In this document: positions 1-64,000 of the stretch, one piece after another
How the letters are laid out: every line of letters starts with the position of its first letter
Numbering within the stretch: the first letter of the stretch is position 1
DNA from: Dokdonia pacifica
GTDB taxonomy: Bacteria > Bacteroidota > Bacteroidia > Flavobacteriales > Flavobacteriaceae
NCBI RefSeq assembly: GCF_900188275.1
Contig: NZ_FZNY01000004.1
Coordinates: 124,001 to 188,000, forward strand
DNA: 64,000 nucleotides
Direction: 5' to 3'
Notes under the pieces: model-generated
Seen by the model: only the letters and a program-made list of their open reading frames with translations
Told to the model about the DNA's origin: nothing
The model's database searches: none
Made by a program: the position numbers and the translations under genes

Positions 1-1
1 A

Positions 2-1597
2 TTTGACCCTGAAAATGAAGGAACTTTAATTACCTCAGAAGAAAATGAAGATGGTATCAAAAAACTATCAGTATTAGAAAATGTGTCTCTTATTAGTTTA
101 GAAGGAAGAGGGCTTTTAGGTCGTGTAGGTGTAGATGCTCGAATCTTCCAGGCGCTAGCATATGAAAACATAAGTATCAGTATTATTTCACAAGGATCTT
201 CCGAAAGAGGTATTGGATTAATCGTAAATAGCACTAATGCTTCCAAGGCAAAAAAAGTACTGGAAGAAGAATTCAAAACTGATATTTATAAAAAGGATGT
301 AAGTGCAATATTGATCAAAGATGATGTATCGGTTGTTTCTATTATAGGACAAGATTTAAGTACATTTCATAAACCGTATAATAGACTGATTAAAAATCAA
401 ATTGTTCCGCTTTTAGTTAATAATACAGCGACAGGGAAAAATGTAAGTTTAGTGGTTCTTAAAAAGCAATTACACAAAACACTCAATGTGATTCATGGAG
501 AGATTTATGGAGTTGCAAAAAAAATAAACCTTGCCATATTTGGTCATGGTCTCGTAGGAGGCACCCTGATTGATCAAATACTGGCATCTAGAGATGAAAT
601 AGAGAAAAGGAAAAATATTCATTTAAATATTTTTGCCATAGCCAATTCTAAAAAAGTACTCCTAAGTAACAGCGGAGTTGATCATCGATGGAAAACTAGT
701 TTGCAAAATCAAGGAGTATCATATACGCTAGATGATATTATACAATATGCAGATAAACATCATTTAGAAAATGTAATTGCTATAGATAATACAGCAAGTA
801 AAGATTTTGTATACAATTATGAGCATTTAGTCACCAATGGATTTGATTTGGTGTCTTCTAATAAAGTTGCAAATACGGTTGATTATGAATTTTATAAATC
901 CCTTAGATCAACTCTAGAGAATCACCAGAAGCAATATCTATATGAAACAAATGTAGGTGCTGGATTACCTCTAATAGAAACCATTAAATTATTGCATCTC
1001 TCTGGAGAAAATATTACACGAATAAAAGGCATTTTTTCAGGCTCATTGAGCTATCTGTTTAATACATTTTCGGTAGAAGATAGACCTTTTAGTGAAGTGT
1101 TAAAAGAAGCAATGGATAGTGGGTATACAGAACCAGATCCAAGAGAAGATTTATGTGGGAATGATGTCGCTAGAAAATTATTAGTACTTGCTAGAGAATT
1201 AGATCTTAAAAATGAATTTGAAGATATTACGATTCATAATTTAATTCCAGCACATTTAAGAGAAGGAACAGCTCAAGAATTCTTAGGAAAAATACAAGAG
1301 TTTGATACGGTTTTTGCAAAAATAAAAGCAGCGCAGCCTGAAGGGAACGTACTTCGTTATGTTGGAGATTTACATGGAGACTTATCTAAGGATAAAGGGA
1401 TTATGGATGTACAATTAATCTCTGTTCCAAAAGATAGTTCGTTAGGACAGGTAAAAGGATCAGATTCTATATTTGAAATTTATACAGAATCTTATGGTGA
1501 TCATCCTATGGTTATTCAAGGGGCTGGTGCAGGTGCTACAGTAACAGCTAGAGGTGTTTTTGGGGATATACTCAAAGTAGCACAATCTATTAATTAA
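2..1597 (+). CDS. thrA: Bifunctional aspartate kinase / homoserine dehydrogenase, C-terminal part (left end cut by window)
   Basis: The reading frame is open from base 2, so the gene starts outside the window; about 531 codons are visible. The first ~150 visible residues look like the tandem ACT regulatory region of an aspartate kinase (SLISLEGRGLLGRVGV, then ISIISQGSSERGIGL). From about 180 residues in, a homoserine dehydrogenase follows: Rossmann loop IFGHGLVGG, SSNKVAN, the catalytic stretch DPREDLCGNDVARK and the glycine-rich end GAGAGATVTARGVFGDIL. By family knowledge the fused enzyme phosphorylates aspartate and later reduces aspartate semialdehyde to homoserine with NAD(P)H. It lies 23 nt before metZ, which points to supply of homoserine for methionine synthesis. 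The kinase catalytic domain is not visible, so the bifunctional call is inferred from the ACT-HSD order; metL is an equally fair name. Confidence 0.93.
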   Translation, partial: FDPENEGTLITSEENEDGIKKLSVLENVSLISLEGRGLLGRVGVDARIFQALAYENISISIISQGSSERGIGLIVNSTNASKAKKVLEEEFKTDIYKKDVSAILIKDDVSVVSIIGQDLSTFHKPYNRLIKNQIVPLLVNNTATGKNVSLVVLKKQLHKTLNVIHGEIYGVAKKINLAIFGHGLVGGTLIDQILASRDEIEKRKNIHLNIFAIANSKKVLLSNSGVDHRWKTSLQNQGVSYTLDDIIQYADKHHLENVIAIDNTASKDFVYNYEHLVTNGFDLVSSNKVANTVDYEFYKSLRSTLENHQKQYLYETNVGAGLPLIETIKLLHLSGENITRIKGIFSGSLSYLFNTFSVEDRPFSEVLKEAMDSGYTEPDPREDLCGNDVARKLLVLARELDLKNEFEDITIHNLIPAHLREGTAQEFLGKIQEFDTVFAKIKAAQPEGNVLRYVGDLHGDLSKDKGIMDVQLISVPKDSSLGQVKGSDSIFEIYTESYGDHPMVIQGAGAGATVTARGVFGDILKVAQSIN

Positions 1598-1620
1598 TTT
1601 ACATATTAAGAATTCTATAA

Positions 1621-2793
1621 ATGACTTATATACATCCAGAGACTCAAGCGATACGTACACAAACAGAACGTTCTCAACATCAAGAGCATTCAGTGCCAGT
1701 ATACTTAACGTCAAGTTTTGTATTTGATGATGCCGAAGAGATGAGAGCTTCTTTTGCCGAAGAGAAACAACGTAATATCTATAGCCGATATACAAATCCA
1801 AATAACCACGAATTAGTACAAAAAATGTGTTTACTGGAAGGAGCAGAAGCAGGGCATGCATTTGCTACAGGAATGTCGGCTATTTTTAGCACATTTGCTG
1901 CGTTGTTAGATAGTGGAGATCACGTACTTTCGGCACGCTCTATTTTTGGAAATACACATACGCTATTCACAAAGTATTTTCCTAAATGGAATATTTCACA
2001 CACCTATTTTGATATAAATGATTTAGATCGTATCGAAACATTAATTCAGCCAGAAACCAAAGTTTTATATGTAGAATCTCCTACAAATCCGGCTACTGAT
2101 ATTTTAGATTTAACATTGTTAAGTACGCTTTCGCGAAAGCATAACCTGATTTTTATTGTAGATAATTGTTTTGCAACACCCTATTTACAACAACCTATCA
2201 AGTGGGGCGCAGACGTAGTAATTCATTCGGCAACAAAATTACTAGATGGACAAGGACGGGTGATGGGAGGAATTGCAGTAGGATCTGAAAGTATAATAGA
2301 CACTATCTACCGATTTGCACGTATTACAGGGCCTGCGTTGTCCCCATTTAATGCTTGGACGCTCTCTAAAAGCCTAGAAACACTTGCCGTACGAGTAGAG
2401 AAGCACTGTGAAAATGCATTAGCACTTGCAAAACAATTGGAAAAACACCCTAGAGTAAAACAAGTACGATATCCCTTTTTACCATCGCATCCACAATTTG
2501 AGCTTGCACAAAAACAAATGAAATTAGGAGGAAATATTGTAACGATAGAAATAGAAGGAGGTTTAGAGAGCGGACGAGCATTTCTAAATGCTATAGAGAT
2601 GTGTTCACTCACTGCAAATCTTGGAGATACAAGAACTATTGTGAGTCATCCAGCAAGTACAACACATGGAAAATTAAGCGTAGAAGAACGACAATCTGTT
2701 GGAATTACAGATGGCCTCATTCGTATTTCTGTGGGGTTAGAACATGTGCATGACATCATTCAAGACGTTGAAAAAGCATTAGTTAACATATGA
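1621..2793 (+). CDS. metZ: O-succinylhomoserine sulfhydrylase-type PLP enzyme
   Basis: A 390-residue protein of the Cys/Met metabolism PLP family. It shows YSRYTNPN (residues 55-61), EGAEAGHAFATGMSAI around the cofactor phosphate site, VDNCFATP (180-187), the Schiff-base lysine K206 in HSATKLLDGQG, and the C-terminal SHPASTTH. By family it joins sulfide to an activated homoserine to give homocysteine, which suits its place between homoserine dehydrogenase and the sulfate-reduction genes. Cystathionine gamma-synthase or an acetylhomoserine-using enzyme cannot be excluded from motifs alone. A TTTCGCGAAA palindrome lies inside the gene and is read as LSRKH near residues 170-174. A 120-nt gap with a small hairpin-like stretch follows before the next gene. 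Confidence 0.88.
   Translation: MTYIHPETQAIRTQTERSQHQEHSVPVYLTSSFVFDDAEEMRASFAEEKQRNIYSRYTNPNNHELVQKMCLLEGAEAGHAFATGMSAIFSTFAALLDSGDHVLSARSIFGNTHTLFTKYFPKWNISHTYFDINDLDRIETLIQPETKVLYVESPTNPATDILDLTLLSTLSRKHNLIFIVDNCFATPYLQQPIKWGADVVIHSATKLLDGQGRVMGGIAVGSESIIDTIYRFARITGPALSPFNAWTLSKSLETLAVRVEKHCENALALAKQLEKHPRVKQVRYPFLPSHPQFELAQKQMKLGGNIVTIEIEGGLESGRAFLNAIEMCSLTANLGDTRTIVSHPASTTHGKLSVEERQSVGITDGLIRISVGLEHVHDIIQDVEKALVNI
2127..2140. repeat. TTTCGCGAAA palindrome inside metZ
   Basis: A perfect 14-nt palindrome (GCTTT/CGCGAAAGC type), preceded by TAC. Here it is translated in the frame that gives SRK, unlike the AFAKA frame used in several other genes of the window. Confidence 0.9.
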
Positions 2794-2913
2794 TTTTTTA
2801 AACTTTAACAAAAAAAAAGAAAGTTTTAGGAATGGTATATGACTATAAATTTTAAATTTGTAAATCTATTATCCTAGTAATCCGATAGGGTAATAGGTAT
2901 TTAAATTTTATAT

Positions 2914-3180
2914 ATGATTTTAGATCAGTTTATTCTAGCAAAAAATAAAACAAAAGAGCCTTCTTATAAAGAAGTAAAATCTTCTGAAAAACCTATTCGA
3001 AGTGTTGTAAAGGCATTAAGTTGGAGATTGATAGGAACATTAGATACGCTATTAATTTCTTACATCCTTACAGGAGAAATAGGAATTGCAACATCTATAG
3101 CTTCTATAGATTTTGTGACAAAAATGATTTTATACTTTTTTCACGAGCGCATCTGGAATCTTATAAAATGGGGTAAATAG
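2914..3180 (+). CDS. DUF2061 family small membrane protein
   Basis: 88 residues. From about residue 29 the sequence reads SVVKALSWRLIGTLDTLLISY, then a second hydrophobic stretch and the ending FFHERIWNLIKWG, a pattern I recognise as DUF2061. Two membrane-spanning segments are likely, with the N-terminal ~25 residues polar and lysine-rich. The function of the family is not established, but it recurs next to sulfate-activation genes in Bacteroidota, and here it sits 31 nt before cysH. I infer a role linked to sulfate assimilation, perhaps at the membrane; it could equally be a passenger. Confidence 0.8.
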   Translation: MILDQFILAKNKTKEPSYKEVKSSEKPIRSVVKALSWRLIGTLDTLLISYILTGEIGIATSIASIDFVTKMILYFFHERIWNLIKWGK

Positions 3181-3211
3181 TTAAACACAAGTAGAAAAGA
3201 AATAAAGGAAC

Positions 3212-3832
3212 ATGACAACAGAAGAACTAATAGAAATTAATCAGCAATTACGAGATAAGACACCTTTAGAAATTTGTAAATGGGCAGTTGCTTATGGTAA
3301 AAACCCTATCGTGACTACCAATTTCAGACCCTATGAAGCAGCTATTTTATATGCTTGTGTAAATGCCAGCCCTGCAATTCCAGTGGTATGGTGTGATTCT
3401 GGCTATAACACGCCTGCAACCTATGCACATGCAGAATCCGTAATAGAAAAATTACAACTCAATATACAATTATACGTACCTAAACAAACCGTGGCACATC
3501 GTGCAGTTACTATTGGTATTCCAGAGATAGATGACCCTAATCATGTTGTTTTTACTGAGCAAGTAAAGCTCGAGCCTTTTAAAAGGGCCATGAGTGAATT
3601 ACAACCAGATGTGTGGTTTACTAATTTAAGGAAGGGGCAAACGGCTTTACGTGATTCATTAGACATTGTAAGTTTAGATAAAAACGGTGTCATTAAAGTA
3701 AGTCCGTTTTATTACTACAGTGACACAGAATTAGACGTATATCTAGAAGAGAATGCATTACCTAATGAGTTCAATTATTTTGATCCTACTAAAGTGTTAG
3801 AGCACCGTGAGTGTGGATTACACAGTAACTAA
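3212..3832 (+). CDS. cysH: Phosphoadenylylsulfate (PAPS/APS) reductase family protein
   Basis: 206 residues of the adenosine 5'-phosphosulfate reductase fold: VTTNFRPYEAAIL in the nucleotide-loop position, VVWCDSGYNTPATY, a TNLRKGQTALR segment in place of the usual TGxRRxQS, and the C-terminal ECGLHSN holding the catalytic cysteine. The enzyme reduces activated sulfate to sulfite with thioredoxin. There are no paired CC motifs, so no [4Fe-4S] cluster is expected; that usually points to PAPS rather than APS as substrate. Yet no APS kinase gene (cysC) is in this window. Start is the ATG preceded by AAAGGAAC. It is 12 nt from cysD, clearly the same operon. Confidence 0.9.
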   Translation: MTTEELIEINQQLRDKTPLEICKWAVAYGKNPIVTTNFRPYEAAILYACVNASPAIPVVWCDSGYNTPATYAHAESVIEKLQLNIQLYVPKQTVAHRAVTIGIPEIDDPNHVVFTEQVKLEPFKRAMSELQPDVWFTNLRKGQTALRDSLDIVSLDKNGVIKVSPFYYYSDTELDVYLEENALPNEFNYFDPTKVLEHRECGLHSN

Positions 3833-3844
3833 GCTAAAAGACAC

Positions 3845-4807
3845 ATGGAATTAGTAACAAAAGACAGAAATACAATAGACCCCTTGGAAGCTATAGAAAC
3901 ACATAACAATACAGCAACTCTTGCGATAAACCCTTTAGAGAGTGAAGCTATTTATATATTTAGAGAAGTGGTGGCTCAGTTTGAAAAACCAGTACTTCTT
4001 TTTTCTGGAGGAAAAGACTCTATTACATTGGTGAGATTAGCTCAAAAAGCATTTTATCCTTCAAAAATCCCGTTTCCATTATTGCATATCGATACAGGAC
4101 ATAATTTTCCAGAAACCATCGCTTTTAGAGATAAGCTTGTAAAAGAGTTGGGTGTAGAGCTAATTGTGCGTTATGTGCAAGATTCTATAGACCAAGGGAA
4201 AGTGATTGAAGAAAAAGGGAAATATGCAAGTCGTAATAGTCTTCAGACTACTACTTTATTAGACGCATTAGAAGAGTTTAAGTTTGATGCTGCCATTGGA
4301 GGAGCGCGACGCGATGAAGAAAAAGCAAGAGCTAAAGAACGTATTTTTTCTGTACGTGATGATTTTGGGCAATGGGATGAAAAAAATCAACGTCCAGAAC
4401 TTTTTGATCATCTTAATGGAAAAATAAGTTTAGGACAGAATGTGCGCGTCTTCCCCATAAGTAACTGGACAGAGTTAGATGTTTGGAGTTATATAGCAAA
4501 AGAAAAAATAGAAATTCCATCCATTTATTTTGCACATACCCGTAAGACCTTTGTGAGAGATGGAATGATCTGGTCTGCCGATGACGCCGTATATAGAGAA
4601 GAAGATGAGGTAGTTGAGGAACGATTGGTTCGTTTTAGAACCGTAGGAGATATGTCGTGTACCGCAGCAGTACTTTCTGACGCGGTAACACTAGAAAAAG
4701 TGGTAGAAGAGATACGAGCCTCTACAATTTCAGAAAGGGGAGCTCGAATAGATGATAAACGATCTGAAGCCGCAATGGAAAAACGGAAACAACAAGGGTA
4801 TTTCTAA
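3845..4807 (+). CDS. cysD: Sulfate adenylyltransferase subunit 2
   Basis: 320 residues. The PP-loop SGGKDSITLVRL (around residues 56-66) binds ATP, GGARRDEEKARAKERIFS is the conserved arginine-rich block, and the protein ends in KRKQQGYF, the usual CysD tail. Together with the GTPase CysN it makes adenylylsulfate from ATP and sulfate in the cytoplasm. Length is slightly above the E. coli protein because of a ~15-residue N-terminal extension. It is followed by a 143-nt gap holding an inverted-repeat element and then cysN; elsewhere the two genes are often adjacent. Confidence 0.97.
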   Translation: MELVTKDRNTIDPLEAIETHNNTATLAINPLESEAIYIFREVVAQFEKPVLLFSGGKDSITLVRLAQKAFYPSKIPFPLLHIDTGHNFPETIAFRDKLVKELGVELIVRYVQDSIDQGKVIEEKGKYASRNSLQTTTLLDALEEFKFDAAIGGARRDEEKARAKERIFSVRDDFGQWDEKNQRPELFDHLNGKISLGQNVRVFPISNWTELDVWSYIAKEKIEIPSIYFAHTRKTFVRDGMIWSADDAVYREEDEVVEERLVRFRTVGDMSCTAAVLSDAVTLEKVVEEIRASTISERGARIDDKRSEAAMEKRKQQGYF

Positions 4808-4808
4808 A

Positions 4809-4946
4809 TCCCCTAACCCCAAAGGGGAATATAAGATGATTATTGTATACGCTTTCGCGAAAGCGTATAAAGAATAAAAGAGTACTAATTAAAACAGCTC
4901 TAAACCACAGGAGTGAAAATTCTTCCCTTTGGGAGGTTAGGTGGGA
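4809..4946. repeat. Inverted-repeat (MITE-like) element between cysD and cysN
   Basis: The left arm at 4809-4829 (CCCCTAACCCCAAAGGGG core) is matched in inverted orientation by 4923-4946 (CCCTTTGGGAGGTTAGGTGG). Between the arms lies a full 24-nt TTTCGCGAAA palindrome and little else. An open frame runs through the element into cysN, but the arms and palindrome show it is not part of the protein. The right arm ends 4 nt before the cysN ATG and supplies the only purine-rich stretch (AGGTGGGAAG) before it. By my recollection similar CCTAACCCCAAAGGGG arms are common between flavobacterial genes. Confidence 0.7.
4846..4869. repeat. Full-length 24-nt TTTCGCGAAA palindrome
   Basis: Perfect symmetry over 24 nt (TATACGC arm, CG centre at 4857-4858). 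It sits inside the inverted-repeat element ahead of cysN. Confidence 0.95.
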
Positions 4947-4950
4947 AGCC

Positions 4951-6198
4951 ATGGAAGTATTAAAAATAGCAACAGCAGGAAGTGTAGATGACGGGAAAAG
5001 TACACTCATCGGTCGTATCCTTTATGACACACAATCTTTAACTACAGATAAGTTAGAAGCGATTGAAACAAAAAGCAAAGCAAATGGATTTGATTATTTA
5101 GATTTCTCTTTAGCTACAGATGGGCTTGTAGCAGAGAGGGAACAAGGAATTACCATTGATGTTGCGCATATTTATTTTTCATCAAAAACAAAAAGTTATA
5201 TCGTCGCAGATACCCCAGGGCATATTGAGTATACACGTAATATGGTGACGGGAGCTTCTACATCACAAGCATCTATCATTTTAGTAGATGCACGTAAAGG
5301 AGTGATAGAACAAACGTATCGTCATTTTTTTATCAATAACCTGTTGCGTGTTAAAGACATTATTGTAGCAATTAATAAAATGGATTTGGTTGATTTTTCT
5401 GAATCCATTTATGAAGAAATCAAAGCAGATTTTCAAGAAATGATTGCTAAAAGCGAGTACAAGGAACAAAACATTACGTTTATTCCTGTGAGTGCATTAT
5501 TGGGAGATAATGTGGTTGCAACTTCAGAAAATACACCATGGTATTCTGGAAATACACTGCTAGATCATTTAGAAGGATTAGAAGCACAAGATGTATATGA
5601 ACAATCGCATATGCGTTTTCCAGTGCAAATGGTAATTCGTCCAAAGCAAACCGACTTTCATGATTTTAGAGGGTATGCAGGAAAGATTTATGGAGACGAC
5701 CTTGAAGTAGGGGATGAGATTACAGTACTTCCATCATTAACAAGCTCTCGTGTAAAAGAAATTTACTTTTTTGATCAAAAATTTGATAAAGCAGGTAGAG
5801 GGAGTTCGTGTACAATTACATTAGAAGACGATCTAAATATTAGTAGAGGTGACATGATTGTCAAAAATGCTGAAAGACCTAATGTAGGAAAACAATTAGA
5901 AGCAAAAGTATGCTGGATGGATACTAAAGAATTACAACCAGGAACGCAATACTTTTTGCAAAGTGGAAGTAATAGAATTTTAGCAAAAATAAAAGGAGTG
6001 TCAGGAGTGATACATACCGATTTTTCTGGAGAAGATATCACTGCAAATTCTTTAAAGCTTAATGAAGTGGGAAATGTAAATATCTTGATGAGTAGACCTC
6101 TGGCATATGATTCTTATACTGAAAATAAAATTTCGGGTTCCTTCATATTAATAGATGCTCATACAAATACGACCGCCGGTGTCGGGTTTGTAAAATAA
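4951..6198 (+). CDS. cysN: Sulfate adenylyltransferase subunit 1 (GTPase)
   Basis: 415 residues from the ATG at 4951. G1 motif GSVDDGKSTLIGR begins at residue 10, the switch is REQGITIDVAHIYF, G3 is DTPGH and G4 NKMD; elongation-factor-like beta-barrel domains follow (LEVGDEITVLPS, then RGDMIVKN). GTP hydrolysis drives sulfate adenylylation by CysD. An upstream in-frame start at 4843 would add 36 residues encoded by the repeat element, with no family support, so I chose 4951. There is no CysC (APS kinase) extension at the C-terminus, unlike NodQ/CysNC fusions. Confidence 0.95.
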   Translation: MEVLKIATAGSVDDGKSTLIGRILYDTQSLTTDKLEAIETKSKANGFDYLDFSLATDGLVAEREQGITIDVAHIYFSSKTKSYIVADTPGHIEYTRNMVTGASTSQASIILVDARKGVIEQTYRHFFINNLLRVKDIIVAINKMDLVDFSESIYEEIKADFQEMIAKSEYKEQNITFIPVSALLGDNVVATSENTPWYSGNTLLDHLEGLEAQDVYEQSHMRFPVQMVIRPKQTDFHDFRGYAGKIYGDDLEVGDEITVLPSLTSSRVKEIYFFDQKFDKAGRGSSCTITLEDDLNISRGDMIVKNAERPNVGKQLEAKVCWMDTKELQPGTQYFLQSGSNRILAKIKGVSGVIHTDFSGEDITANSLKLNEVGNVNILMSRPLAYDSYTENKISGSFILIDAHTNTTAGVGFVK

Positions 6199-6286
6199 TA
6201 TACGATCAAAGCTTTATAAATGCTATGAGAAGCTATTGGTAATACGAAGTCTTTCGGGAAAGAAAGCGCTATAAAAAAGAAAAAGA

Positions 6287-8377
6287 ATGCAAAGTTTTAG
6301 AACAGAAATAGAAAACCCTTTGGTAGAAAAAGATATTATCGAGCTTGCCGATAAGATTGAGCTTTTTCACAAAGGAAAGATAGACGAAGAGCGTTTTAGA
6401 AGTCTTCGTCTAGCGAGAGGTGTATACGGACAGCGTCAGCCTGGTGTACAGATGATACGTATTAAACTTCCTTATGGGAAAGTGTCTAGTGCACAATTAC
6501 ATAGAATAAGCGATGTCTCTGATGAATATTCTAGAGGACGTTTACATATTACTACGCGTCAGGATATTCAAATTCATTATGTAGACTTAGATCGTACGCC
6601 AGAATTATGGGCGCAGCTTGAAAAAGATGATATTACACTGAGAGAGGCTTGCGGAAATGCAGTGCGTAATGTAACGGCTTCTGAACTGGCAGGAATCGAT
6701 CCGGAAGAACCATTTAATGTGTCTCCATATGCAGATGCAATTTTTAAATTCTTTCTAAGAAATCCTATTGGTCAGGAGTTAGGTCGTAAGTTTAAAGTCT
6801 CTTTTTCTTCTTCAGATCGCGATACAGGATTATCTTATATGCATGATCTAGGTTTTATAGCCAAAATAGAAAATGGTGTACGCGGATTTAAAGTAATGCT
6901 TGCTGGTGGACTAGGGTCTCAACCTAGACATGCAGATGTGTTTTATGAATTCTTACCATCAGATAAGATCATTCCATTGATGGAAAGTGTGATACGCATA
7001 TTTGATCGTCACGGAGAACGAAGAAGTAGAGCCAAAGCACGTTTGAAATTTTTAGTAAAAGATATAGGTTTAGATGGGTTTAAAGAACTAATAGAAGCTG
7101 AGCAAAAAGCATTATCACAACATACTGTGCCTATTGATGTGACTTCATATCCTCCAACTGTTCCCGTAGAAATCAACTCAATTCCGAAAGTGCAAATAGA
7201 AGATCATAAAGCATATGAACTTTGGAAAAGCACGAATATCATTACTCAAAAACAAGAAGGGTTTGTAGCAATAGGTATTAAAGTACTCTTAGGAGATTTT
7301 TATACAGATAAAGCGAGGTTACTAGCAGATTTAGTAGATCAATATGCGACTAGTGAGGTACGATTAACATTGCGTCAAAACATTGTAATTCCTTATGTAA
7401 AAGAAGCGCTTATCCCATTCTTTTATAAAGAATTAAAAAAACTTGGATTCACAGAAGTAGGATATAATAAAGCAGTAGATATTACGGCATGCCCCGGTAC
7501 TGATACCTGTAATTTAGGGATTGCAAGCAGTACCGGAATTGCCGAAGAGTTAGAGCGTGTTCTTAAAACAGAATACCCACAGTATTTAGAAGACCAAGAT
7601 CTGGTGATCAAAATAAGTGGATGTATGAATGCATGTGGACAACACAATATGGCAAATATTGGCTTTCAGGGAATGTCTGTGCGTACAAAAGATAAATTGA
7701 CAGCACCAGCACTGCAAGTACTTTTAGGAGGAGGAAACAATGGAAATGGACAAGGTGTATTTGCAGATAAAGTAGTAAAAGTACCTAGTAGAAGAGGGCC
7801 AGAAGCGCTACGCAGAATTTTAAATGATTTTGAAGCAAATGCTAATGGCACCACGTTTCAAGAATATTATGCATTGCAAGGTGAAAAATATTTCTATGAA
7901 TTATTAACGGATCTTTCAAACGTAGATAATCTTACGCAAGAAGACTTTATCGATTGGGGAGAAGAAGAAAAATATGTAAAAGCAATAGGAGTAGGAGAAT
8001 GCGCAGGTGTAGTGATAGATCTTATTGAGACACTCTTTTTAGAGTGTGAAGAGAAGATCGAAAATGCAAAACAATCTTTAAACGACGCGGTGTATTCTAA
8101 CGCTATTTATTATGCTTATAGTTCGTTGATTAATGCTGCAAAAGCAATTCTAATTTCAGATAGACAACGCACCAATACACAAGCAAGCATTGTAAGACAA
8201 TTTGATGAATTGTATGTAGATACAGAAAAAATCCCTTTAGGAACTTCTTTTAGTGATTTGATATATCAAATTCAAGAATATGCTCCAAGTCAGGAGTTTG
8301 CAACGAGTTATATTAAAAACGCAGCACAGTTTCTGCAAAAAACAAGAGCATACCGAGTTGCAGAACTGGTATCATAA
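6287..8377 (+). CDS. cysI: Siroheme sulfite (nitrite/sulfite) reductase with C-terminal HEPN-like domain
   Basis: 696 residues. Two half-repeats of the ferredoxin-like/siroheme-binding fold (RGRLHITTRQDIQIHYVDL near residue 84; RLTLRQNIVIPYV near 365), then the cluster ligands C402 and C408 (CPGTDTC) and C446 and C450 (CMNAC). This is the [4Fe-4S]-siroheme site that reduces sulfite to sulfide with six electrons. After the reductase ends near residue 560 there is an extra helical domain (about 580-690, NAIYYAYSSLINAAKAIL) that resembles a HEPN domain but lacks the R-x4-6-H nuclease motif. Ferredoxin and its reductase lie downstream, so ferredoxin is the probable donor. A nitrite-reducing role cannot be ruled out by motifs but the operon argues for sulfite. 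Confidence 0.93.
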   Translation: MQSFRTEIENPLVEKDIIELADKIELFHKGKIDEERFRSLRLARGVYGQRQPGVQMIRIKLPYGKVSSAQLHRISDVSDEYSRGRLHITTRQDIQIHYVDLDRTPELWAQLEKDDITLREACGNAVRNVTASELAGIDPEEPFNVSPYADAIFKFFLRNPIGQELGRKFKVSFSSSDRDTGLSYMHDLGFIAKIENGVRGFKVMLAGGLGSQPRHADVFYEFLPSDKIIPLMESVIRIFDRHGERRSRAKARLKFLVKDIGLDGFKELIEAEQKALSQHTVPIDVTSYPPTVPVEINSIPKVQIEDHKAYELWKSTNIITQKQEGFVAIGIKVLLGDFYTDKARLLADLVDQYATSEVRLTLRQNIVIPYVKEALIPFFYKELKKLGFTEVGYNKAVDITACPGTDTCNLGIASSTGIAEELERVLKTEYPQYLEDQDLVIKISGCMNACGQHNMANIGFQGMSVRTKDKLTAPALQVLLGGGNNGNGQGVFADKVVKVPSRRGPEALRRILNDFEANANGTTFQEYYALQGEKYFYELLTDLSNVDNLTQEDFIDWGEEEKYVKAIGVGECAGVVIDLIETLFLECEEKIENAKQSLNDAVYSNAIYYAYSSLINAAKAILISDRQRTNTQASIVRQFDELYVDTEKIPLGTSFSDLIYQIQEYAPSQEFATSYIKNAAQFLQKTRAYRVAELVS

Positions 8378-8385
8378 CTAGGAGT

Positions 8386-9168
8386 ATGAAACAAGCAAAA
8401 TTAACGGTGGTTGGTGCAGGACCAGGAGATCCTGATTTAATCACCATCAAAGCAATTAAGACACTTGCTACGGCAGATGTAGTGCTCTATGATGCATTGG
8501 TAAATCCAGTCTTGCTAGACTATGCTCCCAATGCCGAAAAGATTTTTGTAGGGAAGCGTAAAGGATGTTATGTCTACCAGCAAGAACAAATTAATGATTT
8601 GATCATTAGTAGAGCTTTTAGTCATGGTCATGTGGTGCGTTTAAAAGGAGGCGATCCATTTATTTTTGGACGTGGAGCCGAGGAGTTGGATATTGTACGT
8701 GAGCATGCAATTGAAACAGCAATGGTGCCTGGTATTTCTTCTGCTTTAGCAGTGCCTGCTTATCAAGGAATCCCATTAACTAAGCGTGGAAGTGCAGAAA
8801 GTTTTTGGGTAATTACCGGAACAACAAAGTCTCATAAAATGTCTACAGATGTGGCGCTAGCAGCACAATCCAATGCAACGGTTGCGATCCTAATGGGGAT
8901 GAGTAAATTGGGTGAGATTGTATCCGCTTTCGCGAAAGCGGGTAAAGAAAAAATACCCGTAGCCATTATCCAAAATGGGACACGAGATGATGAAAAAACT
9001 GGCTTTGGAACCATCGAAACTATTGAAAAAGTAGTCGCAGAGAAAAAGCTCACATCTCCTGCCATTATTGTGATTGGAAAAGTAGTGGAAAATAGAAGCA
9101 TATTGTCTGAAAGAATTGCCGCAATTCAAGAAAAAGAATTACCTCAAAAGCAGTTACGTTATGCATAG
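8386..9168 (+). CDS. cobA: Uroporphyrinogen-III C-methyltransferase
   Basis: 260 residues. VVGAGPGDPDLITIKAI (residues 7-23) is the SAM-binding N-terminus, YDALVNP follows, and VRLKGGDPFIFGRGAEE (about 84-100) is the family signature. The enzyme methylates uroporphyrinogen III twice to precorrin-2, the first step to siroheme, which the adjacent sulfite reductase needs. It starts 8 nt after that gene and overlaps the next gene by 8 nt, so translation is probably coupled. A TTTCGCGAAA palindrome lies in the coding region and is read as AFAKA. Confidence 0.95.
   Translation: MKQAKLTVVGAGPGDPDLITIKAIKTLATADVVLYDALVNPVLLDYAPNAEKIFVGKRKGCYVYQQEQINDLIISRAFSHGHVVRLKGGDPFIFGRGAEELDIVREHAIETAMVPGISSALAVPAYQGIPLTKRGSAESFWVITGTTKSHKMSTDVALAAQSNATVAILMGMSKLGEIVSAFAKAGKEKIPVAIIQNGTRDDEKTGFGTIETIEKVVAEKKLTSPAIIVIGKVVENRSILSERIAAIQEKELPQKQLRYA
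8924..8941. repeat. TTTCGCGAAA palindrome inside cobA
   Basis: An 18-nt perfect palindrome with compensated outer bases (CCG...CGG instead of TACG...CGTA), read as SAFAKAG. Confidence 0.9.
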
Positions 9169-9775
9169 TTCACATACCACTCCAGTTGGGGAGCAACGTA
9201 ATACATTATATCCTGTTTTTTTAAAAGTGCGGAATCTTCATGTGCTTATTGTAGGTGGCGGAAATGTAGCAGAAGAAAAGTTGCGATTTTTATTGAAATC
9301 AAGTCCAGATGCAAGAGTAACAATGATCTCTCCTATGTATAGAGAAGAAACAATCGAACTTGCCGAAAAACATCAGGTGACCATGCTTCATGGAAAGTAT
9401 AAAAAGAAGTTGCTAAAAGGAAAACACATTGTGATAGCCACAACCGATAAACCTAAAGTAAACATCAAAGTATATAATCACTGTAGGAAGAAAGATAAAC
9501 TGGTAAATGTAGCTGATAATCCACCATATTGTGATTTTTATATGGGAGGTATTGTGACCAAGGGGCATGTGAAAGTAGCCATTTCTACCAATGGTCAATC
9601 TCCTACAACAGCCAAACGATTACGTCAGTTTTTTGAAGAAGTAATACCCGATAAAGTAGATGATTTAGTTCAAAACTTAAATGAATATAGAAAAACTATT
9701 AAAGGTGATTTTGAAGAAAAAGTCGAAACCTTAAATGAGTTTACAAAAGGATTAGTAGAAAAAAAAGAAGCATAA
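9161..9775 (+). CDS. Precorrin-2 dehydrogenase / sirohydrochlorin ferrochelatase (CysG N-terminal type)
   Basis: 205 residues from the ATG at 9161, which overlaps the end of cobA; an in-frame TTG 45 nt upstream is less likely. LHVLIVGGGNVAEEKLRFLL is the NAD-binding Rossmann loop, ADNPPYCDFYMGGIV and VAISTNGQSPTTAKRLR are typical of the Met8p/SirC/CysG N-terminal group. It would oxidise precorrin-2 and insert iron to complete siroheme. The methyltransferase half of CysG is supplied by the separate cobA gene just upstream. Whether this short protein does both dehydrogenation and iron insertion cannot be read from the sequence. Confidence 0.9.
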   Translation: MHSSHTTPVGEQRNTLYPVFLKVRNLHVLIVGGGNVAEEKLRFLLKSSPDARVTMISPMYREETIELAEKHQVTMLHGKYKKKLLKGKHIVIATTDKPKVNIKVYNHCRKKDKLVNVADNPPYCDFYMGGIVTKGHVKVAISTNGQSPTTAKRLRQFFEEVIPDKVDDLVQNLNEYRKTIKGDFEEKVETLNEFTKGLVEKKEA

Positions 9776-9780
9776 AAGAA

Positions 9781-10836
9781 ATGATTACAACAGATATATT
9801 AATAATTGGAGCCGGTCCTACAGGACTATTTACTGTTTTTGAAGCGGGACTATTAAAATTAAAATGCCACCTCATTGATGCATTGCCTATTCCTGGAGGA
9901 CAATGTGCAGAGATTTATCCTAAAAAACCTATTTATGATATTCCTGGTTTTCCAGATGTATTGGCAGGTGATTTGGTAGATAATCTAATGAAACAAATTG
10001 AGCCTTTTGAGCCAACATTCACCTTAGGAGAACGAGCAGAAACTATTACAAAATTAGAAGATGGGTCTTTTATTGTCACAACAAATAAAGGGACAAAACA
10101 CCATGCTCCTATCGTTGCTATTGCTGGCGGGTTAGGAAGTTTTGAACCACGTAAACCACAATTAGAAGAGCTTTCTAAATTTGAAGATAAAGGGGTAGAA
10201 TATATTATTAAAGACCCAGAAATATATCGTGATAAAAGAGTGGTCATTGCTGGTGGAGGAGATTCAGCATTAGATTGGAGTATCTTTTTAGCAGATGTAG
10301 CAAGTGAAGTAACATTAATACATAGGCGTAATGAGTTTAGAGGGGCGTTGGATTCTGTAGAGAAAGTACAGGAATTAAAAAATCTAGGTAAGATTAATTT
10401 AATCACTCCTGCAGAAGTAAAAGGAATTCTTGGAGAAGATCATGTAACAGGAGTTGCCATTGAGAAGAAAGGAGAAGATCCATTTATTGTAGATACAGAT
10501 CATTTTATTCCATTATTTGGGCTTTCGCCAAAATTAGGTCCTATTGGAGACTGGGGGCTTGAGATAGAAAAAAATGCAATCAAAGTAGATAATACATTAG
10601 ACTATCAAACCAATATCCCTGGGATTTATGCTATTGGAGATGTAAATACGTATCCAGGAAAATTAAAGCTAATTCTTTGTGGCTTTCATGAAGCAACATT
10701 AATGTGCCAAAGTGCTTATAAACGTATTTTTCCAGATAAAAAGTATGTCATGAAGTACACAACTGTAGGCGGTGTAGAAGGATTTGATGGAACAAAAAAG
10801 CAAGCACCGAAAGCTATCGTAAAAGCTATCGTCTAA
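9781..10836 (+). CDS. Thioredoxin-reductase-like ferredoxin--NADP(+) reductase
   Basis: 351 residues. FAD-binding ILIIGAGPTGLFTVFEAG at residues 6-23, GGQCAEIYPKKPIYDIPGFP (about 39-58), NADPH loop VVIAGGGDSALDW (about 155-167) and the FAD-closing block GIYAIGDVNTYPGKLKLI. The thioredoxin-reductase CxxC is absent, which with the length identifies the YumC-like type 2 ferredoxin reductases. Only 5 nt separate it from the siroheme gene and 12 nt from a [2Fe-2S] ferredoxin, so it most likely passes NADPH electrons to that ferredoxin for sulfite reduction. Confidence 0.92.
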   Translation: MITTDILIIGAGPTGLFTVFEAGLLKLKCHLIDALPIPGGQCAEIYPKKPIYDIPGFPDVLAGDLVDNLMKQIEPFEPTFTLGERAETITKLEDGSFIVTTNKGTKHHAPIVAIAGGLGSFEPRKPQLEELSKFEDKGVEYIIKDPEIYRDKRVVIAGGGDSALDWSIFLADVASEVTLIHRRNEFRGALDSVEKVQELKNLGKINLITPAEVKGILGEDHVTGVAIEKKGEDPFIVDTDHFIPLFGLSPKLGPIGDWGLEIEKNAIKVDNTLDYQTNIPGIYAIGDVNTYPGKLKLILCGFHEATLMCQSAYKRIFPDKKYVMKYTTVGGVEGFDGTKKQAPKAIVKAIV

Positions 10837-10848
10837 GAGGTTCGGGAA

Positions 10849-11178
10849 ATGCAAGATGTAAAGGTATATATCACAGATAGAGAAGGGGTGCAACACGAAG
10901 TTATGGCTCCTACAGATATGGCTATGAATCTAATGGAGGTAGTTCGTTCCTACGAATTAGCTCCTGAAGGAACCATTGGTGTTTGCGGTGGGATGGCAAT
11001 GTGTGCTTCCTGCCAATGCTATATCACATCAGACCATCAACTTAATGAGATGGAGTATGATGAAGATGCGATGCTTGCAGAAGCATTTCACGTGCAGGAA
11101 AATAGCAGATTAAGTTGCCAAATACCTATCACAGAATATCTCGACGGATTAAAACTAACATTAGCTCAAGAAGTATAA
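10849..11178 (+). CDS. [2Fe-2S] ferredoxin
   Basis: 109 residues of the adrenodoxin/putidaredoxin type. Cluster ligands are C46, C52 and C55 (C-x5-C-x2-C in GVCGGMAMCASCQC) and C90 in RLSCQIP. It follows the ferredoxin reductase gene by 12 nt and lies in the sulfite reductase operon, so I infer that it is the electron carrier between the two enzymes. A role in Fe-S cluster assembly, common for this ferredoxin class, is the main alternative. Confidence 0.93.
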   Translation: MQDVKVYITDREGVQHEVMAPTDMAMNLMEVVRSYELAPEGTIGVCGGMAMCASCQCYITSDHQLNEMEYDEDAMLAEAFHVQENSRLSCQIPITEYLDGLKLTLAQEV

Positions 11179-11191
11179 AATCAGACGTATT

Positions 11192-11944
11192 ATGAATTCA
11201 ATACATAACTGGCCACTCCGACTTAAATGTAAAGTAGAAGCATTTACAAAAGAACTATTCTACAGTTTGTATGAAATTACAACTATAGAAAGTGAGCAAT
11301 CACAGAAAATTAAAAAACAGTTTATTGAAATCCTTGAACAATTAGATCATACTGATACTCAAAACATATGGGAAGTATTTATAAAACAGTTTCCTGAAAT
11401 TCATGAAAAATTAGCCTTAGATGCACAAGCTGCTTATGATAAAGATCCAGCTGCATCAAGTATTAAGGAAGTATACTTAGCGTATCCAGGTTTTTATGCC
11501 ATTGCTATTTATAGAATGAGCCATGTTTTATTAAATATGGGCGTGCAAATTCTACCTCGTATGATGAGTGAATATGCACATGGTGTTACAGGAACAGATA
11601 TTCACCCTGGTGCTCAAATAGGAGCATCCTTTTTTATAGATCATGCCACAGGTATAGTAATAGGCCAAACATCTGTAATTAAAAATAATGTGTCGATCTA
11701 TCAAGGAGTAACGCTTGGAGGTGTTCAGGTAAGTAAAGAACTCGCAAATACCAAAAGACACCCTACTATTGAAGATAATGTGACTATTTATGCAAACGCT
11801 ACTATTTTGGGAGGTGATATTGTCATTGGTGAAAATAGTATTATCGGCGCTAATGTTTGGATCACAGAATCTATTCCTCCTAATACTATTGTGAGCCATC
11901 AAAGTTCTATTAAAACAAAAACGAGAAACAGTTATGCAAATTAA
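11192..11944 (+). CDS. cysE: Serine O-acetyltransferase
   Basis: 250 residues. An alpha-helical N-terminal half ends in YPGFYAIAIYRMSH, followed by left-handed beta-helix hexapeptide repeats from about residue 130 (GTDIHPGAQIGASFFIDHATGIVIG, then a second run DNVTIYANATILGGDIVIG). It acetylates serine to O-acetylserine for the next gene. Unlike E. coli CysE, the C-terminus ends in KTRNSYAN without the terminal isoleucine that inserts into CysK, so a standard cysteine synthase complex is not obvious. It overlaps cysM by 11 nt. Confidence 0.94.
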   Translation: MNSIHNWPLRLKCKVEAFTKELFYSLYEITTIESEQSQKIKKQFIEILEQLDHTDTQNIWEVFIKQFPEIHEKLALDAQAAYDKDPAASSIKEVYLAYPGFYAIAIYRMSHVLLNMGVQILPRMMSEYAHGVTGTDIHPGAQIGASFFIDHATGIVIGQTSVIKNNVSIYQGVTLGGVQVSKELANTKRHPTIEDNVTIYANATILGGDIVIGENSIIGANVWITESIPPNTIVSHQSSIKTKTRNSYAN

Positions 11945-12827
11945 TCCCATCACAGGGCAAATAGGAAATACACCATTAGTAGCACCACAACGATTATTAC
12001 AAAAGGAAGGAGTACAACTTTTTTTAAAATTAGAAGGAAATAACCCTGGTGGAAGTGTAAAAGATAGAGCTGCTTTTAACATGATTTCAAAAGCATTAGA
12101 ACGAGGTGATATTAAAAAGGGAGATCATCTTGTTGAAGCTACTAGTGGTAATACAGGAATTGCATTGGCTATGGTAGCGTCTGTATTAGATTTGAAAATC
12201 ACTTTAGTCATGCCAGAAACCGCAACAGGAGAACGTGTGCAAACCATGGCTGCTTATGGTGCAGAGATTGTACTTACGGGAGGTGACAGAGGTATTGAAG
12301 GATCTAGAGATGTGGCAAATCAATATCGAGATGAAAAAGGATATTATATGCTGAATCAATTTGGTAATGACGATAATTGGAAAGCACACTATGCGACCAC
12401 AGGTCCAGAAATATGGGAAGCTACACAAGGCAAAATAACACACTTCGTCTCGGCTATGGGAACCACAGGAACTATCATGGGAACTTCTACATATCTCAAG
12501 GAGAAAAATTCGGACATTACGATTGTAGGAGGTCAGCCTACAGACGGTTCTAGAATCCCTGGTATTAGAAAATGGTCTCCAGAATATGTACCTAGTATTT
12601 TTGATAGACGTAAAGTAGATCAAGTGATTGAAGTAAGTCAGAGAGAAGCTACAGCAATGACACAACGACTTGCCAGGGAAGAAGGGATTTTTGCAGGGAT
12701 GAGTAGTGGAGGATCAGTTGCAGTTGCTCTAAAAGTAGCCGAGCAAATAGAAAATGGAGTTATTGTAGCGATTATTTGTGATCGAGGAGATCGATATCTC
12801 TCATCAGGAATCTATAATTTGGAATAA
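11934..12827 (+). CDS. cysM: Cysteine synthase (CysM type)
   Basis: 297 residues. PLP lysine K43 in GGSVKDRAAF, substrate loop TSGNTGIALA, and VSAMGTTGTIMGTSTYLKE for the phosphate pocket. It replaces the acetyl group of O-acetylserine with sulfide (or thiosulfate) to make cysteine. The start inside the end of cysE shows translational coupling. Length and the ending GDRYLSSGIYNLE suit CysM rather than CysK. It is the last gene of the long sulfate-to-cysteine run; a weak A/T-rich hairpin follows. Confidence 0.93.
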   Translation: MQINPITGQIGNTPLVAPQRLLQKEGVQLFLKLEGNNPGGSVKDRAAFNMISKALERGDIKKGDHLVEATSGNTGIALAMVASVLDLKITLVMPETATGERVQTMAAYGAEIVLTGGDRGIEGSRDVANQYRDEKGYYMLNQFGNDDNWKAHYATTGPEIWEATQGKITHFVSAMGTTGTIMGTSTYLKEKNSDITIVGGQPTDGSRIPGIRKWSPEYVPSIFDRRKVDQVIEVSQREATAMTQRLAREEGIFAGMSSGGSVAVALKVAEQIENGVIVAIICDRGDRYLSSGIYNLE

Positions 12828-12892
12828 CTGTAGAATATTTTTCTATAAAACAAACAATATTCGATTTATGCGGAAAATTTTTCGGATAAAGC

Positions 12893-12924
12893 TTGGATAT
12901 TTCAATTTTGAATCGCAATATTTG
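12893..12924 (+). promoter_or_regulatory. Candidate promoter of the metH-metF transcript
   Basis: TTG at 12893-12895 and AATATTTG at 12917-12924 are 21 nt apart, close to the Bacteroidota consensus TTG / TAnnTTTG (one mismatch). The predicted start falls about 24 nt before the riboswitch. Position and spacing are the only support. Confidence 0.45.
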
Positions 12925-12954
12925 CAGGAATAAAAGTTCAGTGCATTTTGAGAA

Positions 12955-13055
12955 GTTATCAAGAAAGGCGGAGGGAATAGACCCTGTGAAACCTTAGCAA
13001 CCCTTTCTCTTGAAAGAAGGTGCTACATTCTATCCTGATTATAGGAATAGATAAC
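12955..13055 (+). ncRNA. SAM-I (S-box) riboswitch aptamer
   Basis: P1 is a perfect 6-bp pair, GTTATC (12955-12960) with GATAAC (13050-13055). Between them come the S-box signature elements in order: AAGAAAGGCGGAGGGA, CCCTGTGAAACCTTAGCAACC, a helix with AAGGTGCTA, and a P4-like helix in the last third. It lies 124 nt upstream of the methionine synthase genes. By family knowledge SAM binding closes P1 and turns the downstream genes off. The leader after P1 (13056-13178) has a small CAAAC/GTTTG hairpin, but I cannot identify a clear intrinsic terminator, so the switch mechanism is open. Confidence 0.93.
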
Positions 13056-13178
13056 CCCAAACAATGGTTTGTAAACCCGTGTTCATTCTTGATATAATAA
13101 GTGTTCTTGTAGTTCATAAAAACTATAAGACTACCTCTTTTCAATAGTTTTTGTACAGAGATTGACTAGAAAAGAAAA

Positions 13179-14174
13179 ATGAATACAGTATATAAAGCTC
13201 TTAAAGAACGTATCCTTGTGCTAGATGGAGCCATGGGAACCATGTTACAGGCTTATAAGTTTTCTGAAGAAGATTTTAGAGGAGAGCGTTTTAAAGATTT
13301 TCACATTCCTCTTAAAGGAAATAATGACTTATTGAGTATCACACAACCTCATGCAATTGCAGAAGTGCATCGCAAATACTTTGAGGCAGGAGCAGATATT
13401 GTCGAGACCAATACATTTTCAGGCACTACCATTGCTATGGCAGATTATGAGTTGGAAAACGTAGTCTATGAATTAAATTACGCTTCCGCGAAAATTGCCA
13501 AAGAAGTCGCACAATCCTTTACAGAAAAAGAACCTCATAAACCACGTTTTGTCGCTGGAAGTATTGGCCCTACCAATAAAACTGCAAGTATGTCTCCAGA
13601 TGTCAATGACCCAGGATATCGTGCTATTTCTTTTGATGAATTACGCATCGCCTATAAACAACAAGTAGAAGCTCTTATAGATGGAGGTGTAGATATATTA
13701 TTAGTAGAAACCGTCTTTGATACCTTAAACGCAAAAGCAGCGCTATTTGCTATAGAAGAAGTAAAAGAAGAACGTGATACTGATATTCCTGTAATGATTA
13801 GTGGGACAATTACTGATGCTTCTGGAAGAACATTATCAGGACAAACCGCTGAAGCATTTTTAATATCTATTCAGCATATTCCATTGCTTTCTGTAGGATT
13901 TAATTGTGCACTAGGAGCCAAGCAATTACAACCACACCTAGAAGCCATTGCTTCTAGAACACAAGCAGGAATATCTGCCCACCCTAATGCAGGATTACCT
14001 AATGCCTTTGGAGAATATGATGAAACACCAGAAGAAATGGCTGTTCAGATCAAGAATTATGTAGATAAAAACCTAGTAAATATTGTAGGAGGATGCTGCG
14101 GGACCACTCCAGCACATATCAAAGCCATTGCAAGTATTGTAGAAGGAGTAACCCCAAGATCTGTAACGGTATGA
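13179..14174 (+). CDS. metH: Methionine synthase, homocysteine-binding half
   Basis: 331 residues matching only the first domain of Met[10 protein letters not shown] begins at residue 16, [12 protein letters not shown] follows, and the zinc ligands are C243 (GFNCALG) and C306 and C307 ([10 protein letters not shown]). This domain binds and activates homocysteine. The remaining MetH domains are in the next gene, whose ATG overlaps this stop codon (ATGA). I read this as the natural two-gene form seen in Bacteroidota, not a frameshift, because the break falls exactly at the domain boundary and both ends look normal. Expression is expected to be SAM-repressed through the riboswitch. Confidence 0.95.
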
Positions 14175-16897
14175 AAAAAGAAGCTCCAAGATATCTAAAG
14201 TTATCAGGTCTAGAACCACTCATAATTACACCAGAAAGTAATTTTATAAATGTTGGTGAACGTACCAATGTAGCGGGTTCAAGAAAATTTTTGAGACTTG
14301 TAAAAGAAGAAAAATTTGATGAAGCCTTAGCTGTTGCACGGGAACAAGTAGAAAATGGTGCACAAATCATAGATATCAATATGGATGACGGTCTTATTGA
14401 TGGAAAAGAAGCGATGGTTCGTTTTTTAAACCTTGTCATCGCCGAACCTGATATTGCACGTGTTCCCATCATGATAGATAGCTCTAAATGGGCTATTATA
14501 GAAGCAGGACTTCAAGTAGTACAAGGGAAATGTGTCGTTAACTCTATTAGTCTTAAAGAAGGAGAGCTGGAGTTTAAACAACAAGCAAAACGCATCAAAA
14601 GATATGGAGCTGCTGTGATTGTGATGGCATTTGATGAAGTTGGGCAAGCCGATACTTATGAAAGACGTATAGAAATTGCAAAACGATCTTATGATATTTT
14701 GGTAAACGAAGTACATTTTCCTCCAGAAGATATCATTTTTGATCTCAATATATTTCCTGTGGCCACAGGAATGGATGAGCATAAACTCAATGCTATAGAT
14801 TTTATAGAAGGTACCCGATGGGTGCGTAAAAATTTACCGCATTGTAGTGTCAGTGGAGGCGTAAGTAATGTTTCTTTTAGCTTTCGCGGAAATAATACCG
14901 TGCGTGAAGCCATGCATTCTGTGTTTTTATATCACGCTATTGAAGCAGGAATGAATATGGGAATTGTAAACCCATCTATGTTAGAGGTGTATGATGATAT
15001 TCCAAAAGACCTATTAGAACATGTAGAAGATGTTATTCTCAATAGACGCGATGATGCTACCGAGCGTTTATTAGATTTTGCCGAAACTGTTGGTCAGAAA
15101 GTAGTGACAGAAAAAGAAACAGAAGCTTGGAGAGAAGGCGATATCCAGAGTAGAATCACTAGAGCTTTAGTCAAAGGAATTGATAAGTATATAGTAGAAG
15201 ATGTAGAAGAAGCACGCCTTTCGGTATCAGCACCTATACAAGTTATTGAAGGACATCTAATGACGGGGATGAATGTCGTAGGTGATCTTTTCGGAAGTGG
15301 AAAAATGTTTTTACCTCAAGTTGTAAAATCAGCGAGAGTAATGAAAAAAGCAGTAGCGTATTTATTACCTTTTATTGAAGAAGAAAAACTTAAAAACGGA
15401 ACTACAGGAGAAAGCCAAAATGCTGGAAAGGTCTTGATGGCAACTGTAAAAGGTGATGTACATGATATTGGAAAAAATATTGTTTCGGTGGTCTTAGCCT
15501 GTAATAATTATGAAATTATTGATTTAGGCGTCATGGTGCCTCCAGAAAAAATTATTGCCTCAGCTATTGAAAATAATGTAGATATCATAGGATTAAGTGG
15601 GTTGATTACGCCTTCTCTAGATGAGATGGTCTATCTGGCCAAAGAACTACAACGTCAAGATATTGAAATTCCAATTTTAATAGGTGGTGCAACTACTAGT
15701 AAAGCACATACCGCTGTAAAGATAGATCCCGAATATAAAAATACAGTGGTGCATGTAAATGATGCATCACGTGCCGTAACTGTGGTAGGTGATTTGCTAC
15801 AAAAAGATACCAAAACCACTTTTAAAAATCAGTTAAAAGAAGAGTATACACGCTTTCGCGAAAGCTTTAACTCGCGTCAAAAAATTAAAGAATATCTAAC
15901 GATAGAAGAAGCGAGAGCCAATAAATATACAATCGATTGGAAATCAGAAGATATAGTCAAGCCTAAAAAAATAGGTGTTCAAATACTAGAAGATTTTGAT
16001 CTTCAAAAACTAGAAGATTATATCGATTGGAGTCCGTTTTTTAGAAGTTGGGATTTGCATGGAAGATATCCAAATATTCTTACCGATGAAATTGTAGGAA
16101 AACAAGCTACAGAGCTTTTTGCTGATGCGCAAGAAATGCTTCAGCAGATTTTTAAAGAAAAATGGCTTACCGCCAAAGCTACTTTTGGTCTTTTTGAAGC
16201 AAATACTGTAAACGATGATGATGTTGAAGTAACTATTTCAAAAGGATTAGAGAATTCTCTCCCTCAGGGTGAGATGCCTGAAAGGCAGAGAAGAATATTC
16301 AGAACCCTACGTCAACAATCTAAAAAAGCATCAGGAAAGCCTAACATAGCACTCGCCGATTTTATTGCGCCAAAAGAAAGCGGATTGCAAGATTATATAG
16401 GCGCTTTTTGTGTAACCACTGGATTTGGAACTGCTCAAAAAGCAGCCCAATTTGAAGAGGCGCTAGATGATTATAATGCCATTATGATTAAAGCTCTAGC
16501 TGATCGTTTAGCAGAGGCTTTTGCAGAATATCTTCATAAAGAAGTACGAACAATACATTGGGGATATGCAACCGATGAGGTTTTGCAAAATGAAGAATTA
16601 ATTAAAGAAAAATATAGAGGTATCCGACCAGCACCCGGATATCCAGCGTGTCCAGATCATTTAGAAAAAGAAACGATTTGGGAGTTATTACAAGTAAAAG
16701 AAAGTATAGGTGTAACCCTTACAGATAGTCTGGCAATGTGGCCAGCAGCAAGTGTAAGTGGCTATTATTTTGCACATCCAGAAGCACGTTATTTTGGATT
16801 GGGGAAAATAAAAGAAGATCAAGTGCGAGACTATGCAAATAGGAAAGAGATCGCTTTCGCGAAAGCGGAAAAATGGTTAGCGCCTACTATCGCATGA
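14171..16897 (+). CDS. metH: Methionine synthase, pterin/B12/activation part
   Basis: 908 residues from the ATG at 14171 that overlaps the previous stop; in-frame starts further upstream lie inside the partner gene. Order of domains: pterin-binding ([16 protein letters not shown] near residue 24, then [11 protein letters not shown]), B12 cap and B12-binding with D429-x-H431-x-x-G434 (H431 the lower cobalt ligand) and [11 protein letters not shown], and the reactivation domain with [12 protein letters not shown] near residue 815. It moves the methyl group of 5-methyltetrahydrofolate via cobalamin to homocysteine held by its partner. Two TTTCGCGAAA palindromes occur in the gene, one in a linker (TRFRESF), one near the end (IAFAKAEK). 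Confidence 0.95.
15852..15865. repeat. TTTCGCGAAA palindrome inside metH
   Basis: Perfect over 14 nt and translated as FRES, a third reading of the same element; it falls in the variable linker after the B12 domain. Confidence 0.9.
16852..16867. repeat. TTTCGCGAAA palindrome near the end of metH
   Basis: Perfect over 16 nt, read as AFAKAE 12 codons before the stop. Confidence 0.9.
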
Positions 16898-16916
16898 AAC
16901 TGAATAATAGCGTCTT

Positions 16917-16967
16917 CTCGAGCGCAGTCGAGAGATTAGGAATATATAGTTTTCGACTGCGCTCGAA
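16917..16967. repeat. 14-bp inverted repeat between metH and metF
   Basis: TCGAGCGCAGTCGA at 16918-16931 is the exact reverse complement of TCGACTGCGCTCGA at 16953-16966, 21 nt apart, and each arm is itself partly palindromic. There is no U-tract right after it, so it resembles an intergenic repeat more than a terminator. Confidence 0.75.
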
Positions 16968-17016
16968 TAGATAAAAGAAATTTTTATCCTACTAAAAATA
17001 CGTTTAATTAAAAAGT

Positions 17017-17982
17017 ATGACCAAAGTAATTGACCACATCGCCCAAGCGTTAGAAAAGAAAGAAACTGCTTTTTCTTTTGAGATATTACCACCTCTCAAA
17101 GGGCAAAATATAGATACTATATTCTCAAATATAGATCCGTTAATGGAGTTTAAACCTCCATTTATTGACGTGACCTATCACCGAGAAGAGTATATCTATA
17201 AAGAACGTCCTGATGGATTACTAGAGAAAAAGGTGGTTCGAAAACGTCCAGGTACTGTGGGTATTTGTGCAGCCATACAAAATAGGTACAGCGTTGACGC
17301 TGTACCTCACGTGCTGTGTGGTGGTTTTACAAAAGAAGATACCGAGAATTTTTTGATTGATATGGATTTTTTAGGGATAGAAAATGTTATGGCATTACGT
17401 GGAGATGCTGTAAAAAGTGAAACGTATTTCAAACCTAATAAAAATGGAAATATGTATGCGCAAGATTTGGTAGAGCAAATTATGGATCTGAATGATGGGA
17501 AGTATCTAGATGAAGATCTTTTAAATAGTTCTAAAACAGATTTTTGTGTAGGTGTAGCTGGTTATCCTGAAAAACACTTGGAAGCACCTAGTTTAGAAAG
17601 TGATATTCATTTCTTAAAGAAAAAACTAGAAGCCGGAGCTTGTTATGTAGTAACGCAAATGTTTTTTGACAATCAAAAGTATTTTGACTTTGTAGATAAA
17701 TGCCGTGCTGCGGGTATCACAAAACCTATTATTCCGGGGTTAAAACCACTGTCTACAAGAAAACAATTGAATATGATCCCACAGCGTTTTAGTGTAGATG
17801 TACCGGATGCGCTAGTAATGGAAGTCGTAAAGTCTAAAGATGCAGCTGCTGTTCGTCAGGTTGGAATAGAGTGGTGTATCCAACAAAGTAAGGAGTTAAA
17901 AGAAGCAGGTGTTCCCGTTCTTCATTATTATTCTATGGGAAAAAGTGATAATATCAGACAAATTGCAGCTGGTGTTTTTTAA
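17017..17982 (+). CDS. metF: Methylenetetrahydrofolate reductase
   Basis: 321 residues of the TIM-barrel FAD enzyme: FSFEILPPLKG (residues 20-30) carries the catalytic glutamate, FIDVTYHRE follows, then LRGD (NVMALRGDAV) and ACYVVTQMFFDN. It reduces 5,10-methylene- to 5-methyltetrahydrofolate, the methyl donor for MetH directly upstream, so the two are probably co-transcribed from the riboswitch leader across the 119-nt gap. A near-perfect 22-nt hairpin (17285-17306) lies in the coding region where the protein reads RYSVDAVPH. Confidence 0.95.
   Translation: MTKVIDHIAQALEKKETAFSFEILPPLKGQNIDTIFSNIDPLMEFKPPFIDVTYHREEYIYKERPDGLLEKKVVRKRPGTVGICAAIQNRYSVDAVPHVLCGGFTKEDTENFLIDMDFLGIENVMALRGDAVKSETYFKPNKNGNMYAQDLVEQIMDLNDGKYLDEDLLNSSKTDFCVGVAGYPEKHLEAPSLESDIHFLKKKLEAGACYVVTQMFFDNQKYFDFVDKCRAAGITKPIIPGLKPLSTRKQLNMIPQRFSVDVPDALVMEVVKSKDAAAVRQVGIEWCIQQSKELKEAGVPVLHYYSMGKSDNIRQIAAGVF
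17285..17306. repeat. Hairpin-forming palindrome inside metF
   Basis: GGTACAGCGT and ACGCTGTACC form 10-bp arms around a TG centre. It is not the TTTCGCGAAA element. Confidence 0.7.
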
Positions 17983-18004
17983 AAAAGTTAGTGTATATTG
18001 AAGC

Positions 18005-18136
18005 ATGGAAAAATTAAAAACATACGAGATTTTAAAACCCCAATGTATTTATGGAGGTGCAAACGATCATCAAGATAATGACGGTATTCCTCCTGATGAA
18101 AATGATAGATCTGATTGGGGTGTAATTGGAGGGTGA
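18005..18136 (+). CDS. Possible 43-residue GG-leader peptide
   Basis: A short frame beginning 22 nt after metF: an N-terminal MEKLKTYEILKPQ, then CIYGG, then an acidic Asp/Asn-rich tail ending DWGVIGG. The basic start and the GG at residues 17-18 resemble a double-glycine leader, but the core has one cysteine only before the GG, and no modification or export gene is near. It is followed by a palindrome and a convergent gene. It may be a real small peptide or chance; I see no promoter or strong ribosome site. Confidence 0.35.
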   Translation: MEKLKTYEILKPQCIYGGANDHQDNDGIPPDENDRSDWGVIGG

Positions 18137-18156
18137 AAAACAAATATCCTTTATAC

Positions 18157-18170
18157 GCTTTCGCGAAAGC
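18157..18170. repeat. TTTCGCGAAA palindrome between convergent genes
   Basis: Perfect over 14 nt, nearly symmetric over 26 nt (18151-18176). It is the last copy before an 11.5-kb stretch that has none. Confidence 0.9.
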
Positions 18171-18188
18171 ATATAAAACATCAAACAT

Positions 18189-18809
18189 TTACTTTCTAAT
18201 GGCTTTCTGTGTAGGTAGATGCTCTCCATCTGCCACCATATTGATAAGATAAATTCCGGTTTTCATAGAAGCTACATCTAATGTAATAGTAGCATCTACG
18301 TTTTGATACGTTTTAGTCATTACTTGTTGCCCTAATAAGTTTGTAACATATACTTGAACCTCTTTGTAAGGTGAAGGCATTTTAAGATGAAAGATTCCAT
18401 CTGATGATGGATTGGGGAATATAGAAGGAGATGTTTTTATGACTTCTTCAATGATTGTTATTGTATATACATAAGAACCACAAGAAATTTTTCTTGGATA
18501 TCTATCTGTAAGAATGATTTCATCAAGCGATTCGTTTTCTAGTATAATCTCAATAAACTTTTGAGTGTCTATCACGATTTCTTGGGTTTGATATCCCGTA
18601 TAAGAAATAGCCAGTGTATCTCCTTTTTTTACTTTTAATGTGAAATTTCCTTGGTCATCGGAAGTTGTCCCTTTCGTTGTGTTTTTAATATGAATGTTTG
18701 CTAAAGACAAATAACTTATTTCATCCATTACCGTTCCTTGAATACTAGTTTGAGCAGTTAAAGAATTGAGATAAAATAATAAGAGTACTAAAAGTGTAAT
18801 TTTTTTCAT
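18189..18809 (-). CDS. Secreted protein with carboxypeptidase-like regulatory domain and T9SS sorting domain
   Basis: 206 residues. Signal peptide at 1-19 (LLVLLLFYLNSLTAQ), then a CarboxypepD_reg-like beta domain from about 22 to 95 (IQGTVMDEISYLSLANIHI, GTTSDDQGNFTLKVKKGD), then a C-terminal type IX sorting domain from about 130 (IFPNPSSDGIFHL, LLGQQV, GIYLINM). It should be exported by the Sec system and moved across the outer membrane by T9SS. No catalytic domain lies between, so it is a minimal cargo protein of unknown role. Confidence 0.82.
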   Translation of the reverse strand: MKKITLLVLLLFYLNSLTAQTSIQGTVMDEISYLSLANIHIKNTTKGTTSDDQGNFTLKVKKGDTLAISYTGYQTQEIVIDTQKFIEIILENESLDEIILTDRYPRKISCGSYVYTITIIEEVIKTSPSIFPNPSSDGIFHLKMPSPYKEVQVYVTNLLGQQVMTKTYQNVDATITLDVASMKTGIYLINMVADGEHLPTQKAIRK

Positions 18810-18956
18810 GAGATAATTATTTGGTTGTTGATGTCAAACATAGGTTATACAATTGCCTTTTAAAACGATAAATGAGTGAACAGTACTTTTGAGTGAGGTA
18901 ATGTTCTTAAGAATGTATTAACTTGATATGTAGCAATTTTTACTATATTTAATCAT

Positions 18957-20573
18957 ATGACTACAAAAAAGAATAATGCACTATATCGTTCAGATTTATT
19001 TAGACATTTAGATGGTATTGTGACAGCTCCTGTTGCATACGAATTGCACGCAAAAGGAATTACAACACAGTTATTAAAAGAAGATTCTTGTTTGTTGTCA
19101 GAACTCACAAGAACATATAATGCAAATGAAGGATATCTCAATGTTGCCTTGCGAGTGCTTTGTTCTCAAGGGTGGTTGCAGCAATCTATTCAAAATAATG
19201 GCGATGATGTATTGTATAGCAAAACAGCTTCTAGTGAAATTGCTTTTGGTTTATTTCATCTTTATGAAGATGTAGTCAACTTGCAGAAATTCTCGGGAAA
19301 GTTTCATGATCGTAAGTTTGAAGCAGCACCTTTTCAGATGCTAAAGAAGATTTTTACGTCTTTTAAAAAGAATTATGGAATCACGATATCCAATGATAAT
19401 GCTATTGCTACGGTCCAGTATCAGGTGTTAAAACATATAGAAGGAATTATTTTAGGTCCTACGCTAGTGCATCTAGCTATGGGAGGAATGTTTCATAAAT
19501 ACTTTATGCAGGCAAGCTTTAAACCTGAAGAATTCCATAAAGATGCGGCTCATTTTAAAGAGTTGCTGGATATTTTATGCTATTTTGAATTGTTTGCATC
19601 TCATAATGGTACTTATGAATTTACAGAAAAAGGACTTTTTTATGCAAAACGAGCTAGTGCCTATGGGGTGACAGTGTCTTATATTCCAACATTCCGTAAG
19701 CTAGATGAGTTATTATTCGGAAACGCAAAAGCAGCCAAAGAAGCAGGAGATGGCAATAAAGAAGGACATGTAGATAGGGCTATGAATGTATGGGGAAGTG
19801 GTGGTGCACATGCGAGTTATTTTAAAGTGGTAGATGAAATTATCATTCACCTATTCAATAAACCTATAGAAGAACAACCGAAAGGGATTTTAGATATGGG
19901 TTGTGGAAATGGTGCTTTTTTAATTCACTTATATAATGTCATTGAAAAACAAACCCTCCGCGGGCGAATGCTGGATGAACACCCTCTTATTTTGGTTGGA
20001 GCCGACTATAATGAAGCGGCACTAAGTATTACAAAAGCAAATTTGGTACAAGCAGAAATCTGGGCAAAAGTAGTCTGGGGTGATATTGGAGATCCTGACC
20101 GATTAGCAAAAGACCTTCAAGATAATTATGGAATTGCATTAGGAGAACTATTAAATGTGCGTTCGTTCCTAGATCATAACCGTATTTGGAAAATGCCAGA
20201 GTCAAGATTAGAAAAGCGAATAAGTGACTCAACAGGAGCCTATGTTTTTGAAGGGGAACGTATGTCTAATGATCAGGTAGAAGATTCCTTATTAGAACAT
20301 ATTGAAAAATGGGCGCCGTATGTGTCTACATTTGGTTTATTGGTTATCGAATTACATACAGTACCGCCAGAAATCGTTGCAAAACATATTGGAAAAACTG
20401 CAGTAACCGCTTATGATGCTACCCATGGATTTTCAGATCAATATATCGTAGAAGTACCTGTGTTCTACAAAATACTTGCCGAAGCAGGCCTCCATCCTGA
20501 CCAACGATTAGGACAGAAGTTCCCAAATTCTGAACTGGCTGCTGTGACAGTGAATTTGTTTAGGAGGGAGTAG
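18957..20573 (+). CDS. Class I SAM-dependent methyltransferase, two-domain
   Basis: 538 residues. The N-terminal ~290 residues are helical and look like the dimerisation/winged-helix part of O-methyltransferase-like proteins; SAM motif I is ILDMGCGNGAFLIHL at about 311-325, followed by LVGADYNEAALSITK and VVWGDIGDP. The tail has NSELAAVTVNLFRRE. The substrate is unknown; the layout recalls methyltransferases of secondary metabolism. It is monocistronic and stands just left of the first recombinase remnant. A TATATTTA box lies directly before the ATG. Confidence 0.75.
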   Translation: MTTKKNNALYRSDLFRHLDGIVTAPVAYELHAKGITTQLLKEDSCLLSELTRTYNANEGYLNVALRVLCSQGWLQQSIQNNGDDVLYSKTASSEIAFGLFHLYEDVVNLQKFSGKFHDRKFEAAPFQMLKKIFTSFKKNYGITISNDNAIATVQYQVLKHIEGIILGPTLVHLAMGGMFHKYFMQASFKPEEFHKDAAHFKELLDILCYFELFASHNGTYEFTEKGLFYAKRASAYGVTVSYIPTFRKLDELLFGNAKAAKEAGDGNKEGHVDRAMNVWGSGGAHASYFKVVDEIIIHLFNKPIEEQPKGILDMGCGNGAFLIHLYNVIEKQTLRGRMLDEHPLILVGADYNEAALSITKANLVQAEIWAKVVWGDIGDPDRLAKDLQDNYGIALGELLNVRSFLDHNRIWKMPESRLEKRISDSTGAYVFEGERMSNDQVEDSLLEHIEKWAPYVSTFGLLVIELHTVPPEIVAKHIGKTAVTAYDATHGFSDQYIVEVPVFYKILAEAGLHPDQRLGQKFPNSELAAVTVNLFRRE

Positions 20574-20593
20574 GTTATTGATATCACTAGTAC

Positions 20594-20603
20594 ACGGAAA
20601 ACC
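20594..20603 (+). repeat. ACGGAAAACC motif at the left side of recombinase remnant 1
   Basis: The same ten bases form the left part of the TTACGGAAAACCGTAA sites found after remnants 1 and 3. Here the right arm has changed. Confidence 0.4.
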
Positions 20604-20610
20604 AACTATC

Positions 20611-20963
20611 GCAAACTAGAAATCAAATCGCCACAGGTGCTTTCTTTAGCCCAGTATATACAAAAGGATAGGGAAGTATTGCAAAATGCTGTAGCGTGCC
20701 ACACAGAGGCGTTTATACCGCAAAACTAGGATCGTTTTACGGTTGCTTGTCAGCTGTTTAAAAAACTACGCACCATTAACCTAAATATCAAAAACGCCCA
20801 TCAGATACGAGCATCGGTGATTACTTATTGGTTAAAGCTTCATAACATACGTGAAGTGCAATATATGGCAGGGCATCGGTATATTTCTTCAACTGAACGA
20901 TTCCTGCAAGATGATATTGAGAACTTGTAAGAAATGATTGATAATTTGCATCCTATCAATTAA
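20611..20963 (+). pseudogene. Tyrosine recombinase (integrase) 3' remnant, copy 1
   Basis: The best frame reads KKLRTINLNIKNAHQIRAS, then VITYWLKLHNIREVQYMAGH, RYISSTERFLQDDIENL, a stop, and EMIDNLHPIN. This matches box II of tyrosine recombinases (H-x-x-R, G-H), but the catalytic tyrosine position after SST is phenylalanine and there are stops and frame changes upstream. About the last 110 codons are recognisable. It shares sequence over its whole length with copy 3 (24958) and its 3' third with copy 2 (23505). Confidence 0.8.
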
Positions 20964-21051
20964 TTACATAGATTGTAAATCCTTAAATTAAATGTATTAC
21001 TCTAAACAAACCTCAATACTCATTGGGGATTATTTGTTTATTCTCCTCTGA

Positions 21052-21067
21052 TTACGGAAAACCGTAA
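21052..21067. repeat. TTACGGAAAACCGTAA inverted repeat after remnant 1
   Basis: Perfect 6-bp arms around AAAA, located 88 nt after the remnant's final stop. An identical 16-mer stands at the same distance after remnant 3. The segment between (20964-21051) is also conserved between the two copies. A recombination site or a terminator of the lost recombinase gene are both possible. Confidence 0.7.
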
Positions 21068-21214
21068 ATATTTATTGGTTATATATATTATAATGTTTCT
21101 TAAACAAGCATACTATAAATTGAATTTAAACTTTTTTAGATTTATGTATAAGCATAAGTGGAATATAAAAGACATTTATTTTATAAAACTATTGTAGTCA
21201 TTGAAAAAATAAAC

Positions 21215-21769
21215 ATGGAATATTTTACAATAATAATTTCTGTCTTAACTGGAATAGCAGCAACATTAGTTCTTAAAGACCGTATTCAGAATTTGATTTC
21301 CAATCGCTACACATGGAATAAAATTGAAAAAGGGGCAAAGGATGTAATAAATCAAATAAACATCGACGGCTATAACCCTGACTTAATTTTGGCAATCGGT
21401 CGAGGTGGAGCAATTTTGGGAGCAAATATTTCTGCAAATCTCCACCCTACATATAAACCGATGGTATACTGGGATGTATATTATACTTGGAAGGATAAAA
21501 AAAGACAGAATAACTATTCAAAAACTTCCTTAAGTAAATTTAAAGATAAAAAGATTCTCGTGGTAATAGGGAATGTCTATTCTGGGAAAATGCTCGATGA
21601 CATTCAAGATCAATTACTAAAAATAAATGTAAAAGAAGTGAAATCGGTTTCACTAACAAATAGTGTTCTTTCTAAGGCTAAAGTCAATTATTTCTCATAT
21701 GAATTAAATAAAAGAACTAATATGCCTTGGACTTTTAATAAAAATGGAAAGCCAAAGCATTTTGAATAA
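21215..21769 (+). CDS. Membrane-anchored phosphoribosyltransferase-like protein
   Basis: 184 residues from the ATG at 21215; an in-frame GTG 57 nt upstream is possible. One N-terminal membrane segment (FTIIISVLTGIAATLVL), then a type I PRTase-like fold: DLILAIGRGGAILGANIS (about 56-73) and, in the PRPP-loop position, KILVVIGNVYSGKMLDDI (about 113-130). The usual acidic pair and the G-T of the loop are replaced, so catalysis on PRPP is doubtful. It opens a three-gene AT-rich group between recombinase remnants 1 and 2. A defence-type role is only an inference from this setting. Confidence 0.6.
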   Translation: MEYFTIIISVLTGIAATLVLKDRIQNLISNRYTWNKIEKGAKDVINQINIDGYNPDLILAIGRGGAILGANISANLHPTYKPMVYWDVYYTWKDKKRQNNYSKTSLSKFKDKKILVVIGNVYSGKMLDDIQDQLLKINVKEVKSVSLTNSVLSKAKVNYFSYELNKRTNMPWTFNKNGKPKHFE

Positions 21770-21826
21770 AATATTGCTATGACTTGTTAAGCCTTACAAG
21801 AAAATTAAACAAAAAACGTCTAAGAA

Positions 21827-22405
21827 ATGACAAATTATGAAATTTGGAGTTTAATAATATCTCTAATAACAATTACCATAACTATTAGTGGCCTATTGTA
21901 TGCAGGAAACCAAATTAAATTAGCAAGAAAGCAACTGAATAGTGCTCTTGAGACTATTGAACTCACTCGAGAAATACACAAGGATAATCATGACTGGAAT
22001 AGGAGAATAGCATCACAGAATGTTATTAATTCCTTTAGAAATCAAAATAAAACAAAAGAACTTAGAGAATCTCTTGATCAAATTGATATTAATGATGCTA
22101 TACCATTAGATACAATTATTTCAAAATTTAAAACAGATATGGACTTACAGGGTTATATACATTCTGTTTTAAATACTTTTGAAGGTTTCTCTCGAGGAGT
22201 TAATCAAGGTATTTATGATGAAGAAGTTATCAAAACTGCTTTAATGGGTACTATGACAAGATATTTTAACTGTTTTCGACCATATATAGTTCATATAAGA
22301 AAAGTAAGAAATCCAGAATTATATAGTGAATACGAGTCGCTAATTAATATTTGGAAAACAAAAATGAGTGAACCTAAGACTAGAACTAGAATAGGAAATA
22401 CATAA
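21827..22405 (+). CDS. DUF4760-like membrane protein
   Basis: 192 residues. One N-terminal membrane helix (WSLIISLITITITISGLLYAG), a coiled-coil-like stretch to about residue 65, then a soluble helical part with VLNTFEGFSRGVNQGIYDEEV, the pattern I associate with DUF4760. The family has no proven function. It follows the PRTase-like gene by 57 nt in the same direction. Confidence 0.6.
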   Translation: MTNYEIWSLIISLITITITISGLLYAGNQIKLARKQLNSALETIELTREIHKDNHDWNRRIASQNVINSFRNQNKTKELRESLDQIDINDAIPLDTIISKFKTDMDLQGYIHSVLNTFEGFSRGVNQGIYDEEVIKTALMGTMTRYFNCFRPYIVHIRKVRNPELYSEYESLINIWKTKMSEPKTRTRIGNT

Positions 22406-22470
22406 GTTTTATTGATAAAAATGTATGTTAAATTCCAAAAATGTAAATCAAATTACATGAGTAATAAAAA

Positions 22471-23439
22471 ATGGTAAACAATAAACTCTGTATATATCTT
22501 GACCAATTCGCAATAACTGATTTGATGGAGTCAGAAAAGGGTGAATACTGGTTTGAGATAAAAGAATTACTTCTAAAAGGATATGAAAATGGAGTTTTAT
22601 TTTGCCCTCTTTCCCCTGAACACTATTTAGAAACTTCAAAAAAAGATTATGTAAGCGCTAAAGAACATGATTTGTTTTTTACTAAACTATCAGATGGATA
22701 TAGTCTAAAACCTGAACTTTTTATTACTTCTCAATTAATTTCATCTAGAATTAGAAAAAATAAGATTACCCAAAAAACATATATGCACTCTAATGTCGGA
22801 GGGGTTTTTGAAAACGAAAAAAACTATTTAACGTTCAACAAAGCAAATGATGATTTTGGATATCTAATTGATAAAGGTACAGAAAGCATAAATTCATTAA
22901 GAAAAATCACTAACGGACAAAAAACTAAGTCTGATATTAAGAATCAAATGTTTAAGATTCTAAAGAAAATGCAATCTAAGTCATTCATAGAGAGACTTAC
23001 TAAGCTTCAAAAAAATCAGCAATTAATGATTAGAGGTGATCAGTTTGGAGAAAAAGAAGTTCCTAATTGGATAGATCTAATAATTGATCAATTATTGAAA
23101 AAACATAAGTTTAGCAATAAAGAAATTAGAAAGTTAATTTTAGAATTTAAAAATAACGGATTTGACAATATACCAACTCTAAATATTAGAGCAACATTAG
23201 AAACTATTGCATCTATATATAGCAAAAAGACAACTCCTAATGATCAAATTGACTTTATGCGTATAATTAACGGTTTACCTATTTCAGATATATTTTTAAC
23301 TGATAAGAAACGAAAAAATGAAATCTTAGAATCTGAGTTAGATATTAAATATAACACAAAAGTATTTTCTGGTGTTAAAGAAGACTTAATCAGACTAATT
23401 GAAGAACTAAAACAGTACAGAACAATAAGTGACCACTAG
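22471..23439 (+). CDS. Hypothetical protein with PIN-like nuclease features
   Basis: 322 residues, no signal peptide. The start CIYLDQFAITDL (D11), FCPLSPEHYLET (E50), and the late block DFMRIINGLPISDIFLTDKK (D261, D273, D278) have the spacing of acidic residues seen in PIN-like proteins of the LDxx...LPxxDxxxTD kind, with a long helical insert between about 80 and 240. If so it would be a metal-dependent RNase. It is the third gene of the group between remnants 1 and 2 and is followed by remnant 2 within about 70 nt. The family call is from pattern only. Confidence 0.5.
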   Translation: MVNNKLCIYLDQFAITDLMESEKGEYWFEIKELLLKGYENGVLFCPLSPEHYLETSKKDYVSAKEHDLFFTKLSDGYSLKPELFITSQLISSRIRKNKITQKTYMHSNVGGVFENEKNYLTFNKANDDFGYLIDKGTESINSLRKITNGQKTKSDIKNQMFKILKKMQSKSFIERLTKLQKNQQLMIRGDQFGEKEVPNWIDLIIDQLLKKHKFSNKEIRKLILEFKNNGFDNIPTLNIRATLETIASIYSKKTTPNDQIDFMRIINGLPISDIFLTDKKRKNEILESELDIKYNTKVFSGVKEDLIRLIEELKQYRTISDH

Positions 23440-23504
23440 ATAAGTGAATAGTTCCGATACAAACAATATATTCTAATACTTTGTTATAGTAATCTTTATA
23501 TCGT

Positions 23505-23730
23505 AAAAATCGAATCGTTTTACGATTGCTTGTTGGCTGTTAAAAAAAGATTAGCATTAACTTCAAAATCAAAATATACATCAGAGACGAACATTGATTA
23601 AAGTTTTATAATATACTAGAAGGTGCAATATATGAGTGGGCATCGCTATATTTCTTCCACCGAAAGATTTGTGCAAGATGATATTGAGAATCTACAAGAA
23701 ATGATTGATAGTTTGCATCCTATTTTATAA
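23505..23730 (+). pseudogene. Tyrosine recombinase remnant, copy 2
   Basis: The shortest copy. Clear similarity to copies 1 and 3 over GTGCAATATATG...GGGCATCG and ERFVQDDIENLQEMIDSLHP up to a TAA at 23728; upstream parts are frameshifted and shortened. It too has Phe at the catalytic tyrosine position. The conserved downstream tail and the TTACGG inverted repeat are missing here. A separate stem (TCGTAAAA / TTTTACGA, 23501-23525) lies at its left end. Confidence 0.75.
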
Positions 23731-23758
23731 GTATAAAGATGCTGAATATAATAGTGCT

Positions 23759-24187
23759 TCAATTTTTATTAAGAAGTCCTATATATAATTGGCTTAAATA
23801 AAATAATACAATTAAGGTTAGTAGAATAAGAACTAATGATATCAAGGCAGATGTATTTAATTTTACTATTTGGAGTTCATCATAGAGCATGAGACTTATT
23901 TGAAACAAGTACATTGTTATTGGAATCAGAATTACAATTTTCCACCCTCTATTATTGAATATATAAAATAATACAGAAATAAATAGTGCAGTAAGTTTAC
24001 CTATTAAAAGGTATGCAAATATGTATATAGGAGTTTCAGATGTTTGAAAAGTAATTAAATAAGTTTCAAAAACATTACTAGATGGTAAATTATTATAACT
24101 ATAATAAAAAAAGGGGATTATCGCTATACTAATCATTACCAATCCATCCTTTTTTAATAATTTTAGCATATCTGACTTATCTCCCAT
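23759..24187 (-). CDS. Hypothetical four-helix membrane protein
   Basis: 142 residues; about four hydrophobic segments (MISIAIIPFFYYSY, IFAYLLIGKLTALFISVLFYI, IVILIPITMYLFQISLM, SALISLVLILLTLIVLFYL). I do not recognise the family. It is the only leftward gene between remnants 2 and 3 and starts 14 nt from the divergent next gene, so the two probably share a promoter region. Very AT-rich. Confidence 0.5.
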   Translation of the reverse strand: MGDKSDMLKLLKKDGLVMISIAIIPFFYYSYNNLPSSNVFETYLITFQTSETPIYIFAYLLIGKLTALFISVLFYIFNNRGWKIVILIPITMYLFQISLMLYDELQIVKLNTSALISLVLILLTLIVLFYLSQLYIGLLNKN

Positions 24188-24201
24188 TATATTAGAATAT
24201 T

Positions 24202-24945
24202 ATGAATATGAAAATTACGAATAAAAAGTATTTTGTACCAGCCTTAATTGCTTTATGTACAATTACAACTACTTTAATTTTTAATAAGCTTATAAATAAA
24301 TCTGAAAGAGAGCCGACATATACTTTTAAAAAAGCACCAACACTTATTTTTGATTCTAATAATACTTCATCAAAAATTCAATTTTACTATAATGATATTG
24401 CAGTCAATTCGAATGTTTATGTAGCAAATATCATTATATGGAATAATGGAAAATTAGAGATCAAGAGAGAAGATATAAGGAATAACTTAAAATTTATTGA
24501 AGATGAAAATATAAAAATATTGGAATATGAGATAGTAAACCAGTCTCATGACGGACTGGGGGATTTCAAATTAAAAAGAGAACAGAATGATCTAATCTTA
24601 GATTGGAAAAATTTTGATCCAGGTTTTAGTTTAGAGGTTAAAATTATTTACTCTGCAAAAGACAACAAGGAAATTCTAATGGATGGATATGTAAAAGGAA
24701 ACGAAATGATTAAATCCAATGCTCGAAAAGAATCTAGTCCCTTATACATACTCGTAATTATATGCTTACTCGTTGCATTAATTTTTACAATTTTTAGGAT
24801 GATCAAAAGTAAAGCAAATCTTTTGAATGAAAATAAAGATTTAGATTTAAAAAGTAGATCAGCAAATTTTATATTAAATGCATATCTATTTTTAGCAGCT
24901 ATTTTATTAATAGGCTTTTCTTATGTTCTTTATAATGTTTTTTGA
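24202..24945 (+). CDS. Hypothetical membrane-anchored protein
   Basis: 247 residues. An N-terminal membrane helix (VPALIALCTITTTLIF), an extracytoplasmic or cytoplasmic beta-rich part (about 40-170, with ANIIIWNNGKLEIKREDI), and two C-terminal helices (LYILVIICLLVALIFTIF; AYLFLAAILLIGFSYVL). No family recognised. Divergent from the preceding membrane protein and ended directly by remnant 3. Confidence 0.5.
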   Translation: MNMKITNKKYFVPALIALCTITTTLIFNKLINKSEREPTYTFKKAPTLIFDSNNTSSKIQFYYNDIAVNSNVYVANIIIWNNGKLEIKREDIRNNLKFIEDENIKILEYEIVNQSHDGLGDFKLKREQNDLILDWKNFDPGFSLEVKIIYSAKDNKEILMDGYVKGNEMIKSNARKESSPLYILVIICLLVALIFTIFRMIKSKANLLNENKDLDLKSRSANFILNAYLFLAAILLIGFSYVLYNVF

Positions 24946-24957
24946 TTCCTAGACTAC

Positions 24958-25308
24958 ATGGGAACTTGAAATTAAATCGCCACAAATCCTTTCTCTGGCA
25001 GAGTATATACAAACTAGCAGGGGAAGTACTACAGGAATCGATTGGATGTCACACAACCGCTTTTATATCTCGTAACGGGGATCGATTACCGTTACGGACT
25101 GGCTGTTTAAAAAACTGCATAGGATCAACCATAATATTAAAGATATCAGCTAAGAGCATCAGTCATTACCCATTGGTTAAAACTTCACAACATACGTGAG
25201 GTGCAATATATGGCAGGGCATCGTCATATTTCTTCCACCGAACGATTTGTGCAAGATGATATTGAAAACCTACAAGAAATGATTGATAATTTGCATCCTA
25301 TCAATTAA
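24958..25308 (+). pseudogene. Tyrosine recombinase remnant, copy 3
   Basis: Reads ASVITHWLKLHNIREVQYMA, GHRHISSTERFVQDD and IENLQEMIDNLHPIN up to TAA at 25306; a deletion and frameshift precede ASVIT. The region left of that (AAATTAAATCGCCACA, then GAGTATATACAAA) aligns with copy 1 from 20611. The catalytic tyrosine position is Phe. Confidence 0.8.
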
Positions 25309-25395
25309 TTACTGTATCTTACAAATCCCTTAAATTAAATGTATTACTCTAAATAAACCTCAGTATTCACTGGGGATTATTTATTCCTCCCTTCA

Positions 25396-25411
25396 TTACG
25401 GAAAACCGTAA
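25396..25411. repeat. TTACGGAAAACCGTAA inverted repeat after remnant 3
   Basis: Identical to the site at 21052 and 87 nt after the remnant's stop. It lies 45 nt before the start of the KAP NTPase gene. Confidence 0.7.
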
Positions 25412-25456
25412 TAAAATAATCTTAAATAATAGGAATTTAGTATTAAAATACATTTT

Positions 25457-28400
25457 ATGAGTGAAAAAAAATTTCCTCAATTCATATCAAATCAGCCTCA
25501 AGGAATAGATAGTTTTGGGGGTTCCCAAAAGAAGATAGCTAATAAAGTTTCTGAAATAATTAAAAAAGATTTATTAGAAACAAAAATTATTGGTCTCGAA
25601 GGTGATTGGGGAAGTGGGAAGTCAAATGTAGTTAGGATTATAGAAAAGAAATTAAATAGCGAAGGTTATCATACATTTATTTTTGATGCATGGGGTAATC
25701 AAGAAGATTTGACTAGGAAATCTTTCCTTGAACAACTTATAAATGAATTATTTGATAAAAAATTTCTAACTAATTCAGAAGAATGGCAAAAACTAGAAAA
25801 CCAACTTCTAGCTAAGACTTCCAGATCATTAAAGGAGAAGTATCCAAAAGTAAAGAAACATTGGTTTTTCATAATGTCCTCATTTGTTTTACTTGGAATT
25901 CTGACAGGTTTCTATACTCTTGTTTTAAAAGATAAAGAAGTATTACCTATAATACATTTTGGAGTATGGAAAACCATAATTAGTGTTTATTTAGCGCCTT
26001 TTATCTTATTAGTAATTGGACTTGTTAATATAAAAAAAGAGTATAGTGTTGCTAGGCAGATAAATAAAGATAAAAATGAAAAAGACAAGGAAACACAATG
26101 GGATACTTTAGGGAAAATACTTTATTGGTTTAGTGGACAAGATATCTTGACAGAAGAAACAGAAAGGATTATTGAAGAAGACCCTACTGTCTTAATGTTT
26201 AGAGAATACTTTTATAAAATCGAAAAGGATATTTCTTCTAAGGGTAAATTATTAATAGTATTCGATAATTTAGATAGACTAGATACTGATAAGGTCAAAT
26301 CATTATGGTCTTCTATACATACATTTTTTGCAGAAAGTAAAACCCAAATCAATTCTTACATTATTATTCCTTATAATAAAAGAGAACTCATATTACAACT
26401 TGGAGAGGGGGGTGTTGGAATAGGGTTTATTGAAAAATCCATAGCTATAAACTTCAGAGTTACACCACCAATAGTTACAAATTGGGAGATGTTTTTTAAG
26501 GATAAGTTGACATTAGCTTTCGGAGAGGAATTAATTAATCAATCAGATAGAATTGAGCTTATTACTATATATGATTTGTTATCAGAGGATAAAATAATTA
26601 ATCCTAGAAAAATAATTAATCACATTAATGAACTTGTTTCTCTTTACTTGCAATGGGAAAAAGAAATTAAATCTAAGAAAATCAAAATTAAATATCTTTC
26701 ATTATTCAGTTTGAAAAAGGATGATATTATATATGACCCGTATACTGAAATTCCATTAAGAAATTATTTATCATCATTAGAAAACTTATTTCCAGATAAA
26801 GAAGAATTAGATGAAATAATAGCAGCTTTAACTTTTGGAATACCTCGAGAACATGCAAATGAAGTATTATTATTAAGAGAATTTCAGGCTAATTTGAGGA
26901 TAGGTGATTCTAAAGCCTTATTGTCTGCGTCTGATCATTCAGCATTTTCAAATTATTTCAATAAAGCATATTATTCAGCAGGGTTTCCTAAAATAGTTAA
27001 ACATATTGATAAAATATTAATTTCTTTAAAAGAGAAGTTGCCTGAATCATTAATGAACTCATTTTGGAATGATGTAGCCGATAAAATTATTACATACGAT
27101 TCAGAGTTTAATTCTTTTACTTTAAAACATGAAAATATCTTACTTAATATTGATGAATTTAAGGGCCGTAAGGTTATTAATAAATTAATAGATACATTAA
27201 TTTCTAAACTTGAAGATGAAAAAACGAAAGACCAAAGTAATTATTTTACTCAAATTCAACTTCTCGAAAGTTTTTTAATCGAAAAGGGTATTTTTAATAG
27301 TAAAATTGATGAATTTCTTAAGCCAGTTTATTTTGATGCAATACCTTATTTAGATTTTGTGAATAAAGAACCTAGTAAATTTAATAGTTATAAAATTGAT
27401 TGTAAAGAAGAAAATTTAACCAATTATATAATCAATGAAGATAATACGATTAATATAGAATATCTTCTTCCATATATTAAGGAGTTCTCAATTATTAAAG
27501 GTAAAAAGAATTATAAGTTTCAAGATATTCAAGATAATGTTAAAGAACTGATTGAGAATATTAATCATGATCAAAAGAATGATTTAGATGACCTTTTAAA
27601 AGTCGTAAAGGCACTAAATGAAAAATATGTAACGTTAAAATTGACAGATACGTTCTATTCACAACTTACACTTAATAAATTAGATTCTGATAATATCTAT
27701 TATGATGCTTTCTGCATAGGGTTAAGTAATTTCGAAAACGCTTATCGCCAAAGAAATTTTCAAAATACTCTCAACACACTAAATGAAACCCATATTGAAA
27801 ATATTTGCTCAGTTATAGAATGGTACTTGTGTTATAACGATATTTTAGAATTAGTGACAACGAATTCAAATGCGCAGAAGTATAGTAGTTTAAAGAGTAT
27901 TGCATTGAAAATAACAGAAGAACCACGGGGAATTTCTAAATTAAATTTAGATTGGGTTCTAGCTAATTTTTCGAAAATAGTAGAAAACGTTTTTGATTCT
28001 GATCCTACCAATGAAGGTCTGTTTATTAAAAGACTAAGAAGTTGGGATAAAAGTTTAAAAATAAAAATAGAAGATATTGATGAGAAATTGTTTAAACATT
28101 TTAATGTTAAAAATAATGCTCTTATAGATGCAATAGTAATAAAAACTTTAGAATATTATAAGTCATTGTCAAAAGATAAAATCCTTACCTCGTTTATAGA
28201 TAAAAATAAAGATTATGAAGTACTAACTCACCTGGTTGGGAATTCATTGATTAAGAATTTTTCTTCTGATTTTTATAGTGCCATTGATGATTACTTTAAA
28301 AAAATAGCAAAACAAGACTTAGTTTGTGGTAATTATAAATTTTGGGATTCTTTAATGGACAAATTAAATAAAGTGAAATTAAAATCAACGTTTACGTCTG

Positions 28401-28741
28401 TTCGAGATATATTAATAAATGATAGAGGAGAAATTAATGAAGATGAGATTAGCTTTTTTGAAAAAGGTCTTATCGAATATGGAAATTTAATAAAAAAACC
28501 TGATGATAGTTGCCTTAAGTTTATCATCCCAATGATTAAATCAAATAGAAACTTTAATGTATTTCTTCAAAAGAATGAGAAATTAATTAAAGTCGCAGAA
28601 TCTTCAGAACATATTGAAACTGTTAAAGGTGAATTAGAAACTAGAATTAAATCAAAAGAGTATGCCAAGAATGAGACATTGAAAAGTATTACAAGTTATT
28701 TAAAAATAAAACCTACAGAAGAAGAATCGGAAGACATCTAA
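25457..28741 (+). CDS. KAP family P-loop NTPase, large, membrane-inserted
   Basis: 1094 residues. Walker A GDWGSGKS at 49-56, Walker B LLIVFDNLDRL at 265-275, and two membrane helices inserted between them (about 136-157 and 174-192), the arrangement that defines KAP NTPases. The remaining ~700 residues are helical with no motif I recognise. KAP proteins are found on mobile and defence islands and some act against phage; here the gene stands alone after recombinase remnant 3, AT-rich and without TTTCGCGAAA copies. A defence role is therefore a fair inference, not shown. No partner gene is visible unless it works with the toxin pair downstream. Confidence 0.82.
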   Translation: MSEKKFPQFISNQPQGIDSFGGSQKKIANKVSEIIKKDLLETKIIGLEGDWGSGKSNVVRIIEKKLNSEGYHTFIFDAWGNQEDLTRKSFLEQLINELFDKKFLTNSEEWQKLENQLLAKTSRSLKEKYPKVKKHWFFIMSSFVLLGILTGFYTLVLKDKEVLPIIHFGVWKTIISVYLAPFILLVIGLVNIKKEYSVARQINKDKNEKDKETQWDTLGKILYWFSGQDILTEETERIIEEDPTVLMFREYFYKIEKDISSKGKLLIVFDNLDRLDTDKVKSLWSSIHTFFAESKTQINSYIIIPYNKRELILQLGEGGVGIGFIEKSIAINFRVTPPIVTNWEMFFKDKLTLAFGEELINQSDRIELITIYDLLSEDKIINPRKIINHINELVSLYLQWEKEIKSKKIKIKYLSLFSLKKDDIIYDPYTEIPLRNYLSSLENLFPDKEELDEIIAALTFGIPREHANEVLLLREFQANLRIGDSKALLSASDHSAFSNYFNKAYYSAGFPKIVKHIDKILISLKEKLPESLMNSFWNDVADKIITYDSEFNSFTLKHENILLNIDEFKGRKVINKLIDTLISKLEDEKTKDQSNYFTQIQLLESFLIEKGIFNSKIDEFLKPVYFDAIPYLDFVNKEPSKFNSYKIDCKEENLTNYIINEDNTINIEYLLPYIKEFSIIKGKKNYKFQDIQDNVKELIENINHDQKNDLDDLLKVVKALNEKYVTLKLTDTFYSQLTLNKLDSDNIYYDAFCIGLSNFENAYRQRNFQNTLNTLNETHIENICSVIEWYLCYNDILELVTTNSNAQKYSSLKSIALKITEEPRGISKLNLDWVLANFSKIVENVFDSDPTNEGLFIKRLRSWDKSLKIKIEDIDEKLFKHFNVKNNALIDAIVIKTLEYYKSLSKDKILTSFIDKNKDYEVLTHLVGNSLIKNFSSDFYSAIDDYFKKIAKQDLVCGNYKFWDSLMDKLNKVKLKSTFTSVRDILINDRGEINEDEISFFEKGLIEYGNLIKKPDDSCLKFIIPMIKSNRNFNVFLQKNEKLIKVAESSEHIETVKGELETRIKSKEYAKNETLKSITSYLKIKPTEEESEDI

Positions 28742-28799
28742 TTAATTTATGAAGATTAGAATAAAGTTATCAATATAAATTATGAAAAACATATGAGAC

Positions 28800-29102
28800 T
28801 TATTCTATAAGAATACCTTCAGGATTTTTTTGAGTAGGGTACACACGAGTAATAAGTACTATTTTATTTATAACCCTATAAAGCACTCGAAATTTCTTTT
28901 TAATAATTGCTCTACGACAAGAAGGATCATATTCATCTACCTGCCATTGCTCAGAAAAAACCATTTCTTCTGCGCCATTTAGGATATCAATAATATGCTG
29001 ATGTGCTTTTTCAGGAGAAGTCTTTTGGTAGTATTCTAGAATATCATCGAGGTCTTTATCAGATTGTGGAGACCAGACAATCTCATCAAAATTTAATCTC
29101 AT
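28800..29102 (-). CDS. RelE/ParE family toxin
   Basis: 100 residues. IVWSPQSDKDLDDILEYYQK at the start, ISPEKAHQHI-type helix, then the basic strand DPSCRRAIIKKKFRVLYRVI and ILITRVYPTQKNPE, typical of ParE/RelE. ParE-type proteins poison gyrase; RelE-type cut mRNA on the ribosome; the sequence does not decide. It follows the antitoxin gene by 3 nt on the same strand, the usual order of such modules. Confidence 0.85.
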   Translation of the reverse strand: MRLNFDEIVWSPQSDKDLDDILEYYQKTSPEKAHQHIIDILNGAEEMVFSEQWQVDEYDPSCRRAIIKKKFRVLYRVINKIVLITRVYPTQKNPEGILIE

Positions 29103-29105
29103 AAA

Positions 29106-29357
29106 TTATACTCCAAACTTTTCTCTTAGTTGAGAAGTTGTTTTAAAATCACCTTTTTTGAAAGAAGCTACGGCTTCTTCATTGTTAGCAATATATTGTT
29201 CACGAGTAAGGGGAGTTCCGTCAATAGTATAAGCGACAATAGCATCATCAGAAGTATTTGTATGCTTTGCAAAATCAAAAAGTACTTTCAGATATTTCTC
29301 ATCTGAAGTGTTATTTATGATTTGGATTAATTTGTCTTTAAGTTCTATTGCTCCCAT
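29106..29357 (-). CDS. Antitoxin of the RelE/ParE pair
   Basis: 83 residues. The C-terminal half YTIDGTPLTREQYIANNEEA resembles the toxin-wrapping tail of Bacteroidota antitoxins whose N-terminal part is a short helical dimerisation segment (LKDKLIQIINNTSDEKYLKV). It directly precedes the toxin. Assignment rests on gene order and this general pattern. Confidence 0.75.
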   Translation of the reverse strand: MGAIELKDKLIQIINNTSDEKYLKVLFDFAKHTNTSDDAIVAYTIDGTPLTREQYIANNEEAVASFKKGDFKTTSQLREKFGV

Positions 29358-29376
29358 AATTAGAGGTATTATATCA

Positions 29377-29384
29377 CAAATATA
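29377..29384 (-). promoter_or_regulatory. TAnnTTTG box before the toxin-antitoxin operon
   Basis: TATATTTG on the minus strand, about 20 nt before the antitoxin ATG. No clear -33 TTG at the right distance. Confidence 0.4.
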
Positions 29385-29479
29385 ACGAAAGTTCCTCTCA
29401 CTATAGTATGGGTATCAAAAATCTATCCAAAAGGATTATGACAATATATAACAATTCAGTAGCTTCGTAAGGATTACAA

Positions 29480-29614
29480 ATGGGCTGTTTAAAATTACAT
29501 ATCGAGAATGAGCCAACACTGAGTGTGGCATACCGAAAAAAAGGTCAAAAGCCCTTAATAATTTGCCTTAGTTACTATCCATTTAGTTATATCAATGGGT
29601 GTTTAATAACATAA
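29480..29614 (+). pseudogene. RHS-type core remnant (MGCLKL...YYPF)
   Basis: A 44-codon frame begins MGCLKLHIENEPTLSVAYRK and later has SYYPF. Both blocks are typical of the start of the RHS-repeat-associated core in Bacteroidota proteins, but the text between is short and the rest is missing, so this is a fragment. It is the main content of the 29358-29691 gap, besides a promoter box at its left end, a terminator and a palindrome at its right. Confidence 0.55.
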
Positions 29615-29626
29615 CCTTTCATATAT

Positions 29627-29658
29627 AAAAAAACACCGCCTTCAAGGCGATGTTTTTT
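29627..29658 (-). terminator. Terminator of pruA
   Basis: AACACCGCC and GGCGATGTT pair around TTCAA, flanked by A and T runs on both sides. It lies about 34 nt after the pruA stop on the minus strand. Confidence 0.85.
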
Positions 29659-29669
29659 GCTTTATATAT

Positions 29670-29679
29670 TTTCGCGAAA
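29670..29679. repeat. TTTCGCGAAA palindrome after pruA
   Basis: Only the ten-base core is symmetric; the right side still has AAAGCGTA while the left has decayed to ATATAT. First copy right of the accessory island. Confidence 0.85.
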
Positions 29680-29691
29680 GCGTAAAAATGA

Positions 29692-31317
29692 TTACCCTAA
29701 AAATGGATATCTATAATCTGTAGGAGTGACAAAGGTTTCTTTAATCATACGAGGGCTTACCCAACGTAATAAGTTTAAGGCAGAACCTGCTTTGTCATTG
29801 GTTCCAGATGCTCTAGCACCTCCAAATGGCTGTTGTCCTACCACCGCACCTGTTGGTTTATCATTGATGTAGAAGTTACCTGCCGCGTTTTTAAGTGCCT
29901 TTGTTGCCTCTTGTACCGCATAACGATCTGTAGATAGTACAGCACCTGTTAAGGCATATTCACTAGTTTGATCTACCAGTTCTAAGGTTGCACTCCAATC
30001 TGCATCTTCATAAACATATATCGTAATCACAGGGCCAAAAAGCTCTGTACACATCGTGGTATATTTTGGGTCTTCTGCTACAATAACAGTAGGCTCAATA
30101 AAATACCCTTTAGACTTGTCATGACCACCACCTACAATGATCTCTGCACCAGCATCTGCTTTTGCTTGATCAATAAACGAAGCCAATTTATCAAAAGAAC
30201 CCTCATGAATCACAGCAGTAATGAAGTTACTCATATCTTCTGGAGATCCCATCTTGAATGAGTTTACATCTTTAATCACTTGCTCTTTTACAGCGGGCCA
30301 TAAGCTAGCAGGAACATAGGCACGACTAGCAGCACTACATTTTTGCCCTTGGAACTCAAAAGCACCACGTACAATAGCAGTAGCTACTTGATTTGCAGGA
30401 GCAGATGGGTGTGCTACGATAAAGTCTTTTCCTCCCGTTTCTCCAACAATACGAGGATAGGTTTTATAATTGTGAATATTAGTTCCAATTTTTGCCCAAA
30501 GATCTTTAAATACATGTGTTGATCCTGTAAAGTGTAATCCAGAAAAATCAGGACTAGCTAATACCGTATCTGTAATCATTACGGGATCTCCATGTACCAC
30601 TTGAATCACACCATCAGGAACACCCGCTTCACGGAAAATATCTAAGATAATCTTAGCAGAAAGCATTTGACTATCCGATGGTTTCCATACCACTACATTC
30701 CCCATTAAGGCACAACTTGCAGGTAAATTTGCCGCAATAGCTGTAAAGTTAAAAGGTGTAATAGCATAAATAAACCCTTCTAAAGGACGGTATTCTAAAC
30801 GATTCCATGCATCAGAAGTAGATTCTGGTTGCTCATTATAAATATCAGTCATAAACTGAACATTAAAACGCAAGAAATCAATCAGCTCACAAGCTGCATC
30901 TATTTCGGCTTGATGCACTGTTTTAGATTGTGCAATCATGGTAGCTGCATTAATACGTGCTCTATAAGGGCCCGCAATAAGCTCGGCAGCTTTTAAGAAA
31001 ATTCCAGCACGTTGCTCCCAAGGAAGTTCAGCCCACGCTGTTCTTGCCTCAAGTGCCCCTGCAATAGCATCTTCTATATGTGATTTTTCAGCAATATGAT
31101 ACTCTCCTACAATATGTTGGTGATCGTGAGGAGGAGACATTGTTCTAGTATTTCCTGTACGCACTTCTTGCCCGTTAATGTACATAGGTACTTCGGTATG
31201 TGCATTAAAAAGTGTTTTATAAGCTGCAGCAACGGCTTCTCTTTCTGGAGAACCAGGAGCATATCCTTTTACAGGTTCATTGACAGCAATTGGTACTTGA
31301 AAAAATCCTTTTCCCAT
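29692..31317 (-). CDS. pruA: 1-pyrroline-5-carboxylate (glutamate semialdehyde) dehydrogenase
   Basis: 541 residues of the aldehyde dehydrogenase family. SPPHDHQHIVGEYH at the start of the domain, AITPFNFTAIAANLPA, KPSDSQMLSAK for NAD binding, GETGGKD with the general base, and the nucleophile cysteine in FQGQKCSAASRAY. It oxidises proline-derived glutamate semialdehyde to glutamate. Length equals that of the eukaryote/Bacteroidota type of this enzyme. Proline dehydrogenase is not next to it. Confidence 0.95.
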   Translation of the reverse strand: MGKGFFQVPIAVNEPVKGYAPGSPEREAVAAAYKTLFNAHTEVPMYINGQEVRTGNTRTMSPPHDHQHIVGEYHIAEKSHIEDAIAGALEARTAWAELPWEQRAGIFLKAAELIAGPYRARINAATMIAQSKTVHQAEIDAACELIDFLRFNVQFMTDIYNEQPESTSDAWNRLEYRPLEGFIYAITPFNFTAIAANLPASCALMGNVVVWKPSDSQMLSAKIILDIFREAGVPDGVIQVVHGDPVMITDTVLASPDFSGLHFTGSTHVFKDLWAKIGTNIHNYKTYPRIVGETGGKDFIVAHPSAPANQVATAIVRGAFEFQGQKCSAASRAYVPASLWPAVKEQVIKDVNSFKMGSPEDMSNFITAVIHEGSFDKLASFIDQAKADAGAEIIVGGGHDKSKGYFIEPTVIVAEDPKYTTMCTELFGPVITIYVYEDADWSATLELVDQTSEYALTGAVLSTDRYAVQEATKALKNAAGNFYINDKPTGAVVGQQPFGGARASGTNDKAGSALNLLRWVSPRMIKETFVTPTDYRYPFLG

Positions 31318-31348
31318 AGGTGTTTAGTTTTTTTAATTTTAAGAGTTG

Positions 31349-31356
31349 CGAAGGTA
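31349..31356 (-). promoter_or_regulatory. Possible -7 box of pruA
   Basis: TACCTTCG on the minus strand, one base from TAnnTTTG, about 32 nt before the ATG. Confidence 0.3.
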
Positions 31357-31370
31357 CGAAATTGTTTACG

Positions 31371-31510
31371 CTTTCGCGAAATCGAGCCTGCGAGATTCAT
31401 GACTAAAAGGAAAGTAAAACGTTAAAGCGAAGTTTATACTGAACTTGTTGAAGTACGAAATCGAGCCAGCGAGATTCACGACCAAAGAGAGAGTAGAACG
31501 TTAAAGCGTA
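31371..31510. repeat. Two tandem copies of a composite intergenic repeat
   Basis: Copy A (31372-31430) starts with the exact core TTTCGCGAAA and continues ATCGAGCCTGCGAGATTCAT; copy B (31455-31509) begins ACGAAATCGAGCCAGCGAG. Both end in AACGTTAAAGCG. A third copy lies inverted at 61189-61270. They fill most of the gap between pruA and the NRDE gene. Confidence 0.75.
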
Positions 31511-31594
31511 CGCATCTTCAATCTATTAAAGTATTGTGATATGCATTCGTAGAATTTTTTGTAAGTTGCAAGCTAATTTTCTGACCAAAATCAT

Positions 31595-32311
31595 ATGTGT
31601 ACAGTAACCTATATTCCTAAGGGAAATTCTAATTTTATTCTAACTTCCAATCGTGATGAAGCTGTTGGGCGTACTACGCTACCACCAGATTTTTACGATG
31701 TAGATGGAGTAAAAATGTTATTCCCAAAAGATGCAGTTGCTGGCGGTTCTTGGATTGGAGTTTCTGAAAAAAATACGATGATATGTCTCCTGAATGGTGG
31801 TTTTGAAAACCATGTGAAGGTAGAAAACTACAAAATGAGTCGTGGCGTTGTAGTGAAAGAGCTTTTAAAAGCAGATGACTTGAGTGCTGCCATTGACACT
31901 TTTAATTATGAAGGGATTGAACCTTTTACGATTGTAGCCATAGATTGGAGTTCAGGATTAAAAGCAACAGAATTGGTGTGGGATGGATACAAGGCTCATA
32001 TTACGGTATTGCCAGATGCTCCAAAGATATGGTCTTCTTCTACATTATATGATGCACGGATGAAACAAAAACGCCGAGATTGGTTTGAAGTATTTTCAAA
32101 TGAAAATAAATTTGATGCAAATAAGCTACATCATTTTCATACCACTGCTGGAGAAGGAGATAAAAATGTAGATGTGCTTTTGGACCGCGGCTTGCTGAAA
32201 ACAGTAAGTATTACTCAAGTAGAAAAAATAGATGATAACTGTGCAATGACCTATTATGATTTGCAAAAAGATGAGGTGTATCGCGCCGAGTTTGATACAG
32301 TAACAGTGTGA
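31595..32311 (+). CDS. NRDE (TANGO2-like) family protein
   Basis: 238 residues. Starts MCTVTYIPKG and has the name-giving N19-R20-D21-E22, then GGSWIGVSEKNTMICLLNGG. Cys2 directly after Met suggests an N-terminal nucleophile fold as proposed for this family; the biochemical role is not settled (links to heme and lipid handling exist for eukaryotic TANGO2). The next gene begins inside its stop codon (GTGA overlap), so the two are made together. Confidence 0.85.
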   Translation: MCTVTYIPKGNSNFILTSNRDEAVGRTTLPPDFYDVDGVKMLFPKDAVAGGSWIGVSEKNTMICLLNGGFENHVKVENYKMSRGVVVKELLKADDLSAAIDTFNYEGIEPFTIVAIDWSSGLKATELVWDGYKAHITVLPDAPKIWSSSTLYDARMKQKRRDWFEVFSNENKFDANKLHHFHTTAGEGDKNVDVLLDRGLLKTVSITQVEKIDDNCAMTYYDLQKDEVYRAEFDTVTV

Positions 32312-33312
32312 AGTACAATGGGAAAATAATTGTTTTAGCTTTTCCAGACACTTTCGTAAAAATGTCTGATGAGTTGATGTGTAAATTACTGCCGCTTGTA
32401 GGTCTAGGAACCCGTTCACACATAAAAGCGGGACATGCTGCACTTGTGCTTATAGAAAACGCTACTGGAAATGCTTTTTACTATGACTTTGGACGCTATA
32501 TTACTCCTGAAGGATTGGGAAGAGTACGTGGGGTAAAAACAGATGCAGAATTAGAGATTCCATTTAAAGCAATACTTAATGGGGACACCCTTGAGAACTT
32601 AAACGAGTTTTTGCTTTGGCTAGATGCACATCCTGAAAAAACACATGGTTCTGGAAGGCTGGTTGCTTCTTTAAATGAATATGTGAACTATGAAAAGGCA
32701 CACGAATATATCATTAGTCTTCAAGAACAAGGAAGTATCCCTTATAAAGCTTTTGGGAATTTAGGAAGTAATTGTGCAAGATTTGTGACAGAAACCATAC
32801 TTTCTTCTACAGAAGAAAAACATATTATTAAAGCACTTAATCATAATAAAAAATTTACTCCTAGTACTGTTGGAAATGTAGAAAAGAGTGCGTCTGATAA
32901 AGTATATCAAGTGTATGATGGGGTTATTTCAGAATATAATTCGACGGCATTACGAGAAAATCTCACCAATTATTTTGATAAGAAAGTACCAGCTTCGCAC
33001 CTACAAGATGGTGAAGATGATATAGAATTACCTGAAGGAGCTCAACTTTTAACAGGTATCGGAAGTAGTGCTTGGTTTCTTTTAGAAGAAGAAACCAAAA
33101 ACCAAGTTCTTATTACAAGATTTACAGAGAAAGGAATTCCAGATTATAAGGGAGTGGCGCAAATCCCAGATGGTTTTGACGTTACTAGGAAGTATGCATT
33201 TGTATATGATAGTAATTGTGCATTTTGCACACTAGAACAGGAAGGAAAAACCTATCGTTTTGATCTAATAAGAAAAAGTGTAATCTCTGGAAAAGAAAAA
33301 TATAGTGCCTAG
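32308..33312 (+). CDS. DUF6695-like protein, papain-like features
   Basis: 334 residues with a GTG start that overlaps the previous stop by 4 nt; the frame offers no better start because MKYNGKIIVLAF begins a strand at once. HIKAGHAALVLIENATG and YYDFGRY, then NLGSNCARFV, look like the His and Cys blocks of a circularly permuted papain (NlpC/P60, LRAT) fold. I think this is the family NCBI calls DUF6695, with moderate certainty. Translational coupling with the NRDE protein suggests a shared pathway. No signal peptide, so probably cytoplasmic. Confidence 0.65.
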   Translation: MKYNGKIIVLAFPDTFVKMSDELMCKLLPLVGLGTRSHIKAGHAALVLIENATGNAFYYDFGRYITPEGLGRVRGVKTDAELEIPFKAILNGDTLENLNEFLLWLDAHPEKTHGSGRLVASLNEYVNYEKAHEYIISLQEQGSIPYKAFGNLGSNCARFVTETILSSTEEKHIIKALNHNKKFTPSTVGNVEKSASDKVYQVYDGVISEYNSTALRENLTNYFDKKVPASHLQDGEDDIELPEGAQLLTGIGSSAWFLLEEETKNQVLITRFTEKGIPDYKGVAQIPDGFDVTRKYAFVYDSNCAFCTLEQEGKTYRFDLIRKSVISGKEKYSA

Positions 33313-33695
33313 TTTAAAGCAAAAGGAGCACTTAATTTAAAGGTTGGGATTTTTACTCTAAATTTTCGAGTGGTTGTAAAGTTTACCATGTGGTAATACC
33401 CTTTCATAGCTCCAAATGGAGAGGTAAGTAAACATCCAGAACTATATACATGTTTTTCTCCTGGTTTTAAAACAGGTTTTTTTCCTATAACCCCTTCACC
33501 ATCTACAATTTCCGGAGAATTTAGTGAGTCATATATTTTCCAATGGCGTGCCATTAATTGAACGGAGTCCTTGCTCTGATTTTCAATAGTCACACGATAT
33601 CCAAAAGCAAAATGCATTTTATAATTTTTATAAAATGTGCCTTCAAAGTTGGTTTCTACCGAAATTTTTATGCCTCTTGTGACCTGTTGTACCAT
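33309..33695 (-). CDS. apaG: ApaG family protein
   Basis: 128 residues forming one fibronectin-like domain: VTRGIKISVETNFEG, FAFGYRVTIENQSKDSVQL, ARHWKIYDS, GEGVIGKKPVLKPGEKHVYS and the ending FSAPF-like. Length and all strands match ApaG. Its role (often called Co2+/Mg2+ efflux) is not well defined. Its stop overlaps the end of the convergent DUF6695-like gene by 4 nt. It lies 6 nt after the DUF3667 gene on the same strand. Confidence 0.92.
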   Translation of the reverse strand: MVQQVTRGIKISVETNFEGTFYKNYKMHFAFGYRVTIENQSKDSVQLMARHWKIYDSLNSPEIVDGEGVIGKKPVLKPGEKHVYSSGCLLTSPFGAMKGYYHMVNFTTTRKFRVKIPTFKLSAPFALN

Positions 33696-33701
33696 CTCTT
33701 T

Positions 33702-34871
33702 CTAATAAAAAGCCGCTGTTAGTGCAAAGAATATCAACGCAAAAATTGAAGTTGATATCATGAAAACAATATTTAAAAATACGAATTTTATTAATGTGAT
33801 AACGCGATTTTGTTTATAAAAGTTTCTCAAGGCCTTATAAAAATAAAATGGACCTACCAGTGTAAGAAGAATGGAAGAAAAGATACTGTCGTTAGAAATA
33901 AAGATATCTGGGATTAAAGAGATTAATAAAACAACAAAAATCCAACTAAAAATATGGAAGATAAAAACAAGGTGTTCCATGTAATTTGCCCTCTTTTTGG
34001 AATAAATAAACCAGAAAAATATAGCATAAAATGGAGCAAAGAAAAACAGAAAGAATGGAGTTTTTGATGCCATATAATTTGCAAATCGTAATGGGTCTTT
34101 TTCTACACGTTCTATAGAGTAGTTTTTATCGTATAACCAAACATTGAATCTGGTTTTGTCATACTTAAGACTGTCTAGTGCTTGACTAGTATTGCTTATG
34201 TCTGTAGCTGCATAGAAATCTCTAAAAAGTTCAAATTTTTCAAAAAACCGCGAAAAACCATTTAAAGTATCCATGTCTTTTTGGGCAATATATTTATAGC
34301 CTAATGAATCTTTTTCTGCATTTTCAGCTTTCTTTCGTTCGGTTTCTTTTTTAGCTTCTTCTATAGCTGCTTTTATATCATTATTAAATTGAGCAGGAAT
34401 TCCTTTTATCTCAGGGATAGAATCTTGTAAAGCAGTATCTAATGCCTCAATAGCTTCTTTGTTATTCATATTAAAATTTACGACAGGAGAGTTTAGAGTT
34501 TCCTCAGAGATATCTGCAGTAAAAAATGTAATAACCCCTAAAAGAATAAAGTAAAAGATACTAGCACTAAGAAAAAAACGAAATGGATTTGCATAGTGAA
34601 ACCGTTTACCATCCACATAATAGCGTGTAATAGTGCCTGGTTTAAAGAGTAAATCTTTTAATGTATGTCTAAAACGTGAGTCATATGTAAACACACTTAA
34701 AACAAACTCACTAAAAAAATCTTTAAGCGTAAGGCGTTTTGTCGTATTAAGCTGACCGCAATACGCGCAGAATCTGTCTGTAAGATCCAAAGGGTGAGCG
34801 CAGTTGAGACATTCAACTCCGCGATATTTGATGGCTTTACGGCTATTTGGTTTTATCGAAGTTTCCTCCAT
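33702..34871 (-). CDS. DUF3667 membrane protein with N-terminal zinc ribbon
   Basis: 389 residues. C21-x2-C24 and C35-x2-C38 make a zinc ribbon (CLNCAHP, FCAYCGQ), followed by TLKDFFSEF and an RFRHTLKDLLFKPGTITRYY block that I recognise as DUF3667. A first membrane segment is near residue 100, a soluble helical insert covers about 135-250, and three or four more membrane helices end the protein. Function unknown. In one leftward run with DUF5103 (23 nt upstream) and apaG. Confidence 0.85.
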   Translation of the reverse strand: MEETSIKPNSRKAIKYRGVECLNCAHPLDLTDRFCAYCGQLNTTKRLTLKDFFSEFVLSVFTYDSRFRHTLKDLLFKPGTITRYYVDGKRFHYANPFRFFLSASIFYFILLGVITFFTADISEETLNSPVVNFNMNNKEAIEALDTALQDSIPEIKGIPAQFNNDIKAAIEEAKKETERKKAENAEKDSLGYKYIAQKDMDTLNGFSRFFEKFELFRDFYAATDISNTSQALDSLKYDKTRFNVWLYDKNYSIERVEKDPLRFANYMASKTPFFLFFFAPFYAIFFWFIYSKKRANYMEHLVFIFHIFSWIFVVLLISLIPDIFISNDSIFSSILLTLVGPFYFYKALRNFYKQNRVITLIKFVFLNIVFMISTSIFALIFFALTAAFY

Positions 34872-34894
34872 GCCATAAATATAGGAGTTTTGTG

Positions 34895-36154
34895 TTAATT
34901 AGTAATGACAGAAGAGTTACTACTTCCTAACCCCACTAATTCATCAAAACGTCCTCCCGGACGACGGTAATATACTAATACCTGATAATCATTTTCTGTT
35001 TGCCAATAATTCCCACTAATGGCTTTTTCTCTATTAATAGTACCATCTTCTTCTACCAATACATATTTGTAATTATAAAACCCTTGTTTTAATAGCATAG
35101 GCAATTCATACCTATATGTTTTAGGATTATACACAAGCTTTGTATGTTTATTGGTTACGTAATTGTTAAAATTACCATATACATGTATTTCTTTTCCTTC
35201 TTCTACTTCTGTATGATCTAAACTAAAATGAATCCAAGCATACTCAGCTTCCGATCGAGGAGTTCTGCCTTGTAACGTAGTAATTACAAAGTTTCCATTA
35301 ATATCTGGATTAAACGTATAAGGTACGTCAGCACGAACAAGGTTTGTGTAAAGATAGTTGTGGTATAGTTTTTTAAGTTCTATATATCGGATAGCTGCTG
35401 TTGCTCCACGTATATCTTTGTTTTCAAAATTAAAAAACTCATTCCCCGCCCAAAAAGCAGTTTCTTGATCATAACGATATTCTAATTTATTACCTACTGT
35501 AAATTGAGGTTTAATACCTGTAATACCAGTTTTAAGATTATTGTTTTGTAAAATCACCACTTTTACATTCTGTCTAGGATTAATGATAGGCTGCTCACCT
35601 CCATCTACAAAAAAACGTACGACTTGTTTTGTGTTTACATAATTAAGATCTCTAGACCTTTTAATTTGTACACCTACTGCAAACTGTGGATTATAGATCA
35701 TAAACTTCCTAGAAAAGACAAGTTCTCCCTCTTCACTATATATACTCATTAAGTAATTTCCAGTTTTGGTAAGTGCTTGTGTAAACTTATTAGGAATGGT
35801 TAATTCATAATTTGAGTACATCTGTAACGTAGCAACAGAGTTTTCTATATTTAGGATACGTACATTGTCCATACCTCTCATAAACTCAGAACGCGCTAGT
35901 TTACTTGGAGACCAATCGGCATCATGATGCGTGATCTTGTAATAATAATCATGCTCATCTCCAATAATATCATCAAAACTTAATTGTAATGGATCTCCCA
36001 ATTTTATGGTAGGTAATTCTCCTAAAAAGGTATCTCCTCTAAATTGAATAGACTTGATATAAGGAGGTTCTGGAGTTTCTACTGCAATTTGAGCAAAAGA
36101 AAAACTACTGCACAAAATCGCAAAAAAGAAAAACAATAATCTGGGTGATTTCAT
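34895..36154 (-). CDS. DUF5103 / type IX secretion plug-like protein
   Basis: 419 residues. Signal peptide 1-21 (LLFFFFAILCSSFSFA), then a beta-rich protein beginning PPYIKSIQFRG and carrying the DUF5103 pattern (YYYKITHHDADWSPS, FSLDHTEVEEGKEIHVYGNF). Members of this family were linked to the plug that closes the T9SS translocon (SprA), as known for the PlugV/PorV-associated system; I apply that by similarity of pattern. Periplasmic or outer-membrane associated. Fits with T9SS cargo found elsewhere in the window. Confidence 0.82.
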   Translation of the reverse strand: MKSPRLLFFFFAILCSSFSFAQIAVETPEPPYIKSIQFRGDTFLGELPTIKLGDPLQLSFDDIIGDEHDYYYKITHHDADWSPSKLARSEFMRGMDNVRILNIENSVATLQMYSNYELTIPNKFTQALTKTGNYLMSIYSEEGELVFSRKFMIYNPQFAVGVQIKRSRDLNYVNTKQVVRFFVDGGEQPIINPRQNVKVVILQNNNLKTGITGIKPQFTVGNKLEYRYDQETAFWAGNEFFNFENKDIRGATAAIRYIELKKLYHNYLYTNLVRADVPYTFNPDINGNFVITTLQGRTPRSEAEYAWIHFSLDHTEVEEGKEIHVYGNFNNYVTNKHTKLVYNPKTYRYELPMLLKQGFYNYKYVLVEEDGTINREKAISGNYWQTENDYQVLVYYRRPGGRFDELVGLGSSNSSVITN

Positions 36155-36173
36155 ATGATGATCGTTAATTGGT

Positions 36174-36181
36174 CAAATATA
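36174..36181 (-). promoter_or_regulatory. TAnnTTTG box before the DUF5103 gene
   Basis: TATATTTG on the minus strand with the ATG 20 nt downstream. Confidence 0.45.
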
Positions 36182-36220
36182 ATCAAAATCTATACCGAGA
36201 AATAGATTGATTTTTTTTAT

Positions 36221-36234
36221 GCTTTCGCGAAAGC
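36221..36234. repeat. TTTCGCGAAA palindrome upstream of nqrA
   Basis: Perfect over 14 nt, with a T run before it. The 302-nt gap 36155-36456 otherwise holds only the two divergent promoter boxes. Confidence 0.9.
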
Positions 36235-36401
36235 GTACCCTTAAACAAATACGTCTTAATTCGTTAATTTGTTACTAATAAACGCCTTTAAACATACTTT
36301 ATGTTTGTGATTTGTTTAGGGATATTTAATTTTATTTATTTAGAATGGTTATAAATAATATGATCCCAATTTTACGGGTCGAAAAAACGTATAGAAATTT
36401 G

Positions 36402-36409
36402 TAAATTTG
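36402..36409 (+). promoter_or_regulatory. TAnnTTTG box of the nqr operon
   Basis: TAAATTTG followed by CGCACC, 47 nt before the nqrA ATG. A TTG at the -33 distance is not clear. Confidence 0.5.
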
Positions 36410-36456
36410 CGCACCTTAAAATAGTAAGGTTTTAGATAACAAAAATCTACTGACAT

Positions 36457-37803
36457 ATGTCAAAAGACATTAGAATTAAAAAAGGTCTAGATATACGATT
36501 AGTGGGCGAAGCAGAAAAAAGCATTTCTGAAGGGCCACGATCAAGAACGATTACAATCAGACCTTCAGATTTTCATCTGGTTACTCCTAAAATGGTTGTC
36601 AAAGAAGGAGCAAAACTTCAAGTTGGCGACGAATTATTCTTTTCAAAATCCCAAGAACAAATACGTTTTGTGTCTCCTGTAGCAGGAACACTTGTTGAGA
36701 TTAAGCGTGGGGCACGTCGTGTGATCACCGATCTTGTGATTGAAGCAGATTACTCAGGAGGATCTAGAGATTTTGGAAAATTAAGTGCTTCTGCATCTCC
36801 AGAAGCCATTAAAGAAAAACTATTATCCAATGGATTATGGCCGTTTATCAAACAACGCCCATACGATGTGATTGCAAATCCAGCAAATGAGCCTAAGGCT
36901 ATATTTATTTCTGGACACAACACAGCACCACTCGCTCCAGATTTGGATTTTGTTCTTTCTGGTAAAGAAGCAGCGTTGCAAGCAGCATTAACAGCTTTAA
37001 ATGCACTTACTTCAGGCGGAGTACATATTTCTGTTGGATCTAGTAACGCTATATTCTCAGGAATGAATCATGTGGTAACACACACTGTAAAAGGACCACA
37101 CCCTGCTGGAAATGTAGGAACACTCATAAATAAACTAAATCCTGTAAATAAAGGAGAAACTGTATGGACAGTAGCTGCTCAGGATCTTGTTATTATTGGT
37201 GAATTACTACTTACAGGTACATTTAATGCAACTCGTATCATTTCTGTAGCTGGTTCAGGAGTAAAGAAACCATCTTATTATAAAACAATTATCGGAGCAG
37301 AAGTATCTACGTTTGCTTACGATGCTGGAGTAGATGGAGATACCAATCGATTTATTTCTGGAAACGTTCTTACAGGTAATCAAATAAAACCAGATGGTGC
37401 CTTAGGGTATTATGCAAATGAGTTTGTAGCAATTCCTGAAGGTGACGATTATGAATTCTTCGGATGGAATAAGCCTGTTTTTAATAAAATATCACCATCT
37501 AGGGCATTAACATTCTCTTGGATGCAACCTAAAAAGAAGTACGACCTAGATACCAATACAAATGGTGAACATCGTGCTTTTGTAGTTACTGGTAATTATG
37601 AAGAAGTATTTCCTCTAGATATTTATCCATTACAAATCTTAAAAGCCTGTATGGTAAATGATCTTGATGAGATGGAAGCTTTAGGAATGTATGAGGTGGC
37701 ACCAGAAGATTTTGCACTTACAGAATTTATTTGCGTATCAAAACAACCACACCAAGACATTATCAGAAAAGGTCTTGACTTGATGTATAATGAAATAGGA
37801 TAA
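36457..37803 (+). CDS. nqrA: Na+-translocating NADH:quinone reductase subunit A
   Basis: 448 residues, the usual NqrA length. Begins IRIKKGLDIRLVGEAE, has GPRSRTITIRPSDFHLVTPKM, then HTVKGPHPAGNVGTLINKLNPV and the end DYEFFGWNKPVF. This peripheral subunit lies on the cytoplasmic side and takes part in the quinone site. First gene of nqrABCDEF, which pumps Na+ with NADH oxidation. Confidence 0.96.
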   Translation: MSKDIRIKKGLDIRLVGEAEKSISEGPRSRTITIRPSDFHLVTPKMVVKEGAKLQVGDELFFSKSQEQIRFVSPVAGTLVEIKRGARRVITDLVIEADYSGGSRDFGKLSASASPEAIKEKLLSNGLWPFIKQRPYDVIANPANEPKAIFISGHNTAPLAPDLDFVLSGKEAALQAALTALNALTSGGVHISVGSSNAIFSGMNHVVTHTVKGPHPAGNVGTLINKLNPVNKGETVWTVAAQDLVIIGELLLTGTFNATRIISVAGSGVKKPSYYKTIIGAEVSTFAYDAGVDGDTNRFISGNVLTGNQIKPDGALGYYANEFVAIPEGDDYEFFGWNKPVFNKISPSRALTFSWMQPKKKYDLDTNTNGEHRAFVVTGNYEEVFPLDIYPLQILKACMVNDLDEMEALGMYEVAPEDFALTEFICVSKQPHQDIIRKGLDLMYNEIG

Positions 37804-37806
37804 GTG

Positions 37807-39012
37807 ATGGGATTAAAACAAAACTTACATAAAATTAAAATGAAGTATGAGGGCAAGAAAATGGCCCCTGCATTTAATGCAATTCATACTTTTTTATACA
37901 GCCCTAATGAGACAACCCATAGTGGTTCTCATATTAGAGCAGTAGATGATCTAAAACGTACTATGAATACGGTGATTATGGCATTAGTGCCATGTTTAAT
38001 CTTCGGTATTTTTAATGCGGGTTACCAGCACTACCTTGCAGCTGGAGAGATAGAAAGCGCAACAAGCTTCTTTAGCGGAGACTTTTGGAGTATGCAAAAC
38101 TTTAGCAAAGGCGCTTGGAAAGTATTACCTCTTGTTGTTATTTCATATGGAGTCGGACTTCTTGTAGAATTTATTTTTGCAGTGATTAAAGGTCATGAGG
38201 TAGAAGAAGGATATCTTGTAACAGGAATGTTAGTGCCTTTAATTGTGCCAGTAGATACTCCACTATGGATGCTTTCTGTAGCTGTAATATTTGGTGTTGT
38301 GATAGGAAAAGAAGTGTTTGGAGGTACTGGAATGAATATCTTAAATCCAGCACTTACGATTCGTGCTTTCTTATTCTTTGCATATCCAACATGGATGTCT
38401 GGAGATAAGGTATGGGTAACAGAAGCCAAAGAACTTGCTGGAGGACCAGATGCCATTTCAGGAGAAACTATTTTAGGAAGCCTTGCTCAAAACAAACCTT
38501 TTGACTACGATGTGGCAGATATGTTTTTAGGATTTATTCCTGGCTCTGTAGGAGAAACGTCTACCATCTTGATTTTATTAGGAGGATTATTTTTAATATT
38601 CTCAAAAATAGGAAGCTGGAGAATTATGCTTTCTATGGCATTAGGAGGTCTGGCAATGGGACTTATATTTAACGGTGTCGTTAGTCAAGAATGGATTACA
38701 GAAAGCAGTAAATTTTATAGCCTAATGAGTACAGAATTCTGGCATCACCTTATTATAGGAGGTTTTGCTTTCGGAATGGTCTTTATGGCAACAGATCCTG
38801 TAACTGCATCACAAACCAATAAAGGGAAATGGATATACGGTTTCTTAGCAGGATTTATTTCTGTAATGATTCGTGTATTTAACCCAGCATACCCAGAAGG
38901 TGTAATGCTAGCGATACTTCTTATGAATGTATTTGCTCCTACTATTGATCATTATGTGGTACAAGGGAATGTGAAGAAAAGAATGAAACGTCTAAAAGTT
39001 AAAACAGCATAA
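37807..39012 (+). CDS. nqrB: Na+-translocating NADH:quinone reductase subunit B
   Basis: 401 residues from the ATG at 37807, with a GTG directly before it as an alternative. About ten membrane helices; VMATDPVTASQTNKGKW-like block near residue 340. The covalent FMN site should be T221 in D215-AISGE-T221; the usual DxxSGAT has E in place of A. NqrB carries Na+ and riboflavin/FMN and is the core pump subunit. It follows nqrA by 3 nt. Confidence 0.95.
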   Translation: MGLKQNLHKIKMKYEGKKMAPAFNAIHTFLYSPNETTHSGSHIRAVDDLKRTMNTVIMALVPCLIFGIFNAGYQHYLAAGEIESATSFFSGDFWSMQNFSKGAWKVLPLVVISYGVGLLVEFIFAVIKGHEVEEGYLVTGMLVPLIVPVDTPLWMLSVAVIFGVVIGKEVFGGTGMNILNPALTIRAFLFFAYPTWMSGDKVWVTEAKELAGGPDAISGETILGSLAQNKPFDYDVADMFLGFIPGSVGETSTILILLGGLFLIFSKIGSWRIMLSMALGGLAMGLIFNGVVSQEWITESSKFYSLMSTEFWHHLIIGGFAFGMVFMATDPVTASQTNKGKWIYGFLAGFISVMIRVFNPAYPEGVMLAILLMNVFAPTIDHYVVQGNVKKRMKRLKVKTA

Positions 39013-39014
39013 TC

Positions 39015-39752
39015 ATGGCAAAGACAGACGGAAACGCATATACAGTAATCTTTGCAACAGTTATGGTAATTGTTGTAGGAGGTATTTTAGCTGGACTCGC
39101 TCAAGGTTTAAAACCTGCGATTAAAGAAAATGAACGTTTTGAAAAGCAACAAAACATTCTCTATGCAATGGGAGTCCATGAAAATGGAGATGATACAGGT
39201 GCCGTAAACTTTATTCCAACAGATAAAGTAGAAGAGGCATACACATCATTTATTAAAGAAAGTTTTGTTTTCCAAAATGGGAAAGCTCTTGATGGTGAAG
39301 ATGCTTTTAAAGTAGATATGAAAAAGCAAAGTAAACTTTCTAAAAGTGAACGTAAGTTACCTCTTTTTGTAGGAGAACGTGATGGAAAAAAATTCTACGT
39401 AATTCCTATGTATGGAAAAGGACTATGGGACGCTATCTGGGGATATGTTGCTTTAGATGAAAATCTTATTGTCCAAGGAGCTTTCTTTGATCACAAAGGA
39501 GAAACACCAGGATTAGGTGCAAATATTAAAGAACGTTATTTCATGGATGATTTTATTGGAGAACAAATCATGAATGGTAATAAATATGCAGGTATTACTG
39601 TTGCCAAAGGAAATAATGATCCAATTAATAATACAAAAGATGATAATGAAGTAGATGCACTTGCAGGCGCAACTATCACAGGAGATGGTGTAAGCGCGAT
39701 GATAAAAAGTACATTGAAGTCATATATTCCTCATATTCAAAAAATGAAATAA
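39015..39752 (+). CDS. nqrC: Na+-translocating NADH:quinone reductase subunit C
   Basis: 245 residues. One N-terminal membrane helix (VIFATVMVIVVGGILAGL), then a periplasmic domain with YVIPMYGKGLWDAIWGYVAL and GETPGLGANI. The flavin is attached at T220 in the standard motif D214-ALAGA-T220. ApbE, needed for this attachment, is encoded at 49.5 kb. Gene spacing to nqrB is 2 nt. Confidence 0.96.
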   Translation: MAKTDGNAYTVIFATVMVIVVGGILAGLAQGLKPAIKENERFEKQQNILYAMGVHENGDDTGAVNFIPTDKVEEAYTSFIKESFVFQNGKALDGEDAFKVDMKKQSKLSKSERKLPLFVGERDGKKFYVIPMYGKGLWDAIWGYVALDENLIVQGAFFDHKGETPGLGANIKERYFMDDFIGEQIMNGNKYAGITVAKGNNDPINNTKDDNEVDALAGATITGDGVSAMIKSTLKSYIPHIQKMK

Positions 39753-39756
39753 TATT

Positions 39757-40419
39757 ATGGGATTACTATCAAAAAAAGATCAAAAGTTAATTCTTGATCC
39801 ATTAGCAGACGATAACCCAATCACAATACAAGTATTAGGTATTTGTTCTGCATTAGCAATTACAGCACAATTAAAAGCATCTATTGTAATGTCTATCTCA
39901 GTATTATTTGTACTGGGAGTAGGAAACGTAGTGATCTCGCTTATGCGAAATATCATTCCTTCTAAAATTAGAATTATTGTACAGTTAATTGTTGTTGCAA
40001 CACTTGTAATTATAGTAGATCAAGTTCTAAAAGCGTATGCATACTCTCTGAGTAAAGAACTTTCAGTATTTGTAGGACTTATTATTACAAACTGTATCAT
40101 TATGGGACGTTTTGAAGCCTTTGCTTTAGGAAATGGTCCTTGGCGTTCTTTCCTTGATGGAATAGGAAATGCTCTTGGATATGGTGTAATATTAATTATT
40201 GTAGGATTCTTTAGAGAGCTTTTAGGGTCAGGTACATTACTTGGATTTAAAGTATTAGGAGACCCAATAGGTGATCCAGTAACAGGACCAACAGGATTGT
40301 ATTCAATCGGGTATGAAAATAATGGGTTTATGTTATTATCACCTATGGCATTGATTGTTGTTGGACTTATTATATGGGTTCAACGTAGCCGTAATAAAGC
40401 ATTAATTGAAGAAAATTAA
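39757..40419 (+). CDS. nqrD: Na+-translocating NADH:quinone reductase subunit D
   Basis: 220 residues, six membrane helices. DPLADDNPITIQVLGICSALA at the start and LIITNCIIMGRFEAFAL with the conserved cysteine that, with that of NqrE, holds the intramembrane iron centre. Paralogous to NqrE. The 50-nt space to nqrE contains a palindrome. Confidence 0.96.
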   Translation: MGLLSKKDQKLILDPLADDNPITIQVLGICSALAITAQLKASIVMSISVLFVLGVGNVVISLMRNIIPSKIRIIVQLIVVATLVIIVDQVLKAYAYSLSKELSVFVGLIITNCIIMGRFEAFALGNGPWRSFLDGIGNALGYGVILIIVGFFRELLGSGTLLGFKVLGDPIGDPVTGPTGLYSIGYENNGFMLLSPMALIVVGLIIWVQRSRNKALIEEN

Positions 40420-40435
40420 AAGGATGTTGAATACA

Positions 40436-40447
40436 CTTTCGCGAAAG
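40436..40447. repeat. TTTCGCGAAA palindrome between nqrD and nqrE
   Basis: Symmetric over 12 nt, with ACA/AAAGCG flanks that have lost symmetry. It sits within an operon, so it cannot be a strong terminator here. Confidence 0.85.
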
Positions 40448-40469
40448 CGAAACATTCAAAATATATAAT

Positions 40470-41198
40470 ATGTTAGAACACGTTGAATTATTTTTTAAAT
40501 CTATCTTTATAGATAACATGGTATTTGCAACCTTCCTTGGGATGTGTTCATACCTAGCTGTATCTAAAAAAGTAAGCACAGCTGTTGGATTAGGAGCTGC
40601 TGTTGTTTTTGTACTTGCAGTAACGGTTCCTTTAAACTGGTACTTGGATCAATACATATTGAGAGATGGAGCTTTAGGAACTTGGTTAGGACCTGAATAT
40701 GCAGATTACGATTTGAGTTTCTTATCCTTTATTTTATTCATTGCAACTATTGCAACCATGGTACAATTGGTAGAAATTGTAGTAGAAAAGTTTTCTCCAT
40801 CACTATATAACTCATTAGGTATTTTCTTACCACTTATTGCTGTAAACTGTGCCATTCTTGGAGGATCATTATTTATGCAATCTAGAGATATCCAAAGTGC
40901 AGGTTTAGCATTGAACTATGGAATATCTTCTGGAATTGGATGGTTTTTAGCGATTGTAGCGATTGCTGCAATTAGAGAAAAAATTAGATATTCAAATGTG
41001 CCTGCACCACTTAGAGGGTTAGGGATTACATTTATTATTACAGGACTTATGGCTATTGGGTTTATGAGTTTTGGAGGGATGTTAACTGGTGGTGATGAAG
41101 AAGAAGAGACTACTCCAGTAGCAGAAGTTGCTCCTGTAAAAGAAATGACAAAAGAGGCTAGTGATGAGCTAGTTTTAACTACAAACGAAAAAGAATAA
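40470..41198 (+). CDS. nqrE: Na+-translocating NADH:quinone reductase subunit E
   Basis: 242 residues. FFKSIFIDNMVFATFLGMCSY and LIAVNCAILGGSLFM give the two conserved half-channel motifs with cysteines. About six helices, then an Asp/Glu-rich cytoplasmic or periplasmic tail of about 40 residues (GGDEEEETTPVAEV) that is longer than in Vibrio NqrE. Confidence 0.95.
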   Translation: MLEHVELFFKSIFIDNMVFATFLGMCSYLAVSKKVSTAVGLGAAVVFVLAVTVPLNWYLDQYILRDGALGTWLGPEYADYDLSFLSFILFIATIATMVQLVEIVVEKFSPSLYNSLGIFLPLIAVNCAILGGSLFMQSRDIQSAGLALNYGISSGIGWFLAIVAIAAIREKIRYSNVPAPLRGLGITFIITGLMAIGFMSFGGMLTGGDEEEETTPVAEVAPVKEMTKEASDELVLTTNEKE

Positions 41199-41202
41199 TC
41201 AT

Positions 41203-42510
41203 ATGTTATTAGTTGCTAGTATGTCTGGCGTTATAATCGCCACGATTGTTGCCTTTTTAGTACTTACACTATTATTAGTGGGATTACTATTATTTACAAA
41301 ACAAAAATTATCTCCTTCAGGACCAGTGACCATTACAATTAATGGAGAAAAAGAAGTAGAAGTTGCCTCTGGAGGAACACTATTATCTACCTTAGGTAAT
41401 AATAAAATATTCTTACCATCTGCATGTGGTGGTGGTGGAACTTGTATTCAATGTGAATGCCACGTATTAGAAGGTGGAGGAGAAGCATTGCCTACAGAGA
41501 CACCTCACTTTAGCCGTAAAGAACTGGCTCATGGAGCACGTCTTGCTTGTCAAGTAAAAGTAAAGCAAAACATGAATATCACAATTCCAGAAGAAGTATT
41601 TGGAATTAAAAAGTGGGAAGCTACGGTGGTGCGTAATTATAATGTTGCTTCTTTTATCAAGGAATTTGTTGTTGAGATTCCTGAAGATATGGGATATAAA
41701 GCAGGAGGATATATTCAGATTGAAATTCCAGATTGCGAGATTAAGTATTCAGATATAGATATTACAGCGCATCCGGAAGAGCATGATACACCAGACAAAT
41801 TCCAAGCAGAGTGGGATAAGTTTGGTTTATGGCCACTTGTGATGAAGAATAGTGAAACTGTAGAGAGAGCTTATTCTATGGCTTCTTTCCCAGCAGAAGG
41901 ACGTGAGATTATGTTGAATGTTCGTATTGCTACACCGCCATGGGATCGTGCTAAAAATCAATGGATGGATGTAAACCCAGGTGTTGCATCCTCTTATATA
42001 TTTGCCCAAAAACCAGGTGATAAAGTAATTATTTCTGGACCTTATGGCGAATTCTTTATTAATGAATCTGAATCTGAAATGTTATATGTAGGTGGAGGAG
42101 CAGGAATGGCACCAATGCGTTCGCATTTATATCACCTATTCAAAACACTAAAAACTGGACGTACAGTTACCTATTGGTATGGAGGTCGTTCTAAGCGTGA
42201 GTTATTCTATCTAGAGCACTTTAGAGCATTAGAAAGAGAATTTCCAAATTTCAAATTTTACTTAGCACTTTCTGAACCTTTAGAAGAAGATAATTGGAAA
42301 GTAAAAGATACTACCGAAGGAGAAGGAGATGGATTTGTAGGATTTATTCACCAAGTAGTGATAGATCAGTATTTGAGTAAACACGAAGCTCCTGAAGATA
42401 TTGAGTTATATTTCTGTGGTCCTCCATTAATGAACAATGCCGTTCAGAAAATGGGAGAAGATTTTGGGATTCCAGATGAGAATATCCGATTTGATGACTT
42501 TGGAGGATAA
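41203..42510 (+). CDS. nqrF: Na+-translocating NADH:quinone reductase subunit F
   Basis: 435 residues. N-terminal membrane helix (VIIATIVAFLVLTLLLVGLLL), [2Fe-2S] domain with C75, C81, C84 and C116, then FAD domain (ERAYSMASFPAEG) and NADH-binding domain (GGGAGMAPMRSHLYHL; ending YFCGPPLMNNAV...FDDFGG). It is the electron entry subunit that oxidises NADH. A terminator follows within 35 nt. Confidence 0.97.
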   Translation: MLLVASMSGVIIATIVAFLVLTLLLVGLLLFTKQKLSPSGPVTITINGEKEVEVASGGTLLSTLGNNKIFLPSACGGGGTCIQCECHVLEGGGEALPTETPHFSRKELAHGARLACQVKVKQNMNITIPEEVFGIKKWEATVVRNYNVASFIKEFVVEIPEDMGYKAGGYIQIEIPDCEIKYSDIDITAHPEEHDTPDKFQAEWDKFGLWPLVMKNSETVERAYSMASFPAEGREIMLNVRIATPPWDRAKNQWMDVNPGVASSYIFAQKPGDKVIISGPYGEFFINESESEMLYVGGGAGMAPMRSHLYHLFKTLKTGRTVTYWYGGRSKRELFYLEHFRALEREFPNFKFYLALSEPLEEDNWKVKDTTEGEGDGFVGFIHQVVIDQYLSKHEAPEDIELYFCGPPLMNNAVQKMGEDFGIPDENIRFDDFGG

Positions 42511-42544
42511 TTTCATTCCTATAAAGTTAAAAATCTTGTAATAT

Positions 42545-42577
42545 AAAACCTCGATGCACTTTTGTGTCGAGGTTTTT
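42545..42577 (+). terminator. Terminator of the nqr operon
   Basis: AAAACCTCGA pairs with TCGAGGTTTT, inner CAC with GTG, loop TTTT, then a T run. It lies 35 nt after the nqrF stop and can work in both directions. Confidence 0.9.
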
Positions 42578-42599
42578 ACTTTTAATTTATAGTCGTTTT

Positions 42600-42623
42600 T
42601 ATACGCTTTCGCGAAAGCGTATA
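42600..42623. repeat. Full-length 24-nt TTTCGCGAAA palindrome
   Basis: Perfect from TATACGC to GCGTATA, in the gap between convergent nqrF and the next leftward gene. Confidence 0.95.
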
Positions 42624-42638
42624 TAACATGAATACGTT

Positions 42639-43802
42639 TTAATCATATTCACTTATACCATATAAGATTTCTTTCATTTTACTCCCATTAATTTCTACGG
42701 GTTTATATGCAGTATTAAATTTCTCAATGGCAATAATGATATTTTCCTTTAGCTTTTTATATTCTATAGGAATTTCAGTACTACACTGCTTTTCATTTTC
42801 ATAGCTATTAAGCATAATGCCAAACTTTTCATAGAATTTTCCGCCCTGATCAATGAAACTATTGTATTGCGTAATAAATTGTAAAAGTCTATCAATAGGA
42901 AATTCTAAATTAACTTGCATTTTATGGGCTTTGTAACGTTTACTTTCGTCTAGAATGGCTTCGTTTAACGCATCTATATAGGTGCCTAAATGATCATGAA
43001 TACTTGACCAGTCATCCGTATTTCTACATTCTTTTAAGGGAACACGATATTTTATGGGCTTTGTAAAATCTACAAATAATTGCTCTAGTTGATCAATAGT
43101 ATTATCATTACTCTTTTGTAAAAATGCTGTTTCAAAATAGATAGTTTTTAGATCTGTGTGCATACGTAATGTAAAATCTAAGATACACTCAATCTCTTTG
43201 ATGTTTGTTTCCTTTTCATATTTTGGAGCATTACTAGTAAATAACGACACTAAAGAATGTACAACAGATGTGTATATATTATCTCCTAATATTTCTGTGA
43301 GATTAAAGCCTTGTTTTTTGTTTGCGTTACTTCTAATATCTTCTTTATGCTTTACAAACCTTGGGTAGTAATTTGGATTGCTTAGATTGTTTATTTCGTT
43401 AAATGTTGCTACAGATGCAAAATGATGATCTAATGACAGCATCTTTTCATATAGTAGTTTGATAATTTGCAATCCTTTTAGATACCTGATTTTACTTACA
43501 TCAGAGATTTCTGATAAATTATTTACTTTTAATTTTTCGGTTAGTTCCTCTTTTAAAAGGAGTAAATTAATTTTTTGATTGATTGTCGTAGCTTTTTTTT
43601 GAGAGATAGATATGTTAGAAATATCGGTATAAATATCACTCCTAATGTCATCATAATAAGTTGTGATTTCAGAAACCTCATTAGCCCATTCGACAAGGAT
43701 TATATTGATTTTTTCTTCTAAGTCATTGTTTGTAGAAGCATATATATTACTAGTTATAAGTATAGCTGATAATATGATTGTGTGTTTTATAAAGGGTATC
43801 AT
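42639..43802 (-). CDS. Secreted hypothetical protein, long helical
   Basis: 387 residues from the ATG at 43802, which opens a proper signal peptide (FIKHTIILSAILITSNIYAS); an ATG 39 nt upstream would overlap the preceding gene. The mature protein is almost all helical and charged, with few cysteines (ECRNTD, EKQCSTE, KEIECIL). No family recognised. It follows the 148-residue secreted protein by 1 nt, so the two form one operon and probably act together. Confidence 0.6.
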   Translation of the reverse strand: MIPFIKHTIILSAILITSNIYASTNNDLEEKINIILVEWANEVSEITTYYDDIRSDIYTDISNISISQKKATTINQKINLLLLKEELTEKLKVNNLSEISDVSKIRYLKGLQIIKLLYEKMLSLDHHFASVATFNEINNLSNPNYYPRFVKHKEDIRSNANKKQGFNLTEILGDNIYTSVVHSLVSLFTSNAPKYEKETNIKEIECILDFTLRMHTDLKTIYFETAFLQKSNDNTIDQLEQLFVDFTKPIKYRVPLKECRNTDDWSSIHDHLGTYIDALNEAILDESKRYKAHKMQVNLEFPIDRLLQFITQYNSFIDQGGKFYEKFGIMLNSYENEKQCSTEIPIEYKKLKENIIIAIEKFNTAYKPVEINGSKMKEILYGISEYD

Positions 43803-43803
43803 A

Positions 43804-44250
43804 CTACTGTAATTTAAATGAGATGGTAATCGTATCATCAAAAATGGTTAAGGGATATAATCCTTTATGAATTATAATATCTTCCCTTCCTATTTGAAGT
43901 TGTTGTGCAATGGTGTTAGGTATAATAAAATCATCATCCATGAGATAATACAATTCAGTACTAGGAGTATTGTCTTGTAGATTCTCTCTTAGTATTAGAA
44001 ATTCCTCTTCTTCATTCAACATGGGACGATTAATAAGTAGTAGTATCGTATTGTTTATATGATCATATGTAATAGTTGTATTTAGATCAGCCTCTTTTAC
44101 ATTAGCGTCCATATTACAAAGTCCATGTGTTCCTCTGCAATGCCTTCCTTTAAAACTAGTTTTAGCTGTAACAATTGTATCATTAGTGCTAGATTGAGCA
44201 AAACTAAAATAGGGTAGGCAACAAAAAATGATAAGTAATGTGTATTTCAT
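43804..44250 (-). CDS. Secreted hypothetical protein
   Basis: 148 residues. Signal peptide 1-18 (LLIIFCCLPYFSFA), then a beta-rich mature part with C-x5-C near its start (RHCRGTHGLCNMD) and DDFIIPNTIAQQLQIG near the end. No family recognised. It lies 115 nt after the cysteine-rich protein gene and is coupled to the 387-residue protein. Confidence 0.6.
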   Translation of the reverse strand: MKYTLLIIFCCLPYFSFAQSSTNDTIVTAKTSFKGRHCRGTHGLCNMDANVKEADLNTTITYDHINNTILLLINRPMLNEEEEFLILRENLQDNTPSTELYYLMDDDFIIPNTIAQQLQIGREDIIIHKGLYPLTIFDDTITISFKLQ

Positions 44251-44365
44251 ACTATTGTTTTTATAAAAGGTGCCTTAGAGATTATGTATGTACCAAGACA
44301 CCTTTTGAATTATACGTTGCTATGAGGTGTTCTAAATTTGAACTATGAATGATTTGTATTAATCA

Positions 44366-45019
44366 TTAACAACCGTTAACACATTGTGCATAGGTTACAT
44401 CACATTGGTGAAGAGCAGCTGCCTGTGCTGCGAGAACTGCTGTATGACAAGCAATACCTAAGATCACTGTTACATCAGCAGCACCGCATCCAATATGTGC
44501 GGCAACGGCTGCTGTAGTCGCAACGGCATAACATGCTGTACGAGCATCTGCGCAAAGTTCTAAACATTCATTCGTATTACCTCCAACATCTCCGTCGTCA
44601 ATAATTACTGGTAATGCCGCTTTAAAGTTTCTACTATTCATAGTTGTTAGACCTATTTGGTTTAGCTGGCTTTTAGAATACTTACTTATGTTATAATCTT
44701 TTTCAAGTGATTTTATAACCGCTATCTTACTTTTAAGAGCACGTTCATAATCTGCTCTACTTTTATATCCTGCAAGCGTTGAAATCTTATTAATATCAGC
44801 ATTACTTAAACTTTCTTTAGAATCATAGCTTGCTAATGTTTTTAAGTCTTTTGCTTTATTTACTAATTGAAGTTGATCTTGTAATAATCCTATAAAACGA
44901 GCATCTGAACTTAACTCTTGAATAGATCTATAGGATGTTTCTTCTTTTGGATTTACAGTAAATGAGAATATTAAAATACTCGCAATTAATACAAATAGTG
45001 TTGTGATAATTTTTTTCAT
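44366..45019 (-). CDS. Secreted protein with C-terminal mirrored cysteine domain (A)
   Basis: 217 residues. Signal peptide 1-21 (VLIASILIFSFTVN), a charged helical middle (30-130), then a Gly/Asn linker and a hydrophobic, alanine-rich C-terminal domain. Its eight cysteines stand at 152, 156, 163, 178, 191, 206, 213 and 217: C-x3-C-x6-C at the start and C-x6-C-x3-C at the end, a mirror image. Such a hydrophobic domain closed by disulfides recalls halocin-C8-like bacteriocins, but I do not claim that family. The layout propeptide plus Cys domain could be a secreted toxin or signal precursor. Confidence 0.6.
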   Translation of the reverse strand: MKKIITTLFVLIASILIFSFTVNPKEETSYRSIQELSSDARFIGLLQDQLQLVNKAKDLKTLASYDSKESLSNADINKISTLAGYKSRADYERALKSKIAVIKSLEKDYNISKYSKSQLNQIGLTTMNSRNFKAALPVIIDDGDVGGNTNECLELCADARTACYAVATTAAVAAHIGCGAADVTVILGIACHTAVLAAQAAALHQCDVTYAQCVNGC

Positions 45020-45129
45020 GATTCTTGGTTTTTGAAGAGATAATTTATCTCTATGGTTATTTTTAATTTATTTTTAAAACAGTGTGTTGTTTATGAAAAG
45101 ATGATTGTTATGTTTGATTAATAGTATTA

Positions 45130-45765
45130 TTAGCAAAGATCTAGACAGACATCTAAAACGACTTCACATGCAATTGCGCAGGCTGTAAAGACTCCCACTC
45201 CTATTACATCATAAATTCCTGGTAGAATAGTGTCTTGAATGGCAATCGTGATTCCTGTTACCCCACAACCTATCATACACCCAACATAACCTGCCCAACA
45301 TAATGACTCACATACGCCAACTTCAGATGGGTTGCTACTGCTTGTTTTATGAATAAATCCAGATTGTGCTTTTTCAAAATCAGGAACTAATCTTTTTGAT
45401 TCATTGTTATATACTCTAGGAATTATAAATTGTTGATTAGTCTCAATGTTGGTTTGAATAATTGCCTTGTCAGTAATTGAGGTAATTAATTTTCTTCCAT
45501 CCATTTCTACATAATAACTCTGTAAAGAATTTTCATTATGTATTTTATATGCTTCTACATTTATGATGCCTTTGTCTGGAACGTTGACACTATAGGTTTG
45601 ATAGGAGCCTATATCAACTTGCTCATAAACATTTGGAAAATCAGCTTTTAGTGTTTTTAACTGCTGTGTTTCGTCTAACAATAATTCACTATTGTCATCG
45701 CTACAACTCATGATGAAGAATAACACTAAAACAAGAGTTCTTATAATAAAGAAATTACGTTTCAT
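45130..45765 (-). CDS. Lipoprotein with C-terminal mirrored cysteine domain (B)
   Basis: 211 residues. Lipoprotein signal with lipobox FIMSC (C21). A middle beta-type part (about 40-135, YSVNVPDKGIINVEAYKIH), then the C-terminal domain with cysteines at 152, 156, 163, 167, 196, 200, 207 and 211: two identical C-x3-C-x6-C-x3-C clusters separated by a hydrophobic, Gly/Ile-rich loop. Domain size, position of the first cysteine (152 in both) and the outer spacing agree with protein A, while the N-terminal parts differ. I infer a shared, perhaps secreted-effector, domain. Confidence 0.6.
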   Translation of the reverse strand: MKRNFFIIRTLVLVLFFIMSCSDDNSELLLDETQQLKTLKADFPNVYEQVDIGSYQTYSVNVPDKGIINVEAYKIHNENSLQSYYVEMDGRKLITSITDKAIIQTNIETNQQFIIPRVYNNESKRLVPDFEKAQSGFIHKTSSSNPSEVGVCESLCWAGYVGCMIGCGVTGITIAIQDTILPGIYDVIGVGVFTACAIACEVVLDVCLDLC

Positions 45766-45782
45766 AATAAATAAGATTTTGA

Positions 45783-45866
45783 TTAATAATTAAAACTTGA
45801 TGGCCATTTCGATACATCAAATGTTTCTAATTTTAAGGAGTATTCAAAAGGTTGTATCTGAGCCAT
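45783..45866 (-). CDS. Possible 27-residue leader peptide
   Basis: A short frame MAQIQPFEYSLKLETFDVSK followed by WPSSFNY and TAA, ending 17 nt before the lipoprotein start codon. Its composition looks coding-like, but no initiation signal is visible and length gives little statistical weight. Confidence 0.22.
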   Translation of the reverse strand: MAQIQPFEYSLKLETFDVSKWPSSFNY

Positions 45867-45873
45867 TTATAAA

Positions 45874-45907
45874 AAAAGAGTCGTCTTTTATAAAAAGCGA
45901 CTCTTTT
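45874..45907. terminator. Terminator-like hairpin in a divergent intergenic region
   Basis: AAAAGAGTCG and CGACTCTTTT pair over 10 bp with a 14-nt loop, A/T tracts on both sides. It lies between two divergent genes rather than after one, so it may be an attenuator or end a small unseen transcript. Confidence 0.6.
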
Positions 45908-46030
45908 ATATTTACGCTAAATAATTGATAATAAGATACTTAGTGTTGTTGTGAAACTAAGCTCAAAAAGCTATCTTTAAATACCTCATTTCCAGTAATA
46001 CATAGCCTCTTTTATAGAAATACTATATAT

Positions 46031-47746
46031 ATGTGTGTTAGATACCCCCTGTTTCAAATAGTGTTAGGAGTTTTTGTTATGCCATTTTTATATGGACAAT
46101 CAGTTGCAGATTCACTTCATCAAAAAGCGTATGAAGAATTACGAAATGGTTTTCTAACTAATTTTATTCAAAAAGATACGATTCAAGCTCATCTATATGC
46201 TAATATCTACTTTAATAAAGCTAAAATTGATAAGGATCAATCACAATTAGTAAATGGATATTACTATAGATCATTATTAGAATATAATGAAGATAAACGG
46301 TTAGCTTTTCTAGATTCTATAATAGACATCTCTAAAAATTTTAGAAATAAAAACTTTCCTACCGTTAGTTATTATGATAAGGGAGCTTATTACCATAAAA
46401 GGGGACAGTTTAAATTAGCATTAGATAACTTTTTACAAGCACTAACCTATAATAAGGGTGATAATAAGGAATATTTAGAATTTTTATTAAATCAAGCTAT
46501 TGGAATTTTAAAAATAGAAATTGATGAAAATGAAGAAGCACTTACTTTAATTAAAAGTTGTTGGAAATATGTAATTGACAATAATTTTAGGGAAGAAAAT
46601 CCTGAAATGTATTTCAATGTACTGCATTCTCTTGCAAACTCTTATCGGAAAACAAATTTTTTAGATTCTGCAAGAGTATATACCCGATTAGGATTAATAG
46701 ATGAAAATACCACGAGAGGTGGTGTGAATTATAATAAGTTTTTATTACTCAATGGAATACTTGAAACCTATACAACAAATTATACAGAAGCTGAAGCCCA
46801 ATTATCACAGGCAATATCAAAATTTGATAATAAAACAGATAAACGATTAATTTCTGCGGGCTATTATTTTTTAGGAAAAACTAATTTATTATCAGGTAAT
46901 GAAGAGAGAGCAGTTGCTTATTATAAAAAAGTAGACAGCCTTTTTGAAGTTAATAAAGACATTCTTCCAGAGCATATAGGAGGCTATCAACACATCATTA
47001 AGTATTATAAAGAACATAATAATATAGAAGAAGAGTTAGAGTACACTCAAAAACTAATCACAGTTGATAGTTTTTTAAACAAAAACTATAGAGCATTAAA
47101 TAAGGAAATTATAAAGCGTTACGAAATACCAAAGTTGGTAGAAGGTCGTGATATTCTTATTGGCAAATTAAAAAACGATCAAAAACAATCTAGGCTATAT
47201 AATATAATAGGTTTTGGAGCCATATTTTTAATTTTAGGAATAGCTATTTTTCAATATCAGAAAAGGCGTTTATATAAAAAACGATTTTTGGATATTATTA
47301 ATAAAGACAATGACGGTACTGTCATCGTAAGAGAAACACCTTTAAAAAGTGTAACAAAAGAAGAATCTATAGAGATTCCACAAGAAACCATAGATGATAT
47401 TTTAGAAAAATTGCAGGTCTTTGAAAAGGATGAATCTTATATAAATGTAAATGTTACTTTACATAGTCTAGCAGATAGCTTAGGTACAAATAATAGTTAT
47501 CTGTCAAAGGTGATCAATTACTATAAAAAAACAAGTTTCTCTACCTATATAAAACAATTGCGTGTCGCTTATGCATTTAATAAGTTAAAACAAGACACTA
47601 CTTTCAGGAAGTATACCGTAAAAGCAATAGGTCAAACATGTGGTTTTAAAACTGCCGAATCTTTTTCAAAAACTTTTTTTAAAGTATATGGTATTTATCC
47701 CTCCTACTTTATCAAACAGTTAGAAAAGATAAAAGCTGATAATTAG
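46031..47746 (+). CDS. TPR-containing membrane regulator with AraC-type DNA-binding domain
   Basis: 571 residues. Signal-like N-terminus (FQIVLGVFVMPFLYG), a periplasmic array of TPR-like helices from about 30 to 360 (YYDKGAYYHKRGQFKLALDN, GYYFLGKTNLLSGNEERAVA), one membrane helix at about 391-410 (IIGFGAIFLILGIAIFQYQ) and a cytoplasmic AraC HTH pair at about 470-570 (TLHSLADSLGTNNSYLSKVI, VKAIGQTCGFKTAESFSKTF). This is a one-component transmembrane sensor-regulator form common in Flavobacteriia. It is divergent from the cysteine-domain proteins and followed by the lanthipeptide-like gene, so either may be its target. Confidence 0.82.
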   Translation: MCVRYPLFQIVLGVFVMPFLYGQSVADSLHQKAYEELRNGFLTNFIQKDTIQAHLYANIYFNKAKIDKDQSQLVNGYYYRSLLEYNEDKRLAFLDSIIDISKNFRNKNFPTVSYYDKGAYYHKRGQFKLALDNFLQALTYNKGDNKEYLEFLLNQAIGILKIEIDENEEALTLIKSCWKYVIDNNFREENPEMYFNVLHSLANSYRKTNFLDSARVYTRLGLIDENTTRGGVNYNKFLLLNGILETYTTNYTEAEAQLSQAISKFDNKTDKRLISAGYYFLGKTNLLSGNEERAVAYYKKVDSLFEVNKDILPEHIGGYQHIIKYYKEHNNIEEELEYTQKLITVDSFLNKNYRALNKEIIKRYEIPKLVEGRDILIGKLKNDQKQSRLYNIIGFGAIFLILGIAIFQYQKRRLYKKRFLDIINKDNDGTVIVRETPLKSVTKEESIEIPQETIDDILEKLQVFEKDESYINVNVTLHSLADSLGTNNSYLSKVINYYKKTSFSTYIKQLRVAYAFNKLKQDTTFRKYTVKAIGQTCGFKTAESFSKTFFKVYGIYPSYFIKQLEKIKADN

Positions 47747-47766
47747 TGTGATTTCTAAAAAAATTG

Positions 47767-47788
47767 GTCTGCTTTTATAAAAGCAGAC
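47767..47788 (+). terminator. Terminator after the AraC-type gene
   Basis: A 22-nt perfect inverted repeat GTCTGCTTTTATAAAAGCAG(AC), 20 nt after the stop, rich in A/T at its centre. Confidence 0.65.
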
Positions 47789-47862
47789 TAACAGTTAAGT
47801 AAAGTATTTAGATAGTAAGATATTTCTGTATAAATTTATAATGAACTAAAAATCAAACCATC

Positions 47863-48063
47863 ATGAAAAAATTAAATGAATCTTCAGAACTATCATTAAA
47901 AAGAGAGAAAATTGCAAAGCTTAACAATGCTCAAATGAAGCATATTTTAGGAGGAAATCAAGCAAATATGTCTACAGAGGAAATTCTTACTTCTTCTTGG
48001 AGATGCCTCACTAGTTTGACGATCAACTTGACATACGACACAACTACTACAGACGGAGATTAA
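47863..48063 (+). CDS. Class I lanthipeptide-like precursor (GG leader)
   Basis: 66 residues. LSLKREKIAKLNNAQMKHIL then GG at 31-32 is the Bacteroidota leader of the type xLxLxKxxIAxLNxxQMxxIxGG; the core of 34 residues has several Thr/Ser and one Cys (SSWRCLTSL, YDTTTTDGD). By family such peptides are processed after GG and, with LanB/LanC, get (methyl)lanthionine rings. No such enzymes, cyclase or peptidase-containing ABC exporter lie in the window, so it is an orphan. It is followed by a good terminator, so it is monocistronic. Confidence 0.75.
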   Translation: MKKLNESSELSLKREKIAKLNNAQMKHILGGNQANMSTEEILTSSWRCLTSLTINLTYDTTTTDGD

Positions 48064-48090
48064 TAACCTTTCATTGGTAACAAGCATTAA

Positions 48091-48120
48091 ACTCTACATT
48101 GTACTATGTAGGGTTTTTTT
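48091..48120 (+). terminator. Terminator of the lanthipeptide-like gene
   Basis: ACTCTACAT pairs with ATGTAGGGT over a TGTACT loop, followed by eight T. Confidence 0.85.
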
Positions 48121-48143
48121 ATACGCTTTCGCGAAAGCGTATA
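48120..48143. repeat. Full-length 24-nt TTTCGCGAAA palindrome
   Basis: Perfect TATACGC...GCGTATA, directly abutting the T run of the preceding terminator. Confidence 0.95.
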
Positions 48144-48184
48144 TCTAAGCACAAGAAACTTGGCTTTTTAGAGTTATACTAGTA

Positions 48185-49054
48185 ATGAAGAAATTAATAC
48201 TCGGTCTTATCGTAATTATAGGATTGCTTGTTTTTTTAAACTTTTCCAGAGGAGGAAAAGTGGTTAAAAATACGGTAGCATCTTATGTTGCTCCAACATC
48301 TTTAATACATAAAGAAGGGCGTACTATAAAAACACGAGTTAAAATCCCAGATGGGTATACGCGAGTGCTTTCTGAAGAAGGTACATTTGCTCATTACATT
48401 CAAAATTATCAACTTAAGGAAGCAGATGCTCAAGTGATCAATTATGATGGGAGTCCCTATATTTTCCAACATGGACATGTAGGAGTTTTGGAAGTACCTG
48501 TACCTTCTAATGGATTACAGCAATGTGCCGATGCATTGATTAGATTGCGGTCAGAATTTTTGTGGGAGACGAATAGGAAAAATGAAATAGGGTTTAATTT
48601 TACAAGTGGTCATTACTGCTCTTGGTCAAAATATGCAGAAGGATATAGACCTAAGATTAATGGGAATAAAGTAACCTTTTCCAAAACCGCAACGGCAAAT
48701 GCTTCCAAAGAAAATTTTTATAAATACCTTAACCTTGTATACACCTATGCAGGTACCTACTCACTATCTCAAGAATTAAAAAAAGTACATACGTTATCTG
48801 AAGTGATGATTGGTGATTTATTGATTTATCCTGGGTTTCCTGGTCATGTGATGATGGTAGGTGATATTATTGAAAATGATAGTGGAGAACGCCGTTATGT
48901 CTTCTTTCAAGGAAATACGCCAGCACAAAGTGTACATATTATTAAAAACGTTTCGGATACAGAAATAAATCCTTGGTATGATCTCAAAGGAAAGACATCA
49001 CTAGAAACCCCTATTTATAGATTTTCAAGCTTTGAAATGGTACGATTTAAATAG
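48185..49054 (+). CDS. DUF4846 family protein
   Basis: 289 residues. N-terminal membrane anchor (LILGLIVIIGLLVFLNF), then the DUF4846 pattern: IPDGYTRVLSEEGTFAHYIQ, LQQCADALIRLRSEFLWETN, IGFNFTSGHYCSWSKYAEGY, and near the end IGDLLIYPGFPGHVMMVGDI and FFQGNTPAQSVHI. The late His/Asp block recalls NlpC/P60-like peptidases, but the enzymatic role is not known. Likely extracytoplasmic. Confidence 0.85.
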   Translation: MKKLILGLIVIIGLLVFLNFSRGGKVVKNTVASYVAPTSLIHKEGRTIKTRVKIPDGYTRVLSEEGTFAHYIQNYQLKEADAQVINYDGSPYIFQHGHVGVLEVPVPSNGLQQCADALIRLRSEFLWETNRKNEIGFNFTSGHYCSWSKYAEGYRPKINGNKVTFSKTATANASKENFYKYLNLVYTYAGTYSLSQELKKVHTLSEVMIGDLLIYPGFPGHVMMVGDIIENDSGERRYVFFQGNTPAQSVHIIKNVSDTEINPWYDLKGKTSLETPIYRFSSFEMVRFK

Positions 49055-49107
49055 ACATATACCCCTTCTTTTATAGCTAAAGACAAAAGAAATTACGAGA
49101 TAGGTAT

Positions 49108-49115
49108 TACCTTTG
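49108..49115 (+). promoter_or_regulatory. TAnnTTTG box directly before the 49120 start
   Basis: TACCTTTG ends 4 nt before the ATG, so transcription would begin at or just inside the start codon. Either the message is leaderless or this is a chance match. Confidence 0.3.
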
Positions 49116-49119
49116 TACT

Positions 49120-49482
49120 ATGGCAGTTTTTCTTACAGAACAAGAGTTACATAACCTCGCGATGAATATTGTTGGGGAAGATTTAAAAGAACAAGGCTAT
49201 GAGTTTATGGGCGTCAACTCTAAACTCAAAAAAGATCCTCAATTTGTAGCACTTAAAGACAAAAAATTGCACTTTGTTATTGTTAGAGCGATCACGTATC
49301 CCGATAATGCCAATGTGTATGATGAAGCTTTTATGCAAAAAATGAAGACACATGCCCTTAAATTTGAAGCACGTACTTTTTATGCAGGTGTAGGATTAGG
49401 ACATGGTGATAATTACCAACATCCTGCCGAAAAAGATGTACCATATACCATGATTTATAACGGACTTCAAGAAATTTTATAA
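49120..49482 (+). CDS. Conserved small protein encoded with apbE
   Basis: 120 residues, soluble, no signal peptide. YEFMGVNSKLKKDPQFVALK and KFEARTFYAGVGLGHGDNYQ suggest a compact alpha/beta protein that I know from Bacteroidota, where it is sometimes labelled as an Nqr F subunit; it has no Fe-S, FAD or NADH motif, so that name is not supported. Its stop overlaps the apbE ATG by one base. Role unknown. Confidence 0.7.
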   Translation: MAVFLTEQELHNLAMNIVGEDLKEQGYEFMGVNSKLKKDPQFVALKDKKLHFVIVRAITYPDNANVYDEAFMQKMKTHALKFEARTFYAGVGLGHGDNYQHPAEKDVPYTMIYNGLQEIL

Positions 49483-50492
49483 TGAGATACGTTACGTTAC
49501 TTTTAATAGCCTGTTTTATTTCTTGTACTCCAGAGGTGCCAAGTAAAATTACTATTCAGGGGGAAGCATTTGGGACCACGTATGCGATTACTTATTTTGG
49601 AAAAGGTAATAATTCACCACGTATGAAACGAGGAATCGATTCGGTGATTCAGGTGGTAAATAGGTCTATGAGTACTTATATCCCTGAGAGTGATATTTCA
49701 AAAATAAATAGAGGAGATAGTAGTATTGTAGTAGATGCTATGTTTAAAGATGTTTTTACGCTTTCGCGAAAAATACACAGATTGACCAATGGTTATTTTG
49801 ATCCAACAGTAGGCGGGTTACGTAATGCTTATGGGTTTGGCGATACAAAGCCACTTGCTGTGATAGACAGTGCGTCCTTAGACTCAATGATGCGTTATGT
49901 GGGACTAGAGAAAGTAAAGATTTTACCAGAAGGGACGATACAAAAAGAGTTTCCCGAAATTTATTTTGATTTTAATGCGATTGCAAAAGGTTATGGTATA
50001 GATAGGATAGCGGTATTCATGCAAGATCAAAATATTGATGATTTTTTAATTGAGTTAGGAGGAGAAATACGAGCGCAAGGAAAACACCAATTGAAAGATG
50101 CTTCTTGGACCGTAGGTGTAGAAAGTATTTATTCTTCTACAGAAGATAGAATAGCTACGGTAGCATTACGATTGGATGATAAGTCGATGGCGGGTTCAGG
50201 AAATTATCGTAAAAATAGAGTAGATCCACTCACAGGAAAGCAGTATGTACACACCATAAATCCATTGACAGGAAGTGCCGAAAAAAGCAATGTATTAAGT
50301 GCTAATGTAATTGCGTCTACATGCGCTGAGGCAGATGCTTGGGCCACTGCTTTTATGGCCATGGGATTAGAACGTTCTAAAGCCGTACTTGCGACTCAAA
50401 AAGGTATAGATGCCTATCTTGTATTTTCTAATGGAGAAAATTCAACAGGTACGTATATTACTAATGGATTTAAGGAATTGATAAACGACTAA
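49482..50492 (+). CDS. apbE: FAD:protein FMN transferase
   Basis: 336 residues. Lipoprotein signal (LLIACFISC), then the ApbE fold: GTTYAITYFG, MSTYIPESDISKIN, GYFDPTVGG, DFNAIAKGYGID, LIELGGEIRAQG, HTINPLTG and CAEADAWATAFMAMG. It couples FMN via phosphoester to the Thr of DxxSGAT motifs on the periplasmic side, and NqrB and NqrC encoded at 37.8-39.8 kb are the clear targets. A TTTCGCGAAA palindrome lies in the gene, read as TLSRKI. Confidence 0.95.
   Translation: MRYVTLLLIACFISCTPEVPSKITIQGEAFGTTYAITYFGKGNNSPRMKRGIDSVIQVVNRSMSTYIPESDISKINRGDSSIVVDAMFKDVFTLSRKIHRLTNGYFDPTVGGLRNAYGFGDTKPLAVIDSASLDSMMRYVGLEKVKILPEGTIQKEFPEIYFDFNAIAKGYGIDRIAVFMQDQNIDDFLIELGGEIRAQGKHQLKDASWTVGVESIYSSTEDRIATVALRLDDKSMAGSGNYRKNRVDPLTGKQYVHTINPLTGSAEKSNVLSANVIASTCAEADAWATAFMAMGLERSKAVLATQKGIDAYLVFSNGENSTGTYITNGFKELIND
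49762..49771. repeat. TTTCGCGAAA palindrome inside apbE
   Basis: Only the 10-base core is symmetric; TTACGC remains on the left. Read as LSRK, the same frame as in metZ. Confidence 0.85.
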
Positions 50493-50497
50493 ATTCA

Positions 50498-51004
50498 TTA
50501 AAACCGTAAGGCTTCCTTTTTATTAAAATCTTCTGCAGTAATAGGATTCCCTGCAATGGTTGCAGTATCCCAATCTTGAGTAATTTTCCAGTGCCCTTTT
50601 ATTTTTTGAAGTACAATATGAAACTGTCCATAGCTGTATTGTGTTTCTCCATCTTTTGAAGTAAAACCTATACGGTAAAAACCAACTTCATAGGAAGTAG
50701 TTTCATTTGTTTTTCTACTATCAAACCAAAAGTCTAGGCTAATTTTATCACCGTTTTTACGATTACTAGCAAAACGCTCAGCATTTCCTTTTTTAAAGGC
50801 ATTTTCTGTGTCGATACCTTGTGGTGTCACACGAAGTACTTGAGCTGCATAGGTAGCATTTAAAGCATCACCATCTAAAGTTTCAAAGGCAGTTTGGAAG
50901 GGTTTCCAAACCGTTTGATCTATTTCGTTTTGGATAGTTTCTGTGGTGTTTTGTGCTGTCATTGATGTAATGGCTAATGTCAAGAAAAGGAATAGATATT
51001 TCAT
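50498..51004 (-). CDS. Secreted NTF2/SnoaL-like protein
   Basis: 168 residues. Signal peptide 1-18 (FLFLTLAITSMTAQ), then one alpha+beta cone fold: AFETLDGDALNATYAAQVLR, SYEVGFYRIGFTSKDGE, SYGQFHIVLQKIKGHWKITQ. This is the DUF4440/SnoaL kind of nuclear-transport-factor-2 fold. Ligand or reaction unknown. Convergent with apbE, 5 nt between the stops. Confidence 0.75.
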   Translation of the reverse strand: MKYLFLFLTLAITSMTAQNTTETIQNEIDQTVWKPFQTAFETLDGDALNATYAAQVLRVTPQGIDTENAFKKGNAERFASNRKNGDKISLDFWFDSRKTNETTSYEVGFYRIGFTSKDGETQYSYGQFHIVLQKIKGHWKITQDWDTATIAGNPITAEDFNKKEALRF

Positions 51005-51018
51005 GGTATACTGTTTTA

Positions 51019-51783
51019 TTATTTTTTACATACAGGTAAGATTTCGCCTTGAGCGAGTCTATACAAATCTACTTCGTCAGGAGATAGGGTAGTGGTGTAA
51101 TCTACCTCATCTACTGTAAAACCTATACTTCTAAGTTTGTCAAAGTAATCTCTTCCATATACCCGTACATGGTCGTACTGTCCAAAAATCTTAGCGCGTT
51201 CTATAGGGTCTGTAATAGAATCGTCTTCAAAGGTAACGGCACGATCTAATTCTTGCGGAATTTGTAAAATAGCCATGCCACCAGGTTTTAGTACACGATA
51301 TAATTCTTGCATGGCTTTCGTATCGTCGGGTATATGTTCTAATACGTGATTACAGAAAATGATGTCGTATTGATTTTCGCCGAAAGGCAAATTACAAATA
51401 TCAGCTTTCACATCCGCTAGTGGTGAATTAAGATCTGTAGTAGTATAGTCTAAGTGTTTTAATTTTCGGAAGCGTTTATAAAAAGCTTGTTCTGGAGCAA
51501 AGTGGAGTACTTTTGAGGGTTTTGAAAAAAAATCAGTTTCACGTTCTAACCAAAGCCATAGTAACCGATGTCTTTCTAATGATAGGGTAGAAGGGGATAA
51601 GATATTTTCACGCTGCGTTACATATCCATAAGGTAAAAACTTTCGAAATCCTTTACCATCAATTGGGTCTTTATAACGAGAGCCTCTCAAAAATAATGCA
51701 AAAATGGGTCTGATCACATAACTCAATCTAATGAGTAATGGTCTTGGAATTGCATTCAAGAAAAATTTAAAAAGTTTTTTCAC
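51019..51783 (-). CDS. Class I SAM-dependent methyltransferase
   Basis: 254 residues. An N-terminal helix-rich stretch, then a compact Rossmann domain: VLHFAPEQAFYKRFRKLKH, a second acidic loop TTTDLNS, NLPFGENQYDIIFCNHVLEH and LKPGGMAILQIPQ, as in ubiE/methyltransferase-11 proteins. Motif I reads HFAPE rather than the common GxGxG. Substrate unknown. Placed 3 nt after map. Confidence 0.82.
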   Translation of the reverse strand: MKKLFKFFLNAIPRPLLIRLSYVIRPIFALFLRGSRYKDPIDGKGFRKFLPYGYVTQRENILSPSTLSLERHRLLWLWLERETDFFSKPSKVLHFAPEQAFYKRFRKLKHLDYTTTDLNSPLADVKADICNLPFGENQYDIIFCNHVLEHIPDDTKAMQELYRVLKPGGMAILQIPQELDRAVTFEDDSITDPIERAKIFGQYDHVRVYGRDYFDKLRSIGFTVDEVDYTTTLSPDEVDLYRLAQGEILPVCKK

Positions 51784-51786
51784 TTG

Positions 51787-52605
51787 TTAAAGTACCAATG
51801 CTTGTTGACGAAAAGGGGTTTCCTCATCACTTTCAATACCCAATGCTTGATAAATATAGGCGAATGTAGAAAGTAATTCTGGTTTGCCATCTACAATGGC
51901 TACATCATGCTCAAAATGGGCACTAGGTTTATTATCACGTGTAGTGATTGTCCATCCATCACTATGTTGTTTGATGTTTTTTGTGCCTAAATTGATCATA
52001 GGTTCTATGGCAACCACCATCCCTTCTATAAACTTTTTACCGCGACCTCGTTTTCCGTAATTTGGCATTTCTGGCGCTTCGTGCATCACTTTTCCGAGTC
52101 CGTGACCTACAAGTTCGCGTACGACGCCATATCCATGATCTTCGGTGTATTTTTGGATAGCATATCCTACATCTCCTACTCGGTTACCTATTTTAAGTTG
52201 TTCAATTCCTTTATAAAGTGACTCTTTAGTAACGTCTAATAATTTTTTTACTTCTGGAGCGACTTCACCTACTTCAAACGTATAGGCATGATCTCCATAA
52301 AAACCATTTTTGATAGCACCACAATCTATAGAAATAATGTCCCCTTCTACGAGAGGAGTATCATTAGGAATCCCGTGTACTACTTGCTCATTAGGACTCA
52401 TGCAAAGAGTATTTGGAAAATCATATAACCCTAAAAAACCAGGGATAGCATCTTGGCTACGTATATAATCTTCGGCAAGTTTATCTAGGTATAAGGTAGT
52501 TACACCAGGTTTTACTTCGCCTGCTAGCATTCCTAAGGTACGTGAGACAACCAGCGCACTTTCTCGCATTAATTCTATTTCTTCTCTAGTTTTCTGAATA
52601 ATCAT
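51787..52605 (-). CDS. map: Methionine aminopeptidase type I
   Basis: 272 residues. Metal-binding residues in SIDCGAIKNGFYGDHAYTF, GHGLGKVMHEAPEMPNYG, AIEPMINLG and HFEHDVAIV; no N-terminal zinc finger. Removes the initial methionine from new proteins. It begins inside the stop codon of the hydrolase gene upstream (ATGA). The ~20-residue C-terminal tail is longer than in E. coli. Confidence 0.95.
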   Translation of the reverse strand: MIIQKTREEIELMRESALVVSRTLGMLAGEVKPGVTTLYLDKLAEDYIRSQDAIPGFLGLYDFPNTLCMSPNEQVVHGIPNDTPLVEGDIISIDCGAIKNGFYGDHAYTFEVGEVAPEVKKLLDVTKESLYKGIEQLKIGNRVGDVGYAIQKYTEDHGYGVVRELVGHGLGKVMHEAPEMPNYGKRGRGKKFIEGMVVAIEPMINLGTKNIKQHSDGWTITTRDNKPSAHFEHDVAIVDGKPELLSTFAYIYQALGIESDEETPFRQQALVL

Positions 52606-53051
52606 ACGTCTGTATCATTTTGATCCTTAAACATCTCTTCTATACGAGATAAGAGTCCTTTTTTTGTTTTTTTAGTTTGTAAATGAGGTCTTTTTGACAT
52701 GTTTTTTTCACCTATTAATAGATGATAAATCTCACCCCATCCCATCATACCACCTATATTCCTGTCATCTATAAACAAATCGGCATTTATTTTCCTGCTG
52801 ATTTTAGTACTCATTTCTTCTTCTGGGTAGCTTTTGTTTACAGCGTAAAACGTAATTCCATTTTTTTTACAAAAGTTTACAGCTTCATCTAGTTTTTCTC
52901 CTGAACGGTAGGTCCATAAAATAAGAAGATGTCCTTCATTCTGAAGTTTCTTTAAAGTGTCAAAAGCAAATAATAAGGGTTTCCCTATATCTGGATATGC
53001 ATTTGATACAATAGTTCCGTCAAAATCTACAGCGATTGTCTTCTTGTCCAA
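52602..53051 (-). CDS. Small HAD-like hydrolase (BT0820-type)
   Basis: 149 residues from the TTG at 53051. KKTIAVDFDGTIVSNAYPDI gives the HAD motif I, then LLILWTYRSGEKLDEAVNFC and ADLFIDDRNIGGMMGWGEIY. I preferred this TTG because an ATG-like start further upstream (53150) would translate the promoter box at 53069-53076 and a non-conserved hydrophobic stretch. A phosphatase activity is expected, substrate unknown. Overlaps map by 4 nt. Confidence 0.8.
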   Translation of the reverse strand: MDKKTIAVDFDGTIVSNAYPDIGKPLLFAFDTLKKLQNEGHLLILWTYRSGEKLDEAVNFCKKNGITFYAVNKSYPEEEMSTKISRKINADLFIDDRNIGGMMGWGEIYHLLIGEKNMSKRPHLQTKKTKKGLLSRIEEMFKDQNDTDV

Positions 53052-53068
53052 TGGAAATGAATTTGGTG

Positions 53069-53076
53069 CAAAGTTA
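53069..53076 (-). promoter_or_regulatory. TAnnTTTG box of the hydrolase-map operon
   Basis: TAACTTTG on the minus strand followed by CACC, 17 nt before the TTG start. It decides the start choice. Confidence 0.55.
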
Positions 53077-53138
53077 CAAAAATGAAAAGGTAGTGTTTGT
53101 AAAAATATATGATAAGACAGAAGAAACAGAAAATATAA

Positions 53139-53170
53139 AAGGTTATCCAAAATACTTTCTGGATAACCTT
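53139..53170 (-). terminator. Terminator of the GG-leader peptide gene
   Basis: AAGGTTATCC and GGATAACCTT are perfect 10-bp arms around a 12-nt loop, followed on the minus strand by TTTATATTTT, about 60 nt after the peptide's stop. Confidence 0.85.
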
Positions 53171-53229
53171 ATCATTTGTTTTAGTACCCCTATTATTTTA
53201 GAATCTAAAAGGGATACAGTATTCTTATA

Positions 53230-53403
53230 TTAACAACAGAAATCCAAACATTCCTGTATGGTGCTTACTGTTGTAGATCTTCCATCATCACAATTACATG
53301 GAAATGAGGCGTCATCATCTAGTGTAGCAAAGGCTCCACCTTTGATTTCTTTTTGTTCTTTTTTGTTTAATGAGCTACCTAAATCTGAAATTTTCTTTAA
53401 CAT
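53230..53403 (-). CDS. 57-residue GG-leader peptide precursor, cysteine-rich core
   Basis: MLKKISDLGSSLNKKEQKEI then KGG at 21-23 is a textbook flavobacterial bacteriocin-type leader. The core (24-57) begins AFATLDDDASFPCNCDDG and ends CLDFCC: five cysteines, at 36, 38, 52, 56 and 57, with Thr/Ser between. The gene is monocistronic with its own terminator and no modification enzyme beside it. It is probably cleaved after GG by a peptidase-containing ABC exporter encoded elsewhere; disulfide or thioether links in the core are open. Confidence 0.78.
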   Translation of the reverse strand: MLKKISDLGSSLNKKEQKEIKGGAFATLDDDASFPCNCDDGRSTTVSTIQECLDFCC

Positions 53404-53661
53404 AATTAAATTTTTTTATAAATAAAATATCCTTGATCATTTTGTGACACTCAAGGTTTGTGTCTATTCCTTGCAAGAGAATATTTTTAAATCAAAATAT
53501 AAATTTTGAGCTTAGGAGCTGATGCTAAATTAGATTTTTATTTACGCGTAAGTATTTAATTGTGAGATTTTTAACTAATAAAGAAAAATTGACAATTCAT
53601 ATATTTCTATTTTATAGAAAATGTGTTGCCTCTATGACAAAATATAGAATATACCTATCCA
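53404..53661. other. Gene-free stretch upstream of the GG-leader peptide
   Basis: No coding frame, RNA or repeat seen. It must carry the promoter of the peptide gene, but no TAnnTTTG box is evident on the minus strand near 53404-53450. Confidence 0.5.
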
Positions 53662-53708
53662 ATCACCCATAAAAAAGCCAGCAAATTGCTGGCTTTTTTA
53701 TGGGTGAT
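53662..53708 (-). terminator. 47-nt perfect inverted-repeat terminator
   Basis: Arms ATCACCCATAAAAAAGCCAG and its exact complement meet at CAAATTG; the inner AAAAAAGCCAGC / GCTGGCTTTTTT part is a strong bidirectional terminator. It lies 14 nt after the thioredoxin-like gene. Confidence 0.92.
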
Positions 53709-53722
53709 ATTTTGATTAAGTA

Positions 53723-54313
53723 TTATTCTTCTGCATAGGGATGCTTGTAATCTTCTCCATTAAGAATTTTAGCCATGTCTTTTTCAATACTAAAAATAGA
53801 ATATTCAACAATACGTCCTAATTCTTTTCCTTCTTTTTCAAAAATGATAGTAGGTACATATTCAATTCCATTATCCTTGATGAGTTCTTCCGGTGCATCT
53901 TTCCCTTCTGTAATAGTGATAAGTTGTACTTTAGAGGCATCAATTCCTGCAAGATCAAGTGCTTTAAAGAAGGCAGGAACTTCTCGCTGACTATCTTCAC
54001 ACCAAGTTCCCATAAACACTGTAATATCTGTTTGTGCTAGTTCCTCTTTTATAGACGTCATGGTGACAGTATCTAAAGGATGCTCTTTATAACTTACATC
54101 AAACCATTTTTTATAAGGTTCTTTTTCTAAAGTAGCTCGTTCTTGTATTCCTACAATGATAGGATCTCCATTGTCATCAATAAGATCAAATTCTGGAGTT
54201 TCTTCTGTAGCAACTACTGTAGGTGTTTCTTTTGTGTCTGTTTTCTTTTCATTACAAGAGGTTACTGTAATGAGAGACAATGTAACTAAGACTAGAATTC
54301 TATTTAATTTCAT
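53723..54313 (-). CDS. Thioredoxin-fold lipoprotein with WCEDS active site
   Basis: 196 residues from the ATG at 54313, which opens a lipoprotein signal (TVTSC, lipid at C20). The C-terminal part is thioredoxin-like: FMGTWCEDSQREVPAFFKAL with W104-C105-E-D-S108, then QLITITEGKD and the cis-Pro strand EYVPTIIFEKEGKELGRIVE. The second active-site cysteine is replaced by Ser, so it would be a monothiol protein or bind thiols rather than oxidise dithiols. An upstream start at 54340 would overlap gpmI and spoil the signal. Confidence 0.82.
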   Translation of the reverse strand: MKLNRILVLVTLSLITVTSCNEKKTDTKETPTVVATEETPEFDLIDDNGDPIIVGIQERATLEKEPYKKWFDVSYKEHPLDTVTMTSIKEELAQTDITVFMGTWCEDSQREVPAFFKALDLAGIDASKVQLITITEGKDAPEELIKDNGIEYVPTIIFEKEGKELGRIVEYSIFSIEKDMAKILNGEDYKHPYAEE

Positions 54314-54332
54314 AGGTTTTCTTTTCAATAAT

Positions 54333-55847
54333 TTAAACAAGTGATGCGCGATCCATCACCTCCGGTTGTGCAACTCCGATTAGTTTTAATACGGTAGGTG
54401 CCACATCTGCCAAAATACCATTTTTTATTGTTTTAATGTCTTTATCAACTAGAATGATTGGAACTGGATTTGTAGTATGTGCTGTATTGGGTGTTCCGTC
54501 AGGATTGATCATGGTCTCTGCGTTTCCATGATCGGCAATGATAATAACGGTATAGTCTTTTTCTTGTGCTTGGTTTACAATAGCTTTTGTGCAACTGTCT
54601 ACGGTCTCACAAGCTTTTATAGCAGCTTCCATCACTCCTGTATGACCTACCATATCCGGATTTGCAAAATTTAAGCACACAAAATCTACATCTCCTTTTT
54701 GAATTTCGGGAATAATTTTATCTCGTATCTCAAAAGCACTCATCTCTGGTTGTAAATCGTAGGTGGCTACTTTTGGAGAAGGACAAAGTAAGCGAGACTC
54801 GCCTTCAAAAGGAACCTCTCTTCCGCCATTAAAGAAGAACGTTACGTGAGGATATTTTTCTGTTTCTGCAATTCGAATTTGTTTCTTCCCTGCTTTTGCT
54901 AAGGTCTCTCCCAATGTATCTACCAGGTTATCTTTGTCATACACTACGTTCATACCAGTGAAGGTATCATCATAATTGGTCATTGTTACATAGTGCAGGT
55001 CTAATTTTTGAGTGTTTTGCTCTGGAAAATCTTTTTGAGATAGCATTTCTGTAAGCTCACGACCACGATCTGTTCTAAAATTAAAAAATACAATGACATC
55101 TCCTTCTTGTACGGTTGCTATAGGAGTTCCATTTTGAGTACAGACTAAGGGTTGTAAAAACTCGTCTGTGATGTCTTGATCATAGCTTGCTTGTATATTT
55201 TGAACTGGATTTTCAGTAGCGGTTCCTTTTCCACGTACAATAAGGTCATATGCCATTTGTACACGTTCCCAACGTTTATCTCTATCCATCGCATAATAAC
55301 GTCCAATTACTGATGCGAGTTGGGTATTATACGCTTTCGCGAAAGCGGATATATCCTCCACAAATGCTTTCCCCGATTTTGGGTCTACATCGCGGCCGTC
55401 TGTGAACGCATGAATATACGAATGTGGTACTCCAGCTGCATGTGCAGTTTCTATAAGACCTTTTAAATGATTGATATGAGAATGTACGCCTCCATCAGAC
55501 AGTAATCCTAAGAAATGCACTGGTTTTTGATGCTCTTTTGCATATGCAAATGCATTTATAAGCGTTTGCTCATCTTTAAGCGTATCATTTTGTAATGCGC
55601 GATTAATTTTTGCAAAATCCTGATAGATAATTCGGCCAGCACCTAAATTCATATGTCCTACTTCACTATTTCCCATTTGCCCATCTGGCAATCCTACATG
55701 TTCTCCGTGGGTGAGTAATTGTGCATGTGGATATTGTGTGTAAAGACTATCTATAAACGGAGTTTGAGCTTTGTCTACCGCCGAAACTTTTTTGTCTGGA
55801 GCCATGCCCCAACCGTCTAATATCATCAAGATTGTTTTCTTATTCAT
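54333..55847 (-). CDS. gpmI: 2,3-bisphosphoglycerate-independent phosphoglycerate mutase
   Basis: 504 residues of the alkaline phosphatase superfamily. MILDGWG with metal ligand D11, the phosphoserine S61 in DGQMGNSEVGH, then GLLSDGGVHSH, HAFTDGRDV, FFNFRTDRGRE, and late metal ligands in NFANPDMVGHTG and ADHGNAE. Interconverts 3- and 2-phosphoglycerate in glycolysis, Mn2+-dependent. A palindrome in the coding region is read as DISAFAKAYN. Confidence 0.97.
   Translation of the reverse strand: MNKKTILMILDGWGMAPDKKVSAVDKAQTPFIDSLYTQYPHAQLLTHGEHVGLPDGQMGNSEVGHMNLGAGRIIYQDFAKINRALQNDTLKDEQTLINAFAYAKEHQKPVHFLGLLSDGGVHSHINHLKGLIETAHAAGVPHSYIHAFTDGRDVDPKSGKAFVEDISAFAKAYNTQLASVIGRYYAMDRDKRWERVQMAYDLIVRGKGTATENPVQNIQASYDQDITDEFLQPLVCTQNGTPIATVQEGDVIVFFNFRTDRGRELTEMLSQKDFPEQNTQKLDLHYVTMTNYDDTFTGMNVVYDKDNLVDTLGETLAKAGKKQIRIAETEKYPHVTFFFNGGREVPFEGESRLLCPSPKVATYDLQPEMSAFEIRDKIIPEIQKGDVDFVCLNFANPDMVGHTGVMEAAIKACETVDSCTKAIVNQAQEKDYTVIIIADHGNAETMINPDGTPNTAHTTNPVPIILVDKDIKTIKNGILADVAPTVLKLIGVAQPEVMDRASLV
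55332..55347. repeat. TTTCGCGAAA palindrome inside gpmI
   Basis: Perfect over 16 nt; on the minus strand it codes AFAKA, as in cobA and metH. Confidence 0.9.
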
Positions 55848-55880
55848 CTGTCTTGGTTTGTTGCTGTAAAGATAAAAAAC

Positions 55881-55904
55881 AAAACCCCGCCAATGCGAGG
55901 TTTT
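55881..55904 (-). terminator. Terminator between the L-domain lipoprotein and gpmI
   Basis: AAAACCCCGC pairs with GCGAGGTTTT (one mismatch) around CAAT, about 42 nt after the lipoprotein stop. Confidence 0.8.
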
Positions 55905-55945
55905 GGAATGCTTTTAACGAAAACGTAATAGTGTATTGGACTTAA

Positions 55946-57112
55946 TTATAAGGAGCACTGACCATCTAATAACTGAGCTATGGTAGGATTATATGCATTA
56001 TTACTAATAACAAAATTGGCAGTATTATAAGTGCCTTCAAATATTAAATTATTAAAGCCACACCAATCGGAGAGGCTATTGTTATCTTTAATAAATAATC
56101 TATCTGAAATGACAATTAGGTTTTGAAATCCATCTAAATTGGATATAGCATCATTAAGATTGATTTTAAGTAAACTATTTACTTCTTCTAAAGATGTAAA
56201 TGACATCTCATTAATCTGGGGGTTTTGAGTAATGTCTATCCATGGTAACTTTTCTAAGGAAGGGAAAGAAACCGCGACTAGGTTGTTATTATTTGCTATG
56301 ACTAGTCGATCATCTATTCGTTCTAATTGTTCAAAATCATTTAAGTCTGTTAGATTGTTATTTCTATTAACAGATAAATTTTTAAGTCTAGTAATGTTTT
56401 GAACCCCATCAATATTAGTGAGGATATCATTGTTAGTTATACTTAGAGATATATTTGTGTTTTCAATAATACCCATATCAATACTCTGTAAGTTGTCATT
56501 ATCAGAAATAACGAGTCCGTTCCCAATGTTTACCCCTTCAAGATCATTCAAATGTTCTAATAACGGATTTATTGCTATCGTTAAATTACCACTTACCTCT
56601 CTTAAATTATTTAATCCAGAAAGAGATTCAAGAGAAGCATTGTTTCCTATGTTAATATTTCCAGAAGATCTCATATTCTCTAATCCTTCTAGGTTGTTTA
56701 ACATAGCATTGTTTGCTATTTCAATGGTGGAGATTCCATTATTTATATTTTGAAGACCTCTTATATGTTGAAGGTTTTGATTATTATTAATGACTAACCA
56801 TTGCACTCCTCCTTCCAAGTTTGAAAAACCATCAAGATTGGTTACTTCTGTTCCAATTATTTTTAAGAAACCATTAATCTCTCTTAAATTAGAAAAACCG
56901 CTTAAATCTGTTATTGGGAATTGTTGATCAATCTCTATGTTACCATTGACAGCTTGATATCCGTGAGCAACAAATTCATCAACTCCAAGTTGACTTCTAA
57001 TATAAACGTTAAAGTCGGCAGTTAAAAGATCATCTGAAGAATCGCAACCATTACAGAAAAGTAACAAAAAAACTAAAGTGAATTTTACAAGATGACGTAA
57101 CAATTTAAGCAT
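55946..57112 (-). CDS. Lipoprotein with receptor L-domain-like repeats
   Basis: 388 residues. Lipoprotein signal (FLLLFCNGC, lipid at C23), then about 12 short repeats of the kind LxxLxGLxNLxxVxGNLxIxxN (for example [43 protein letters not shown]) ending in a WCGFNNL cap. These resemble the right-handed beta-helix of receptor L-domain/leucine-rich repeats found in flavobacterial surface proteins. Probably displayed on the outer membrane and used in binding; no enzyme domain. Confidence 0.8.
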
Positions 57113-57132
57113 GTGATACTCTTTAATGATGT

Positions 57133-57906
57133 TTAGCCTTGATATCCATATTTTTGGATAGACTCTTTTATTTTTTCAATACGATTATCAGGGTCTGGAT
57201 GTGTACTTGAAAATTCTGGCTGACGATTAGGTCCTGCCGCTGCTTTTAATACCTGCATTACCTTTATCATTTCGTAGGGATCATAGCCAGAACGAATCAT
57301 AAATAGCACGCCTAGATCATCACTTTCTAACTCATCATCACGTCCATTTCCTAAAAGGATACTTTGTCCGATGCCTCCAGCGGCTTGTCCAAAACCACCA
57401 CCTACTTCGGCACCCATAGAGATGGTTTGCCACATTTTAGAATTTTCTACACGCTCGGCACTGTGTTTTCCTAGTACATGACCAATTTCGTGACCGAGTA
57501 CACCTGCTACTTGATCTTCATTTTCTAATCTTGAAAGTAAAGCATACGTAATAAATATCTGTCCGCCAGGGAGTGCAAAGGCATTAATAGTTTGATCGTC
57601 TCTTAGTAAGTGAAAATCATATTTATAAGGAGTCTCACGAGCCATACTATTTTGAACTAATTTAGTCCCTATCTGATCTATAAAAGCTTGTAGTTGTTTG
57701 TCTGGATGTAAGCCTCCATGTTGATCTGCCATAGCAGGAGCATTTGCCAATCCTATTTGAATTTCTTGTTCAGGACTCATACTAATAGATTGTACTTTTC
57801 CTGTGTATGGGTTTTCTTCTCTATTGCTATAATTTCTTATAAGTGCAAAAGCAACTACAGCTACTCCAATAAGGAGTCTTATTTTCATTCCGCCACCGCG
57901 TCTCAT
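57133..57906 (-). CDS. M48 family metalloprotease
   Basis: 257 residues. N-terminal membrane anchor ([15 protein letters not shown]), catalytic H139-E140-I-G-H143 in [19 protein letters not shown], third zinc ligand in ELESDDLG. Such periplasmic proteases (LoiP/BepA-like) act on envelope proteins. Upstream LP-x2-[21 protein letters not shown] is the typical substrate-groove strand. It lies 20 nt after no other gene; the 290-nt space to ilvE (57907-58196) holds nothing I recognise. Confidence 0.92.
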
Positions 57907-58196
57907 CGTATATTCTGTTTAGGTTAGTGAAACTAAGGTACGAAAAAGTCAGGAGTCAGGAATCTGGAAAAGATATATAAGTCACGACTATAGTAATTTA
58001 TATTGACGTATTCGAGATTAATAAAATAAGTAAGGTGATTGAGTAATTTTTGTGAAAGCGAAAATTATATCGAAATTACCGACTAGAAATAAAAATAGCG
58101 TATTGCTCTATTTTATATATCTGTATATAAGTGCTGTATACATTGTATAGAGAAACAATCCTTTTGAAAGATCAGAATATTATTTTCTCATATAAC

Positions 58197-59261
58197 TCAC
58201 TTCACTTCATATCTCCATCCATGAGGATCTGAAGCACGGTTGTATTGTATGTCTTTGAGTGCTTTCTTAAATTTTGAAGCGTAGCTATCTTCTATTGATG
58301 GCAAGTCATAATCTTTTTCTTGATACCCAAAACTCTTGAAAGGAACGACTACTGCAGCAGTTCCAGCACCAAATATTTCTTTGAGTTCACCAGATGTTGC
58401 AGCAGTTACAATTTCTGATACAGATACGCGTCTTACTTGTACGTCAATACCTGCATCTTTAGCAAGTTGTATAATACTTTTGCGTGTAATTCCATCTAGA
58501 ATACGATCATTATTTGGAGCCGTAAGTAAGGTGTTACCTACTCTAAAGAATACATTCATAGTACCTGCTTCTTCTAGATACTCGTGTGTGCTAGCATCTG
58601 TCCAAACAATTTGCTGGTATCCTTTTTCTTTGGCAAGATTGGTAGGATAAAATTGTGAAGCATAGTTTCCTGCTGCTTTTGCAAATCCAACACCACCATC
58701 GGCGGCACGGCTATATTTTTCTGCAAATAATACACTTACTTCACCAGAATAATACGCTTGTGCAGGAGCACATATAATCATAAAGCGATAGCGATCTGAT
58801 GGAGAAGCAGAAACACCTGATTGCGTTGCAATCACAAAAGGTCTAATATATAATGAATTTCCGTCGCCAGATTTTATCCACTCATTATCTAAATGTAGTA
58901 GTGTTTTTAATCCATCAAAAAAGTATTCTTTTGGAAATTCAGGAATAGCAAGTCTATCAGATGATTTGTTGATACGTTCCCAATTTTCTTCAGGACGAAA
59001 TAACCATGTTGCTCCTTCATCATCTTTAAAGGCTTTCATTCCTTCAAAAACAGCTTGACCATAATGAAAAACTTTAGCGCTTGGATCTATACTTATAGGC
59101 CCGTAAGGTGCAATTTGAGGCTGTTGCCAAGCACCATCTACATAATCACAAAAAAACATATGATCTGTAAACACACTTCCAAAAGCCAGATTATTAAAAT
59201 CTATCTCGCTTATTCTACTCTTCTCAGATTTTGTTATGTTCATTGCAACGGTTGTATTCAT
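58197..59261 (-). CDS. ilvE: Branched-chain amino acid aminotransferase
   Basis: 354 residues, fold type IV PLP enzyme. FHYGQAVFEGMKAFKD, YIRPFVIATQSGV, the Schiff-base lysine K195 in GVGFAKAAGNYASQFYP, and YLEEAGTMNVFF. Makes or degrades leucine, isoleucine and valine. A TAAATTTG box ends 4 nt before this ATG, so a start at the internal ATG (residue 7, 59243) is plausible and would give a short leader. Confidence 0.94.
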   Translation of the reverse strand: MNTTVAMNITKSEKSRISEIDFNNLAFGSVFTDHMFFCDYVDGAWQQPQIAPYGPISIDPSAKVFHYGQAVFEGMKAFKDDEGATWLFRPEENWERINKSSDRLAIPEFPKEYFFDGLKTLLHLDNEWIKSGDGNSLYIRPFVIATQSGVSASPSDRYRFMIICAPAQAYYSGEVSVLFAEKYSRAADGGVGFAKAAGNYASQFYPTNLAKEKGYQQIVWTDASTHEYLEEAGTMNVFFRVGNTLLTAPNNDRILDGITRKSIIQLAKDAGIDVQVRRVSVSEIVTAATSGELKEIFGAGTAAVVVPFKSFGYQEKDYDLPSIEDSYASKFKKALKDIQYNRASDPHGWRYEVK

Positions 59262-59265
59262 GGTG

Positions 59266-59273
59266 CAAATTTA
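59266..59273 (-). promoter_or_regulatory. TAnnTTTG box of ilvE
   Basis: TAAATTTG followed by CACC on the minus strand. Confidence 0.5.
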
Positions 59274-59307
59274 AGAATTTAACACACTGGAGATGCTTTT
59301 AAATTCA

Positions 59308-59315
59308 TAATTTTG
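59308..59315 (+). promoter_or_regulatory. TAnnTTTG box of the DUF4920 gene
   Basis: TAATTTTG, 40 nt before the ATG. Confidence 0.35.
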
Positions 59316-59355
59316 TCATATAATTGACTAGAACCTATCAAAAGATTTTAAACAA

Positions 59356-59880
59356 ATGAAGACAAAATTTATAATATTAGTAATTGCACTCATTTCTTTG
59401 GGTTGTAAAGAGCAAGTAGAACAGGCAAAAACTGAAGGAGAAGTTGCAGTAGTAGAAGGTAAAGAAAATACAGATCAAACTCCATATGCGAGTTATGGTG
59501 AAAAAATCACAGGAGAAAACTTAATGGCTGTTTCTAATGTAAAAGAGCAGTACAAAAACTTAAAAAATGGAGATACTGTAGCGGTTAAATTTAAAGCACC
59601 TATTGACGCTGTTTGTAAAAGTAAAGGATGCTGGATGCGCCTAGACTTAGGCGATGAAGAAGAGGTGTTTGTGAAATTTAAAGACTATGCATTTTTTGTA
59701 CCTACAAATGCTTCGGGTGAAGCCATTGTTCAAGGAAAAGCTTTTGTAGAAGAAACTTCTGTGCAAGACCAACAACACTTAGCATTAGATGAAGGAATGT
59801 CTGCTGATGATATAGCTGCCATTACAGAGCCAAAGCGTGAGTTAAAACTTATGGCGGAAGGTGTCTTAATGGAGAAATAA
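59356..59880 (+). CDS. DUF4920 lipoprotein
   Basis: 174 residues. Lipoprotein signal (IALISLGC), a polar linker, then the DUF4920 core: YASYGEKITGENLMAV, APIDAVCKSKGCWMRLDLGD and KDYAFFVPTNASGEAIVQGK. The C-x4-C pair in VCKSKGC may bind metal or form a disulfide. Function unknown; found widely in Flavobacteriia. The next gene begins directly after its stop. Confidence 0.82.
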   Translation: MKTKFIILVIALISLGCKEQVEQAKTEGEVAVVEGKENTDQTPYASYGEKITGENLMAVSNVKEQYKNLKNGDTVAVKFKAPIDAVCKSKGCWMRLDLGDEEEVFVKFKDYAFFVPTNASGEAIVQGKAFVEETSVQDQQHLALDEGMSADDIAAITEPKRELKLMAEGVLMEK

Positions 59881-60444
59881 ATGAACTATCTGAAAGGGAT
59901 ATGTATTCTTTTTTTACTTTCTGGATGTCAGGTATTTGTTAATGAACACCCTGCTATTGGAACTTGGAGTAGATGTAATAGAGATGGTAGTTATTGGGAA
60001 TATAAAATAACTGATCAATACATGCTTATGACGAGAACCTTGTCTAATGAAGTACTGCTCTTCAAAACTAAAGTTGTCGATACAAGTCTATTACTATCAG
60101 AATTTAAGAATGGCCCAGGATTGATGTGTAGGAATGACACTCTAGTTACTATAGAACAATCGGAAAATAAGATAGTTCTAAAAAGTACATATACTTGGGA
60201 GACTCTTGAATTAAACAAAGCAGGTTTTGATATTGAATCAATCGATTCTCTACATTTAGAAGCGTGGAAAAGCAAAACGCTAGCAGATTTCAAAAAAAGA
60301 GCTGCGTTAATGGATTGCCCTGATATAAGAACAGAAGAGGAAAAAGTACTTCCTATCTTAGAAACAGATGATAGTGATGAAGAAATAGAAATTATAGAAA
60401 TAGATAGTTTAGGGGGTCGCAAACGTTTATATTTTAATGATTGA
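59881..60444 (+). CDS. Hypothetical lipoprotein
   Basis: 187 residues. Lipobox LLSGC, then AIGTWSRCNRDGSYWEYKIT and TDQYMLMTRTL, which recall small lipocalin-like beta-barrel lipoproteins, and an acidic end (LETDDSDEEIEIIEIDS). No firm family. Starts one base after the DUF4920 stop, so co-translated with it. Confidence 0.6.
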   Translation: MNYLKGICILFLLSGCQVFVNEHPAIGTWSRCNRDGSYWEYKITDQYMLMTRTLSNEVLLFKTKVVDTSLLLSEFKNGPGLMCRNDTLVTIEQSENKIVLKSTYTWETLELNKAGFDIESIDSLHLEAWKSKTLADFKKRAALMDCPDIRTEEEKVLPILETDDSDEEIEIIEIDSLGGRKRLYFND

Positions 60445-60468
60445 TTTGATGAGCATGACTAAGAATAT

Positions 60469-61158
60469 ATGTTTATGAAACGCGAAATTATCATTACAGG
60501 TGACGGCTCAAAAACCATTCATATTCCTGAATGGGATGAACAATACCATAGTAAACATGGTGCAATTCAAGAAGCACAGCATGTGTTTTTAAACATGGGA
60601 TTGCACCATTATATATCTCATCCATTATTTCAAAAAGATACCACAGTTGCTATTTTAGAAATGGGTTTTGGTACTGGACTCAATGCATTATTGACATTTT
60701 TTGATGCTCAAAAAACACAAACATCTATTCAATACACAGGTGTAGAAGCTTATCCGATTTCTCCTGAAGAGGTCAAAGCTATGGACTATGTGTCGCTCCT
60801 AAAAGAAGAAGGAGCACAACATATCTATAATCAACTTCACACAACATCTTGGGAATCTCAACAAGAAATAGCTCCTTCATTTCAATTGACAAAACGCGAA
60901 CAACGTTTTGAAGATATCATAGATCAGGATGCGTTTGATCTTGTGTATTTTGATGCCTTTGGTGCTCGTGTGCAACCAGAACTTTGGGGGGAAGCTATTT
61001 TTAAAAAAATGTATACTGCTTTGCGCGAAAAAGGAGTCTTAGTGACCTACGCCGCAAAAGGGAGTGTACGCAGAGCAATGCAAGCGGTAGGCTTTGAAGT
61101 AGAACGCCTGCCAGGCCCTCCAGGAAAACGAGAGATGTTAAGGGCTACAAAGATTTAA
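60469..61158 (+). CDS. mnmD: MnmD-type tRNA 5-methylaminomethyl-2-thiouridine methyltransferase
   Basis: 229 residues (227 if the second ATG at 60475, which fits MKREIIIT of relatives, is used). IPEWDEQYHSKHGAIQEAQH at the start, SAM motif AILEMGFGTGLNALL (about 63-77), VYFDAFGARVQPELWG and LVTYAAKGSVRRAMQAVGFE, then LPGPPGKREM. This is the methyltransferase half of bacterial MnmC, here a separate protein as in Gram-positives and Bacteroidota. It completes mnm5s2U34 in tRNA wobble positions. Confidence 0.9.
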   Translation: MFMKREIIITGDGSKTIHIPEWDEQYHSKHGAIQEAQHVFLNMGLHHYISHPLFQKDTTVAILEMGFGTGLNALLTFFDAQKTQTSIQYTGVEAYPISPEEVKAMDYVSLLKEEGAQHIYNQLHTTSWESQQEIAPSFQLTKREQRFEDIIDQDAFDLVYFDAFGARVQPELWGEAIFKKMYTALREKGVLVTYAAKGSVRRAMQAVGFEVERLPGPPGKREMLRATKI

Positions 61159-61188
61159 TATTTCTTGATTACATAGTTTCTGTTATAT

Positions 61189-61270
61189 GCTTTAACGTTT
61201 CACTCTCCCTTTGGTTGTGAACCTGCCTGTCGGAAAGCAGGTCTCTCTAGCTCAATTTCGCGAAAGCGTA
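61189..61270 (-). repeat. Third copy of the composite intergenic repeat, inverted
   Basis: Read on the minus strand it starts TTTCGCGAAATTGAGC and ends AACGTTAAAGC, as the pair at 31.4 kb does. It carries an additional small hairpin (ACCTGC...GCAGGT, 61221-61242). The core TTTCGCGAAA is at 61256-61265. Confidence 0.7.
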
Positions 61271-61285
61271 CTCAACAAATACGTA

Positions 61286-62200
61286 TTAAAAAATAGTTTC
61301 GTGTGTGGTATCAGTAAAGCGTTCTAAAAATTTCATACCTCGATACGAATTGCCTCTTTCATTGAGTTTAGGACTCCAAACACTAATAGTATATGAGTTT
61401 GGAAGTACAGCTACGATTCCGCCGCCAACACCACTTTTACCTGGTAATCCGACTTTGTAAGCAAATTCTCCTGCTTCGTCATAAAAACCACAAGTTTGCA
61501 TGATGGCATTCACACGTTTGGATTGTGAGCGTGTCAAGATCTCCTTTTGGGTGATTAATTGTTTTCCACCATTGGCTAAAAAACCATAAGTCTTGGAAAG
61601 TTGACAACAGGTCATTTCTATAGAAGAAAGATGGAAGTATAGATCTATCACTTGGTCTACATCATTCTTGATGTTTCCAAAAGATTTCATAAAGTTGACT
61701 AAGGCAAAATTGCGATACCCGTTTGATTTTTCAGACTGCGCAATAGTTTCTGAGTAATGAATACCTGGATTGTTTGCAACGTCTCTTATATACGCTATTA
61801 ACTCTTCTTTAGGCTCTTTTAAATGGCTGCATAAAATATCACAAACCACAATCGCGCCTGCATTAATTAAAGGATTACGGGGAATACCGTTTTCTGATTC
61901 TAATTGCACCAGAGAATTAAATGCAGACCCAGAAGGCTCTACATCTATACGTTGCCAAATACTTTTATCGCCTAATGATAAAGCAAAACTAAGCGATAGG
62001 ACTTTTGCAATACTTTGTATAGAAAACAAGGTGTTTGCATCACCAGCGGTATATTGAGTACCATCATTGGTAGTCAAACATACGCCAAAATGAGCAGGGT
62101 CTACTTTGCCTAATTCAGGAATATAGGTAGCCACATTTCCTTTATTTTCTATGCTTTTGATATAGGTGTAGGTGTCTTCAATGATGTTTTGACAGTTCAT
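61286..62200 (-). CDS. glsA: Glutaminase A
   Basis: 304 residues of the serine beta-lactamase-like fold. SIQSIAK at 60-66 with S63 and K66 as the catalytic pair, NPLINAGAIVV, EKSNGYRNFALVNFM, YGFLANGGKQLI and GLPGKSGVGGGIVAVLP. Hydrolyses glutamine to glutamate and ammonia. The following leftward gene order suggests it is transcribed after the DUF2809 gene, 3 nt upstream. Confidence 0.95.
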   Translation of the reverse strand: MNCQNIIEDTYTYIKSIENKGNVATYIPELGKVDPAHFGVCLTTNDGTQYTAGDANTLFSIQSIAKVLSLSFALSLGDKSIWQRIDVEPSGSAFNSLVQLESENGIPRNPLINAGAIVVCDILCSHLKEPKEELIAYIRDVANNPGIHYSETIAQSEKSNGYRNFALVNFMKSFGNIKNDVDQVIDLYFHLSSIEMTCCQLSKTYGFLANGGKQLITQKEILTRSQSKRVNAIMQTCGFYDEAGEFAYKVGLPGKSGVGGGIVAVLPNSYTISVWSPKLNERGNSYRGMKFLERFTDTTHETIF

Positions 62201-62203
62201 AGG

Positions 62204-62575
62204 TTATTCATGTCTTACGTAGTACTTCTCAAATATAAGAATTAGAACTCCGCCTATTGAATATGCAACAATATCTTTCCAGTCAAACGTCGTCCCAAGT
62301 ATGATTTTTGCAATTTGGTTATTTGATAAACCGATCCAATGTATGAATGAAGTGGCTTGTATAGCTTCCACTACATATGCAAAAAAGAGTACACCTATAA
62401 TTGCTTTTAGATATGAGGTTTTTATAAATGTTCTTACAAAACAATAGATCAGAATTACTACCAGCATATCTCCTATAAACGGACGAATAATCGTGTCATT
62501 TATAAAAAGAGCAATGCATACTTCTATGATAAGGAGCAGGCAAAATGTGAGAAAATATTTGAGATTAAATGTCAT
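62204..62575 (-). CDS. DUF2809 membrane protein
   Basis: 123 residues with about four membrane helices. RPFIGDMLVVILIYCFVRTF and ATSFIHWIGLSNNQIAKIIL, then GTTFDWKDIVAYSIG, are the marks of DUF2809. Function unknown. Close to glsA, and 86 nt after the DUF1361 gene, a gap with a small CTCC/GGAG hairpin. Confidence 0.85.
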   Translation of the reverse strand: MTFNLKYFLTFCLLLIIEVCIALFINDTIIRPFIGDMLVVILIYCFVRTFIKTSYLKAIIGVLFFAYVVEAIQATSFIHWIGLSNNQIAKIILGTTFDWKDIVAYSIGGVLILIFEKYYVRHE

Positions 62576-62661
62576 GTCTATTGTGAAAAATTAGTCTATA
62601 CAAAGCTCTCGGTCCTGTTTCTCCTAGAGGGAGAAATGATATACAATAGGATTATTAGCTT

Positions 62662-63321
62662 TTAATCTTTTGACAAGTTAGATATTTTAATGGCATGGTA
62701 GAACAATCCTATAATACAAGCATATCCAAAAGTGACTATCCATGTTTGTGAGTAGGTGAAAGGATGTCGTATACGCATAACAATATCCTCAAAAAGTGCC
62801 ATAGGATTTTGTAAAATATCCCAACTATTCCATCGTAAAAAACGACCTAAATAAATACCAAAACCACATAGGATAAAGATGCTTATTAATACGAAGGGAA
62901 ACCATTTAGATGCTATTTTTTTGGATAGAATCCTTTTCATGTCTTGAATAGTTAATGTCATAATAAATAATCCATACGCCGCAAATGAAAACAATAGCAT
63001 CGCATCATACCAGACTATGTTCTGAGAGGTATGTCTTAAATGTTGTAAATCTGTAATGAGATAAGGGGTGTTAGGTAAAAATAGTAACCATACTCCAAAA
63101 ATAGGAAGGAGTATCCAAGTGTTATGATGCCAATTCTTTTTACTTTGTACGAGTAATGTAATACTATAAGGAATAAAAGCAAGAAAGAGATTCCACGCTA
63201 AGAATAAATAGAAAAAGGAACCGGTGACTTTAATACGCATTGTGAGTAATAAAGCACAAAATAAAAACCCTATACATAGTGTGCTTAACTCGTCTATTTT
63301 AGATATAATAAGTTGTTTCAT
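62662..63321 (-). CDS. DUF1361 membrane protein
   Basis: 219 residues, about six helices. FLPNTPYLITDLQHLR and WYDAMLLFSFAAYGL, then GIYLGRFLRWNSWDIL, are conserved blocks of DUF1361. No known function. Its ATG directly precedes the stop of the next gene upstream (1 nt apart), so they are in one operon. Confidence 0.88.
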   Translation of the reverse strand: MKQLIISKIDELSTLCIGFLFCALLLTMRIKVTGSFFYLFLAWNLFLAFIPYSITLLVQSKKNWHHNTWILLPIFGVWLLFLPNTPYLITDLQHLRHTSQNIVWYDAMLLFSFAAYGLFIMTLTIQDMKRILSKKIASKWFPFVLISIFILCGFGIYLGRFLRWNSWDILQNPMALFEDIVMRIRHPFTYSQTWIVTFGYACIIGLFYHAIKISNLSKD

Positions 63322-63609
63322 TTATTTGAAGTTTGTTTTAATTACGATTAGTATTGCTTGAATAATTCCGAGAATCCAATAAGTAGGAAATCTTAAAAAA
63401 GTATAGAGCACTTCAAAATTATCTACTATTCCAATTGTCATTTGTACATATTTTATTTCGATGATTTGCGAGGTCAATGGGAGTACACCTCCAAAAAGGA
63501 TGCATCCCAAAATGCAACCTGTATTTCCTTCTAACTTTTCATTCCAAAATGTATAATTCAAGAAGATTAAAATTCCAATGACTACGTAGTCAAAATATCC
63601 AATTAGCAT
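63322..63609 (-). CDS. Small hypothetical membrane protein
   Basis: 95 residues, three hydrophobic segments (YVVIGILIFLNYTFW, ILGCILFGGVLPLTSQII, YWILGIIQAILIVI). I do not recognise a family. Middle gene of a tightly packed leftward membrane-protein operon. Confidence 0.6.
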   Translation of the reverse strand: MLIGYFDYVVIGILIFLNYTFWNEKLEGNTGCILGCILFGGVLPLTSQIIEIKYVQMTIGIVDNFEVLYTFLRFPTYWILGIIQAILIVIKTNFK

Positions 63610-63614
63610 AGATC

Positions 63615-64000
63615 CTATTTTTTAGATACCATCTTTTGATATGTAATTCCTTGTAAGGTTTTTGATTGCCAGGTTTGGTTTTGCAACTCTTTTATATAGT
63701 TCTCATAGTGATACGTAATGGCTTCCATTCTAGGTGGAGGGAATTTTTCTGGGTGCGCTTTCGCGAAAGCGTATAAAAGATCAATGTGATTACGTCCCAT
63801 AGACTCTAAATACACAAGATCAGGACGTTCTACTTGTGATAAATTATAACGTGTAATTTCTCTATTCCAACTAAAGCTACTCATCATCACAATGACTATA
63901 AATGCGATTCTAGCATTGAGGCGTACTAGATACATGACATTTTTACGATAAGCTACCTTAAGATAGGTGGTGAGCAAACCTGCAATACATAGTGTTAAGT
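63615..64000 (-). CDS. C-terminal part of a membrane protein, perhaps DUF4173-like (cut by window)
   Basis: The frame is open to the right edge (reading LTLCIAGLLTTYLK before an internal TTG at 63977), so the gene starts outside. The visible 128 residues have one membrane helix (IAFIVIVMMSSFSW) followed by NREITRYNLSQ and DLVYLESMGRNHIDLLYAFA. The WNxxITRYN block after a helix recalls DUF4173-type proteins. A palindrome in it is read as YAFAKAH. Confidence 0.55.
   Translation of the reverse strand, partial: LTLCIAGLLTTYLKVAYRKNVMYLVRLNARIAFIVIVMMSSFSWNREITRYNLSQVERPDLVYLESMGRNHIDLLYAFAKAHPEKFPPPRMEAITYHYENYIKELQNQTWQSKTLQGITYQKMVSKK
63766..63781. repeat. TTTCGCGAAA palindrome inside the last gene
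   Basis: Perfect over 16 nt; coded as AFAKA on the minus strand. Confidence 0.9.

What the first reader, a model, noticed from the sequence alone, without database searches (positions are those of the whole stretch)
44366..45765. Two adjacent exported proteins share a mirrored cysteine domain at the C-terminus
Protein A has C-x3-C-x6-C ... C-x6-C-x3-C; protein B has C-x3-C-x6-C-x3-C twice. In both, the first cysteine is residue 152, the domain is about 60 residues, hydrophobic and at the very end, and the rest of the proteins are unlike. One is a lipoprotein, the other a Sec-exported protein. Mirrored spacing fits an antiparallel helical hairpin stapled by disulfides. A precursor-plus-cysteine-domain layout recalls proteolytically released bacteriocins such as halocin C8, but I cannot place the family. 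This is my best candidate for an undescribed system.
Basis: partly seen in the sequence, partly recalled or inferred. Interest (0 to 1): 0.75.

Follow-up and report, generated by a model that had tools for sequence, protein, structure and literature searches.

The report
Mirrored-cysteine helical hairpins in bacteriocin-like operon
A marine bacterium carries two neighbouring exported proteins whose tails are predicted to fold into a two-helix hairpin held by facing pairs of cysteines, and related gene clusters suggest they are a so far undescribed kind of antibacterial weapon.

Summary
In both proteins all eight C-terminal cysteines are exactly mirrored (i + j constant: A 369, B 363); shuffles give this 64 and 92 times in 500,000. 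AlphaFold predicts an antiparallel two-helix hairpin for A (three sequences) and, from one sequence, for B: four facing pairs each. All seven A-family genes found keep the mirror, one with a diverged tail and longer loop. No significant Pfam, NCBIfam, PADLOC or PDB match. The shared residue 152 is coincidence. Context supports a bacteriocin-type reading: small membrane proteins, immunity candidates, follow A in 4 of 7 loci; A's N-domain recurs with another Cys-rich tail; the nqrF-DUF4846 site is empty in one relative and filled differently in others; the next genes, C and D, elsewhere end cassettes of varied exported proteins, once SdpC-like/SdpA/SdpB. Disulfides, release, killing and immunity are untested; the window has no obvious immunity gene; B has no homologue found. 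Best reading: a disulfide-stapled hairpin variant of secreted bacteriocin, closest in logic to gallocin A.

The parts
45130..45765 (-). Protein B, 211 aa, lipoprotein-type signal (by eye), beta-rich middle in the model, mirrored-Cys hairpin at the C-terminus
   Evidence: ORF; Cys spacing; model; no homologue
45133..45312 (-). B hairpin domain, residues 152-211, Cys spacing 3-6-3-28-3-6-3
44366..45019 (-). Protein A, 217 aa, Sec-type signal (by eye), helical N-domain (about 30-127), mirrored-Cys hairpin at the C-terminus
   Evidence: homologues
44369..44566 (-). A hairpin domain, residues 152-217, Cys spacing 3-6-14-12-14-6-3; inner six Cys invariant in all seven A-family genes
43804..44250 (-). 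Protein C, 148 aa, exported (signal by eye), short Cys motif (HCRGTHGLC); homologue just upstream of D in 24 of 29 D loci
   Evidence: no family hit
42639..43802 (-). Protein D, 387 aa from the inner ATG suggested by the alignment (ORF listed as 400 aa from a TTG at 43841), exported (by eye), strongly conserved, no known family
46031..47746 (+). Divergent regulator: TPR repeats, a likely membrane helix (by eye), AraC-type HTH; related regulator in the stretch held for 9 of 29 D loci
47863..48063 (+). 66-aa peptide with class I lanthipeptide-type GG leader (NF038153, 30.7 bits, cut-off 22)

Best explanation
B-A-C-D is a bacteriocin-type cassette. A and B are Sec-exported precursors (A soluble, B lipid-anchored). 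Outside the cytoplasm their last 60-66 residues oxidise into an antiparallel two-helix hairpin closed by up to four facing disulfides (A: 152-217, 156-213, 163-206, 178-191; B: 152-211, 156-207, 163-200, 167-196). The stapled, mostly hydrophobic hairpin is the effector: after release by a protease, or while shown on the surface, it enters or blocks the membrane of related cells. A and B may act as a two-peptide pair. In relatives a small cationic membrane protein next to the A gene gives immunity. C and D are a cassette-wide accessory pair (export, maturation or protection) and the TPR/AraC regulator controls expression. Shown here: the cysteine mirror, its conservation, the gene order and the swapping at the site. 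Predicted by model: the hairpin. Inferred: signals, disulfides, release, killing, immunity, and the roles of C, D and the regulator.
For: Exact mirror in A, in all six A homologues found and in B, against 64 and 92 in 500,000 shuffles; Cys of each helix within 60-80 degrees at 100 degrees per residue. Hairpin in both models: A helices 151-180 and 185-216, B 146-179 and 184-210. G014 keeps the mirror although the tail diverged and the loop is one residue longer. Proteins of 82-91 aa with two or three hydrophobic segments and K+R above D+E follow A in G000:C9, G147, G296, G433, 4 of 7. A's N-domain without signal matches a protein with a different Cys-rich tail in G217 (E 5e-10), which the hairpin model does not match. 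Variable site: nqrF and DUF4846 lie 106 bp apart in G013; the site holds A with regulator and GG peptide in G014, A-C-D in G015, B-A-C-D with regulator and GG peptide here. D occurs in 32 of 397 family genomes at E up to 0.001, 27 with E of 4e-36 or better; C lies within 600 nt upstream in 24 of 29 loci examined, 17 of the 20 not used for the C model. D cassettes carry a SdpC-like/SdpA/SdpB set, Rce1-like CAAX proteases, a PLDc_N small membrane protein and, by eye, small exported proteins with Cys-, Trp/Cys- or Gly-rich tails in 20 of 29.
Against: No activity data. No small membrane immunity candidate next to A in the window, in G015 or in G014. B has no homologue in 59 relatives; among 329 family genomes 11 matched at E up to 0.01, the own genome and ten weak ones (best E 0.0013) that I take as lipoprotein signal or chance; so the pairing of A with B rests on one locus. 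The tails carry net negative charge (-1 to -6) and the G014 tail is not very hydrophobic (GRAVY 0.28), unlike classical cationic peptides. No protease recognised by eye in the window cassette. One of the four membrane proteins (G433) shows no significant similarity to the others. C-D accompany A in only 3 of 7 loci and occur without cargo that I could recognise in 9 of 29 (by eye). B was modelled from a single sequence, whole-model pLDDT 59.1, pTM 0.34; A from only three, and three of its five models had mean pLDDT of 50-56. Sulphur-sulphur distances could not be read.
Confidence: 0.55

Rival explanations
1. B is not a second toxin but the immunity partner of A: a lipid-anchored hairpin that mimics A and stays on the producer's surface, blocking A, as proposed for gallocin's hairpin-shaped immunity peptide GIP.
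For: B sits directly upstream of A, has the same kind of mirrored hairpin, looks like a lipoprotein, and the window lacks the small membrane protein seen at four other A loci. Precedent: GIP, modelled as a hairpin resembling the two gallocin peptides (PMC10100652, abstract and passages read).
Against: B was found only here; G015 has A without B and without the membrane protein. The spacing of B differs from A's.
Confidence: 0.2
2. The mirrored cysteines bind metal (copper or zinc) rather than form disulfides; A and B are exported metal-handling helical hairpins.
For: C-x3-C on helices recalls copper storage proteins (recalled, no call); H175 and H192 flank the inner Cys pair and are kept in five of the seven A-family tails (by eye).
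Against: No Pfam hit of A or B to a metal-binding family at E up to 1; both His are lost in G433 and G014 while the Cys mirror stays; B has no His in its tail; no metal genes recognised by eye among the ORFs.
Confidence: 0.12
3. A and B are signalling or structural surface proteins (pheromone, adhesin, matrix) whose stapled hairpins only stabilise them.
For: Linked TPR/AraC regulator and GG-leader peptide; no activity shown.
Against: Unlike tails, immunity-like neighbours and the association of C-D with an SdpCAB-like set fit toxins better than structural proteins.
Confidence: 0.15

Closest known systems
Gallocin A (GllA1/GllA2, class IIb two-peptide bacteriocin)
   Same: Two adjacent genes; 42- and 60-residue secreted peptides with few charged residues, modelled as antiparallel helical hairpins with facing Cys; reducing agents abolish activity (PMC10100652, abstract and passages read).
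   Different: One disulfide each, double-glycine leader and ABC export, Gram-positive; here four mirrored pairs, Sec-type export, a 150-residue region before the tail, Bacteroidota. Sequences were not compared directly.
Plant alpha-hairpinins and hairpin scorpion/cone-snail toxins
   Same: C-x3-C ... C-x3-C with Cys1-Cys4 and Cys2-Cys3 across two antiparallel helices; EcAMP1 pairs 7-29 and 11-25 follow the same constant-sum rule (PMC7191063, passages read).
   Different: Eukaryotic, much shorter peptides, two disulfides.
Nested-hairpin sactipeptides (thurincin H)
   Same: Four nested cross-links 4-28, 7-25, 10-22, 13-19, constant sum 32 (PMC8172795, passages read).
   Different: Thioethers made by radical SAM enzymes; none recognised by eye near A/B.
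Sporulation delaying protein SDP (SdpABC)
   Same: Sec-exported precursor with a C-terminal hydrophobic toxin (recalled); C-D homologues lie behind two SdpC-like genes, sdpA and sdpB in G013.
   Different: A and B do not match the SdpC model.
Halocin C8 / HalH4
   Same: Secreted precursor whose C-terminal part is the antimicrobial (PMC12893001, passages read).
   Different: No family match; Cys pattern not compared by alignment.

Membership tests
Class IIb (two-peptide) bacteriocin, gallocin type | double-glycine leader | tested here: not met
   A and B begin with Sec/lipoprotein-type signals (by eye); no NCBIfam hit at E up to 1
Class IIb (two-peptide) bacteriocin, gallocin type | two helical hairpins with facing cysteines from adjacent genes | tested here: met
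   (models only, one locus)
Class IIb (two-peptide) bacteriocin, gallocin type | dedicated immunity gene in the operon | tested here: inconclusive
   membrane-protein candidates at 4 of 7 A loci, none in the window
Class IIb (two-peptide) bacteriocin, gallocin type | synergistic killing | not testable with these tools
   needs bench work
SdpC family (TIGR04032) | sequence match to the SdpC model | tested here: not met
   no hit for A or B at E up to 1
Halocin C8 family | sequence match to a halocin model | tested here: not met
   no such Pfam or NCBIfam hit at E up to 1; I did not check that the libraries hold a halocin C8 model
Halocin C8 family | proteolytic release of the C-terminal domain | not testable with these tools
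   needs bench work
Sactipeptide | radical SAM enzyme in the cluster | tested here: not met
   none recognised by eye among ORFs 39757-50492; the seven proteins scanned gave no such enzyme family
Polymorphic toxin system | shared N-domain with exchangeable C-terminal domains | tested here: inconclusive
   one clear case of another tail (G217) and one diverged tail (G014)
Alpha-hairpinin | C-x3-C-xn-C-x3-C on a helix-loop-helix | tested here: met
   outer Cys of A, both ends of B, models; extra Cys between, so a likeness and not a claim of membership

The most novel reading that the evidence does not exclude
Flavobacteriaceae carry a modular Sec-dependent antibacterial cassette system: a swappable exported precursor with a cross-linked C-terminal mini-domain, a matching immunity or processing gene, and the conserved C-D pair. 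The form here is a hairpin closed by a ladder of up to four disulfides, working as a two-component pair; no listing or passage that I saw in ten paper searches described such a constant-sum cystine ladder in a bacterial toxin.
Probability: 0.4. Interest if true: 0.8.

Novelty: new variant of a known kind. Interest (0 to 1): 0.62.

Why it matters
Bacteriocins of marine Bacteroidota are little known (general knowledge, no call). If right, a cysteine rule simple enough to search for (all Cys at constant i+j) marks a new stapled-hairpin scaffold, and the D gene, with strong hits in 27 of 397 genomes sampled from the host's family, becomes a genomic flag for many further unlike candidate peptides and their possible immunity genes.

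Tried and rejected
Pfam, NCBIfam, PADLOC and PDB-sequence searches of A and B gave nothing significant: for A only an occludin chain at E 0.81, for B two sub-threshold DUFs of its N-terminal part (DUF4971 E 0.015, DUF4969 E 0.17). Foldseek against PDB with the A model: none at E up to 0.001, best E 1.3; B's fold was not searched. Viral contigs with the tail alignment and plasmids with full-length A: no relative. First genome-contig scan with A1: none; a scan with the tails of four members gave two genomes, both already known. Order-wide search: 9 of 395 genomes matched; only the own genome and G296 are real, the other seven match within profile positions 1-80, largely the signal peptide, and were dropped. 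In one search, 7 of 397 matched; I kept own, G147, G296, G433 and, for the N-domain only, G217; G398, G341 and a second G217 match were dropped as signal-peptide matches. Weak N-domain hits to two proteins that look like prolyl oligopeptidases (L017, L023) were dropped. The GG-peptide pattern in the script found 2 of 29 and missed the window's own peptide, so it was not used. Promoter-like sites were no more frequent than in shuffles (20 against mean 22.4). Rejected: meaning in the shared residue 152. D loci: 33 known from strong hits examined; G238, G245, G405 and G420 were not fetched. The split of 20 loci with and 9 without recognisable cargo is a reading by eye. DUF4846 was found in 7 of 18 genus genomes; the site was read in the own genome, G013, G014, G015, G011 and, in part only, G010 (contig end); G007 was not read.

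Only open-licence PMC papers are in that library.

Full report
What is there. On the minus strand lie, in transcription order, B (45765-45130), A (45019-44366), C (44250-43804) and D (43802-42639 if the inner ATG is used), between nqrF (41203-42510, named by eye) and a divergent TPR/AraC regulator (46031-47746) followed by a 66-aa GG-leader peptide and a DUF4846 gene. The host shares its genus with G015, whose matching public contig is titled 'uncultured Dokdonia sp.'.

The cysteines. All eight tail cysteines of A pair by a constant sum of 369, all eight of B by 363. The six A homologues give constant sums as well: eight Cys in G015 (379) and G014 (360), six in the own paralogue on contig C9 (325), G147 (385), G296 (337) and G433 (225). 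G014 is the telling case: its tail shares little beyond the cysteines, its loop is one residue longer, and the mirror still holds. Shuffling within the tail gives an exact mirror in 64 (A) and 92 (B) of 500,000 trials. Among 628 distinct ORFs held by then, the only other exact mirror of six or more Cys was one long repeat protein. At 100 degrees per residue the four Cys of each helix fall within 60-80 degrees. A constant sum is what facing residues of two antiparallel helices must show.

Structure. AlphaFold2 with three sequences gave A at mean pLDDT 75.2, pTM 0.73 (best of five models; the others 74.0 to 50.2): a helical N-domain and two tail helices 151-180 and 185-216, ten-residue blocks of 83-89 and 68 for the block with the turn. 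B, as a single sequence, gave a poor overall model (59.1, pTM 0.34) but tail helices 146-179 and 184-210 with blocks of 65-85 from residue 151 on. Coordinates could not be read, so sulphur distances were not measured. Foldseek found no significant PDB neighbour for A.

Family and distribution. A relatives at E up to 0.001: 3 of 59 relatives, own included; 7 of 397 family genomes, of which own, G147, G296 (Salegentibacter maritimus by the title of its matching contig) and G433 have the hairpin and G217 the N-domain only. B: own only, of 59; 11 of 329 genomes at E up to 0.01, all but own weak and judged by me to be chance or lipoprotein signal. No Pfam or NCBIfam model matched A, C or D at E up to 1; for B only two sub-threshold DUFs of the N-terminal region.

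Context. At 4 of 7 A loci the next gene is an 82-91 aa membrane protein with two or three hydrophobic segments and more K+R than D+E; G147 and G296 are similar at E 3e-6, G000:C9 and G296 at 0.001, G433 not detectably. At G000:C9 an RDD protein, C and D follow, with the related regulator upstream and two subtilase-like proteases beyond it (PADLOC subtilase hit for the one tested). At G147 a lipoprotein-like protein with a different Cys-rich tail lies close by; it is not mirrored.

The site. In G013 nqrF ends at 7397 and DUF4846 starts at 7504 of L114, an empty site. In G014 the site holds regulator, GG peptide and A; in G015 A, C and D; in the window B, A, C, D, regulator and GG peptide. In G011 an unrelated gene lies there. 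DUF4846 was found in 7 of 18 genus genomes; G010 could be read only in part and G007 was not read.

C and D. D homologues at E up to 0.001: 7 of 59 relatives and 32 of 397 family genomes, 27 with E of 4e-36 or better and five weak. I examined 29 of 33 strong loci. C lies within 600 nt upstream of D in 24 of 29, and in 17 of the 20 not used for the C model; a regulator like that of the window lies in the stretch held for 9 of 29. In G013 C-D follow two SdpC-like proteins (TIGR04032, 26.9 and 52.5 bits, below the cut-off of 99.2), SdpA and SdpB (above cut-off) and a DCC1 thiol oxidoreductase. Others hold small exported proteins with tails of unlike kinds: Trp/Cys-rich, Gly-rich hydrophobic, or Cys-rich with a CAAX protease beside them; nine of 29 hold nothing that I could recognise as such cargo. 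This range of tails in front of one conserved pair is the strongest contextual reason to read the cargo as competing weapons.

Mechanism. Shown: mirror, conservation, gene order, swapping. Predicted: hairpin. Inferred: disulfides, proteolytic release or surface display, membrane action, immunity by the small membrane proteins, an accessory role of C-D. Gallocin A shows that two disulfide-stapled hairpins can form a two-peptide bacteriocin and suggests that the immunity peptide imitates the hairpin (PMC10100652, abstract and passages); so B may be either a second toxin or a guard. I put bacteriocin-type action at 0.55 and the hairpin itself at about 0.85.

Novelty. Constant-sum cross-links are known from alpha-hairpinins (two disulfides; PMC7191063, passages) and thurincin H (four thioethers; PMC8172795, passages). 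A ladder of up to four disulfides on a Sec-exported bacterial precursor was not seen in the listings of the ten paper searches. I call it a new variant of a known kind.

Noticed in passing
47863-48063 (+): GG-leader peptide of class I lanthipeptide type beside the TPR/AraC regulator, with no LanB/LanC recognised by eye among ORFs 39757-50492; in G013 (L042 9096-13004) a like peptide and regulator are followed by a LanC-like gene (below-cut-off LanM match) and, by eye, a LanB-like gene.
   Followed up: partly
L028 3204-8602, L044 1503-5234, L043 8401-12002: A related regulator plus a GG-type peptide (by eye) recurs beside secreted protease-like proteins (subtilase type, or by eye prolyl oligopeptidase type), possible maturation enzymes.
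   Followed up: no
43804-44250 (-) and 42639-43802 (-): C and D, a conserved gene pair without any Pfam or NCBIfam match, marks cassettes of unlike exported proteins (C just upstream of D in 24 of 29 loci).
   Followed up: partly
L081 5173-6541, L083 5151-6557, L086 5127-6559: About 187-aa exported proteins ending in C-K-W-[YW]-[QE]-L-W-C-H-L plus a hydrophobic tail, followed by a lipoprotein-like protein (no Pfam match for the one tested, L083), in front of C-D.
   Followed up: no
12953-13057 (+): SAM riboswitch (RF00162, 75.3 bits).
   Followed up: no
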